From a virus: a stretch of DNA of 40,002 nucleotides. The notes beneath the pieces are model-generated. The model searched no databases, had not been told where the DNA came from, and was given only the letters and a program-made list of their open reading frames with translations. Positions within the stretch are counted from its first letter, which is position 1. Every line of letters begins with the position of its first letter. The DNA lies in the IMG/VR virus record IMGVR_UViG_3300042889_000038, positions 1 to 40,002 of that record; one strand, given 5' to 3'. This document shows, piece after piece, positions 1 to 40,002 of the stretch. Made by a program: the position numbers and the translations under genes.

Positions 1-47
1 GCTTCAGCGACTTCAATAAGACGTGCTGCTGTTCCTTGTTCTGCCAT
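1..47 (-). CDS. 5' end of next gene, possibly the endolysin (partial)
   Basis: Only the first 15 or so codons are inside the window. The ATG at 47-45 overlaps the stop of the preceding gene as TAATG, the coupling used throughout this genome. The visible N-terminus is MAEQGTAARLIEVAEA. From memory, CHAP- or amidase-type lysins of actinobacterial phages often begin with a similar short segment before the catalytic domain, and the gene follows a run of small membrane proteins, so an endolysin is a reasonable guess. No catalytic residue is visible. The reading frame is well supported; the function is inference only. Confidence 0.45.
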   Translation of the reverse strand, partial: MAEQGTAARLIEVAE

Positions 48-253
48 TACTTTACCTTGCTTCCAAATTTAGCCCAAACTCTTTCATGTAAAAAGTATCC
101 AAGTGCTTCCCATCCAATATAAATAAGGGCGCCAAGGCTTGCATACTCCCATTCACGAGTAAATAAATAAATAACACCAGCAACTCCTACCAAATGAAAA
201 GTTTCCCAACTTAATGTCTTTAGTAAAGTTTTTCTTGTAGAATCTTTTGACAT
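47..253 (-). CDS. DUF2061-family small membrane protein
   Basis: This 68-residue protein matches the DUF2061 pattern as I know it: a basic N-terminus, a Leu-Leu-Lys-x-Leu-Ser-Trp start to the first helix (residues 10-16), a second hydrophobic helix (about 40-52), and the closing signature LHERVW (about 55-60). DUF2061 proteins are small predicted inner-membrane proteins of unknown function. The ATG overlaps the upstream stop as TAATG and has a GGAA-type ribosome binding site. It lies directly before the probable endolysin start and after three other small membrane or lipid-anchored proteins, so it belongs to the presumed lysis cassette. It could be a holin or a membrane accessory factor. The family assignment is fairly secure, the function is not. 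Confidence 0.75.
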   Translation of the reverse strand: MSKDSTRKTLLKTLSWETFHLVGVAGVIYLFTREWEYASLGALIYIGWEALGYFLHERVWAKFGSKVK

Positions 254-660
254 TACTTATTCCAATCTGTATCAACTGGTTGTTCTTCTGGCATTGCTCC
301 GTCTGGCTTAGAAAGTCTACGTGCTTTTGCTTCATCAATTTCTGACTCTAATTTTTTATCTGCCATTGTATTTTTGGCATCAACTTCTTTGTTTGCAATC
401 TGTGCTGCCATAACATCTTTAGCACCAGATGATCCAATAAGAAGACCAGCAAGTGTTCCTGTAATAAATGTTGCTACGCTACCAAGAACATTAAAAAACA
501 TTTTATCGTTTTCTGATTGTCCTGTAATTGGTTGTGTAACAAATATAAGGGCATACATTATGCCTGTTGCAGTTATAAATAAAATTGATCCTAGTGTGAT
601 ACCTAAGATAAACTTAAGTCTTGCATCTAACTCTTGAGGAGTTAATCTTTCTTTAGCCAT
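253..660 (-). CDS. Two-helix membrane protein, holin candidate
   Basis: A 135-residue protein with a charged N-terminus, one hydrophobic segment at about residues 17-41, a polar loop, a second at about 55-76, then a highly charged helical tail rich in Lys, Glu and Asp. The start has a strong GGAGG-type ribosome binding site. It overlaps the lipoprotein gene upstream by 8 bases and abuts the DUF2061 gene downstream. Two transmembrane helices with a charged cytoplasmic tail and a position just before the lysin fit a class II holin, although the tail is longer than usual. An alternative is a membrane scaffold unrelated to lysis. I see no family-specific motif. Confidence 0.6.
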   Translation of the reverse strand: MAKERLTPQELDARLKFILGITLGSILFITATGIMYALIFVTQPITGQSENDKMFFNVLGSVATFITGTLAGLLIGSSGAKDVMAAQIANKEVDAKNTMADKKLESEIDEAKARRLSKPDGAMPEEQPVDTDWNK

Positions 661-859
661 TTTGTGTTCCCTCCACCTTTGGTTGTTCTGTTAAATCTTC
701 TGGGCATGCCCCGTTAGCAGTACAAATTGGTGGTTTGCATTCTGCTGATTCCCAATTTTTTGGGTCTTGGCATGGATATCTATAGTGACCATCATATCCA
801 CAACCAGACAATCCTAGTGCTAGGATGCTTGATAGTAGGAGTATGCGTAGTTTTGACAT
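653..859 (-). CDS. Small Cys-rich secreted lipoprotein
   Basis: A 68-residue protein with a textbook lipoprotein signal: basic start, hydrophobic core (residues 6-16) and lipobox LSGC ending at Cys20. The mature part is short, rich in Pro and Tyr, and has four more cysteines (30, 41, 46, 52) that could form two disulfides outside the membrane. A GYDGHYRYPC motif follows the lipobox; I recall near-identical small lipoproteins from uncultured aquatic phage contigs but cannot check this. It lies between two small membrane-protein genes. In a phage of a Gram-negative host it would be read as an o-spanin; if the host is an actinobacterium without that outer membrane, another envelope role such as exclusion is possible. 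Its mRNA looks leaderless. Confidence 0.75.
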   Translation of the reverse strand: MSKLRILLLSSILALGLSGCGYDGHYRYPCQDPKNWESAECKPPICTANGACPEDLTEQPKVEGTQNG

Positions 860-865
860 ACTCCC

Positions 866-874
866 ATTATACCA
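866..874 (-). promoter_or_regulatory. Extended -10 promoter giving a leaderless lipoprotein mRNA
   Basis: On the minus strand the sequence reads TGGTATAAT followed by exactly six bases and the ATG of the lipoprotein gene. With normal -10 to +1 spacing, transcription would start on or next to the A of the ATG. The GGGAG in those six bases lies only one base before the ATG, too close to act as a ribosome binding site. No -35 hexamer is visible. Confidence 0.6.
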
Positions 875-877
875 AAC

Positions 878-1054
878 TTATTCGTCTTCTTTACGGATTC
901 CTATGGTTGCAAACCATATGGCTACTGATGCTAGGGTTACATACCCAACCACCGTCTTTGCGCTACCCTCTAAAACCACCCATGCTACAAAGAAGCCAAG
1001 GAATGTAAAGTTTTCGTTTAGGGCTGCCATACCCCATTCTTTTAACTTTTTCAT
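878..1054 (-). CDS. Small membrane protein, second holin candidate
   Basis: The start is set at the ATG at 1054 because AAGGAG lies five to six bases upstream; an in-frame start 11 codons earlier would overlap the preceding gene and has no such site. The 58-residue product has a short amphipathic N-terminus (KKLKEWGMAALNENF), then one long or two short hydrophobic segments (about residues 16-50), and a charged end (RKEDE). It immediately follows the 868-residue surface-protein gene and precedes the lipoprotein gene. Size, topology and neighbourhood suit a small holin or antiholin. No family is recognised with certainty. Confidence 0.6.
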   Translation of the reverse strand: MKKLKEWGMAALNENFTFLGFFVAWVVLEGSAKTVVGYVTLASVAIWFATIGIRKEDE

Positions 1055-1055
1055 T

Positions 1056-3662
1056 TTATCTCCTTCTTCTAGGTGCAGTAGCAACAATTAATTGACCAGC
1101 AATTATTGTTACCACCACAATATCTTCTGCTTTTTCACGTTCTGGAATAGACATATCAGCACCCATGCTAAGCAAGGCTTTGCCTAACTCACATTTTTGC
1201 TCTTCTGTCAAACCTTCAATTGCTTCATCTGGATTAAAACAAGTGGCAACTGCATCTAATAATGCTGCTGGACTTTCTAGTACAAGCAATGCCGAAGCCA
1301 CTTCTGCAGTAATAACCACAGGATTACCGTTAGCATCTTCTCTTACCTCTACTGGTATTAATGGTGAAAGGTCACGATATTCAAGTCCCGCCGCTTCTAT
1401 GGCTCCTGTTTCAACTGGAGCACCTTCTGCCGATGTTACTAAAACATCTGCAACTAAATCTTTTTCTGCTAAAGTAAACTTGCCGTCTTCGTTTAACGCT
1501 TCTGATAAGTTTACAACTTCTGCAGTTGTTATTTCTCCGTCTGCTGATAACATTTCTGTAATAAATTCTGCTTCCGCCTCTGTCAAACCACCCTCTGATA
1601 ATGTTGATGAAACTTCTGCAGCAATTTCTTCAGATACTTCTCCGCCATTAGCAATTGCCTCTAAAACTTCGGTAACTTCAGAAGCATCTAAACCACTATC
1701 TGAAACTAAATTACTAACTATATCTTGTACTTCTTCTACGGATAAGGTATCATTATCTTGTGCAATTTCTTCAAAAGAATCCTGACTTTCTTCAAGAATA
1801 TTTTCTAGTTCATCGTTGGATGAAGATTCATCAGATTCAGGTGTATCCGTTTCAGGAGATTCAGTTTCTTCGGAAGGCACTTCTTCAGCAGGAGTTTCTT
1901 CCACTGGCGTTTCCTCTGCAGGAGTTTCTTCTATCTCTGTACTCTCCTCTTCAATCGGAGTGGTCAAATCTGGTAAAGTTTGTTCAGGCGCATAAATAAA
2001 AGATGGTTGTGACGGAGCCTCAATAATTTCTTCTTCTGGTGCTGGTATAGAAATAACAACCTCTGTATATTCACTTACAGGTCCAGACCAGTTAGCAACT
2101 CTAACAGTATAGGTAGCACCTTCTGTCAAACCAGTTAGTTCTATAGATTCTGGAGCGCCGTCTGTATTATAAGTGCCACCCTCATATGGATTTTCTGCAT
2201 CTGGGTCATCTGTTATTACTTGATAGAACCAAGTGTTTGCTGTGTATCCTTCTGGTAACTCTGGTGCAATAACAACTGTTGTTCCTTCAATCACTGGCTC
2301 TAATAATGTTGGTGCTGGAGTAGGAATATTATTATTAATAGCAGTGATTAATTCAGTTGCGTTAGTTGTCAATGTAGTTTGAAGAGTATTCTTTGTAGAT
2401 ACCGCTGAGTTTACGGTATTACTTAAAGATGTAGTATTAATAGCATTTATTGCTGATGTGTTTATAGTATTTTGAGAAACTACTGGTGTAAGACTTGAAT
2501 TTAATTGGACAATAGTTGCATTTGCTGCATCTACGGCTGCCTGAACTGTTTCTGTGTTTGGATCTACATATGGAGTAAATGCTGCACCTTGACTTATTTG
2601 TCCAGCAAAACCTGATCCTACATTTGTATTTTCAATAGGAGTAATTGCTCCATTTGTCGTTTCTCTATAATTAAATCTTGCTTGATCTGGTATTGGACCT
2701 ACAGCAGTTACATTTGCTATCCATGCTCCATCGTTTGGATTAACATCAGCATTAAATCTTACCTGTACCATTTGTGTAGAGGCATCTTGTTGAGGAAATG
2801 GTCTTAAGTCCCAAGCAATATCTAAACTTGTTCCAGTAGTCGCATATGTAATTCCAGTTCCTGTGCTCCAAGTAGTCCAGTCCCATCCAGCAATAGATAC
2901 AGAAGGTGCGCCTGGAGTTGTATGATAAATCCATCCTTCATTTGTTCCAAATGTTATCGTTGCATTTGATCCAACAAATACATTATTATAAACAGTTCCA
3001 CCCATTTGCATTCCGAACGGAAGATTCATTTGAACCCCAGCATCATCTACTCCAGCCAAAACATTTGTGCTAGTTCCAATAGTGGCTTGTAAATTGTTGA
3101 CTGCTGTTTGAGCAGCATCAATAGCAAGGTTTGCTTGAGTTAATTCGGTTTGTGCGGTGGCTTGTGCTGTTGCTGCTGTTGTTTTTGCTGCAGTGGCTTC
3201 GGATATTTGTACCTGTGCAGTTGATGTGTCAATATTATTTATAGAGGTTTGGGCTGTGACAACAGTATCTTTAGCATCTTGAACTACCTGCGAACTTTGA
3301 TCTATTGGTGTAACAGATAAATCTATAGCACTAATTGTGGCTGTGGCTGTGTCTACTAAGGCTACATTTGATTGTGCTATTGAGACTGTTGCGGTTAATG
3401 TTTCTACCGCTGCCTGAGCCTCTACCCTTTCAGCAACTGCTACTGCTATAGTGGCTGTGGCAGTATCCGTGGCTGCAATAGCCTGCTGAACCTCTGTAGT
3501 GGCTGTTGCAAGGGCTGTATTGACTGCCTGTTGAGCAGGGCTAACAACAACTTGTTCTTGATTTTCTGTAGCGTGAGCACGATCAGGAGCCATTATTCCA
3601 AAAATTGTTAAGCACAGTCCCACCCCAAAGGCTAATATTAGTCTTCGTTTGAGATTGGTCAA
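1056..3662 (-). CDS. 868-residue exported multidomain surface protein with C-terminal membrane anchor
   Basis: What is seen: a Sec signal peptide (residues 1-31, basic start, hydrophobic core, AHA cleavage site); a long Ala/Thr/Val-rich helical region (about 35-205); a beta-rich globular part (about 205-365); another helical stretch (about 370-455); a fibronectin-type-III-like domain (about 456-550); an acidic low-complexity Pro/Glu/Thr linker with ETPAEE-type repeats (about 550-640); and an acidic helical part with DGEIT/DGKFT patterns like EF-hand or TerB repeats. It ends in a hydrophobic stretch (about 848-863) followed by four arginines, a typical stop-transfer anchor. The start codon is TTG, with GGAG 12 bases upstream. 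The gene has its own promoter behind a terminator and leads the lysis cluster. Function is unknown; it would be displayed on the infected cell and might block other phages, change adhesion or aid lysis. Confidence 0.75.
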   Translation of the reverse strand: MTNLKRRLILAFGVGLCLTIFGIMAPDRAHATENQEQVVVSPAQQAVNTALATATTEVQQAIAATDTATATIAVAVAERVEAQAAVETLTATVSIAQSNVALVDTATATISAIDLSVTPIDQSSQVVQDAKDTVVTAQTSINNIDTSTAQVQISEATAAKTTAATAQATAQTELTQANLAIDAAQTAVNNLQATIGTSTNVLAGVDDAGVQMNLPFGMQMGGTVYNNVFVGSNATITFGTNEGWIYHTTPGAPSVSIAGWDWTTWSTGTGITYATTGTSLDIAWDLRPFPQQDASTQMVQVRFNADVNPNDGAWIANVTAVGPIPDQARFNYRETTNGAITPIENTNVGSGFAGQISQGAAFTPYVDPNTETVQAAVDAANATIVQLNSSLTPVVSQNTINTSAINAINTTSLSNTVNSAVSTKNTLQTTLTTNATELITAINNNIPTPAPTLLEPVIEGTTVVIAPELPEGYTANTWFYQVITDDPDAENPYEGGTYNTDGAPESIELTGLTEGATYTVRVANWSGPVSEYTEVVISIPAPEEEIIEAPSQPSFIYAPEQTLPDLTTPIEEESTEIEETPAEETPVEETPAEEVPSEETESPETDTPESDESSSNDELENILEESQDSFEEIAQDNDTLSVEEVQDIVSNLVSDSGLDASEVTEVLEAIANGGEVSEEIAAEVSSTLSEGGLTEAEAEFITEMLSADGEITTAEVVNLSEALNEDGKFTLAEKDLVADVLVTSAEGAPVETGAIEAAGLEYRDLSPLIPVEVREDANGNPVVITAEVASALLVLESPAALLDAVATCFNPDEAIEGLTEEQKCELGKALLSMGADMSIPEREKAEDIVVVTIIAGQLIVATAPRRRR
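1870..1940 (-). repeat. Pro/Glu/Thr-rich codon repeats in the surface protein
   Basis: The coding strand repeats units translating to ETPAEE, ETPVEE, ETPAEE and EVPSEE. The DNA copies are imperfect but share blocks such as gcaggagtttcttc on the plus strand. This is a flexible acidic spacer between the fibronectin-like domain and the C-terminal helical region. Such repeats tend to expand and contract. Confidence 0.6.
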
Positions 3663-3698
3663 TTGAGTGGTGGTCTCCTATGTGTAATTATATTAGTA

Positions 3699-3707
3699 AT
3701 TATACCA
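3699..3707 (-). promoter_or_regulatory. Extended -10 promoter for the 868-residue protein and lysis genes
   Basis: The minus strand reads TGGTATAATTAC, a perfect extended -10 box, 19 bases past the stem of the upstream terminator. The -35 position falls in the terminator T-tract and shows no consensus. The same 12 bases recur before the gene starting at 39283. The leader would be about 30 bases and contains the GGAG used by the TTG start. Confidence 0.65.
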
Positions 3708-3719
3708 TTTTTATTCAAT

Positions 3720-3749
3720 AAAAAAGAGGGTAGAAATTAATCTACCCTC
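3720..3749 (-). terminator. Intrinsic terminator after the Ig-like surface protein gene
   Basis: On the minus strand a perfect 9-bp inverted repeat (GAGGGTAGA / TCTACCCTC) with a six-base loop is followed at once by six T residues. It begins 18 bases after the stop of the secreted Ig-like protein gene, separating the packaging and surface-protein transcript from the lysis module. Confidence 0.9.
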
Positions 3750-3767
3750 AATTTTACAAGGAGTTTG

Positions 3768-5366
3768 TTATGCTTTTACTTTCTTTTGAATCTTAAGAAC
3801 TAAATTCGTAAGAGTTGTAATTAAGGTTCTTAATTGTGCTATTGTTACCGCTAATGCAGCCACTGCAGCAAGTGCTTGTGAGGCTGAATCAGTAACTGTT
3901 GCAGTTGTAGTAACTTTAACTTGTCCTGCTGTTGGAAGATCAGATCCACCAGTTGCAGAAACAGTTACATTGCCAGCGCTTAGTGGCATGAAAACCTTAT
4001 AAGTTTTTACACCATTTGCATCTGTTGTAACTGCTGTTGCAGTAATAGTATCACTTGATCCACCAAAGGAATAACTTGTAGTAATTCCACCAGCAGCAAG
4101 TAAGTTAGCATATGTCTTTCCAGATAGTACAGCACCTGTAGCATCAACTGCTGACAAGGTAATTGTTGCTTGCTCTCCTGCTACATAGTTTGCTTTATCA
4201 AAAGCCAACTTAATTGTAGCGACGGCAGCCTCAACACGAACTGTTGCTGTATCTGCAGAAATTGTGCCACTCTTTACAACTACACCTGCTGAACCAGTTT
4301 TTACACCAGTTAGCGAAAATAGTGCTGCACCATTTACAATGGAAGCAGTTGTTGCTGAGTTGCTAATTATTGTTAAATCACTTGAGGTAGCAGTTAATGT
4401 TCCTGCACCAACAATTACACCAGCAGCATCATATGCTACTGCAGAAATTGCATCTGCATTTGAACCTACTGCAATAGTTGGCTTCTTTACAGTTGTAACA
4501 ACTTTAGCAATATCGCCATAAAATGTTACAGTTTCTGTTGCCAATAATACTCCAGATTGTGAAGTAAGTGTAATTGTTCCTACACCAGATGTTCCATCAG
4601 AAAATACTCCAATGTAACTACCTGCAGGAATAACCAATGATCTACCTAAACCAGTAATTGTTGCATGGTTTGTACCATGTCCCAACATACCAGCACCTGA
4701 AATAGTTGCTGTAATAGATTCTGAAGCAGAACCATTAGCAGCGTTCTTTTGAGTTAAAACAATAACTGCTGCAGCATCAGATGAAACTGTCTTTGAAGCA
4801 TATACGGTAGCATCTGTTGTTGCTGAAATTGTTTCTCCAGCATTAAGAATAGATGTTGTATGTGCAGTTGATGCCTTAAGATCTGGTGCAGTTACAGTAA
4901 CTGTCCAAGTCAATGCTGGAGATGTTACTGATCCAGAAGCGCTTGTTAATGTAGGAATAAATCTAATCACATATGTTCCAGCAACGCTAGGTACATAAAG
5001 TGATGATGTTAATTTTGCAGTAACATAGCCAGTTGTATTTGTCGCTGGCGAAATTGCTGCTGTTGTTGTGTCTGCTGATAGTGCCACTGTTGCGCTAGAT
5101 GTTTCTGTAACAGCAAATCGTGGAACGCTAGCAGTAGATGGGGCAGACAATACTGCAGATATTACCGAAACGGTATCTCCAATACTTGTTCCCAAAAACG
5201 ATACTGATACTACTGCTGTTGCAGTCTCACCAGGATTAATTGTATCTGCTACTGCATCAATGGTGACAACGTCAGCATAGACTGTAGCCTGTGTCGGAAG
5301 TGCCGACATCACGCCAAGCGTCAAGGCTGCAGCCAAGACTGTGGCAAGTTTCTTAAATGAATTCAT
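3768..5366 (-). CDS. Secreted Ig-like repeat surface protein, resembling host cell-surface proteins
   Basis: The 532-residue product starts with a clear Sec signal peptide (residues 1-27; FKK start, Ala/Leu core, QAT-like cleavage). The body is Thr/Ser/Ala/Val-rich beta sequence in at least four bacterial Ig-like units, with signatures such as NPGETATAVV (about 45), NAGETISATT (about 170) and YVAGEQATITL (about 388). The last 35 residues form a predicted amphipathic helix ending LVLKIQKKVKA. I recall this kind of ending (LTNLVxKIQKKVKA) from S-layer-like proteins of freshwater acI actinobacteria, which suggests gene capture from the host. AAGGAG lies just before the ATG; the gene begins 16 bases after the large terminase gene and ends at a terminator. 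It is probably exported and could alter the host surface. A virion role is less likely because of the signal peptide. By eye it is richer in GC than its neighbours. Confidence 0.8.
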   Translation of the reverse strand: MNSFKKLATVLAAALTLGVMSALPTQATVYADVVTIDAVADTINPGETATAVVSVSFLGTSIGDTVSVISAVLSAPSTASVPRFAVTETSSATVALSADTTTAAISPATNTTGYVTAKLTSSLYVPSVAGTYVIRFIPTLTSASGSVTSPALTWTVTVTAPDLKASTAHTTSILNAGETISATTDATVYASKTVSSDAAAVIVLTQKNAANGSASESITATISGAGMLGHGTNHATITGLGRSLVIPAGSYIGVFSDGTSGVGTITLTSQSGVLLATETVTFYGDIAKVVTTVKKPTIAVGSNADAISAVAYDAAGVIVGAGTLTATSSDLTIISNSATTASIVNGAALFSLTGVKTGSAGVVVKSGTISADTATVRVEAAVATIKLAFDKANYVAGEQATITLSAVDATGAVLSGKTYANLLAAGGITTSYSFGGSSDTITATAVTTDANGVKTYKVFMPLSAGNVTVSATGGSDLPTAGQVKVTTTATVTDSASQALAAVAALAVTIAQLRTLITTLTNLVLKIQKKVKA

Positions 5367-5382
5367 TTTTCTCCTTGTTAGT

Positions 5383-7158
5383 TTATATTAAGTTTAATTT
5401 ATCAAGAAAGTCCTTAACATCGTTAGGCATTTCTCGATTATCTAATTCTACCATATGTTGCTGTTTCTCCGCAAGTCGAGTTGCAGAACTCCATGTATGG
5501 ACCTCAATTTCTGTATTATTATTTTTGGGGGTATGAGATATTGCCCCAAACACTGCTCCACAGACAGCATCTGCTAAGTCTTTGGATTTTTTACGAGGGT
5601 GATCTACCCTGTTACCCTTCATAATTTTTAATTCTGACATTTCTTCTAACAATAATGGAATCATAGGAATTGCCACTCGCTCTTCATAAATCATCATTGC
5701 TAAATCTTCGTAATGTTTTTTGGCAACTGAAACAGTTTCTGTTCTAATGCCAACAGCCTGTAATTCATTTTGAATATCAAAAGATTGCCAACGGTCAAAA
5801 GAAACCATTCCAAGATTAAAACCTTCTCTACGTAAATTAACTATCCATTGTTTTACTTCAGATAAGTTAACTGGACCTTCTGCTTTTGGTTCCCACCATA
5901 CAACAGCATCAACAACAACTATGGGGGCTACCTGTTCATAGTCTTTAATAACTTGAATGTTAACCCATTTGTCAACATGTGCAATAGCAACAGCACACTT
6001 GTCATGTTTTTGTGCAAGGTCAGCATGGACATAATACATTTTTTCTGGATCTGGTTTAAAAGTTTCTTCAAACCTTTTAAAAGAGTCTATTGGATTTCTT
6101 GTGTTCATACATTTTTCTAACTTTTCTTTTTGTTTAAAGAAAGCATCTGAGGCATATGTTGGAACACAAGCAAAACGCATCATGGCATCGCCAAGATCTG
6201 TATAAAATGCTAGTTTAAAGTCATCTATTTTTCTTGTTGGATTTACTTCCCATGTTGGTTTTTTTAATGCTAATATTTTTGGAACTTTATAAGAAATAAT
6301 TTGATCTTCTTCCCATGTAATTTCAAACTGATTGTTTGGATCATTATGTGGTAAGTCTTCATTCATAATAAAAGTATGTTTCTTTTCTATTGATTCTTTT
6401 TCCATAATTACATCTTCATACCGTTTTGAAATAAAGTCACCCTGATAACGAGGGAATGAAAGAAGAACAACCTTACCAAGATCTGGAAAACGAGAGTCTA
6501 CCGATCCACGAAATGCTTTATAAATATTCTCTGCAGTTTTACCTTGTTCATTACCAGTTCCAACCTCAGAAGCAAATCCAGAAATTTCATCAAGTACTGC
6601 AAGCAACAAGTTTAAACCCTCATGAGATTCTCTTTCTGAATGTCCTGAGTAAACAGTAATTGATTTATCAAACTCAACGCTATCAGCCTTAGCATTATAC
6701 TTACCTGCAAACCAAGGAGATTTTTCAATTTTTGTTTTAAAACCTTTAAAGAAAACGTTTTTAGCCTGTTGTGCGTTAATGGCAACGTTAATTAAATCTA
6801 TCGCATCCCCGCTTGGTTTTCCGAAGTATCTTGCGGGGTCTTTGAGACAAAGTAACTTATAAACAATGTAAGCACAAGCAACAGTGGAAGTAAAATCTTT
6901 ACCGCTACCTTTCCCCAACTGTAAGATGATTTCGTTTTTTGTATATTTGTCATAGTATCTAGCCCCCTCTACTGATCCATAAAGTTCTTGTAAATCTTCT
7001 TTCTTGTATATCTGACTCATTGCTTCTACTATGTCATACTGGATTGCTGACAAAGTTGGCTGACCAAGATAATCAGATGACTCAACAAATGTTTTAACAT
7101 CTACTGGTTTTTCATCAAACTGATTTTCTTTTAATACATCTAAAAAATCATTAAACAT
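5383..7158 (-). CDS. terL: Terminase large subunit
   Basis: This is the motor that drives DNA into the prohead and cuts it. Numbering from a TTG start at 7167 (594 residues), the ATPase shows Walker A GKGSGKD at about 85-91 and Walker B LLAVLDE at about 188-194. The RNase H-like nuclease shows Asp383 (HADLA), Asp458 (VSFDRW) and Asp530/533 (KDLADAV), the expected acidic triad. I prefer the ATG three codons later (7158), because neither start has a convincing ribosome binding site; translation is probably coupled to the small subunit, whose end overlaps it. Length is normal for the family. Confidence 0.93.
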   Translation of the reverse strand: MFNDFLDVLKENQFDEKPVDVKTFVESSDYLGQPTLSAIQYDIVEAMSQIYKKEDLQELYGSVEGARYYDKYTKNEIILQLGKGSGKDFTSTVACAYIVYKLLCLKDPARYFGKPSGDAIDLINVAINAQQAKNVFFKGFKTKIEKSPWFAGKYNAKADSVEFDKSITVYSGHSERESHEGLNLLLAVLDEISGFASEVGTGNEQGKTAENIYKAFRGSVDSRFPDLGKVVLLSFPRYQGDFISKRYEDVIMEKESIEKKHTFIMNEDLPHNDPNNQFEITWEEDQIISYKVPKILALKKPTWEVNPTRKIDDFKLAFYTDLGDAMMRFACVPTYASDAFFKQKEKLEKCMNTRNPIDSFKRFEETFKPDPEKMYYVHADLAQKHDKCAVAIAHVDKWVNIQVIKDYEQVAPIVVVDAVVWWEPKAEGPVNLSEVKQWIVNLRREGFNLGMVSFDRWQSFDIQNELQAVGIRTETVSVAKKHYEDLAMMIYEERVAIPMIPLLLEEMSELKIMKGNRVDHPRKKSKDLADAVCGAVFGAISHTPKNNNTEIEVHTWSSATRLAEKQQHMVELDNREMPNDVKDFLDKLNLI

Positions 7159-7684
7159 CTTGGACAATTGTAATCACTTCGCCTTCTTTTGCAATTTGTG
7201 AAAGCCTATGCATAATTAAATCACGAACTTCTGGATGCGTAGAAGCAATTTCTCTAAGTATTTCAACAAGGACTTCTTGTCGTCTTTCAATTTGAACCAT
7301 TTCTTCGGCAAGTTCTTTATTTTCTAACAAACCAGCCTTTTGAAGCATTTCAATTCTAGATTTTTCAATATCCATAACAAGTTTAATAGCCTGAGTCTTT
7401 GCACTAAGGTTATTTGTCATACTTGATTCATCAATAACTTCATAAGCCTTTGTAATAAGTTTGCTATAGTGTGTGTCTGCTCCAGCAAGTGCTTCTTTAG
7501 CCCGTGCACGAATTGCATCATTAGCAGATGCCATGACTTTCCACTCATTAATTAATGCAACAACACGAGTTCTAGGCATGTCTAGTTCTTTAGATATTTT
7601 TGTTGGATCCTGCCCCTTTAAGTATTCTGTAACTACTTTGTTTACTTCATCTAAATGTTGAACTAATTCTATTTCACTTGACAT
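7151..7684 (-). CDS. terS: Terminase small subunit (putative)
   Basis: A 177-residue, strongly helical protein. Residues about 15-48 form a helix-turn-helix-like segment (YLKGQDPTKISKEL, then a recognition-like helix), followed by long helices with Glu/Lys-rich heptads (about 95-160) suited to ring assembly. It directly precedes and overlaps the large terminase gene, the standard place for the DNA-recognition subunit. AAGGA lies seven to eight bases before the ATG. The call rests on context and architecture; small terminases diverge too fast for motif-based certainty. Confidence 0.75.
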   Translation of the reverse strand: MSSEIELVQHLDEVNKVVTEYLKGQDPTKISKELDMPRTRVVALINEWKVMASANDAIRARAKEALAGADTHYSKLITKAYEVIDESSMTNNLSAKTQAIKLVMDIEKSRIEMLQKAGLLENKELAEEMVQIERRQEVLVEILREIASTHPEVRDLIMHRLSQIAKEGEVITIVQDV

Positions 7685-7919
7685 GGTATTTTCCTTCTAA
7701 ACGATTAATTTCATCTTTAATATAAAATATTGCTTTTTCTAAATCTTGGATTGTTTTTTGTTCATCTTTAAGTCCCGCTCTCCATAAATATTTAAAAGCA
7801 TTTCCAATATTAAAATTGCGATGACGTGTAATCTGTATACACTCAACTCCACTAGGATCTGTTGTATAGTGTAATGGATGGTTGACTTGATCAACCGTAA
7901 TGTTTAAATTATTACTCAT
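7674..7919 (-). CDS. DUF3310-family protein
   Basis: The start is the ATG at 7919, which overlaps the upstream stop as ATGA and has AAGGA ten bases before it; a longer in-frame version would run into the previous gene. The 81-residue product carries the DUF3310 signature: VNHPLHYT near residue 12, GVECIQITRH, then GNAFKYLWRAGLKD and a closing helix with DLEKAIFYI. The family is widespread in tailed phages and sometimes labelled nucleotide-kinase-like, but I see no P-loop here, so that label should not be carried over. It lies just upstream of the terminase genes. Confidence 0.85.
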   Translation of the reverse strand: MSNNLNITVDQVNHPLHYTTDPSGVECIQITRHRNFNIGNAFKYLWRAGLKDEQKTIQDLEKAIFYIKDEINRLEGKYHVK

Positions 7920-8071
7920 CGTTTTGATTTCCTTAATCCAAATTTTGCAAGGTATACGTAGACTGTTTCTACGCTTGCGCCGCATTCTTTGGCAATGTCT
8001 TGTGGAGACTTTTTATCCATAAGATATCTCTTTCGAAGCCAAGTCTCACTTGTATACAGTTTACCAGTCAT
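7916..8071 (-). CDS. Small helix-turn-helix protein
   Basis: The core WLRKRYLMDKKSPQDIAKEC followed by GASVETVYVYLAKFGL is a compact HTH of the kind found in sigma-like and resolvase-type DNA-binding proteins: one helix, the SPQDIA second helix, a GAS turn and a recognition helix. I place the start at the ATG at 8071 (51 residues), just after the upstream gene ends. Another ATG at 8107 adds 12 residues and overlaps that gene; neither has a well-spaced ribosome binding site, although AGAGG lies about 16 bases before 8071. It may be a small phage regulator; the target is unknown. Confidence 0.6.
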   Translation of the reverse strand: MTGKLYTSETWLRKRYLMDKKSPQDIAKECGASVETVYVYLAKFGLRKSKR

Positions 8072-8075
8072 AGTG

Positions 8076-8720
8076 TTATTTGTCAACCTCTTTTGTATTA
8101 ATATCATAATAAAATTTATCAGAGTCTTCTAAGATCCATTTATTTTGATTTTCAACATCCCACTTGTAATCATTAATTATTCTTTCAATAACATAATCTT
8201 TTTTTAGGGTAAAGGAAGGTTCATAAATACGAACTCTATTATTGGGCTGAATAGCAAAGTTTCCATCATCTCGCTGTATGACATGTCCACATTTGTGCTC
8301 AGAAGGACTTTCTGAATACCCGTCATCTATAACATTTGTATCTGGATTGTGCCAGTCAAGAGTAAATAAATAAGTTCCATCATGTCTTGTTTTTGTTCTA
8401 TCAATATATGACATTCTAAGGTTTGTTAAGTTTTCAAATTTAGTTACAGATATGTGATGACTAAAGGCGTTCCATAAAACTAAATTATGCAAGTCTACTT
8501 CAGGAACTCCAGGCTTTGTACAAAATGCACTAATTGGTAATCTCCACCATAATCCGCCATCCTCCATCATTATATGAAATAAAGGACTTCTACTTTTTAT
8601 ACTAGCAACACCAAATATAACGCATGGAAAATATTTGTCATGACTATCTAATTGATTCCTTAAGTAGTTTCCACGAACATAGCATTCAATTGGCGGGATG
8701 TTAGCATTTAATTCTGGCAT
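8076..8720 (-). CDS. Conserved phage protein of unknown function
   Basis: The 214-residue product has no enzyme motif I can name. It is acidic and aromatic-rich, with blocks NIPPIECYVRG (about 7-17), RLPISAFC (about 60-67), FTLDWHNPDTNV (about 119-130), SEHKCGHVI (about 140-148) and AIQPNNRVR (about 156-164). I recall proteins with the same ordered blocks in many marine cyanophages, also without a known role. It starts with TAATG coupling to the RuvC-like gene and lies among recombination and packaging genes. No signal peptide or membrane segment is visible, so it is cytoplasmic or virion-associated. Confidence 0.65.
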   Translation of the reverse strand: MPELNANIPPIECYVRGNYLRNQLDSHDKYFPCVIFGVASIKSRSPLFHIMMEDGGLWWRLPISAFCTKPGVPEVDLHNLVLWNAFSHHISVTKFENLTNLRMSYIDRTKTRHDGTYLFTLDWHNPDTNVIDDGYSESPSEHKCGHVIQRDDGNFAIQPNNRVRIYEPSFTLKKDYVIERIINDYKWDVENQNKWILEDSDKFYYDINTKEVDK

Positions 8721-9310
8721 TATTCTGTTACCCCTATTGCTTTATTCCAATTATTAATAGCCCAATGGCCGATACCACAAGCGTCAGCAACGTCATTATC
8801 GTCAATACTTTTATCATAGTTGATTTCAATTAATTTTATTGTCCTTTCTTTTCTTATCTGCCGTTCAAATGTTTTATACCAAGATATTGATTTTCCAGGA
8901 TTTTTTAATTTAATCTCTAATTGTTCTTCTTTAGTTAATTTTTTATTTCCTAAATAGTTTTGCCAAGTAATTGGGGCTACGGTTCCTATTTGTTTTGTTC
9001 CAGTCAATCCTGCCGCACCAAGCAGTGCACCTTGAACCAATGCAAGATCTGCAGCAGTTTTAGGACTATTCATAAAGACTGTGTGTTCAATTACTATTGC
9101 TTCAAATCCACCATAGTACTCAAAAAATGCTTTTGTTTTAGCACAGGCATCCATTACTTTTTCATAATTAGTATTACCTTCAAATTTTATTTTTCCAATA
9201 GTGCCAAGTTTTTTATTTTCAAATAATGCAAAAGCAAGACTGTTGGTGCTAGCATCAATGGCACATATTTTATTTGGCTCCACTATTGCACCCCACTTAG
9301 TCTTGTTCAT
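8720..9310 (-). CDS. RuvC-like Holliday junction resolvase
   Basis: An RNase H-fold nuclease of about 196 residues. The first strand carries ICAIDASTNSLAFALF with catalytic Asp near residue 19, the second acidic position is Glu75 in AIVIEH, and the C-terminal DDNDVADACGIG supplies the last aspartates (about 171-176), which matches RuvC. The middle GALLGAAGL and VAPITWQNYLG segments also fit. Such enzymes cut branched replication and recombination intermediates before packaging. The ATG at 9310 is chosen because AAAGGA lies ten bases upstream; a TTG two codons earlier is possible. The gene overlaps the zinc-finger gene before it by 14 bases. Confidence 0.85.
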   Translation of the reverse strand: MNKTKWGAIVEPNKICAIDASTNSLAFALFENKKLGTIGKIKFEGNTNYEKVMDACAKTKAFFEYYGGFEAIVIEHTVFMNSPKTAADLALVQGALLGAAGLTGTKQIGTVAPITWQNYLGNKKLTKEEQLEIKLKNPGKSISWYKTFERQIRKERTIKLIEINYDKSIDDNDVADACGIGHWAINNWNKAIGVTE

Positions 9311-9587
9311 AATCAAAAAATCCTTTTATTTCTTTTAACATCTTGTCAACACTTTTTTTACTTACATTACAATTTGAACAAAATCCAGAGTCATTGTAGA
9401 TTGATAGGTCTACGTTACAACCACCATGGCATTTTCTTACTTTGCCAATTCTTTTTTGTCTACGAGTTATGTGGTAGCGTTGCACAATTTTATCTTTTGT
9501 TGCAATGTCTCTACACTCAATCCCGCAGTAAATTTGATAACTTACTTTGGGATTAAATGCTTTATCGCATCGATCACATAGTTTCAC
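9297..9587 (-). CDS. Double zinc-ribbon protein
   Basis: This 96-residue protein has two cysteine clusters: CDRC (residues 4-7) with YCGIEC (about 20-25), and CHGGC (about 53-57) with CSNC (about 71-74), separated by a basic RRQKRIGKVRK stretch. Each pair fits a four-Cys zinc site, so it is likely a nucleic-acid-binding or adaptor protein. The start is GTG with GAGG five to six bases upstream, overlapping the end of the Cas4-like nuclease gene. Its place between a Fe-S nuclease and a resolvase suggests a recombination role, but that is only context. Confidence 0.65.
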   Translation of the reverse strand: MKLCDRCDKAFNPKVSYQIYCGIECRDIATKDKIVQRYHITRRQKRIGKVRKCHGGCNVDLSIYNDSGFCSNCNVSKKSVDKMLKEIKGFFDYEQD

Positions 9588-10419
9588 TTAATTCCTCAAG
9601 AGGTTTAATTTTTAAAACCCCTGCTTCTGCCTCTGCACAGGCTTTTTGGATAGGGCAAACCTTACAGATTTTTGAGTTTGCTCTATATGTTTTTACTGGA
9701 ATGTCTCTATCTGTCCAAGCCTTACGAACTTGTTTCATCCAGTCAAATGCATAGTTGGTCCAGTTACGATACTCATCATTAACTAGCACTGGTAAGGTTA
9801 ATAATTCATGATTGTTTTTATTTTCATAAATTAAAACACCTTTATCTTTTTTTAATACTTTCATATACATTAGTAATTGCATAAGGTGTTTGCCTTTTGC
9901 TTTTCTATTTGCTTTTTTATATTCAAATCCATCGTTTGGCATTGTTTTAATTTCGCCAAGAATTGATTCACCCTTATAGTCAAGCATTACATCTCCATAG
10001 CCAAAGATAGGAGGATCATCTACCTTAACTGTAAACTCTAATGCTGGATGTTTTTGTTTGCCATATTTACGATCTGTTTCAAACTCCATGTTTTTATCTA
10101 AGATGTCTGCTTTAATCATTGCATCTTGAATTCGATCATGGCTTAACGTACCGTTTGTTCTATTTGCTACACCATATGGGTCAGCGTTATCATAAAACAC
10201 TGCGCCATCAAAAGCAAGATACCAAAACCTTGCACACTCTCCAGCACCATAAGTAAGTGTTGATGGAGAAAAAGAATATTTTTTAGTAAATTTTGGTTTA
10301 ATATCTGCTACATATCCTTGTTGAATAGCATTAACTAATCCTTCTGTATAGCCAACATCTTCATTATGTTTTGGTTCATCTGTTCTAATCATAATCTGTT
10401 TTAGTAAGTTTTTGCTCAT
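9574..10419 (-). CDS. Cas4/RecB-like PD-(D/E)XK nuclease with Fe-S cluster
   Basis: The 281-residue protein shows the layout of Cas4 and AddB-type exonucleases. A first cysteine (Cys62, in ECARFWY) and three C-terminal ones (Cys252, 255, 261, in CKVCPIQKAC) are placed to hold a 4Fe-4S cluster. Between them are His94, Asp143 (GYGDVMLD), Glu156-x-Lys158 (LGEIKTM) and Gln181 (the QxxxY-like helix), the PD-(D/E)XK active site. It would trim DNA ends for recombination with the phage RecA-like protein. No CRISPR array or other cas gene is present, so it should not be read as a CRISPR adaptation factor. It has its own promoter and an AAAGGA ribosome binding site. Confidence 0.85.
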   Translation of the reverse strand: MSKNLLKQIMIRTDEPKHNEDVGYTEGLVNAIQQGYVADIKPKFTKKYSFSPSTLTYGAGECARFWYLAFDGAVFYDNADPYGVANRTNGTLSHDRIQDAMIKADILDKNMEFETDRKYGKQKHPALEFTVKVDDPPIFGYGDVMLDYKGESILGEIKTMPNDGFEYKKANRKAKGKHLMQLLMYMKVLKKDKGVLIYENKNNHELLTLPVLVNDEYRNWTNYAFDWMKQVRKAWTDRDIPVKTYRANSKICKVCPIQKACAEAEAGVLKIKPLEELSETM

Positions 10420-10440
10420 TTTTTATCCTTTGTTTATATA

Positions 10441-10449
10441 AGTATAGCA
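10441..10449 (-). promoter_or_regulatory. Extended -10 promoter for the Cas4-like nuclease gene
   Basis: Minus strand TGCTATACT, an extended -10 box in the 32-base gap before the nuclease gene, with no visible -35. Transcription would start near 10434, leaving a short leader with AAAGGA before the ATG. The nuclease, zinc-ribbon, RuvC-like and terminase genes may depend on it. Confidence 0.55.
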
Positions 10450-10451
10450 GG

Positions 10452-10769
10452 TTATCGTATTATGTATTTGAGTGCTGACACTAAATTGTTGATTGATTCT
10501 GCTGCCGTGAAATATATGTTTTTCTTTGCTCTATCACTTTTATCTACATTAGCCATCCATGTTGCTTTAAATGACATTTTTGCTGCAATGGCTTGAAGTC
10601 TTACAATTTCAACAGTAGCAACATTAAATGGAACATCTGGTTTAATGATTAACTTAGCAATCATTGTTAAAGCAGTTGTTAACTCTTCGTCATTCATATA
10701 GTCAGCAATTTCAGTCAAACCATTGACCATATCTATGGTTGTTCCTGTTTGTTTAATTTGCTCTATCAT
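10452..10769 (-). CDS. Hypothetical helical protein in the recombination cluster
   Basis: The 105-residue protein is almost entirely helical by composition, without cysteines, signal peptide or membrane segment. It has a strong GGAGG ribosome binding site seven to eight bases before the ATG. Visible blocks are LTEIADYMNDEELTTALTMI and a mid-region MSFKATW followed by a basic DKSDRAKK loop. I do not recognise the family. It lies one base after the small PD-(D/E)XK gene and ends at the promoter of the Cas4-like nuclease, so it is the last gene of the replication transcript before that promoter. Confidence 0.6.
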   Translation of the reverse strand: MIEQIKQTGTTIDMVNGLTEIADYMNDEELTTALTMIAKLIIKPDVPFNVATVEIVRLQAIAAKMSFKATWMANVDKSDRAKKNIYFTAAESINNLVSALKYIIR

Positions 10770-10770
10770 T

Positions 10771-11061
10771 TTATTTACCCTCCGTTAGTTGTTCTAAAAG
10801 ATCCATTTCAATTATAGCAAGTCTTACCTTTGTATTTCCTTCTCCAAGCACTACTACAATTGCTGGAGATTTATCAATTCCTGATTTTATGGAATCAGTA
10901 ACAGCCTTAGCCCATACATCTTTGTTTAATGTAAAAGATTTTCCAACTTCTTTAAAGTCAACTATAAAATTTCTCCAAGTTGCATCTCCTTTTTTATTAT
11001 TACGACCAGAATTTTTGTGTTGCTTAGCCCCAATTCTTTTGGACTCGCTTTTCTCACTCAT
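10771..11061 (-). CDS. Small PD-(D/E)XK nuclease, resolvase-like
   Basis: The 96-residue protein reads as a minimal PD-(D/E)XK fold: a basic N-terminus (RIGAKQHKNSGR), Asp26 in KKGD, then Asp35-Phe-Lys37 on the next strand (FIVDFKE), followed by GKSFTL and a helix plus strand (PAIVVVLG). I recall the KGD...(D/E)xK...SFTL pattern in small nucleases of actinobacterial phages annotated as Holliday-junction-resolvase-like. Hjc- and RecU-type enzymes share this arrangement. It stands between RecA-like and Cas4-like genes, consistent with branched-DNA processing. The Asp-x-Lys in place of Glu-x-Lys is allowed in the superfamily. The substrate is inferred. Confidence 0.62.
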   Translation of the reverse strand: MSEKSESKRIGAKQHKNSGRNNKKGDATWRNFIVDFKEVGKSFTLNKDVWAKAVTDSIKSGIDKSPAIVVVLGEGNTKVRLAIIEMDLLEQLTEGK

Positions 11062-11236
11062 TTGTAAAGTCTCTTTTCTTTCTTTTTGGTGGAATTAATC
11101 CAACTGTAGATATGTGTTTTTGAGAACACATCCAAGTTGCATCACCTATTTCTTTCCAATACCTTAAAGAACCAACAATTTCTTGGCAAGTTTTACAAGG
11201 AAATTTGCCTGGATATACTGTAAACTCTTTAGACAT
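11054..11236 (-). CDS. Small zinc-finger protein
   Basis: A 60-residue protein with CKTC (about 14-17) and CSQKH (about 37-41), which could hold one zinc ion, and a basic C-terminus (PPKRKKRDF). Its ATG follows the RecA-like gene stop closely (TAATG coupling) and its end overlaps the small nuclease gene by eight bases. It is likely DNA- or RNA-binding. The family is unknown to me. Confidence 0.6.
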   Translation of the reverse strand: MSKEFTVYPGKFPCKTCQEIVGSLRYWKEIGDATWMCSQKHISTVGLIPPKRKKRDFTNE

Positions 11237-12242
11237 TACTCAACTTATCTTTTAGTTGTTGTTGTAAATTTAAATCTTCTTTTATCCTATTAATAATTCC
11301 ATCTCTTCCTTGTACTTTTGTGCCATCTTCTAACTGATACCATGCGCCAGTTCTGTTTAATAAACCAATAGATTCTGCAGTATCAACAAGATCACCAACA
11401 GCATCAATACCAATGTTGTTTCCACGGAAATAAAAATCATACTCACCAGACTGAAAACCTGGGGATGTTTTAGAAAATTGTAATTCCCATCTAATCTTTC
11501 TTCCAATTTTTTCTTCAATCAGTTTATCTCCAACTTTAATTTTACCTTTGATAGCCTGATTGTCAGACTCAGAAGAAAACAACTTTATAACACAAGATGA
11601 ATAAAACTTGGTAGCCTGCCCACCAGAAGGTTGCTGGCTTGTATACATAGCGCTAATGTTGTTTCTTGATTGAGAAATAAGAACAAGAAGTGTTGGCTTT
11701 ACCTTGTTATTAGCATAGTTAAGCATTTTCCAAGCATTGCTAAAGTCTCTAGACTCTGCACCAATTTGTTTTGTATTCTCAAGTGCTTTCATTTCATCTG
11801 TATCTTTTTCAAAATATATAGCAGGAAGCATAGAAGTAATAGAGTCAATGACTATTAAGTCAACTCCAGCATTTATAAGCCCAACGCCAACATCTACCAT
11901 GTCGCTAATAGTTCTTGCTTGAGAATAAATTAACTTTGTTGGGTCTACCCCCAGTTGTCGTGCCCAATCTTCAGAGTAAGACATCTCAGAATCAATCCAT
12001 GCACAAACCTTACCTTCTGCTTGTGCTAAAGCAATCATTTGTAAACACATAGAGGACTTAGCAGATGACTTGCTTCCCCATATAAGCACCTGTCTACCGT
12101 ATGGTAGTCCACCGCCTAGGGCACGGTTTAATCCAAAACTTGGTGTTGGCTGATACTCAAAACTAATACCTTCGCCAGTTCCAAGTCGTTTTCTAAGTCT
12201 TGGATCTAACTGAGATAATACATCTTCTACACTAACTGACAT
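11229..12242 (-). CDS. recA: RecA/UvsX-like recombinase
   Basis: The 337-residue protein has the RecA core: LGGGLPYGRQVLIWG leading into the P-loop (56-64), a WIDSE strand (about 82-86), Walker B LIVIDS (129-134) with SITSMLP, a VLISQSRNN strand end, and SGGQATKFYSS typical of the L2 and following region. The P-loop reads GSKSSAKSS, with Ala where most RecA proteins have Gly before the Lys; T4 UvsX also departs from Gly here. It lacks the long RecA C-terminal domain. It forms filaments on ssDNA for recombination-dependent replication and repair. It overlaps the polymerase gene upstream by 11 bases. Confidence 0.9.
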   Translation of the reverse strand: MSVSVEDVLSQLDPRLRKRLGTGEGISFEYQPTPSFGLNRALGGGLPYGRQVLIWGSKSSAKSSMCLQMIALAQAEGKVCAWIDSEMSYSEDWARQLGVDPTKLIYSQARTISDMVDVGVGLINAGVDLIVIDSITSMLPAIYFEKDTDEMKALENTKQIGAESRDFSNAWKMLNYANNKVKPTLLVLISQSRNNISAMYTSQQPSGGQATKFYSSCVIKLFSSESDNQAIKGKIKVGDKLIEEKIGRKIRWELQFSKTSPGFQSGEYDFYFRGNNIGIDAVGDLVDTAESIGLLNRTGAWYQLEDGTKVQGRDGIINRIKEDLNLQQQLKDKLSNV

Positions 12243-15200
12243 TTACATCCTCCATTATAACGGTTCCATCTTTGGTTTTACCAAAACTAAATTTATACGA
12301 TTTACCTTCTTCAATATGCATATATGCTTTAGGAAATGCAGTAGGAAATACTGTAACAGAGTGTAAATCTCTAGCCGTATCTGCTAAAGTTAAAGAAGCC
12401 ATTTTTTTTCCAGCCTTTGTAACTCTTGGTTTAAAAGAAACAACAAACATTTCTTCTTCGCTATATGGTAATTGTTTATAACCTAAAAACTTAACAAGTG
12501 CATTTGAAGATTCTTTTATTTCATCAACAGGAATTGCAGATACAATCCTATTGTCATTAGCAAGAACCAAGTAAGTGCGACCCGTCTCAATAGTGGTTCC
12601 CTCTTCATCAAATATACCAACACTCCCAGTTTTGTCCAGAATTTCAACTCGTGACCATCCTTTTCCTCGTTTAATTGTTTTAACCATACCCATTAAAATA
12701 TATGATCCTTTTTCTTCAAATAAATCAATGTCTTGAATAAATGCATAATAGTGCGAAGGAATTGTTATGTTAAACTCTGGAAGGTTTAAATATTCATAAA
12801 TATTTTCTTTAATCTCACTATCACTTCTAGGGTTATCTGAAAAAGTTGCTGCACCAATAACTCTAAGAGCATTAAGCGCTCTACTGTTTACGCCATTACC
12901 TTTTGTAAAAGTAAACTCTTCAAGTTCTTTGTATGATTTAAATGGACGAGCAGCAATATATTTAGCAGCAATATTATTAGAGATAAATTTAATTCCTGTT
13001 AAACCAAACCTTATACCCTTGCCTTCAATTTTGAAATCAAGATCAGAGTCATTGATGTGTGGAAGTTTAATAGATATTCCCATACGTTTTGCTTCAATAA
13101 GATATTCTGTTCTACCGTCTTTATCCTTTTCATTCTTAAGAAGGGCAAACATAAACTCAAGTGGATAGTAGTATTTTAACCACGCCGTCCAATACGAGAG
13201 CGTAGAGTAAGCAACCGCATGACTCTTGTTGAACGAGTATCCCGCATGCGCCTCAAAGTCATGCCATAGATCACGAGCCTGGTTGGGAGCAATATAGGCA
13301 GAAGCGCCAGTAATAAAACGTTCTTTATAAATATCGAACTCTTTTGCATCTTTCTTCTTTCCAATAATTTTACGTACCTTGTCAGCATCAGACATTGACA
13401 TTCCACCTAGGTGAACACAAGCCTGCATAACTTGCTCTTGATACAGGATACACCCATATGTATCATTTGTGAACTGCTTCATAATTTGGTGGGTATAGGA
13501 AACATTCTGCTTACCATGCTTACGAGCAATATAATCTTTACCAATAGTATTCATAGCACCTGGACGAACTAAAGCATTTGATGCTGCTAACTCATTAAAA
13601 TTCTTTACTCCCATTTTTACTAGAAGGTTTGTATATGGTGTTGCTTCACATTGGAATACACCTTTTGTATACCCGTCTGAAAGCATCTCATATACTTTTG
13701 GATCTGCCATATCAATTGATAAAAGATCAATGTCTTTGTAGTGATTTTGCTTAATCATGCTAATAGCATCTTTTACTACGCTTAAAGTTTTAAGACCTAA
13801 TGCATCAATTTTAATAAGACCAATCTTTTCAGCCTCTTCCATATCAACACCAACCACAGGAATGCGATCATCGGATCCAGGAGAAGAGCGAGTTTCCAAT
13901 GGCGCATACCTAAATATTGGATCCTTACTAGTAACCACACCAGCAGCATGAATGCCAGTACCCCTAATACGACCACGTAATTGTTCTCCATAAATCTCCA
14001 CTTCTGGATATTTTTCTCTAAACCATAGTGTAGTTTTAGAGGTGCAATATTCATCCCAAGTATCTACTAACTTTAATACCTTGTTCACATCTGTTAATGG
14101 TATATCTAAAACTCTTGCAACATCTCGCACAACGCCTTTATCTTTAAACTCAAGGAATGTGGCAATAGACGCTACGTGTCTATATTGTCTAACTAAATAA
14201 TCTTTTACTTCATCACGACGAGTATCTTGAATATCTGTATCAATATCAGGAAAGTCATTACGCTCTGGATTAATAAAACGAAAAAACAAAAGTCCATGCT
14301 CTAATGGATCTATATCTGTAATGCCAAGCATATAGCAAACCAAAGAGCCAGCAGAAGATCCACGACCAGGACCAACTAAGATTCCTTCCTTCTTAGCCCA
14401 ATTAATCATACTTTGAACTACAAGAAAGTATGGAGCAAATTTTTTATCTTTAATAATTTCAAGTTCTTCGTCTAATCTTAACTCATAGGAATCATTTCCT
14501 ACCCAAGAAGATGTTAGTCTTTTATTTTCTAGTGCTTGCCATGCCAAATCTCTTAATTGTTTATCTGGATTCTTATACTGAACTGGAAGCAGGTTTAGTC
14601 CATCTTTAATGTCATAGTCTTCTACTGTATCTGCCAATAACAATGTGTTTGAATAGATGTCTGGTCGATCAATATCCTGCAACTCCATTGCTGCTTTAAT
14701 TTCTTCATAAGACAATAGGTGGATATCAAACTTATTAAATGTTATCTGGCGGTCTTGTCCGTATAGATAGTCAAGTCTTTCCATCATGTCTGTTTTCTTT
14801 TTAGATTTTTCATACGTTGCTTCTTTGTTTACTTTCCCATGTGTATTTAAAATTAATTTAAATTCTTGTATTTCTTTTTGCAATGTATCTGAATGGTGAC
14901 AGTCTGGTGTAACAACAACCTTTATATCAAACTCATCAGCAAGTTCAATAAGATATTTATTTATTTCTGGTGTATTGTGTGGCATAACCTCAATGTAATA
15001 ATCGCTACCAAAATTATCTTTAAACCAATTAATATTTTTTTTAGCAATTGCAAACTCTTGCTCTTCTAATGCTTTAACAATAACGCTACTAGGACAAGCA
15101 GACGTTACGATAATTCCTTCTTTATACTTTTTAAGAATCTCAAAGTCAAACCTTGGTTTCTTAAAAAACCCATCTGTCCATGCAATTTCACTAATTTTGT

Positions 15201-15519
15201 TAAGGTTTTCCAAACCCTTTTGGTTCTTGGCTAGAAGGACAATGTGGTTATAGACAAGATCTTGTTGACCTTCCCTTTCAGACTTATCCCTTTTATCAGA
15301 TATATCTGCACACATGTATCCTTCTAAACCAAGGATTGGCTTAATACCCTTTTCTTTTGCAGCACGATACAACTCTCTGTGACCAGAAAGTGTACCGTGA
15401 TCTGTAATTGCAAGAGCGTTCATACCCAACTTGCTAGCACGGTCTACATACTCTTGTGGAGTTGCTATGCCGTCAAATAGGGAGTAGTGAGTATGAACAT
15501 GTAAGCCTACATAGTTCAT
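12232..15519 (-). CDS. dnaE: DNA polymerase III alpha subunit (DnaE-type) with intact PHP domain
   Basis: A C-family replicative polymerase of 1095 residues. The PHP domain (1 to about 270) keeps HVHTHYSLFDG (His7, His9, Asp16), TDHG (His41), LGLEGY (Glu66), NHIV (His92), SACP and PDCHH, i.e. apparently all nine metal ligands of an active PHP exonuclease. The polymerase core has GPGRGSSAGS and the catalytic DIDTD (425-429), followed by YQEQVMQ and KSHAVAYS. A C-terminal OB-like part (about 930-1070) ends the protein. Slightly short for DnaE (about 1160-1180 is usual). It follows the ssDNA-binding gene by three bases, with little ribosome binding site, suggesting translational coupling. Confidence 0.95.
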   Translation of the reverse strand: MNYVGLHVHTHYSLFDGIATPQEYVDRASKLGMNALAITDHGTLSGHRELYRAAKEKGIKPILGLEGYMCADISDKRDKSEREGQQDLVYNHIVLLAKNQKGLENLNKISEIAWTDGFFKKPRFDFEILKKYKEGIIVTSACPSSVIVKALEEQEFAIAKKNINWFKDNFGSDYYIEVMPHNTPEINKYLIELADEFDIKVVVTPDCHHSDTLQKEIQEFKLILNTHGKVNKEATYEKSKKKTDMMERLDYLYGQDRQITFNKFDIHLLSYEEIKAAMELQDIDRPDIYSNTLLLADTVEDYDIKDGLNLLPVQYKNPDKQLRDLAWQALENKRLTSSWVGNDSYELRLDEELEIIKDKKFAPYFLVVQSMINWAKKEGILVGPGRGSSAGSLVCYMLGITDIDPLEHGLLFFRFINPERNDFPDIDTDIQDTRRDEVKDYLVRQYRHVASIATFLEFKDKGVVRDVARVLDIPLTDVNKVLKLVDTWDEYCTSKTTLWFREKYPEVEIYGEQLRGRIRGTGIHAAGVVTSKDPIFRYAPLETRSSPGSDDRIPVVGVDMEEAEKIGLIKIDALGLKTLSVVKDAISMIKQNHYKDIDLLSIDMADPKVYEMLSDGYTKGVFQCEATPYTNLLVKMGVKNFNELAASNALVRPGAMNTIGKDYIARKHGKQNVSYTHQIMKQFTNDTYGCILYQEQVMQACVHLGGMSMSDADKVRKIIGKKKDAKEFDIYKERFITGASAYIAPNQARDLWHDFEAHAGYSFNKSHAVAYSTLSYWTAWLKYYYPLEFMFALLKNEKDKDGRTEYLIEAKRMGISIKLPHINDSDLDFKIEGKGIRFGLTGIKFISNNIAAKYIAARPFKSYKELEEFTFTKGNGVNSRALNALRVIGAATFSDNPRSDSEIKENIYEYLNLPEFNITIPSHYYAFIQDIDLFEEKGSYILMGMVKTIKRGKGWSRVEILDKTGSVGIFDEEGTTIETGRTYLVLANDNRIVSAIPVDEIKESSNALVKFLGYKQLPYSEEEMFVVSFKPRVTKAGKKMASLTLADTARDLHSVTVFPTAFPKAYMHIEEGKSYKFSFGKTKDGTVIMEDVNVS

Positions 15520-15522
15520 CTA

Positions 15523-16179
15523 TTACCAGTCTACGTTGGTAGCAGATGAAGTTGTTGGACCGTCAAAGCCTAAGTAGAATGCTTCTTGTTCAGCATAAGG
15601 AATTTTCTTTAATGCTAACTCAAGAGGATAAGGCTTAAATGCTGACCAGTCAAATGGTTCTGTATCTGGTGCACCTGGAATGGTTGTGTAACTTGTTTCA
15701 GTACCCTGACCATTTCGTTTTACTTTCCAGACTACGTTTGAGATGCTACCTGTTTCAAGTGCATACTCACGAATTGTATTAAATGCTGATTGCTTGCTAA
15801 CACCCATTGACCAAATAGCCACATACGGTGCTTCAATGCCATCGTCGACTAAAACATTGCAATAGAAACGAAGACGTGCTCTCCAGCCAGCCTTTGGATC
15901 TTTACGGTGCATTTCTTCTGCCCAGTCACGACCTTCTGATTCCATTGTATCTACAGCCTTACGCTTGTAGTCTTTTGGATTTGTATGTTCTTTAACAACT
16001 AGAGCAAGACCACGTTCTGCATTGTAGTTTGCAGAGTCTTCATCTAGTTCTTCAACGAAACGAATTTTTACTGCTTGTCCATCGGCAATTTTTAACCATC
16101 TTACCTTTGGAGAGTTTTCATCATATTTTGGCTTGTCGAGCAGGGCATTTATATTTTTGAGTCCCTTTACTACGCTCAT
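15523..16179 (-). CDS. Putative single-stranded DNA-binding protein
   Basis: The 218-residue protein has an early KVRWLKIADGQAVKIRFVEE segment (26-45), typical of the first strands of phage OB-fold ssDNA-binding proteins, then a central RLRFYCNVLVDDG strand pair (about 102-114), YVAIWSMG, and an aromatic, acidic-leaning tail ending TNVDW. It has no classic bacterial SSB signature and no full gp32 zinc site. Its place between primase and polymerase, a strong AGGAG ribosome binding site and a separate promoter fit a protein needed in large amounts at the fork. A processivity or other accessory factor is possible. Confidence 0.62.
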   Translation of the reverse strand: MSVVKGLKNINALLDKPKYDENSPKVRWLKIADGQAVKIRFVEELDEDSANYNAERGLALVVKEHTNPKDYKRKAVDTMESEGRDWAEEMHRKDPKAGWRARLRFYCNVLVDDGIEAPYVAIWSMGVSKQSAFNTIREYALETGSISNVVWKVKRNGQGTETSYTTIPGAPDTEPFDWSAFKPYPLELALKKIPYAEQEAFYLGFDGPTTSSATNVDW

Positions 16180-16201
16180 ATATTCTCCTTTGTTTGTTAT
16201 A

Positions 16202-17125
16202 TTAGTTTAACATAGTTGATATAGATTTGTCAAATTGAAACTCTATGCTTCGAATTGCCTCATCATCCATATCTCCTATGTCTTTATATTTTTTATCTAT
16301 TTTTATTACGGTCACTAATGAGCCAAGTTTTTCAATTAACTTATCTCTCATTATTGAGCCAGCCTCATCATTGTCTGCAACAAGAACAACATTGTTGAAG
16401 TATTTTGCTAACAGTTTAATCTGTGATGCAGATACGTTAGCCCCCAGAGTTGCCACTGCTGGGAATCCTACTTGGTCTAATCTTATAGCATCAAAAGATG
16501 ATTCAACTACATACACAGTGCTAGATGCTTTAATTCTGTGTAGGTTAAATAATATTTTACCTTTTGGAAGTCCTGGAGTATTCTTAAACTCTTTACCTTC
16601 TACAGATCTACCAACAAAGCCAAGTGTTAACCCATCTGGAGAGTGAACTGGTATTGTTAACATATCTTGTTTTTCTGAATAGCCAAGTCCAAATTTTTTA
16701 ATTGAATCTTCTGTTATATATCTTCCAGCATAATATCTCATTGCTCTTGGTGACTCAAGGGCTTGATTGTTTAATCGTTTAATTAATACTTCGTCATATT
16801 GAACAAAGTCTGGTGGAGCATACATAGCCTTATTAATTACACTCTCAATATTAGTCTCTGTTTGTTTGCTTTTTATATACCTTGCTGCTTCAAAATAAGT
16901 TCTACCAGTTACAAACATTACAAATTCTTCAAGATTTTTTGTGGTTTGACATCCAAAACAAAAAAACAATCCACTATCTTTTGCAATTTCAGCAGCGGGA
17001 GTCCTAGTGTTATTATGATATGGGCAATAGATTATGTAGTCATTACCAAACTCTGCTTCAACGTCAATACCTGCGCCATTAAGCACTCTTTTTATTTGTT
17101 CTTTACTGTAAATATTATTTACCAT
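16202..17125 (-). CDS. dnaG: DnaG-type primase
   Basis: The ATG at 17125 is chosen because AAGGA lies eight bases upstream within the helicase gene end; a TTG 12 codons earlier is less likely. The 307-residue product has a CHC2-like zinc finger (Cys34, His37, Cys56, Cys59) and a TOPRIM core with Glu208 (YVVES) and Asp251/Asp253 (VADNDEAG), the catalytic acids. It is about half the size of bacterial DnaG and lacks the C-terminal helicase-binding domain, so its contact with the phage helicase must differ. It makes RNA primers for lagging-strand synthesis. Coding overlap with the helicase gene is 11 bases. Confidence 0.9.
   Translation of the reverse strand: MVNNIYSKEQIKRVLNGAGIDVEAEFGNDYIIYCPYHNNTRTPAAEIAKDSGLFFCFGCQTTKNLEEFVMFVTGRTYFEAARYIKSKQTETNIESVINKAMYAPPDFVQYDEVLIKRLNNQALESPRAMRYYAGRYITEDSIKKFGLGYSEKQDMLTIPVHSPDGLTLGFVGRSVEGKEFKNTPGLPKGKILFNLHRIKASSTVYVVESSFDAIRLDQVGFPAVATLGANVSASQIKLLAKYFNNVVLVADNDEAGSIMRDKLIEKLGSLVTVIKIDKKYKDIGDMDDEAIRSIEFQFDKSISTMLN
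16204..16233 (-). promoter_or_regulatory. Promoter for the putative ssDNA-binding protein, inside the primase 3' end
   Basis: On the minus strand a consensus -35 TTGACA (16228-16233) is followed after 18 bases by an extended -10, TGTTAAACT (16204-16212). Both lie in the last codons of the primase gene, about 25 bases before the ATG. This is the only site found with a good -35. Confidence 0.5.
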
Positions 17126-18338
17126 CTTCGTAATCCTTATATCTGTAATAACCTTTGTCAAAATCTACTTGTACTAAAAAGTCTCCCATAAAACCGTTAC
17201 GATTTTTTCTAAATACACATTCAATAATATCACTATTTGTAGCACGACCCAATGCCATAACCCAGTCAGCATCATAAGCAATTTGTCTAGACCATGCAGT
17301 TTGACCAAGTGTTGGTGCGCTGCTTAAATCTTTTACATCATCAGGGGTGGCAGATGAAATAGCAATAATAGGAACCTCTTCGCTAATAGCCATAAGTTTA
17401 AGTTCTCTTGAAAGGTTTTTCATACGTACCGTCTCATTTTCAGACTTTTGATTAGGTGACATAAGTTGTAAATAATCTACAATAACAAAGTCTGGCTTGT
17501 ATTGATCAATTTTTCCACGCACAACAGATGGGTTTACTTCTCCACCATTATCATTTGATATGATGTGAAACTCTGGTTTGCCCTCTACTTTATTTTTGTG
17601 CCAATTTTTTAACATATCAATTTCAATTTCGCCATTGCTAAGTTTACGGTGAGACCAAAGACCTTCCCCCATAATAGCAAACACACGATTACGAACTTCT
17701 GTTTCAGACATTTCTAAAGAAATAACCAAAGGAGACTTTCCCTGTTTCCATGCTTGCACTGCAAAATAAAGTGCTAACCATGATTTGCCAATTCCTGGAT
17801 AAGCCAAAAACACACCAAGTTGTCCTGGCATAATTCCAGAAGGTAGGTAGTTATCAAATCCTGGCAAACCTGTTTTAATTCCAATCTGACCAGTTTCTTT
17901 TTGCTCTTTAATCTTTTCAAAATATGCAACGGCAGATTCTAAATCTGTTGCATCAATATCACGTATAGCAGATGTATTCTTTTTTAGTTCAGATGTTTTT
18001 GTAATAAGACCATTAAGGGCTTCTGTTCCATTGCCAGTTTGAACTTCTCCTGCTGCAGATCTTAAAATATCTTTTAGGCTATCGTTTAAATATTCAGTCT
18101 GTAATTCTTCAAGATGGTGTTTGGTTGCACCAACATTTTCTACTGGCTGAAAGTCTCTAAATTTTTCTACAACTAAAGAGGTTGGTGGAACGGTACTGTT
18201 ATTTTCGAAATATAATCTTATAAAATTCCAAACATCATTGTGTGTCCTAAGAAGATTTTCAACATTAGCCTGTAGAAGCACGTGCATTTGTTTGTCTTGT
18301 AATAATGCTGAGATAACTCTTGCTTCTGTATTATTCAC
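17115..18338 (-). CDS. dnaB: DnaB-like replicative helicase
   Basis: A 407-residue helicase with a small helical N-terminal domain (1 to about 95), a linker, and a RecA-fold motor. Walker A is AYPGIGKSW (179-187); ISLEMSE follows (206-212); Walker B is FVIVDYLQLM (284-293); and the tail has FRKNRNGFMGDF, matching the motif 4/arginine-finger end of DnaB proteins. GTG start with a perfect AGGAGG. It would unwind the fork 5'-3' as a hexamer and work with the adjacent primase. It overlaps the upstream gene by eight bases and is normal in size for phage members. Confidence 0.93.
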   Translation of the reverse strand: MNNTEARVISALLQDKQMHVLLQANVENLLRTHNDVWNFIRLYFENNSTVPPTSLVVEKFRDFQPVENVGATKHHLEELQTEYLNDSLKDILRSAAGEVQTGNGTEALNGLITKTSELKKNTSAIRDIDATDLESAVAYFEKIKEQKETGQIGIKTGLPGFDNYLPSGIMPGQLGVFLAYPGIGKSWLALYFAVQAWKQGKSPLVISLEMSETEVRNRVFAIMGEGLWSHRKLSNGEIEIDMLKNWHKNKVEGKPEFHIISNDNGGEVNPSVVRGKIDQYKPDFVIVDYLQLMSPNQKSENETVRMKNLSRELKLMAISEEVPIIAISSATPDDVKDLSSAPTLGQTAWSRQIAYDADWVMALGRATNSDIIECVFRKNRNGFMGDFLVQVDFDKGYYRYKDYEDGK

Positions 18339-18639
18339 TGAGCCACCTCCTTGCTAACTTTCTTCGCTCTATTCGTTCTAATGTATCTTTTTCAAAATCT
18401 AGTTTACCGTTAATAATCTTTTCTGCATTATATGCAAAGTAGTTCCAATTTGGTTCTTGTGCAATACTAAAATAATACTCAAGCAAATCATAACAAGCAG
18501 AAATACCATAGGACTCTACTAAGGCATCAGCAGACCATTGCTCTACGTTTAAATTTAAAGATGGCTTTTGCTCATACTTTGCTGTATGTAACTTGCTGTA
18601 CCTACTAAGCAAAGCCATGCGGTCTTTGCGTTCAGCCAT
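18331..18639 (-). CDS. Hypothetical protein upstream of the helicase
   Basis: The 102-residue protein is helical, basic at its start (MAERKDRMALLSRY) and end (RIERRKLARRW), with an aromatic centre (CYDLLEYYFSI, then WNYFAYNAEKI). There is no nucleotide-binding loop, so it is not a DnaC-type ATPase. Its overlap with the helicase gene and its size leave room for a loader or cofactor role, as small helicase partners often lie here, but nothing in the sequence proves it. Confidence 0.6.
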   Translation of the reverse strand: MAERKDRMALLSRYSKLHTAKYEQKPSLNLNVEQWSADALVESYGISACYDLLEYYFSIAQEPNWNYFAYNAEKIINGKLDFEKDTLERIERRKLARRWLSE

Positions 18640-18851
18640 TAGTCTTTGCTGTCAGCCTCTAATTGTGCCTCTTGAATTTTTTCAGTTAGTTTGTCTTCAA
18701 CAAACTTATAAACTCTATTAAAAGCCTGATCTGAGTTTTCACCATCACGCTTAGAATCAACAACACCTAAATCAATTCTTAAAGACTGGAAATTGCCCAG
18801 ATTAAGTGTATATCCTAGAGTTACTGATACTTTTGTATTATCGTTTTCCAT
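18639..18851 (-). CDS. Small conserved replication-cluster protein
   Basis: The start is set at the ATG at 18851, which has AGGTGGGG directly upstream; a start 20 codons earlier would overlap the HTH gene. The 70-residue product has a beta-like first half (KVSVTLGYTLNLGNFQSLRIDLGV) and a charged helical second half (AFNRVYKFVEDKLTEKIQEA). I have a vague memory of similar short proteins with the GNFxxxR.D pattern in other phages but know no function. It is the first of a coupled series leading to helicase and primase. Confidence 0.6.
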   Translation of the reverse strand: MENDNTKVSVTLGYTLNLGNFQSLRIDLGVVDSKRDGENSDQAFNRVYKFVEDKLTEKIQEAQLEADSKD

Positions 18852-18870
18852 ACCCCACCTTTTCTTTATT

Positions 18871-19413
18871 TTAAATGTTTTCAGACCAGATTGGAATATA
18901 CCTTCCGTCATCTGTCTTTGTATATGTAAGTATACCTTTTCCCATTCGCCGTGTCAACTCTTGGTTTGTAGGCGTCATATTATTTGTTATTAGCCCGTCT
19001 TTTCTTGGTTGCCCCATATGTATAGATGCCAGTATATCACGAATCACCTTGACTGCGCTTTCTGAATAGTATGATCTTATTTGCCATCCAGTTCTTCCAT
19101 TAATGGTAGATCCTATTGGTGGCGGAATAACACCTTTTTTAATTAATGTTGGCATATATTTTCTATGACGATTAATTAATCTAGCAGTCTCTGCAACCGT
19201 ATAAGCCTTTTCTCTATTTTTTCTAAAATCAGTTCTTAGACAAGTTTCAATCCTATCTTTGTTAATATTATATACAGATACTAACCCAGTAGATCTTGAA
19301 CTATGATAAAGTCTTACAAGGTCTCCATTAAGAAACCAAATTTTTTTACTTCCTTTTATTACAGACTCGTTATTGTAAGTTTGGCTCTCGATAATTCCTT
19401 TGCCAGTAACCAT
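18871..19413 (-). CDS. MerR/excisionase-like helix-turn-helix protein
   Basis: The 180-residue protein contains a winged-helix HTH at about residues 70-125: AYTVAETARLINRHRKYMPT, a KKGVIPPP turn, GRTGWQIRSYY and SESAVKVIRDI. This is the arrangement of MerR- and excisionase-type DNA-binding domains. The first 65 residues form a small basic beta-rich part (KKIWFLNGDLVRLYHSS). The ATG follows GAGAGG closely and lies inside the preceding zinc-ribbon gene, giving an unusually long 55-base overlap. As the first sizeable gene of the replication block it may regulate early transcription or recognise an origin; both are inference. Confidence 0.68.
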   Translation of the reverse strand: MVTGKGIIESQTYNNESVIKGSKKIWFLNGDLVRLYHSSRSTGLVSVYNINKDRIETCLRTDFRKNREKAYTVAETARLINRHRKYMPTLIKKGVIPPPIGSTINGRTGWQIRSYYSESAVKVIRDILASIHMGQPRKDGLITNNMTPTNQELTRRMGKGILTYTKTDDGRYIPIWSENI

Positions 19414-19550
19414 CTGCCCTCTCCGCTTTCAGTTGGTGGGTGATAAAATCTTCTTAACCCACACCGAATACAATATGTCTCCATGTGTTGGATGCTTGTA
19501 TATTGTCTATCAATAAACAAACGACCATTACATTTATTACAAAAAATCAT
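19359..19550 (-). CDS. Small zinc-ribbon protein
   Basis: A 63-residue protein with CNKC (4-7) and CIRC (about 27-30), a classic four-Cys zinc ribbon, then a basic tail (FYHPPTESGEGRW). The upstream signal is weak (AAAAGA). It links the tail-fibre genes to the replication block and overlaps the next gene by 55 bases, so it may couple translation of that HTH protein. Likely nucleic-acid-binding. Confidence 0.6.
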   Translation of the reverse strand: MIFCNKCNGRLFIDRQYTSIQHMETYCIRCGLRRFYHPPTESGEGRWLLAKELSRAKLTITSL

Positions 19551-19564
19551 TATTTAATTATCTT

Positions 19565-20008
19565 TTAGTTTGGTATACCAACGGCAATTAAATTAACAGC
19601 CAAAGATAAATTACCAGATGCACCAAACCTTACAAACCCATCTACCTTTGATGTTGTTACTGTTTGTAATACAACTGTTACGTTTTGACCAGCCTCAGTA
19701 TTTCCTATGTTTCTTGCTGTGGCTGTAACGATAGGTGGAAACTTAAAATCGTTTTGGAAAGAATAACTGAATCCTCTTTCATTACCAGCGCTAACTGTGC
19801 TGTTAGTTAAAACCTCTACATACCCGCCAACTATTCTAGCGTTAGAAGTTTTAGTTGTTTCTTTAACAGATGGACCATTGTCTATACTGGTAAAATTATA
19901 TGCTGCAGAAGAAACTTCTGTAGATAAGTCATTAATTGTTTGAGCCAAATCATAGATATAGGTAACATCTAGTGGTTGACCACGTTCTGGTAAAGGTATT
20001 CTTGCCAT
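19565..20008 (-). CDS. Tail fibre/tip protein with H-type-lectin-like domain
   Basis: The 147-residue protein has a short helical trimerisation-like stretch (about 14-40, TYIYDLAQTINDLSTEV) followed by a beta domain with GFSYSFQNDFKFPPIVTATA (about 80-100), VTVVLQTVTTSKVDGFVRF and LSLAVNLIAVGIP. The pattern of a Phe-x-x-x-Phe-x-x-x-Pro-x-Val strand then Val-Thr-x-x-x-Phe strands fits H-type-lectin-like receptor-binding modules of phage fibres. AGGAGG before the ATG is near perfect. It ends the structural block, right before the replication genes. Sugar binding is inferred. Confidence 0.68.
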   Translation of the reverse strand: MARIPLPERGQPLDVTYIYDLAQTINDLSTEVSSAAYNFTSIDNGPSVKETTKTSNARIVGGYVEVLTNSTVSAGNERGFSYSFQNDFKFPPIVTATARNIGNTEAGQNVTVVLQTVTTSKVDGFVRFGASGNLSLAVNLIAVGIPN

Positions 20009-20025
20009 ATATTCCTCCTATTTAA

Positions 20026-20448
20026 TTATACCAAAGAAACTACGCTTGACTCAAATATGGTCAAATCAACGTTTCTTTGTTTATTGATTCCTTCAACCTG
20101 AACGGCAACCCTAACATTTGTTGTTCCAGTGTTAAGAAATCCATATGTATGTATTGGTGATGTGCCATGATAGAAATAACTACCGCCATCAAATTTTACA
20201 AAAATATCGTATCTTGGTCTATTATTTTCATCACCCCATATTGCAGTAGAACTTGTTCCATTAACAAATACATTACCTTCAACTTCTTCTATTTCTGGGG
20301 CTGGCACTAAAAAAATTGGAGAGTAATGCGAAGATCTATTTTTATCATCAGAGATAATCCTATATCTTAAAAGATATTCATTGTTATCCCCAACTGGTGG
20401 TAATTGATTTTTAGGAATAATTAATTTTTTAATTCCAGCGTCAGCCAT
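20026..20448 (-). CDS. Tail-tip protein, fibronectin-III-like
   Basis: The 140-residue protein carries a beta-sandwich pattern: NEYLLRYRIISDDKNRSSHYSPIF (about 23-46) reads like the B-C strands of a fibronectin type III domain, and RYDIFVKFDGG (about 79-89) with VRVAVQVEG (about 112-120) supply later strands. It starts as TAATG off the preceding gene. Such small modules usually decorate the tail tip or fibre. No catalytic residues are apparent. Confidence 0.6.
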   Translation of the reverse strand: MADAGIKKLIIPKNQLPPVGDNNEYLLRYRIISDDKNRSSHYSPIFLVPAPEIEEVEGNVFVNGTSSTAIWGDENNRPRYDIFVKFDGGSYFYHGTSPIHTYGFLNTGTTNVRVAVQVEGINKQRNVDLTIFESSVVSLV

Positions 20449-21596
20449 TACGAAACACCTATAGAAAATCTAAACTCAACATAATTACTAGTATTAGGAG
20501 ACTTTATAATTGTTTCTGCTGTGTCATTTTTAACAATTGAATATCCAGTTAAGCCGTATAATGGATTAACCGTTTCAGTATTTTCTAGTCTGAGGGCATC
20601 TAAAACAACATAATAATCTTCAGATGGAGCATCTGAGTCAATAACACAAGCATAAATTTTAACAATAGTAACTGCATCCCAACTAAAATTTGATGTTGAA
20701 TATAAATCTTGTAATTCTTTTGAAACTACAAAATATCTATTTGTGTTAAAATTTTGAATAATTTTTGGATCTCCAGATGTTCCATGATCTATTTCTGCTT
20801 CAAAACGAGCATATTCGCTACCATCAGTAGATGAAAACTCAACAAGAACTCTTACAGTGTCTGGAATTAATCCCGAACTACCATTTTTATTTATTAAAGA
20901 AAATGCCAATCGTAGTTGATCTTTTGGTGAGTTTCTAGATAAATCTACACTTGCACCAGTTAATCTTACATGATTAGATCCATCTTCAATTACAAAGTGA
21001 TCAAGTGTAGGTCCAACTTCTTCACTTATAGTTAGGTCTGATGTATTACCTTGAACACAAATAATATTATTTAAAAACCTACAACGTTCATACCTTGAGG
21101 CACGAGATGTTTTAAAAAATATAGAGTTGTCTGCATTTGTTTGAAATACTGGATCTTCAATTGCAATAACATTATCATCTTCTGGATCATCAAGTGGAGA
21201 AGAATACAAATTAATTGCTGATGTAGAAACTGATGTGCTGTATTGCCAATTTTCTGTTGATGTAAATGCAAAAATAGTTTTACTATCATAAACACCAGCA
21301 GATGGGTTAGATCCTGCTGAGTATAGACCTACTTCAGATATTTCGTATCTTTCTTCTGTTGGTAATTCTGCGGTAAGTACAACTTTATCGACACCGCCTT
21401 CGTTTACAAAACCTTTAGATGAAATTGGTACTCTAAACATTTCAAAATCTAAATTCTTTTTTAGAGAAAAATCTTCTTCAGTATCACTAGTTTCTAGTGG
21501 GGTTGGACCACAACCAAGAGCAAAATATGAGGCATAGGCAGGAGCCTGACCAAGCAGGTATTTACCAATAATACTTTTTCCATCTTTGGTTATCAC
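20448..21596 (-). CDS. Baseplate/tail fibre protein
   Basis: The 382-residue protein starts ITKDGKSIIGKYLLGQ and soon has YFALGCGPTPLE and a YEISEVGLYS segment (about 82-91), a combination I associate with baseplate- or fibre-attachment proteins of siphophages (gp-like proteins that introduce gas- or sample-type 'ISEVGLF' motifs). The remainder is beta-rich with a carbohydrate-binding-like region (FVIEDGSNHVRLTG). The start is GTG overlapping the previous stop as GTGA. It is probably part of the host-recognition tip. Confidence 0.62.
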   Translation of the reverse strand: MITKDGKSIIGKYLLGQAPAYASYFALGCGPTPLETSDTEEDFSLKKNLDFEMFRVPISSKGFVNEGGVDKVVLTAELPTEERYEISEVGLYSAGSNPSAGVYDSKTIFAFTSTENWQYSTSVSTSAINLYSSPLDDPEDDNVIAIEDPVFQTNADNSIFFKTSRASRYERCRFLNNIICVQGNTSDLTISEEVGPTLDHFVIEDGSNHVRLTGASVDLSRNSPKDQLRLAFSLINKNGSSGLIPDTVRVLVEFSSTDGSEYARFEAEIDHGTSGDPKIIQNFNTNRYFVVSKELQDLYSTSNFSWDAVTIVKIYACVIDSDAPSEDYYVVLDALRLENTETVNPLYGLTGYSIVKNDTAETIIKSPNTSNYVEFRFSIGVS

Positions 21597-22102
21597 GATT
21601 CATTCCCATCAAGTTGAACTATATATATTGTACCACTTGTGCTAAGTTGAACTTCTATTTGCTCATCGTTATTTAAACCAATAGCCTCTATAACTAGGTT
21701 CCCCAGTTCATCTACATAAATGTTTTGTCCATTTAAACCACTACCCTCGTTTGGAAATTTTTGATCAAATAAAATTGGAAATCCAGAAAAATACTTGTCT
21801 GAAGTTTTTTGTATTCCAAGGATATTGTTTGGGTTATATGATTGTTGTAATAATTTAACATTTTTAATTGGCTGATAAGATATTTCTTGACCATTTATAG
21901 TATCATTTCTTGATATGTTAATTAACTCTTGACCACCAATATTTTCAAATATTAAATCAGCCATTGACTCTGTTGATAATGATTGGTCATCAAAAAGAAT
22001 AATGTCTGGTGTTGCAGTTTTAACTAAATTAACATTAGATGATGATATCATTTGACCTAAAATTATTGGAGTATTTGGAGTTGGTGATAAGGTTTGTGAC
22101 AT
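21593..22102 (-). CDS. Minor tail protein
   Basis: A 169-residue beta-rich protein, without Cys, dominated by Asn, Gln, Ile and Leu, as in many tail-tip components. It begins directly after the large tail-tip gene with a GAGG ribosome binding site. No motif allows a specific name; assignment rests on position among tail-tip genes and composition. Confidence 0.6.
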   Translation of the reverse strand: MSQTLSPTPNTPIILGQMISSSNVNLVKTATPDIILFDDQSLSTESMADLIFENIGGQELINISRNDTINGQEISYQPIKNVKLLQQSYNPNNILGIQKTSDKYFSGFPILFDQKFPNEGSGLNGQNIYVDELGNLVIEAIGLNNDEQIEVQLSTSGTIYIVQLDGNES

Positions 22103-22103
22103 T

Positions 22104-25100
22104 TTATACCTCGTTTAAATAAATAGTCATATCTGGACCGTTAGAATTTCTTGAATACTCTATATTATATACTACAAACCTATCATTTGTTGAAGCAACT
22201 AAGTCCAAACCATTAGAATCCTTGTAGTCTATAGTTACAATGTCTCCTAATTGTATGGTTGGAGTAGCAAATATTTTTACACCTACCGATTTTTTAGGAC
22301 TCATAACCTTGTTAATAACCCATCCCATTAAAGCCTCTGCATCATCCTGTGTTTGAATGTATGGAGTATTAATTGAAAATTCGTTTTTACCATAAATTAA
22401 TCTACTTAATTTAATTTCATCATATTTATTTTTTTCAACTAATGGAGAATAGGTAAGTGAACTGCCAGCAAAAGGTGGGTCAGATAAATTACCACGTTTT
22501 TTAAAATATTCATCAACGGATAATTCATGAGTTGTATCCTGTGTAAATGTAATGCCTTGAATTCTTAAATAATTTCCAGTAGTTTCATCTAAGTTTATTG
22601 CAGAATCTGTTGAGTTAAATATTAAAAATTCTGCTCCATATGAGTTTGCATAAAATCCAGATGTTGTATAACCTTTAATGCTATTAAAAGTTGGTGATAA
22701 TTGTGCATACAAAGCAGGATATGCTCTATCATATTTAATATTAAAATATGCACACTCACGCATGATAGATCCAAATTCTTCAAAATACATATTAAACTTG
22801 GGTGGTTGTTGTGAACTTATTCCAGATAAGTACGTTGCTTGAACTATACCGCTCATTGCATATCTTCTAAATGATTCATTAACGCTAACCTCTTTATTTC
22901 CTAATGCTGTAGATAAATTATCTGCAACAGTAAAATTTGGGTTTTCGGCATAGTTTTCTGATAAAGCATAAATGTTTTCAAACATACATCTTGAAGAGCC
23001 TCTAGTAAATAAAGCCATATTATTATATATTGGTAGTGGATCTGTATCATCAACAACTTTAATTAATTGATTATTAATATATAAGAAGAATCTTCTAGTA
23101 TTTCCTATAGTCAAATACTCTACAGATAAATCATATACTGTTGAACTTTCTTCACCAGACATTCTATACTGACCAGCAAACCTTCCATCATCAACTAATA
23201 TTTTACTTAATCCTCCCCATAACTTTATAGGAATTGCTTTATCAGAAGATTGATCTTTTTTAATTTTATAAAATACAACGTTGTTAATTGATATATTTGA
23301 TTGATTGTTTTTATCTAAATTTAAATATGACTCAATATTGTTTTCAGTTAAAGCAATTATTTCAAAATAATATCCATTGTTTGTTTCTGGATTTAACATA
23401 ACCGCTAATCCGCCAGAGCCCCCACCAATGCTTGTGCTTTGATTTGGTTTTATTCCACCAACTTGATAATAAGACATGCTGCCAATTGGTGTTTGACTTC
23501 GTGTTTCACTGTTTTCAACTTTCCCAATAATTCTTAATCTTGTTCCAAAATGTTTATAAGCATTATCTAAATTTTTATAAACATAAGAAACAAAGTTGAT
23601 AGGAACATCTGTGCTTTTAAAAGAAGGTCCACTAACAATCAAGGCAGATGATTGAATAGTTCCTGACTGAGTTGACTTTAAATTGTTAATTTCTGTTTCG
23701 GTTAAATAATTTGTAGCCATTGAATTTTTAATAATGCTATTTCTTGAAGTTTGCTTTGCTAACACATTATTAATTCCAGCGGCACCAAGCGTTGTTCCTG
23801 GTAATGTAGGATTAATTTCTGTTGTAAATAAGTATTCAGAACTCATATTGCAACCACGAACGTAATCGTTGTTTGACCAATAAGAATTTATACCAGCAAA
23901 GTGCGAAGTAATTTGTGTTCCAAATTGTGCACGACCATGTTCATAAACATTACCAGGCTGTAATCTTGGTATATCAGAAACTGATTCATAATATGGGGTA
24001 GAAAAAATACGAATAAGACCTGTTGGATATATTTTTCCATTAAACGGAAGGGATGCAAAATACTTTTGATATTCTTGGTTACTAGATATCCAGACGTTTC
24101 CTGTTCCTGTAATGTTAAACTGTGCTGCATCATATCTTATAATTTCACCATTAGAATAAAAATAACCTTGATATCTTGTTAACCAATAAATATTTTCTCC
24201 AAGATCTATAATATTATTAATTACTACCCCATTAGCAACTGTCGGTGGAAAATTTGACAAATCTGAGTTTAATGGCATTGCCCCTAAAACATAATTACCT
24301 TGCTTTGAGGCTAATTCATTTATGGTTTTTGTTGAGTTAGTTCCAGAAACTTCCCACAATAATGCTGGTTTATATATCCACGTTTTTTCTTTATCAATTA
24401 TAGATGCTTGACGAATTGACCCATATGACCTTTGAATATATCTTGTTGTATAGTTTATTTTTCCATCATTAAATATTTGCTTATCTTGGCTGCTTATTGC
24501 AATAATATTTGGAATAGTTGGTCCTATTTGATTTTCAATAATGCCAGAAATTGATTGATTGTTATTTCCAATAAGTTGTAAATCTGTAGATCTCATAGAC
24601 TCTGAAGGCATTAAATAATCTTTACTCATTACAATAAAGTTATTATATTCATCAAAAAACATTGATGTCTGTGTTGATACTGCAAGTTGATTTAAAACCT
24701 CAGCAACGTTTTGATCTGGTGCTATAAAGAAATACGGAATTATAGGATCACTTTCTCCGTCAATTCTTTTAAAAGAATAATTTGCAAAACCTATATAGTC
24801 TAGTAATAATGAAATTGCATAACTTAAAGAAACCTCAGTAACAAGCATTCTTGGAGCAGGCATAGATTCTAAAAAGAAATAAAAGTCTCTTAGTTCTAAA
24901 GAAAGGGTAGCAGCAGTGACATCTGATTGTGGAATTCCTTCAGAGTATAAGGTTTTAATTGGTACAAAATCATAATATTCAACCCCACCTACATCAGCAA
25001 TTTGCTCATAAAAATTAAATTTTATATTTTTTCTTAAATATTTAGCAATAATGCTATCTGTATTATTTGCATTAAATGCTTGATCTGTATCGAATATTGA

Positions 25101-26423
25101 AATTGTTCCAGTAGATGCTAATAGTTGACCAACTGGCAAAGAAGTATTTCCAAGATCAGAAAGTGATTTACGAACAGTATACTCAATAACACTATCAGAT
25201 ATGTCAGCAACAAGTCTAGGAGACATTTCAATTAAATCAAATGTTGTGCCATCCTTGTTCATTGTTTCTGCAACAACTCTAATTCCTTTAATATACTCAA
25301 ACTCCCTATATCTTGTTTCACTAGTGTTAGGGTTTACAAAAGAAGAAGGTGAAACAAAATCTTTAACAAAACTAGTTCTTGCATTAAGAGATTCAGATCC
25401 TAATGTCCAACCATACTCTGGTGCAAATGTTTCATAATCAGAAATCTCATCACTCCAAACAAAAAATGCCCCAATACTAAGTTCATTTTCTAAAACAAAA
25501 TACGCATATCCATCTATAGATGATTCTGGAAGTAATGTTTCAGATGAATATGTTTCTGCAAAAACAAAGTTATCCTTATACCTATCTGGAATAATTAACC
25601 CATATTCTAACTCTATATATCCATCTGATTTAATGATTGGGGTTCCATCTAGTCTAGTAGAATTTTCGTTAAACGAGTAAGCATCTACCCAATTGTTATT
25701 TTTAAGGTATTGAATTTTCCATCTTTTTGGTGTTGTCTTATTTATATCTCCATAAAGGGGGTCTGCAAATGTTGAAGAAAAATTTGTAAATGGGGCTAAG
25801 TCAACATCCCCTACATTTGTTTGCATTTTTATAACAATTCTATTTGCAGGAACTTGTTCTTTGTATACTACAAACGGTACTGCATCATCAATGTAATACT
25901 GACCACCTGATACTTTTGCAATACCTCTTTCCAAACCTTCTTCTTTTCTATATGAGTTCCAGTATTTAAATTGATCATATCTAGATGACATATAGTATCT
26001 TGGTCTTTGGGCTAAGGATGCTCCAGAATTTGCCAGATACTGCTTGTTAGATCTAAAAAATAATGGCTTGTTAATTCCAGATCTTGGTCTAAATGGCTTT
26101 AAACAATCTTCTAATGAGTATAGTAGTTTTCTCTTTTGTTCTATCGATGTAAATAATTGTGGGGAGTCTTCGTCATCTACCCCGCCATCTATAGATACTT
26201 CAGAGTCTGTTGCATCTGTGTAGTAGTCGCCAACATCTAATTGGTCAAAATAAATTGGAAGAGTTTTAAACTTAGGGTCTGTATCAGTTGGTCTATATCT
26301 ATAATTACCAACATAAAAAATATTATCTGGCATGTTCATATTCCATTCAGCCAGAACTAATGATTGAAGTTTTATTGTTGCAGAGGTTTCAAAGTGGGTC
26401 TTTAATGCTTCGTCAACAAACAA
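22104..26423 (-). CDS. Large tail-tip/hub protein with inserted concanavalin-like domain
   Basis: The 1439-residue protein follows the distal-tail-like gene, where the tail hub and receptor-binding protein usually lies. The middle (about 440-650: TLSLELRDFYFF, VSLSYAISLLLDYIG, VAEVLNQLAVSTQTSMFFDEY) resembles hub domains of gp27 type, and the C-terminal part (about 1350-1439: LGDIVTIDYKDS, RFVVYNIEYS) the closing hub strands. Between them, about 955-1150 is a beta-sandwich with GYYFEIIALTE, FFLYINNQLIKVVDD and MFENIYAL, like LamG/concanavalin lectins. The start is TTG with AAGAGG five bases upstream, just after the previous stop. Probably binds and opens the cell envelope; no peptidoglycan hydrolase motif seen. 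Confidence 0.75.
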   Translation of the reverse strand: MFVDEALKTHFETSATIKLQSLVLAEWNMNMPDNIFYVGNYRYRPTDTDPKFKTLPIYFDQLDVGDYYTDATDSEVSIDGGVDDEDSPQLFTSIEQKRKLLYSLEDCLKPFRPRSGINKPLFFRSNKQYLANSGASLAQRPRYYMSSRYDQFKYWNSYRKEEGLERGIAKVSGGQYYIDDAVPFVVYKEQVPANRIVIKMQTNVGDVDLAPFTNFSSTFADPLYGDINKTTPKRWKIQYLKNNNWVDAYSFNENSTRLDGTPIIKSDGYIELEYGLIIPDRYKDNFVFAETYSSETLLPESSIDGYAYFVLENELSIGAFFVWSDEISDYETFAPEYGWTLGSESLNARTSFVKDFVSPSSFVNPNTSETRYREFEYIKGIRVVAETMNKDGTTFDLIEMSPRLVADISDSVIEYTVRKSLSDLGNTSLPVGQLLASTGTISIFDTDQAFNANNTDSIIAKYLRKNIKFNFYEQIADVGGVEYYDFVPIKTLYSEGIPQSDVTAATLSLELRDFYFFLESMPAPRMLVTEVSLSYAISLLLDYIGFANYSFKRIDGESDPIIPYFFIAPDQNVAEVLNQLAVSTQTSMFFDEYNNFIVMSKDYLMPSESMRSTDLQLIGNNNQSISGIIENQIGPTIPNIIAISSQDKQIFNDGKINYTTRYIQRSYGSIRQASIIDKEKTWIYKPALLWEVSGTNSTKTINELASKQGNYVLGAMPLNSDLSNFPPTVANGVVINNIIDLGENIYWLTRYQGYFYSNGEIIRYDAAQFNITGTGNVWISSNQEYQKYFASLPFNGKIYPTGLIRIFSTPYYESVSDIPRLQPGNVYEHGRAQFGTQITSHFAGINSYWSNNDYVRGCNMSSEYLFTTEINPTLPGTTLGAAGINNVLAKQTSRNSIIKNSMATNYLTETEINNLKSTQSGTIQSSALIVSGPSFKSTDVPINFVSYVYKNLDNAYKHFGTRLRIIGKVENSETRSQTPIGSMSYYQVGGIKPNQSTSIGGGSGGLAVMLNPETNNGYYFEIIALTENNIESYLNLDKNNQSNISINNVVFYKIKKDQSSDKAIPIKLWGGLSKILVDDGRFAGQYRMSGEESSTVYDLSVEYLTIGNTRRFFLYINNQLIKVVDDTDPLPIYNNMALFTRGSSRCMFENIYALSENYAENPNFTVADNLSTALGNKEVSVNESFRRYAMSGIVQATYLSGISSQQPPKFNMYFEEFGSIMRECAYFNIKYDRAYPALYAQLSPTFNSIKGYTTSGFYANSYGAEFLIFNSTDSAINLDETTGNYLRIQGITFTQDTTHELSVDEYFKKRGNLSDPPFAGSSLTYSPLVEKNKYDEIKLSRLIYGKNEFSINTPYIQTQDDAEALMGWVINKVMSPKKSVGVKIFATPTIQLGDIVTIDYKDSNGLDLVASTNDRFVVYNIEYSRNSNGPDMTIYLNEV

Positions 26424-26424
26424 T

Positions 26425-27054
26425 TTAGACCTCTTCCAGCGTTACCGAAATATTCCAAAGATCATGGTTTGTCCCACCACGTTTTACTACGCTATAGTTA
26501 AAATCAGCAAAATAAACTTGAATAATTTGATTATATTTTCCTAAGTTATTAAATGATGAATTATCTGTTCCAAAGTTTTTATATTTATCATAAGCCAAAA
26601 ACATCCAGAATGGACCTTGATGGTTTTCATACCAATCTAATACTTCTACTCCGCCTGCTCCACCATCTGAAGTAAACTCTCCAGTTGTATTTTTACTTGG
26701 TGAAGAGCCAGTTGAACTAAAGTCTGCTAACTCAGAATATCCACGGGATGGTAAATTACTCCAAGATACATTCATTGTAAGTTTATCTGCAATATGATAA
26801 GACCTCATCCTACCATTGATAGTTCTTTCTCGTTTTTCAATTCGTTCTGAGTTAAATGACATTTCTGCTCTATTATGATCTGACAATATTAAAAATTGGT
26901 CAACACCACCAGAGGTAAGGGCTGGATCTGCTCCTATTTCTTGTCCAGTTGGCACGTAAAGACCGTTTACAAGAGTTCCAGCATTCTCTGACCAAAGGAT
27001 GCCCTGTGGTCTCTGATATCTCTTTCTACCCGAAATATATGCTGCGGTTGCCAT
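26425..27054 (-). CDS. Distal-tail-like protein
   Basis: The 209-residue protein sits between tape measure and tail hub, the place of the distal tail (Dit) protein. It is beta-rich and ends DLWNISVTLEEV, a typical closing strand for Dit- and tail-tube-like folds. Central LTMNVSWSNLPSRGYSELADF and PFWMFLAYDKY are notable aromatic blocks. It begins as TAATG off the tape-measure gene. The name comes from gene order and fold-like pattern, not a specific motif. Confidence 0.62.
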   Translation of the reverse strand: MATAAYISGRKRYQRPQGILWSENAGTLVNGLYVPTGQEIGADPALTSGGVDQFLILSDHNRAEMSFNSERIEKRERTINGRMRSYHIADKLTMNVSWSNLPSRGYSELADFSSTGSSPSKNTTGEFTSDGGAGGVEVLDWYENHQGPFWMFLAYDKYKNFGTDNSSFNNLGKYNQIIQVYFADFNYSVVKRGGTNHDLWNISVTLEEV

Positions 27055-30000
27055 TATGCCCCTCTTTGAGTTCTAATTCTTTGATTGTCAATTTGTTTAA
27101 TCTGTGTCATAACCGTTCTTGCAATATCATTTGGATTTGCATCAGATTTAACATTAACGTTTAGATTATAATTATACACTGAAGATCCTCCGTATGAGCC
27201 ATCATTTATTTTATTAAGACTATTTACCCCAAAAGAATCAACGGCATTTTTACGAACAACAAATTCTCCAGGGGTAAGCATTGCTGGAATTGTATCGGTA
27301 CCTTTAGAGTATCCACCTGAAGCATAGTATTTAGGAACCATACCACCTCTTGCTAACGGTATTATGTTTGTCTTAAAAGCCTGACTATATGCTTTTGCAT
27401 AATCCCTAAGTTCATTGCCACCTATAGTGCCAGACTCAACTGCGGGAAATACTTGTTTTTCAAAATACTCTTTATTTGCACTAGCCAAAGATGATTTTTG
27501 TAAAATTTCTTGACTAGTTCCAGTTGCAACAGTTGGTGTTTTTATTGCAGACTTTGAATTTAGTGAATCCCAAATGGCTTTCATTCTTAAGAGTGTGGCT
27601 TCGGCAACTAATAAAATACCATTAAAACCTTTTGCTTCATACTGTGCTGCCTCTATAGCAATTACTTGTTGTTCATATGCAAACCTTGCAGCATCAATAC
27701 CCTTAAGTGTTGCCTTTAAAGAATCTTCCTGTGCACGCAATGTAACATTTTGAAGTTTATAATTATCATCTTGTAGTTTTAAAATTTTAGCAACAAGAGG
27801 TATTCTTTCTTGTTCAAGAGAATATATTTTTTCTTCAATTTGTACTCTTGTTAGACCGCTAGCACTTGTTATTTTAGCAATTTCTTTTTCTCTTGCAATT
27901 TGTAAAAGTTTAGAACCTTTTTCTTGTGCTCGTTGAGCGGCGGCTTGTCGCTCTTCTTGTATAGCCTTTGCTGCTGCAGAAATATCTCCTTTTGTTAATG
28001 CGTCAGCAATTGAAATTCTTGATGATTCTTTAGCAGCAATATCATCGTTAATGTCTGATATTTCCTGAAGAGCCTTTTCTTGTGCATCATATTTTTCATT
28101 AATCTTTGTAATGGATCTATCAATTAAATTTAAATCTTGATTAAATTGCTCAATTACTCTATTAATGTTTTCTTCAATGTATCTTTCTTGTGTTTGAATT
28201 AATCTTTCATTTGCATCAATAAGATCATTTATTCTATCAATTTCTAACTTAACAGAAGCCCTTGCCTGTCTTTCAAGAAAATCATAATATTTTAAACTTT
28301 CTTCCATTGCATTTTTAAATGCTTGTGCTGGATCAGTAGCAAGTAATAGATTTGTTTGTGCTTGTTTTAACTCATTATTTTTTTTAATTAAAGTATCAAG
28401 TTCTTTAACGGTTTTTGCTTGAGAAAGTGATCTCATAAATTCTGCATCTGCTATTAATTTTATACTATCTGCAACACCAACGCCAGCAGCAGTTAATCTT
28501 TTAAAGCCATTAACTTGTGCATTTATATTTGTAATTTGTGAATCTGCACTTTCTTGAAAAGCACCCAAGGCTGCCTCTTTATATAAGTCCATTGCGATTT
28601 TGCCCTCTTGGGTAAGTTGTACAATTCCTTTTTTAAGAAGTTCGGTATTAAGATATACTTTTTGAGTGTCATTGTCTAGACTAGAAACAAAATCAATAAA
28701 GCCTGTGTCAGCACCTGCTGCGTTAAGTTGTTGTATAACTCCTGAAAACTTTGTTATATCTCCGTTTGACTTCTTAAATACTCTTTTAAGTTCTTCTAAT
28801 CCACCCTGAGCATTAATGCTTGCATCTCTTGTTAGTTTTAATTTTCTTAAAAGATCATCGAGTGTAGTGTCTCTTGGTCCAGCATCTTTAGGGGTTTTGG
28901 GTCCTTTTGGAATTTCATTTAGTGCTTTTGCAGCACGTTGTGAAACCTTTGCGCCTGCTACTGCTGCCAGATTTGGAGTCCTTTCTTTTTCTTTTCCTGT
29001 ACCAGTCGTAGTGTAATACTTTGCTTCTAAAACTTTTCTTCTTTCTTCTACTCTGTCAGGGGATCCACCACCTTTAGAAAGTTCGTTGTCAATAAAATCT
29101 TCAACTTCTTCGGGTGTAATACTCTTGTAAATAGCAATGTATTCTTGTATTACCGTTTTCTTTATTTCATCAGTTGAATTTTCATATTTACTCCAAATAT
29201 CAACTAAGCCAGACATGTTTAAACCTTCATCACCTGTAATTGTTTTTATTTCATTTACAGTTTTTAAAGTTATTGGACCTTTAATATTTTCTATTGCTCG
29301 ATAATTTTTAGCAAGTTTGTCTAAAATGTCAACACCATTTTTATTTACTAAAACTTCAAGATTTATAGCATCTCCATCAATATCTTTTAATCTATCTAAA
29401 ACCTTTACCCTGTCTTCAAAATTTTCTTCATCTGTTAAGATTGCCATTGTTATTTCTGGTTTTATGTTTTTACCTGACACAATATCCATAAACTTTTGAA
29501 ATACACCTGGATCTTGTGATGTTACGGCTGTTTCTATAATTGTTTTAAGTTTTGTTATTTCTTCGGTAGTTTTTCCTGGAAACATATCTAGCAATTTTAT
29601 TGCTGTTGCAATATTTAATTGTCCGCCTAAAACAGCAGTTTTAATTTGAACTTCAAGGTCCATGCCCTTTTGTGTGTTTGCTATACCTGCAGTTTTATTT
29701 TTAAAATCTGATAAAAATGGATTATCTTTATTTGCTGCTTCAATGCCAAAACCTAAAGCATCCATAAATTTACTTTTATTGCCTACTGTTGAGTTATACA
29801 AAATTTGGGCATCTTTAATTATTTGTTGAGACTTTTCTGCAAGAATTTGATCTTCTGATTTTTGTTTTGCTTTTGCAGCAACAATTTGATTTTCTAATTG
29901 TAGTTGTTTTGCTTTGTCTGTAGTTGCTGCTTTTTGTTTTTCTAAACTGTCAATAATTGTTTGATTGGTTTGATATTGAGCATTTCTTTGTGCTAAAACA

Positions 30001-33000
30001 ATTTCTAAATTTTTTGCATTTATAACTGCTACTTGAGAAACAAATTCATCTGATGTAGCACCTTTCATTTTATCTTTTATATCATTAATCATGTCTTCTT
30101 GTGAAGAAATAATATTTAATCTTACAGAAAGTGGATCCTTTAATAAATTTTGTCCGTCTGGACCAATAAGTTCTCTTAATCTGCCATTTATTTGTGCAGT
30201 TATAGACATATCTCCAAGATTAATACCAATTGCCCTTGCTACGCTATTTGCTTGCTCTGCTGACATAACTCCATCAGATATATAGGCACCTAATTGCGTT
30301 GCTAATAACTGAGCAGCCTTTGGTCCATCTTTTGCTACAGTGTCATTAAATCCTTTAAAGATTTCTTTGCCAATATCAGATGCCAAGAAGTTAGTTCCAA
30401 ATTGATTGTCTTCACGATCATAGCCTGTTCTAAATTCATTTGTTCTTGCACCAGTTTCTCTTTGTTTTTCTGCAATTTGTGATGCTCCAACTTTTCCAGT
30501 AAGTTCTCCAACTTTTTGCATTTTTTTAGTGCCTGCTGTTACGGAATCTACATATGCTACCTGTTTCTTTGTTGCATCATCCATTCGTTTATTTAATAAG
30601 AAAAATCCTCCAGCAAGAGTGGCTGCGGCGGCAACTGCTATTCCAATAGGATTTGTAAGCATTGGGGCAATTGTTGCAAGAGCAGAAACACCCATCATTG
30701 CAGTGCCAACTCCAGTATTGCCAGTCATAAATCCTGCCATTGCTCCAATACCCGCAATTCCAGCAACAGGGCCAGCAACCGATCCAATTCTTTGTGCTCT
30801 TTGTGCTCTTACTTCACGCTTTTGTTCTTTTAATTGTTGTTTAGTTAATGGTGCGGCTTCAGTAGCAATTTTGTTTTTATCTTCAATTATTTTTAATTCT
30901 TGTTTTAATGCGACAAGCCTTCTTTGTTCTACTTTTTCAATTTGTCTTCTTAATGAGTTTTGCTGAGCCTTAAAATCTTCTTGTACTTTTGATATAGCCA
31001 TACCTGGTTTTGTTGAAATAGGATTTCCACTAGCATCAAAACCACCTGCTGCGCCAAATGCAACACTTCCAGAACCCTTAAATCCAAATTTAGCAGGTAT
31101 AACTCTTGATACATTTTTTGCAGGTATAACTCTTTTATCTGATGCTGCACCGCCAGATACTTGCATTCCTGGTGGCTTTGATGTTCCAGTTTGTCCAGTT
31201 ACTGTTTTTTCTTTACCATCGTTAAATTGAACTTTTTCTCTTTTAGTTAAAATAATATTTTGAAAATCTTGTAAAGTTTTTAATCCTTTAGTTCCATAGG
31301 TATTATTTTTAAATCTATGATCTAGTCCAGCATCTAGTGCATGTGCTTGATATAAAGCATTTTGTGGATTTGATATTCCCATTTTCTTTAAAGATTTTGG
31401 ATCTTGTGAAATTACGTAACGAGCAATTCCTTGTAAAGTTTTTGCTTGTGTTTGTGTTACTGGATGAGTTTCAGAACCTTTAATTCCTTCTTTACGATAA
31501 AAATCTAATAATACGTTTTTATCAATTCCTTTTGATTTAAGTTCCTCTGCAGACATTTGTATTAAATTTTTGCCAAGATTTCCTTGTAAATTAGTTGAAA
31601 GAAAATTGTTTACATATCCTCTGTCTAAAACAACATTTTTAAGATCCCAAATTTTTTTCCCATCTGGACCAATTGATGGTGTAATGTGTGAAGCCTCTAC
31701 CTGAATTAATTTATTAAATTGTCTTTCATTAAAAAGACCTTTTTCTTGAAGACGTTTTTTTATTGCGTCTACTTCTCCTTGACCTTCAAAATCAAAAATG
31801 TTTTGTGCTCTTATTTTTTCAATAACTTTTTTAATTTCGTTCGATTTAGACGTATCTCCTGGTCTAGTGTTTCGAGCAACACTTCCAGTTTTAGTTAAAC
31901 CAAGTTTGTCTTTAATTTGACTTGCTGTAAATACATTACCACCCACTCTATTTTTATTTTGTTCATATCTTTCGTCTATTGCTTTTGATATTTCTGCTGC
32001 TGGTATATTCAATCTGGTGTATTTACCTTCAGGATCAACATAATTATAAGTTCCATTAGGGTTTTTAACAAACTCATTTAAAAGTTGTTGAATACCATTT
32101 GCAGATCTTTGACTAGCATTATAACTTTTATTTTCTGGATTAAGATCTGCAGGAACTTTTAGTCCAATTGTTCCAGTTTCATACCCCTTAATGTCTCCTG
32201 AGACTAATGCTGCAATTAAAGGTTTAAATCTTTCATCTTGTGCAACTTTTGCTGGAATAATTGCTTCTCCAGGAGCACCAAGAATTGGAATAATATCTCC
32301 TGCGCCTCTTGGTCCAGGCAGTCCAGTTGTTCCAGATGCAAATCCTTTTGGTTTTCCACCTTTCATACCAGGCTTAAACCCAGGCATCATCATTCCTGGA
32401 TTTGCTCTAGCAAAGTTTAATGCTGCAAAAGTTGCATCAATGTATGCTTGACGTAATAATCTAACTGCCGTTGTTTCTGCTGCAAATGATTGAGTTAGTC
32501 TTGTATGTGCCTGATTTAAAGATGCAGCAACTGTGGCTGCTTCTAATTGTTCGGTATTTAAGTATTGGGTTTGTTGTGCAAGAAGGGTAGTGTTACTTCC
32601 AGCCCGTAAAAATCCTGAACGCATTGTTATAAATAGTTTTATTATATTTGCAACACCGTTGGCAAGTAAACCAAAAGTCATTAATAGTACTGGTCCAATT
32701 ACACCAACAAGTGTTGTTGCTACAACAATAAATTTCTTAGTACCGTCTCCAAGATTATTAAATTTTTCTAAAAATCCTCCAATGGCTTTTGCAACTGGAG
32801 TAATTGCCTTTAAAAATTCTTTACCTATTGGGGCTATTGCAAGTTTTAACTGCTCTATAGATTCTTTAAAGTCTGTACTAATTGCATCTTCTAATACGCC
32901 AAGTTCTCGCTCAGACATTATTGCAAGTTCTTCAATTGAAGCACCAGCAAGATTTAATACTCTGGCAGCCTGAGTTCCATCTTTAGTAACGTTTTGAAAT

Positions 33001-34358
33001 AATGTTGATAGACGTGAAAATTGAAATTTACCGAACAATTGTTCAATAGCACGAGCACGATTTAGTGGGTCTAAAGTATCTAAGGCTAAAGCAAAATCTA
33101 TAACTGTTTCTCTAATGTTTCCTTGATTACCTTCTACAATTGCATTAATGTTAACGCCCATGCTGGCAAGCATTTTGCTTGCTTTTTCACTTGGGTTAAT
33201 TAAAGATGCAAGACCTGATTTAAGAGCGTTAGCACCTTCTGATGCATTAATACCACCCTCTTTCATTGCTGTTAAGAAGAAAGCAAGATCTTCAACTTCT
33301 CCACCAAGTTGTTTAACAACTGGTCCAGCCTTTGGAATTGCAATAGTTAAATCTTCAATAGATACAACAGTCTGGTTTTCAACTGCGTTTAAAAAGTTAA
33401 TTTTTTTAGCAAGATCTTCTGCTGCTACACCAAAAGCATTTGTAACGGATATAGTTGTTTCAAGTGCTTGGGCTTGTTCTACACCACCGAGAACTGCAAG
33501 GCGAGTAGCCTGAGCAACTTGTGCTGTAAGGTCTGCACCAGTTTTGCCCATTGCTGCTGCTCCTGCTGCCATTTCCATAGTATCAGCAACTGCAACTCCA
33601 TATTTTGTAAACTCTTTAGCGAGTTGCTGTACATCAGCCAGCGCCTTGTTTGTTTCTTCAGTTGTTGTAAACATATCTCCATAAACACGCTTAAATCTAA
33701 TTGCTTGTTTTTCAAGATCCATGAAGGTCTTGGCAGCGGTGGTGCCAAAATAAGCAAGAGGAATTGTAAAACCAACCATAAGTTGGCGTCCTGCCCACTG
33801 GGTATTTTTACCAAAGTTTAAAAGGTTGGTAGATCCTTGTTTTAATAGTTGATTTAATAATGCTTGTTTTTGTGCTGCTACCGCTGTTTTATTAGCATAA
33901 TTAGTCATATCCAAAGTTCTTGGAGTAATAGACATTGCTTTTATAGCACCGCTAGCATCACGACCCATTTTAATATATTGGGTCTGCATTTTCTTAACAC
34001 GTTCTTCGGCTACCTTGCCAATTGTGTTAAACTCTTGTTTAAATAATCTTCCAAATGTTTTTGTAGATCCGCCTGCAAAACGGAAATACTCACGCATTGA
34101 GAGTTTATTAGTCTCTAATGCATGAGTAAAAGATTCCGTAGAACTTCTTACCAACCCCATCTGGGCATTAAATTTCCCAGTTGCATTTATAGCATTTAAA
34201 AGGTTGGTCTGTAAACTTTTTTGAGCGGCTGCTGCGGTAGCGCTATTTTTTGCTACAGATGAATGAAAAGTTGCTAATTGACGTTGGAGATTTTTAAGTT
34301 CTGCCAGTGCCGCTGACGTATCAATATGTACGCCAATATTAGCATTTACATCAGCCAT
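27054..34358 (-). CDS. Tape measure protein
   Basis: At 2434 residues it is the largest gene here and sets tail length. The N-terminal part (1 to about 600) is the conserved tape-measure domain (FAGGSTKTFGRLFK, GAAAMGKTGADLTAQV, FGVAAEDLAKKINFLNAV, INASEGANALKSGL). Hydrophobic stretches at about 540-580 and 1193-1255 are likely membrane-insertion segments. A D-x-I-P-x4-P-G-E motif appears twice, at about 680-695 (GDIIPILGAPGE) and 2350-2365 (TDTIPAMLTPGE). Between them lie an unrecognised helical block (about 850-1030), long coiled coils (about 2030-2230) and charged linkers. AGAGG precedes the ATG. Length implies a tail over 300 nm if mostly extended helix. Confidence 0.93.
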   Translation of the reverse strand: MADVNANIGVHIDTSAALAELKNLQRQLATFHSSVAKNSATAAAAQKSLQTNLLNAINATGKFNAQMGLVRSSTESFTHALETNKLSMREYFRFAGGSTKTFGRLFKQEFNTIGKVAEERVKKMQTQYIKMGRDASGAIKAMSITPRTLDMTNYANKTAVAAQKQALLNQLLKQGSTNLLNFGKNTQWAGRQLMVGFTIPLAYFGTTAAKTFMDLEKQAIRFKRVYGDMFTTTEETNKALADVQQLAKEFTKYGVAVADTMEMAAGAAAMGKTGADLTAQVAQATRLAVLGGVEQAQALETTISVTNAFGVAAEDLAKKINFLNAVENQTVVSIEDLTIAIPKAGPVVKQLGGEVEDLAFFLTAMKEGGINASEGANALKSGLASLINPSEKASKMLASMGVNINAIVEGNQGNIRETVIDFALALDTLDPLNRARAIEQLFGKFQFSRLSTLFQNVTKDGTQAARVLNLAGASIEELAIMSERELGVLEDAISTDFKESIEQLKLAIAPIGKEFLKAITPVAKAIGGFLEKFNNLGDGTKKFIVVATTLVGVIGPVLLMTFGLLANGVANIIKLFITMRSGFLRAGSNTTLLAQQTQYLNTEQLEAATVAASLNQAHTRLTQSFAAETTAVRLLRQAYIDATFAALNFARANPGMMMPGFKPGMKGGKPKGFASGTTGLPGPRGAGDIIPILGAPGEAIIPAKVAQDERFKPLIAALVSGDIKGYETGTIGLKVPADLNPENKSYNASQRSANGIQQLLNEFVKNPNGTYNYVDPEGKYTRLNIPAAEISKAIDERYEQNKNRVGGNVFTASQIKDKLGLTKTGSVARNTRPGDTSKSNEIKKVIEKIRAQNIFDFEGQGEVDAIKKRLQEKGLFNERQFNKLIQVEASHITPSIGPDGKKIWDLKNVVLDRGYVNNFLSTNLQGNLGKNLIQMSAEELKSKGIDKNVLLDFYRKEGIKGSETHPVTQTQAKTLQGIARYVISQDPKSLKKMGISNPQNALYQAHALDAGLDHRFKNNTYGTKGLKTLQDFQNIILTKREKVQFNDGKEKTVTGQTGTSKPPGMQVSGGAASDKRVIPAKNVSRVIPAKFGFKGSGSVAFGAAGGFDASGNPISTKPGMAISKVQEDFKAQQNSLRRQIEKVEQRRLVALKQELKIIEDKNKIATEAAPLTKQQLKEQKREVRAQRAQRIGSVAGPVAGIAGIGAMAGFMTGNTGVGTAMMGVSALATIAPMLTNPIGIAVAAAATLAGGFFLLNKRMDDATKKQVAYVDSVTAGTKKMQKVGELTGKVGASQIAEKQRETGARTNEFRTGYDREDNQFGTNFLASDIGKEIFKGFNDTVAKDGPKAAQLLATQLGAYISDGVMSAEQANSVARAIGINLGDMSITAQINGRLRELIGPDGQNLLKDPLSVRLNIISSQEDMINDIKDKMKGATSDEFVSQVAVINAKNLEIVLAQRNAQYQTNQTIIDSLEKQKAATTDKAKQLQLENQIVAAKAKQKSEDQILAEKSQQIIKDAQILYNSTVGNKSKFMDALGFGIEAANKDNPFLSDFKNKTAGIANTQKGMDLEVQIKTAVLGGQLNIATAIKLLDMFPGKTTEEITKLKTIIETAVTSQDPGVFQKFMDIVSGKNIKPEITMAILTDEENFEDRVKVLDRLKDIDGDAINLEVLVNKNGVDILDKLAKNYRAIENIKGPITLKTVNEIKTITGDEGLNMSGLVDIWSKYENSTDEIKKTVIQEYIAIYKSITPEEVEDFIDNELSKGGGSPDRVEERRKVLEAKYYTTTGTGKEKERTPNLAAVAGAKVSQRAAKALNEIPKGPKTPKDAGPRDTTLDDLLRKLKLTRDASINAQGGLEELKRVFKKSNGDITKFSGVIQQLNAAGADTGFIDFVSSLDNDTQKVYLNTELLKKGIVQLTQEGKIAMDLYKEAALGAFQESADSQITNINAQVNGFKRLTAAGVGVADSIKLIADAEFMRSLSQAKTVKELDTLIKKNNELKQAQTNLLLATDPAQAFKNAMEESLKYYDFLERQARASVKLEIDRINDLIDANERLIQTQERYIEENINRVIEQFNQDLNLIDRSITKINEKYDAQEKALQEISDINDDIAAKESSRISIADALTKGDISAAAKAIQEERQAAAQRAQEKGSKLLQIAREKEIAKITSASGLTRVQIEEKIYSLEQERIPLVAKILKLQDDNYKLQNVTLRAQEDSLKATLKGIDAARFAYEQQVIAIEAAQYEAKGFNGILLVAEATLLRMKAIWDSLNSKSAIKTPTVATGTSQEILQKSSLASANKEYFEKQVFPAVESGTIGGNELRDYAKAYSQAFKTNIIPLARGGMVPKYYASGGYSKGTDTIPAMLTPGEFVVRKNAVDSFGVNSLNKINDGSYGGSSVYNYNLNVNVKSDANPNDIARTVMTQIKQIDNQRIRTQRGA

Positions 34359-34380
34359 TCATTTACACCTCTTTTATTAT

Positions 34381-34713
34381 TTAGTTGTTTGCAAGCACTG
34401 TGTTTAAAAGAGCGTTTGCATCTGCTAATTTAACTCCAGAAGCGGCTTCAATAACTTTGTAAACTGTTGGAAGGTCTAGGACCTCTTCTAGTTTAGCAAT
34501 ATCTTTAGACAGGTCTGGATTGTATTGTTCCATGGCAATTTGTACGCATTCAATAAGAAGAGTCATTGACTTCTCATTATCCTCTGCTACCCCTGCCACC
34601 TGCTCAAACTTCTTCATAAATGGACGAAGCAAAGAAATTTTAAGTGGACGTACCTTAATCTTTGTGCCATCCATGAGAACAAGTTCTTCACCCTCATGTA
34701 CTGTTGTTGCCAT
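34381..34713 (-). CDS. Tail assembly chaperone, short (G-like) form
   Basis: The 110-residue protein lies just upstream of the tape measure, the position of the G chaperone. It is helical (LKISLLRPFMKKFEQ; LLIECVQIAMEQY; LPTVYKVIEAASGVKL) and aligns over nearly its whole length, with one gap, to the first 95 residues of the preceding 231-residue protein at roughly 40% identity by eye. It ends NTVLANN with no slippery sequence and only 22 bases before the tape measure, so no frameshifted extension is possible here. It has its own promoter and a strong AGGAGGA site, suggesting abundant synthesis. Confidence 0.8.
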   Translation of the reverse strand: MATTVHEGEELVLMDGTKIKVRPLKISLLRPFMKKFEQVAGVAEDNEKSMTLLIECVQIAMEQYNPDLSKDIAKLEEVLDLPTVYKVIEAASGVKLADANALLNTVLANN

Positions 34714-34741
34714 TGTGTATCCTCCTATATAGGCTATGTCA

Positions 34742-34750
34742 ATTATAGCA
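34742..34750 (-). promoter_or_regulatory. Extended -10 promoter for the short chaperone and tape measure
   Basis: Minus strand TGCTATAAT in the 45-base gap between the two chaperone genes. No -35 match is seen. The short leader ends in AGGAGGATACACA before the ATG, the best ribosome binding site in this block. Confidence 0.6.
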
Positions 34751-34758
34751 TAAGGAGA

Positions 34759-35454
34759 CTATTTTCTTAGGTCTTCGTAATCCAAACCTTGTCCTATGCC
34801 AAACCCTGCTTTTTGTGCATTTATACCTTGTAAAGCCAAAACATCATTGCTATCATTTGTCTTGCCTTTACTAAATACTCTGGCTTTCATGTCTTCCCAT
34901 TCTTTTTGACCTTTATCTTTATTTGATTCTTTATCTAGGTCTACCCCCTGAATTGCAGCCAAAAATTTCTTTTCTGTATAATCTAATTCTCTAATTACCT
35001 CTAAAGTTGCCATGAGTTCTGGCATTGATAAAGATATTTCTAGTTCTTGGTAATCTTTCCAAATACCCAGCAAAAATACCTCTGCCTCTAATTTTGCAAG
35101 ATCTAAAGTCTCCCAAGTTTGACCACTACCAATTGCCTGATCTTTTACTGGTTCCTCTGATTTTTTATTAATTTTAATACCAGCAGCAGCATCTAGTACC
35201 TTATATATAGTTGGCATGTCTACATTATCTTCAATATCTTTAACAGTACCAGAAATTTTAGGACAGTACTGTTTCATACAAACTCTGACACATTCTACTA
35301 ATACCTCAATTGCCTGATCGTCGTTTTTAGTATTTTTAATATTACCAAAGGCTATCATAAATTCACGAAGGTATTTTATTTTTAATGGTATTATTTCTAA
35401 TTCTGTTCCATCAAATAAATATGCTGTTTCACTTTTATATATTGTAGTTGCCAT
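34759..35454 (-). CDS. Tail assembly chaperone, long (GT-like) form
   Basis: The 231-residue protein has the same N-terminal domain as the short chaperone (about 1-96; shared MATT, DGT, PLKI, ECV, QY, PT-YKV, AA-G-K positions) followed by a linker and a C-terminal domain with LSMPELMATLEVIRELDY, EKKFLAAIQGVDLD and GFGIGQGLDYEDL. I recognise these as the T-region of actinobacterial phage chaperones, normally reached by ribosomal frameshift from G. Here it is one continuous frame. Its ATG has no ribosome binding site and is nine bases after a -10 box, so translation may be leaderless and weak. It follows the terminator behind the major tail protein. Confidence 0.8.
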   Translation of the reverse strand: MATTIYKSETAYLFDGTELEIIPLKIKYLREFMIAFGNIKNTKNDDQAIEVLVECVRVCMKQYCPKISGTVKDIEDNVDMPTIYKVLDAAAGIKINKKSEEPVKDQAIGSGQTWETLDLAKLEAEVFLLGIWKDYQELEISLSMPELMATLEVIRELDYTEKKFLAAIQGVDLDKESNKDKGQKEWEDMKARVFSKGKTNDSNDVLALQGINAQKAGFGIGQGLDYEDLRK

Positions 35455-35463
35455 ATAAAATCT

Positions 35464-35472
35464 ATTCTATCA
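35464..35472 (-). promoter_or_regulatory. Extended -10 promoter for the long chaperone (near-leaderless)
   Basis: Minus strand TGATAGAAT, nine bases before the ATG, directly after the T-tract of the UUCG-loop terminator. Transcription starting six to nine bases downstream would leave zero to three bases of leader. No ribosome binding site is present in that interval. Confidence 0.5.
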
Positions 35473-35507
35473 TAAAACAACAAAGCCCACATCCGAAGAC
35501 ATGGGCT
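35472..35507 (-). terminator. UUCG-tetraloop terminator after the major tail protein
   Basis: On the minus strand ten base pairs (two of them G-T) form between AGCCCATGTC and GATGTGGGCT, closed by a TTCG loop on a C-G pair, the exceptionally stable C(UUCG)G arrangement. A T-rich stretch, TTGTTGTTTTAT, follows. It lies 19 bases after the major tail protein stop. Confidence 0.88.
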
Positions 35508-35526
35508 ATGTAGAATAGTTAGACTA

Positions 35527-36165
35527 TTAAGACAATAGGTCTCCGAAGGTACGATCAACGATCTTACCGTATGAGCCTGAAGTATCTTCTGGTAGCAAAC
35601 GGAATGATACTTCAAACATTGAAGCCTCATCACGCTTTGCTGAAACTGTTACGTTTTCAATTGACAAAGCACGATATGCTGTATAAACACGTTCCACGAA
35701 TGGAGAGTCAATACAGTCACCTGTGCCAGGTCCTACTGCAACAATTCCACGCTCTACTGGACATTCTCCAATATCTCCACCTGATAGGTTTAAAACCTGT
35801 CCTGCGTTAGATGCCTTTGATCCAGATAGTTCGTCTGAGTTAAATGCTAGAGCCAAAAGAAGATTCTCAAGGGTAGCCTCAGCAAAAGCAGTTGCAAGAT
35901 TTACCTGCATGCCTTGCTTGTAAAGTTTAGCAACGTCAAGAATTTGGTCAACCTGTACTTCACCGAAGTCTGGTTGGAACTGTAATTCAAGACCGTTCAT
36001 GGTGTAACCTACGTTTGTATAACCTGCATCATCAGCAAGGGTTTCCTTGAATGATTCTTCAGTATCAAAACTTTCCAGAGTACCTGGAGTTAGGGTTGTG
36101 TCTGCAACAAAAAGTGCTGCAGCGCCAACGATAATGTTGGTCGATGTTCCACGACTGTATGCCAT
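35527..36165 (-). CDS. Major tail protein
   Basis: A 212-residue protein located between the tail-terminator-like gene and the tail chaperones, the standard position of the tail-tube subunit. It is acidic and beta-rich: GTSTNIIVGAAALFVADTT near the start, GYTMNGLELQFQPDFGEVQVDQ (two segments, about 53-73) and SMFEVSFRLLPED near the end, all fitting a tube protein. It has its own extended -10 promoter, AGAGGTG six bases before the ATG and its own terminator, as expected for a protein needed in hundreds of copies. GC is higher than in most neighbours by eye. Confidence 0.85.
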   Translation of the reverse strand: MAYSRGTSTNIIVGAAALFVADTTLTPGTLESFDTEESFKETLADDAGYTNVGYTMNGLELQFQPDFGEVQVDQILDVAKLYKQGMQVNLATAFAEATLENLLLALAFNSDELSGSKASNAGQVLNLSGGDIGECPVERGIVAVGPGTGDCIDSPFVERVYTAYRALSIENVTVSAKRDEASMFEVSFRLLPEDTSGSYGKIVDRTFGDLLS

Positions 36166-36226
36166 TTATTCACCTCTTTCTATAGAAATAGATATTAAGT
36201 TGTTTGGCGTTTGTTTCCTCATGTTA

Positions 36227-36235
36227 ATTATAACA
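36227..36235 (-). promoter_or_regulatory. Extended -10 promoter for the major tail protein
   Basis: Minus strand TGTTATAAT, just after the stop of the tail-terminator-like gene. The leader would be about 55 bases, the longest in the window, before AGAGGTGAATAA and the ATG. With the terminator at 35484 it frames a one-gene transcript. Confidence 0.6.
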
Positions 36236-36240
36236 CCGTT

Positions 36241-36810
36241 TTATGTGTATCTTTCTGATGCCCCGCTTGTATGATAGTCATACTCTATTACAAGTTTGTT
36301 GAGTGCAAGGGTTCTGGCAGAGGCTAATTCTAGGATATCCCTACTTTCGTCTGCTTGATAAACCTTTATATTATGAAAAAATACATTTTTAGGGATAGCA
36401 TTGCCGCTTTCATCAAGAATGTCATTTTGAGATATCCAGAGGTTTAGGTCTTGAGCAGCGGCATCCTCTCTATCTAAGCATTCAATAATAACCCTAGTAG
36501 TATCAATTAGTTTAGAAAGATTTGGACTATAAATAAAATATATTAATTGCTCTCTTTTATGTCTGTAAAATGTCGTTGGTCTAAATCTGATAAGTCTATC
36601 AAAGATAATTACTGTTGTATCTGGGTTGTTTCTAATAAATGGGATGTCATTATAAATACCTTCGACACTATCAGGAACCTGTGCTGGAAAAAATGGCTGA
36701 AATGGTTCTGGTCCAGTTGGCATTAAGCCAAACTCTTTTAATTCACTATTAACAAAAGCATTTACAAAGGTTGGCGGGAAGCCAGTTTGACTTAATACAT
36801 TTAGTGCCAT
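36241..36810 (-). CDS. Tail terminator-like protein
   Basis: The 189-residue protein precedes the major tail protein, as tail terminators do. It has an alpha/beta pattern: an N-terminal helix (FPPTFVNAFVNSELKEFG), TVIIFDRLIRFRP and REQLIYFIYSP strands, a helix, then IIECLDREDAAAQDLN and FHNIKVYQADE, ending with LVIEYDYHTS. These alternating strands match terminator/neck folds of the lambda gpU type in general layout. The start lacks a ribosome binding site and follows TAGAAT by exactly six bases, so it may be leaderless. Function by gene order. Confidence 0.62.
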   Translation of the reverse strand: MALNVLSQTGFPPTFVNAFVNSELKEFGLMPTGPEPFQPFFPAQVPDSVEGIYNDIPFIRNNPDTTVIIFDRLIRFRPTTFYRHKREQLIYFIYSPNLSKLIDTTRVIIECLDREDAAAQDLNLWISQNDILDESGNAIPKNVFFHNIKVYQADESRDILELASARTLALNKLVIEYDYHTSGASERYT

Positions 36811-36814
36811 AATA

Positions 36815-37492
36815 CTATTCTACACCAATCTTTGCATTAGCAATCCATTTAAAGCCAGTATCAATACCCTTAGATCTGCCCATTCTAGAACCAACTTTAA
36901 TATTTTTCTTAAATATTGTTGGTTTTTTAATATAGTCATATATTCCACTAGCCCTTAAAAATGATTGCTTAAAGTATCTTAAAATAAACTCATCCATAAT
37001 TCTTTCAAACGAACCTCTTGCCTCACTTCCTCCAGGATTAGAAACAACTACTGATTTTTTGGTAAACACTGTTTGTCCACCTTCATTAAATACCAACACT
37101 GGAGATCTTGTAGGTTTGATTTTAACTGGAATACCATCTTCCATGATTTTTGCTTTATTATAAAATGGTACGTTAGAATCTTTTTTAACAGTTTTTGATT
37201 GTTTAAATTTTGAATTAATACTTAATCCTAAATTGCTGACGGTGTAATTAATATCAAACAATCTTGCACTAGGGCTTCCAACTTGATACCACTCATAAAC
37301 ATGCTGAAGTGCTGCTGGATTTCCTCTTGCTGAAACATCTACATACCTAGCCATTGCCTCTATTGTTCCTGCACCTAGGTTTTTTAAAAAAACAGTTTTA
37401 CCTTTTTGAGCACCATCTAAAAATCCAAAAGCGTATTGAACAATGTTGTTCATCTGTTTGTTAAAGCCTTTGGTATTTGTTGTAATTATCAT
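36815..37492 (-). CDS. HK97 gp10-like head-tail joining protein
   Basis: A 225-residue basic protein in the neck cluster. After a leading helix (GFNKQMNNIVQYAFGFLDGAQ) come IEAMARYVDVSARGNPAALQHVYEWYQVG (two blocks, about 44-72) and a very basic centre and end (KQSKTVKKDSN, RMGRSKGID). The early helix, then an 'A..Y....A.......L...YEW' region, is how HK97-gp10-type proteins look. It starts as TAATG from the preceding gene. Confidence 0.62.
   Translation of the reverse strand: MIITTNTKGFNKQMNNIVQYAFGFLDGAQKGKTVFLKNLGAGTIEAMARYVDVSARGNPAALQHVYEWYQVGSPSARLFDINYTVSNLGLSINSKFKQSKTVKKDSNVPFYNKAKIMEDGIPVKIKPTRSPVLVFNEGGQTVFTKKSVVVSNPGGSEARGSFERIMDEFILRYFKQSFLRASGIYDYIKKPTIFKKNIKVGSRMGRSKGIDTGFKWIANAKIGVE
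36817..36822 (-). promoter_or_regulatory. Possible leaderless -10 box before the tail terminator-like gene
   Basis: Minus strand TAGAAT with exactly six bases before the ATG at 36810, and no ribosome binding site for that ATG. It overlaps the last codons of the previous gene, so coincidence is possible, and there is no TGn extension. Confidence 0.28.
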
Positions 37493-37941
37493 TAGTCTGT
37501 TATAGTTTGATTTTCTGTTCTACGCAATAATATTTTAAAGTATTCAACTGATCCAAATGGCCCACTAAAAGGATCTACTGTTGCTACTTCATAGATAGTT
37601 CCACGTCCAGATCTTGGTCCCGCTGTTTCTTTATAAATAATTTCGTCATTAGCATTACGAATATTTGTAATTAAAATGTTAGTAATTGCATTATCTGTTT
37701 GAGTTGAGGATGTTCTGGGATCTGTTTTTATTCTTGCTATTAGTTTGTTTTCATGTTGTAAAAATGCCTCTGGCTTAATTTGTTCAGTGCCCGCTCCTCC
37801 TATAGAGGTAGCATTACAGATAATAGTTCTATCATAAAACCATTCTCTAGTTGCTTGTCCATATTGTGTTTGAGTTATAATGGGATAATATAAATCAGCC
37901 TTCATTGGATAAAGAAAGTCTGTTGTTGTACAGTCTTCCAC
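37492..37941 (-). CDS. Head closure-like neck protein
   Basis: A 149-residue protein between connector and gp10-like genes, the usual place of the head-closure protein. A beta-rich core reads MKADLYYPIITQTQYGQATREW, LIARIKTDPR and YFKILLRRTE. The GTG start overlaps the previous stop and has CAGGAG seven to eight bases upstream. The name comes from order and size; no diagnostic residue is known to me. Confidence 0.58.
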   Translation of the reverse strand: MEDCTTTDFLYPMKADLYYPIITQTQYGQATREWFYDRTIICNATSIGGAGTEQIKPEAFLQHENKLIARIKTDPRTSSTQTDNAITNILITNIRNANDEIIYKETAGPRSGRGTIYEVATVDPFSGPFGSVEYFKILLRRTENQTITD

Positions 37942-38927
37942 TATAATACTCCTGGACGGATAATCGTTTCTTTGTATTTATCTAGTATTTTGTCTACTAA
38001 TATATTTCCAGTGCCGTCAATTAGGCGTTCATCATATTGAATTTTAAATTGATCGGTGCTATAGTTTTTAACATATCTCTTGTAATAATCTAATTTACCA
38101 CATTTAATATCATCAATGAGCATAAGTGCTGCATCTTGAATATCGTATGGAACAACTTTATATCCTGTTTCTGCTAATATAATATAATCTGCACCTTCTG
38201 AAAATGCTACGCCTGGAACAACGGTTTGGGTGTTTCCACTATCTTCTGTGTCAAATAAACTCATAGAGTCAGATATGCCTAAAGGTATGCGAGAATATCT
38301 TCTTTCTGCACGATTTATAGAGTCAACGTTTTCAAGTGGATCTTTAGTAATTGCTGTCTTATCTTTAGTTATAAAAAAAGTATAATCTGTTAAGGCTGGA
38401 CCTTCTTCATTTTCTATATCGTATACTAATTCTGCATTTTCATATATTTTTAAAAGTTTATGTGTTTTTTTCCAAAGCGGTAAATAATCATTTCCTTGAC
38501 CAACTACTTCTAAATAAGTTCTGTCATAGTAGAATCCACCAACAATACTGTCAATTATTGCTCTTGCTAAATTTTCGTAACCTTTATACAAGGCTATATC
38601 TGTTGCTGTTCCAGATGTAGCAAGTGGTGTAGGGTCTACGTAAGGTCTCATAATTTCTAAATTATCTTCTACAACAATGTCGCCACGAACAAGAATTTCT
38701 CCAGATGATCCGCCATCTTCGTATATTGTTAATGCATATGATTTGTCATATTTAATAAAGTTACCGTCTAAAGAATAGGTAATTTGTTTGCTAGCGTTAG
38801 ACTCTACAGCCTCTTCAATTTCTGTTAACTCTGCAACGTTTTCAATAACGATTATATAATCAGCATTAGCGTCTGGAACTGTGTAAGTTACAGAAAGTGG
38901 ATATGGGGGAAGACGTAATATCTGCAT
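37941..38927 (-). CDS. Head-tail connector-like protein
   Basis: The 328-residue protein has a beta-rich N-terminal half (about 1-110, including SLDGNFIKYDKSYALTIYED) and a helical part in the centre (YENLARAIIDSIVGGFYYDR) and at the end (DIQDAALMLIDDIKCGKLDYY). The last resembles the first helices of gp6-type adaptor proteins that attach to the portal. It lies third after the capsid protein, where such adaptors are expected. Longer than a usual gp6 (about 100 residues), so it may be a fusion with a neck or decoration domain. Confidence 0.6.
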   Translation of the reverse strand: MQILRLPPYPLSVTYTVPDANADYIIVIENVAELTEIEEAVESNASKQITYSLDGNFIKYDKSYALTIYEDGGSSGEILVRGDIVVEDNLEIMRPYVDPTPLATSGTATDIALYKGYENLARAIIDSIVGGFYYDRTYLEVVGQGNDYLPLWKKTHKLLKIYENAELVYDIENEEGPALTDYTFFITKDKTAITKDPLENVDSINRAERRYSRIPLGISDSMSLFDTEDSGNTQTVVPGVAFSEGADYIILAETGYKVVPYDIQDAALMLIDDIKCGKLDYYKRYVKNYSTDQFKIQYDERLIDGTGNILVDKILDKYKETIIRPGVL

Positions 38928-38929
38928 TT

Positions 38930-39283
38930 TTATTTACCGTAGTATGCGGCTACCTCTTCAGGTGGTGCTATTCTTACCAACCTGTGAGTTAACCACTTTT
39001 TCGATGCCTCCTTTGAGACTATGTTATAACCTACTTTTAAAGCACCTAAACTATCCATGTGTAGATTTCTTTGTGAATGTAGGGCTACTTTGTTTGTTAA
39101 TTTTTCTGCCTTGTTTGCCTCTTCTACTCGTTCTTCTTTATTTACTGGCGGTATCCAACTAGCAAGAATTTCTAATATTTCAAGTTTAGTTGTTGCGTCA
39201 AATAATTCTATTTTATTTTTTTTTGCGTATGCCTTTAATGCCATTACGGTTTTAGTTGATAACTCTTCAATTGTTAAGTTCAT
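38930..39283 (-). CDS. Rho-N/SAP-like protein of the head-neck cluster
   Basis: The 117-residue protein starts with a helix-extended loop-helix unit (about 6-42: LSTKTVMALKAYAKKNKI, then TTKLEILEILASWI), typical of Rho-N/SAP/HeH DNA- or RNA-binding folds. The second half (NLHMDSLGALKVGYNIVSKE, KKWLTHRLVRIAPPEEVAAYYG) is conserved, as far as I recall, in proteins after the capsid gene in aquatic actinophages. It has AGGAG before the ATG and its own promoter after the capsid terminator. A link between capsid and DNA or connector is possible. Confidence 0.6.
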   Translation of the reverse strand: MNLTIEELSTKTVMALKAYAKKNKIELFDATTKLEILEILASWIPPVNKEERVEEANKAEKLTNKVALHSQRNLHMDSLGALKVGYNIVSKEASKKWLTHRLVRIAPPEEVAAYYGK

Positions 39284-39305
39284 AATTCTCCTATGCTTAT
39301 TTGTA

Positions 39306-39314
39306 ATTATACCA
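39306..39314 (-). promoter_or_regulatory. Extended -10 promoter for the neck operon
   Basis: Minus strand TGGTATAATTAC, identical over 12 bases to the promoter at 3699. It begins 13 bases past the capsid terminator stem, so the -35 site would lie in the hairpin. The leader would be about 16 bases, ending TAGGAGAATT before the ATG. Confidence 0.65.
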
Positions 39315-39315
39315 G

Positions 39316-39352
39316 AATAAGAATAAGGCGGGTAGTTTTTACGCTACCCGCC
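39316..39352 (-). terminator. Intrinsic terminator after the major capsid protein
   Basis: The minus strand forms a perfect 9-bp GC-rich stem (GGCGGGTAG / CTACCCGCC) with an eight-base loop, followed by a T-rich but interrupted tract (TTATTCTTATTC). It begins 23 bases after the capsid gene stop. The interrupted tract might allow some read-through. Confidence 0.85.
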
Positions 39353-39374
39353 CTAATATTTGATCTTTTAGATC

Positions 39375-40002
39375 TTAGGAATCAGCACTATCTGAGTCGA
39401 CATAAGCGACTGCATCTAGTTCTTCCCATTGGATACCAAAACGTACGAATACTGTGTATTCGATGGTGTCTTTCTTTGGCTTGTATTCACGGTTTACAGT
39501 GATGTCTCTCTGGAAGCCCCATACACGGTTCTGAGGGAATGTCAAATCGACATAACCTGCAGGGTAGTAAGGAACTTCAAGAACATCTACACCAAGTACA
39601 CGAGTAGTACGTGTATTACCTAGTGTCTGTGTTCCACCATCAAGATATTCTTGACGATTTGCTTGAGTGCTACCAGTGCGGTCTGAGAACGCTGCTGAGA
39701 TTGCATCTGCAAGTGTACCGTTGTTACGAACAATACCAGCAAAAGCATCAGTACCTGCGTAGAACTTAAGATTGCTCTTAAGTGCACGGTACTTACGAGG
39801 CATTGCTAATAGCAAGCCTTGCATTACTGATGTTGTGTAATTGTCGTCTGCGACTGTTGCAGCATATTCGTGAGCATCGTTTCCGACTGTTCCACGAGTT
39901 TGCTTTACGAAGCCAGGCATGATTGAAAGGAAGGCATCATTGCCTGATCCTAAACCATTAATAGCAAGATCTTCAATATCGTTTGCGAAAGCGTTAGTCA
40001 TC
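39375..40002 (-). CDS. Major capsid protein, C-terminal part (gene continues past the window)
   Basis: About 208 residues of the end of a capsid protein are visible; the frame is open to the right edge, so the ATG at 40001 need not be the start. DIEDLAINGLGSG (about 8-20) is a well-known capsid block (compare EDLAINGD in HK97-fold proteins), then LLLAMPRKYRALKSNLKFYAGTD in two pieces (about 64-86), LGVDVLEVPYYPAG (about 136-149) and a closing YTVFVRFGIQWEELDAVAYVDS region. This fits the A-domain and C-terminal strands of the HK97 fold. Higher GC and a private terminator match a highly expressed gene. Confidence 0.88.
   Translation of the reverse strand, partial: MTNAFANDIEDLAINGLGSGNDAFLSIMPGFVKQTRGTVGNDAHEYAATVADDNYTTSVMQGLLLAMPRKYRALKSNLKFYAGTDAFAGIVRNNGTLADAISAAFSDRTGSTQANRQEYLDGGTQTLGNTRTTRVLGVDVLEVPYYPAGYVDLTFPQNRVWGFQRDITVNREYKPKKDTIEYTVFVRFGIQWEELDAVAYVDSDSADS

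Follow-up and report, generated by a model that had tools for sequence, protein, structure and literature searches.

Organization of the chaperone locus

The window analysed here, a virus record, is 40,002 bases long and has a G+C content of 35%. All of its genes lie on the minus strand, including those with matches to a UvsX-like recombinase, a DNA polymerase, a replicative helicase, and a terminase. The tail region contains two adjacent genes that are described below as the long (GT) and short (G) tail assembly chaperone genes. GT (34759..35454, minus strand) encodes 231 amino acids in a single continuous frame, with an N domain (residues 1 to 96) fused in frame to a T domain that begins at about residue 114, and G (34381..34713, minus strand) encodes a protein of 110 amino acids that consists of the N domain only. 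The upstream neighbour (35527..36165, minus strand) is a probable major tail protein that matches PHROG 2175, a protein with an Ig domain. This label is backed by synteny, as the counterparts in phages BillNye, Annadreamy, Faust, and Tomas carry the note "major tail protein." The downstream neighbour (27054..34358, minus strand) is the tape measure protein, which matched PHROG 10030 in a scan of its N-terminal 300 residues. The gap of 22 bases that the sequence-only reading placed between the end of G (34381) and the tape measure ATG (34358) was borne out.

The intergenic regions contain a distinct set of candidate signals. Between the major tail protein gene and GT is a terminator-like hairpin with a U-rich tail (35474..35507, minus strand; z -4.41), the stem of which (35484..35507, minus strand) carries a UUCG loop. 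It is followed by an extended -10 box, TGATAGAAT (35464..35472, minus strand), which is only 9 nt from the GT ATG and predicts a leaderless or near-leaderless mRNA. G is preceded by a conserved extended -10 box, TGCTATAAT (34742..34750, minus strand), and by the Shine-Dalgarno sequence AGGAGG (34721..34726, minus strand), the near-perfect ribosome binding site noticed when the locus was first read. The placement of the chaperone genes between the major tail protein and the tape measure was also found in the annotated Streptomyces phages that were compared.

G and GT are paralogous over their N domains. The sequence-only reading had aligned about 95 N-terminal residues at roughly 40% identity with one gap, and BLASTP confirmed this with 39 of 96 residues identical (41%), one gap, and a score of 89.7 bits; at an E value of 4e-28 the homology is real. 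The N termini of both proteins match PHROG 10504 (8.5e-22 and 2.3e-21). Of the two, GT alone matches PHROG 10474, through residues 131 to 214, in agreement with the earlier assignment of a T-like C-terminal domain, in one continuous frame, to the longer protein only.

Split and frameshift forms among related loci

Relatives were collected by scans of viral sequences, each of which contributed the best 80 of several hundred matches, so the locus counts given here describe these samples only. Profiles of the N and T domains were used to classify 405 loci, with some contigs giving more than one locus. The fused GT gene followed by G, the pair that the sequence-only reading proposed to look for in related contigs, was present in 339 of the 405. 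Another 50 loci, 8 of them from named phages, had an N gene followed by T, and T was at -1 relative to N in all 50. The remaining 16 comprised nine with GT alone, three with N alone, two with T then N, one with N, T, and N, and one unmatched locus (L001), which is the window's own piece read on the opposite strand. The nine GT-alone loci are cut, since they end 1 to 152 bases past GT, and the N-alone and T-then-N arrangements (L229, L262, L120, L303, and L138) were at locus ends.

The sole N, T, and N locus (L136) was considered as a possible mixed locus, carrying both a frameshifting gene and a separate G, and was rejected. Its T region (L136:4500-4700) contains a tandem repeat, of about 34 bases by eye, that breaks the GT frame and is probably an artefact of assembly or sequencing. 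No clear mixed locus was found among the 405. After the 16 loci of neither type and 7 incomplete ones were left out, the remaining 382 were collapsed to 249 distinct regions, consisting of 205 with the split form and 44 with the frameshift form. GT was in a single frame in all 205 distinct split regions. Many of the loci are close relatives, and a reduced set of 55 GT representatives was therefore used in addition.

The frameshift form was seen in the named phages compared (seven Streptomyces phages and Rhodococcus phage Trina), in which N and T occupy overlapping frames with T at -1; the annotation of Yaboi gives a joined N/T product. Metagenomic viruses from IMG/VR also have this form and fall into two groups, A and B. 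A canonical slippery heptamer was found in 36 of the 36 distinct metagenomic frameshift-form regions, always at one place, 39 to 45 nt before the end of the N stop codon, and it was CCCAAAC in 26 (group A) and GGGAAAC in 10 (group B). In three of the seven Streptomyces phages, CCCAAAT was present at the matching DPN codons, and Trina has GGGAAAA. Judged by these sequences, the frameshift-form relatives presumably do frameshift.

In the other four Streptomyces phages (Coruscant, Jay2Jay, Yaboi, and Tomas; L161, L163, L166, and L168), the overlap between N and T contains no canonical X XXY YYZ heptamer. The matching codons in these four read C CCG GAA, perhaps a noncanonical slip site.

Start signals of the two genes

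The start regions of G and GT differ consistently across the split loci. The median Shine-Dalgarno pairing energy was -2.9 for GT (n = 204), -9.9 for G (n = 205), and likewise -9.9 for the metagenomic frameshift-form genes (n = 36). Of the 204 G and GT pairs, 203 had the stronger Shine-Dalgarno pairing at G and none had it at GT. Among 204 GT genes, 196 had an extended -10 box (TGnTAnnnT) that ended 4 to 12 nt before the ATG, compared with 6.6 +/- 2.8 in shuffled sequences, and its distance was mostly 6 or 9 nt. At the same spacing the box was absent from the starts of G (0 of 205), of the metagenomic frameshift-form genes (0 of 36), and of the genes in the named phages (0 of 8). In the reduced set of 55 GT representatives, 51 had the near -10 box and one had a strong Shine-Dalgarno sequence. 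The description of the long gene as having a near-leaderless start and no ribosome binding site thus holds for its relatives as well.

The -10 boxes of G and of the frameshift-form genes lie mostly 22 to 37 nt upstream, which leaves space for a Shine-Dalgarno sequence, and in all 205 G genes an extended -10 box is present no more than 50 nt from the start. The sequence-only reading had given the short gene a promoter of its own. A generic sigma-70 scan lent this no support, finding four sites compared with 6.3 +/- 2.3 in shuffled sequence and none at the start of G or GT, whereas the conserved extended -10 box does speak for such a promoter. When counts from the motif list were summed, TGnTATAAT stood before G in 202 of 205 cases and before the metagenomic frameshift-form gene in 32 of 36, which suggests recognition by a strong host sigma factor.

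Within the split loci, no such box was seen 4 to 12 nt before the major tail protein gene (0 of 192), the tape measure gene (0 of 197), or the second gene upstream from the major tail protein gene (0 of 185). The gene immediately upstream from the major tail protein gene, annotated as the tail terminator in Faust, had a near -10 box in 10 of 186 loci, and leaderless starts may therefore occur elsewhere in these tail operons.

Leaderless genes in actinobacteria are described as marked by TANNNT about 12 bp before the start and as making up around 20% of all genes (PMC3160421). GT has a box of this type near its start and no strong Shine-Dalgarno sequence, and its mRNA is accordingly predicted to be leaderless or near-leaderless.

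Terminator-like hairpins separate the chaperone genes from the major tail protein gene in both forms. Of 198 split loci, 181 had one between the major tail protein gene and GT, compared with 3 of 198 shuffled sequences, and one preceded the chaperone gene in 22 of 33 metagenomic frameshift-form loci and in all 8 named phages. The 198 gaps that separate GT from G yielded no terminator, and messages that begin at GT may for this reason also carry G. From the major tail protein gene to the first chaperone gene, the median distance is 72 nt in the split form and 99 nt in the metagenomic frameshift form, as if the leader with the Shine-Dalgarno sequence of GT had been deleted.

Codon adaptation and selection

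Codon adaptation was calculated against the pooled major tail protein genes of the split loci, and the value for the major tail protein itself is circular because that gene set is the reference. In the split loci, G had a median value of 0.66, and the N and T domains of GT had medians of 0.55 and 0.56, respectively, with G exceeding the N domain of GT in 193 of 205 regions. The metagenomic frameshift-form genes had medians of 0.65 for N and 0.54 for T, and N exceeded T in 36 of 36. G is thus biased like the abundant part of a frameshifting gene and the N domain of GT like the rare part. This codon bias agrees with an abundant G and a scarce GT.

Median dN/dS values were 0.137 for the N domain of GT, 0.078 for its T domain, and 0.089 for G, as estimated from 573 pairs selected for equal length and for a dS that exceeded 0.15 but was not saturated. 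These values indicate that all three are under purifying selection.

A probable duplication and its effect on the G to GT ratio

Taken together, these observations make it likely that a duplication split a frameshifting chaperone gene and that the ratio of G to GT now depends on a separate promoter and mode of initiation for each gene. Both parts of this explanation had been put forward from the letters of the window. They gain support from the relatives in which T lies at -1 of a single G gene, from the 339 of 405 loci with the split arrangement, from the single clades that G and GT each form in the N tree, and from the conserved contrast in start signals together with codon adaptation. In the proposed course of events, the ancestor would have made both products from one gene by -1 ribosomal frameshifting at a slippery heptamer, and this gene would then have been duplicated. 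The upstream copy would have had its G and T parts fused in one frame and would have been left with neither a slippery site nor a Shine-Dalgarno sequence. Its -10 box would thus have come to stand at the ATG, and GT would be translated from a leaderless mRNA that begins behind a terminator. In the downstream copy, T would have been lost and the strong promoter and Shine-Dalgarno sequence retained, and this copy would now encode G. With GT leaderless and G led by a Shine-Dalgarno sequence, the ratio would be written into the promoters and initiation modes of the two genes: scarce GT from a terminator-shielded leaderless message and abundant G from its own promoter and strong Shine-Dalgarno sequence. 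By analogy with lambda, the tape measure protein would be the partner of G, and the tail tube protein would be that of the T part of the scarce GT.

What the genomes themselves provide is sequence evidence, namely, homology, architecture, the lack of a conserved slippery site, conserved start signals, codon bias, purifying selection, and relatives with T at -1. From this evidence we infer the leaderless GT transcript, the actual ratio of G to GT, and the binding partners of the two proteins. Some caution is warranted with regard to the scarcity of GT, as leaderless genes are described as common in actinobacteria (PMC3160421) and are not necessarily weak.

The same caution lends something to a different account of the duplication, in which the copies differ in job rather than in dose. 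G and GT would then form a heteromeric or staged chaperone, would be made in similar amounts, and would use their different start signals for timing. Consistent with this, the N domain of GT now stands far from G (a long branch and 41% identity), and its median dN/dS is higher than that of G. Against it are codon adaptation, in which the N domain of GT stands at the level of T and G stands at the level of the N domain of frameshifting genes, as fits a low dose of GT, and start signals that are common to G and the frameshifting gene but not shared by GT. We regard this account as unlikely, although it is the best placed of the alternatives, and prefer a duplication in which dose is what changed.

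Probable origin and direction of the split

Phylogenetic trees of the N and T domains have few columns for many rows, and their forks should be read with this in mind. In the N tree, the G proteins formed one clade (SH-aLRT 98; 99/91 in a second tree), as did the GT proteins (92; 98/95 in the second tree). G was joined to group B, the frameshift-form genes with GGGAAAC, at an SH-aLRT of 92, inside the metagenomic frameshift-form genes. The N domain of GT was on a long branch outside G and the metagenomic frameshift-form genes. A tree in which G and GT were constrained to stand together had a lower likelihood but was not rejected (p-AU 0.40). In the T tree, the split form was one clade (SH-aLRT 95). 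The T tree favoured neither group A nor group B as the nearer to this clade, as the fork that joins it to group B has zero length and a support of 0.

Trees of four neighbouring tail genes (880 columns) needed one change between the split and frameshift forms, with a support for the split clade of SH-aLRT 76, or 65/59 in a second tree. Groups A and B joined each other with a support of 81 in the neighbouring genes and 93 in the major tail protein. A single clade of group B and the split form was not rejected by the neighbouring genes (p-AU 0.446). The tree of the major tail protein alone needed two changes between the forms.

The change from frameshift to split is the simpler direction because the outgroup, the Streptomyces phages, is of the frameshift form and because the slippery codons are shared by group A and three of the phages. 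A single origin of the split form appears probable, as does this direction. Both rest on the distant outgroup and the shared slippery codons. It is also conceivable, though somewhat less so than a difference in job, that the metagenomic relatives had the split form first and their frameshift groups arose when the genes merged again, or that GT was transferred from another phage. The position of the GT N domains outside G and the metagenomic frameshift-form genes fits such a history, as do the union of groups A and B in the neighbouring-gene trees and the two changes that the major tail protein tree requires for the split form. Against it, the slippery codons of group A stand at the same place as those of the three Streptomyces phages, and both the frame offset and the heptamer would need to have been rebuilt. 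The trees also leave room for the opposite arrangement, because neither GT beside G nor group B and the split form as one clade was rejected.

A possible trace of this change is found in the C-terminal tails of G. The residues D-A/P-N, which would be a remnant of the slippery codons, are present in 69 of 205 G tails. This DAN/DPN motif is only suggestive of such a remnant because group B, which is nearest by the N tree, has different codons there.

Slippery sequences within the split genes

The absence of a slippery site at the short gene had been part of the case for a split pair. Read literally this is incorrect, as G contains a TTTAAAC heptamer in frame (T TTA AAC) near its end (34402..34408, minus strand), but the claim stands insofar as it concerns a conserved signal. 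TTTAAAY occurs at this position in only 23 of 205 distinct G genes, and a -1 shift at the heptamer of the window would add 18 codons before a stop and no T domain. TTTAAAC is thus no conserved frameshift signal and was judged not functional. Heptamers of some kind were present in 24 of 205 G tails.

A slippery site within the long gene that gave a separate short product would have counted against the split as first proposed. Canonical heptamers were found within codons 85 to 130 in 71 of 205 GT genes, which is no more than in codon-shuffled genes (73.1 +/- 5.4), and they varied in place and type. T is in a shifted overlapping frame neither in the GT gene of the window nor in the 205 split regions, and no conserved overlap heptamer was found in GT or G of these regions. 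These results leave very little room for the idea that GT is still recoded, with slippage yielding an additional short product and the pair representing redundancy rather than replacement. The 71 genes with a heptamer, and a short run of A within codons 85 to 130 of the GT gene of the window, might seem to favour it, but a number equal to that in shuffled genes, spread over varied positions and types, is quite different from the 36 of 36 heptamers at one place in the metagenomic frameshift-form relatives.

Identity of the two proteins

The assignment of G and GT to the tail assembly chaperones draws on their relatives and their position. G matched 127 records in the phage collection, all of them from Streptomyces phages, and many of the 60 matches listed are annotated as tail assembly chaperone and others as hypothetical. 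GT matched the same 127 Streptomyces phage records and three Rhodococcus records, and the T part of Coruscant matched 127 Streptomyces and two Rhodococcus records. The PHROGs matched by G and GT carry no function, and the G and GT proteins of the window reached the cutoff of no family when Pfam, NCBIfam, and PDB sequences were searched with profiles. Scans of bacterial genome contigs with the GT and G profiles (two scans) found no relative. Judged from the viral relatives only, the host would belong to the Actinomycetota.

Predicted models of the two proteins had middling confidence, with a mean pLDDT of 69.4 for GT and 76.0 for G. The GT model aligned to the HK97 chaperone (2ob9_B) with a Z score of 4.2 and an rmsd of 5.5 over 84 aligned residues, at rank 1 of 359 but tied with unrelated chains. 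The G model aligned to the same chain with a Z score of 4.4 and an rmsd of 5.5 over 86 residues, at rank 7 of 296 and likewise tied with unrelated chains. An HK97-type chaperone fold for G and GT is therefore suggestive only. Among predicted viral proteins, G was best matched by the tail assembly chaperone from an uncultured phage (E value of 4.8e-07, 31% identity).

A weak match to DUF4778 (PF16008) was seen in 36 of 56 GT members, with a best E value of 0.00072. It corresponds to about residues 143 to 193 of the GT protein of the window.

That the pair might be two other structural or regulatory proteins at this site, as the functionless PHROGs, the lack of a family at cutoff in Pfam and NCBIfam, and the weak matches to solved structures would allow, is the least credible of the alternatives given the site between the major tail protein and the tape measure, the Streptomyces phage homologs annotated as chaperones, the -1 frame partner in the relatives, and the chaperone as best predicted viral fold match of G. 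G and GT are thus best regarded as the probable short and long tail assembly chaperones of a long-tailed phage, with binding of the tape measure and tail tube proteins attributed to them by analogy.

Relation to known chaperone systems

The closest comparison is with the chaperone genes of the Stanwilliamsviridae, Streptomyces phages that include Coruscant, Jay2Jay, BillNye, and others. These genes have homologous N and T domains and the same neighbours, and there the extended -10 box lies at leader distance in seven of the eight named phages, Trina included. Unlike the window, in which T is fused and a second, N-only gene is present, the seven examined have one copy with an overlapping T at -1.

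Frameshifting in tail chaperone genes is described as widely conserved in long-tailed phages (PMC5009743). In lambda, gpG and gpGT are made in a molar ratio of 30:1 that is described as crucial, with G binding the tape measure protein and the T part of GT binding the tail tube protein (PMC5009743). Lambda likewise has a short and a long chaperone that share an N domain, but it makes them from one gene by a -1 frameshift rather than from two genes, and the likeness is one of architecture and not of sequence comparison. In some T4-like phages, one short gene and one longer fusion gene are reported to replace frameshifting (PMC10885494, citing Vladimirov et al. 2022), and the kind of arrangement described here is therefore already known. 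The likeness to the T4-like pair, with its separate short and fused long genes, is one of working mode and not of common descent. It belongs to another phage lineage and was compared by description only, whereas in the present lineage the frameshifting relatives and the contrast between leaderless and Shine-Dalgarno-led starts are visible. The leaderless genes of actinobacteria resemble GT in having TANNNT about 12 bp before the start (PMC3160421), but they are a genome-wide class, and here the mark distinguishes one of two paralogs in a tail operon.

Among the matches listed in searches of the literature on chaperone genes, which mostly leave subscription papers outside, there was no report of the split pair in this lineage, and none of its frameshift-form relatives or of the contrast between leaderless and Shine-Dalgarno-led starts.

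Implications

On balance, although with less assurance than for the duplication itself, it appears that a clade of phages known from environmental DNA has dropped the chaperone frameshift and written the ratio into its DNA as a leaderless, terminator-shielded GT and a Shine-Dalgarno-led G. For annotation, the locus serves as a warning that where two adjacent chaperone genes are present, a frameshift should not be forced and one of the two should not be labeled hypothetical. The arrangement also predicts that GT is made from a leaderless mRNA and G from a Shine-Dalgarno-led mRNA, with a codon bias that is already matched to dose. Related clades still frameshift, and the lineage thus offers a natural experiment on why the frameshift exists, whether for a fixed ratio or for co-translational coupling. 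A lineage that has given up the frameshift, beside relatives that have not, would show what is able to take its place, and suggests that selection maintains the ratio of the two chaperones rather than the mechanism by which it is achieved.
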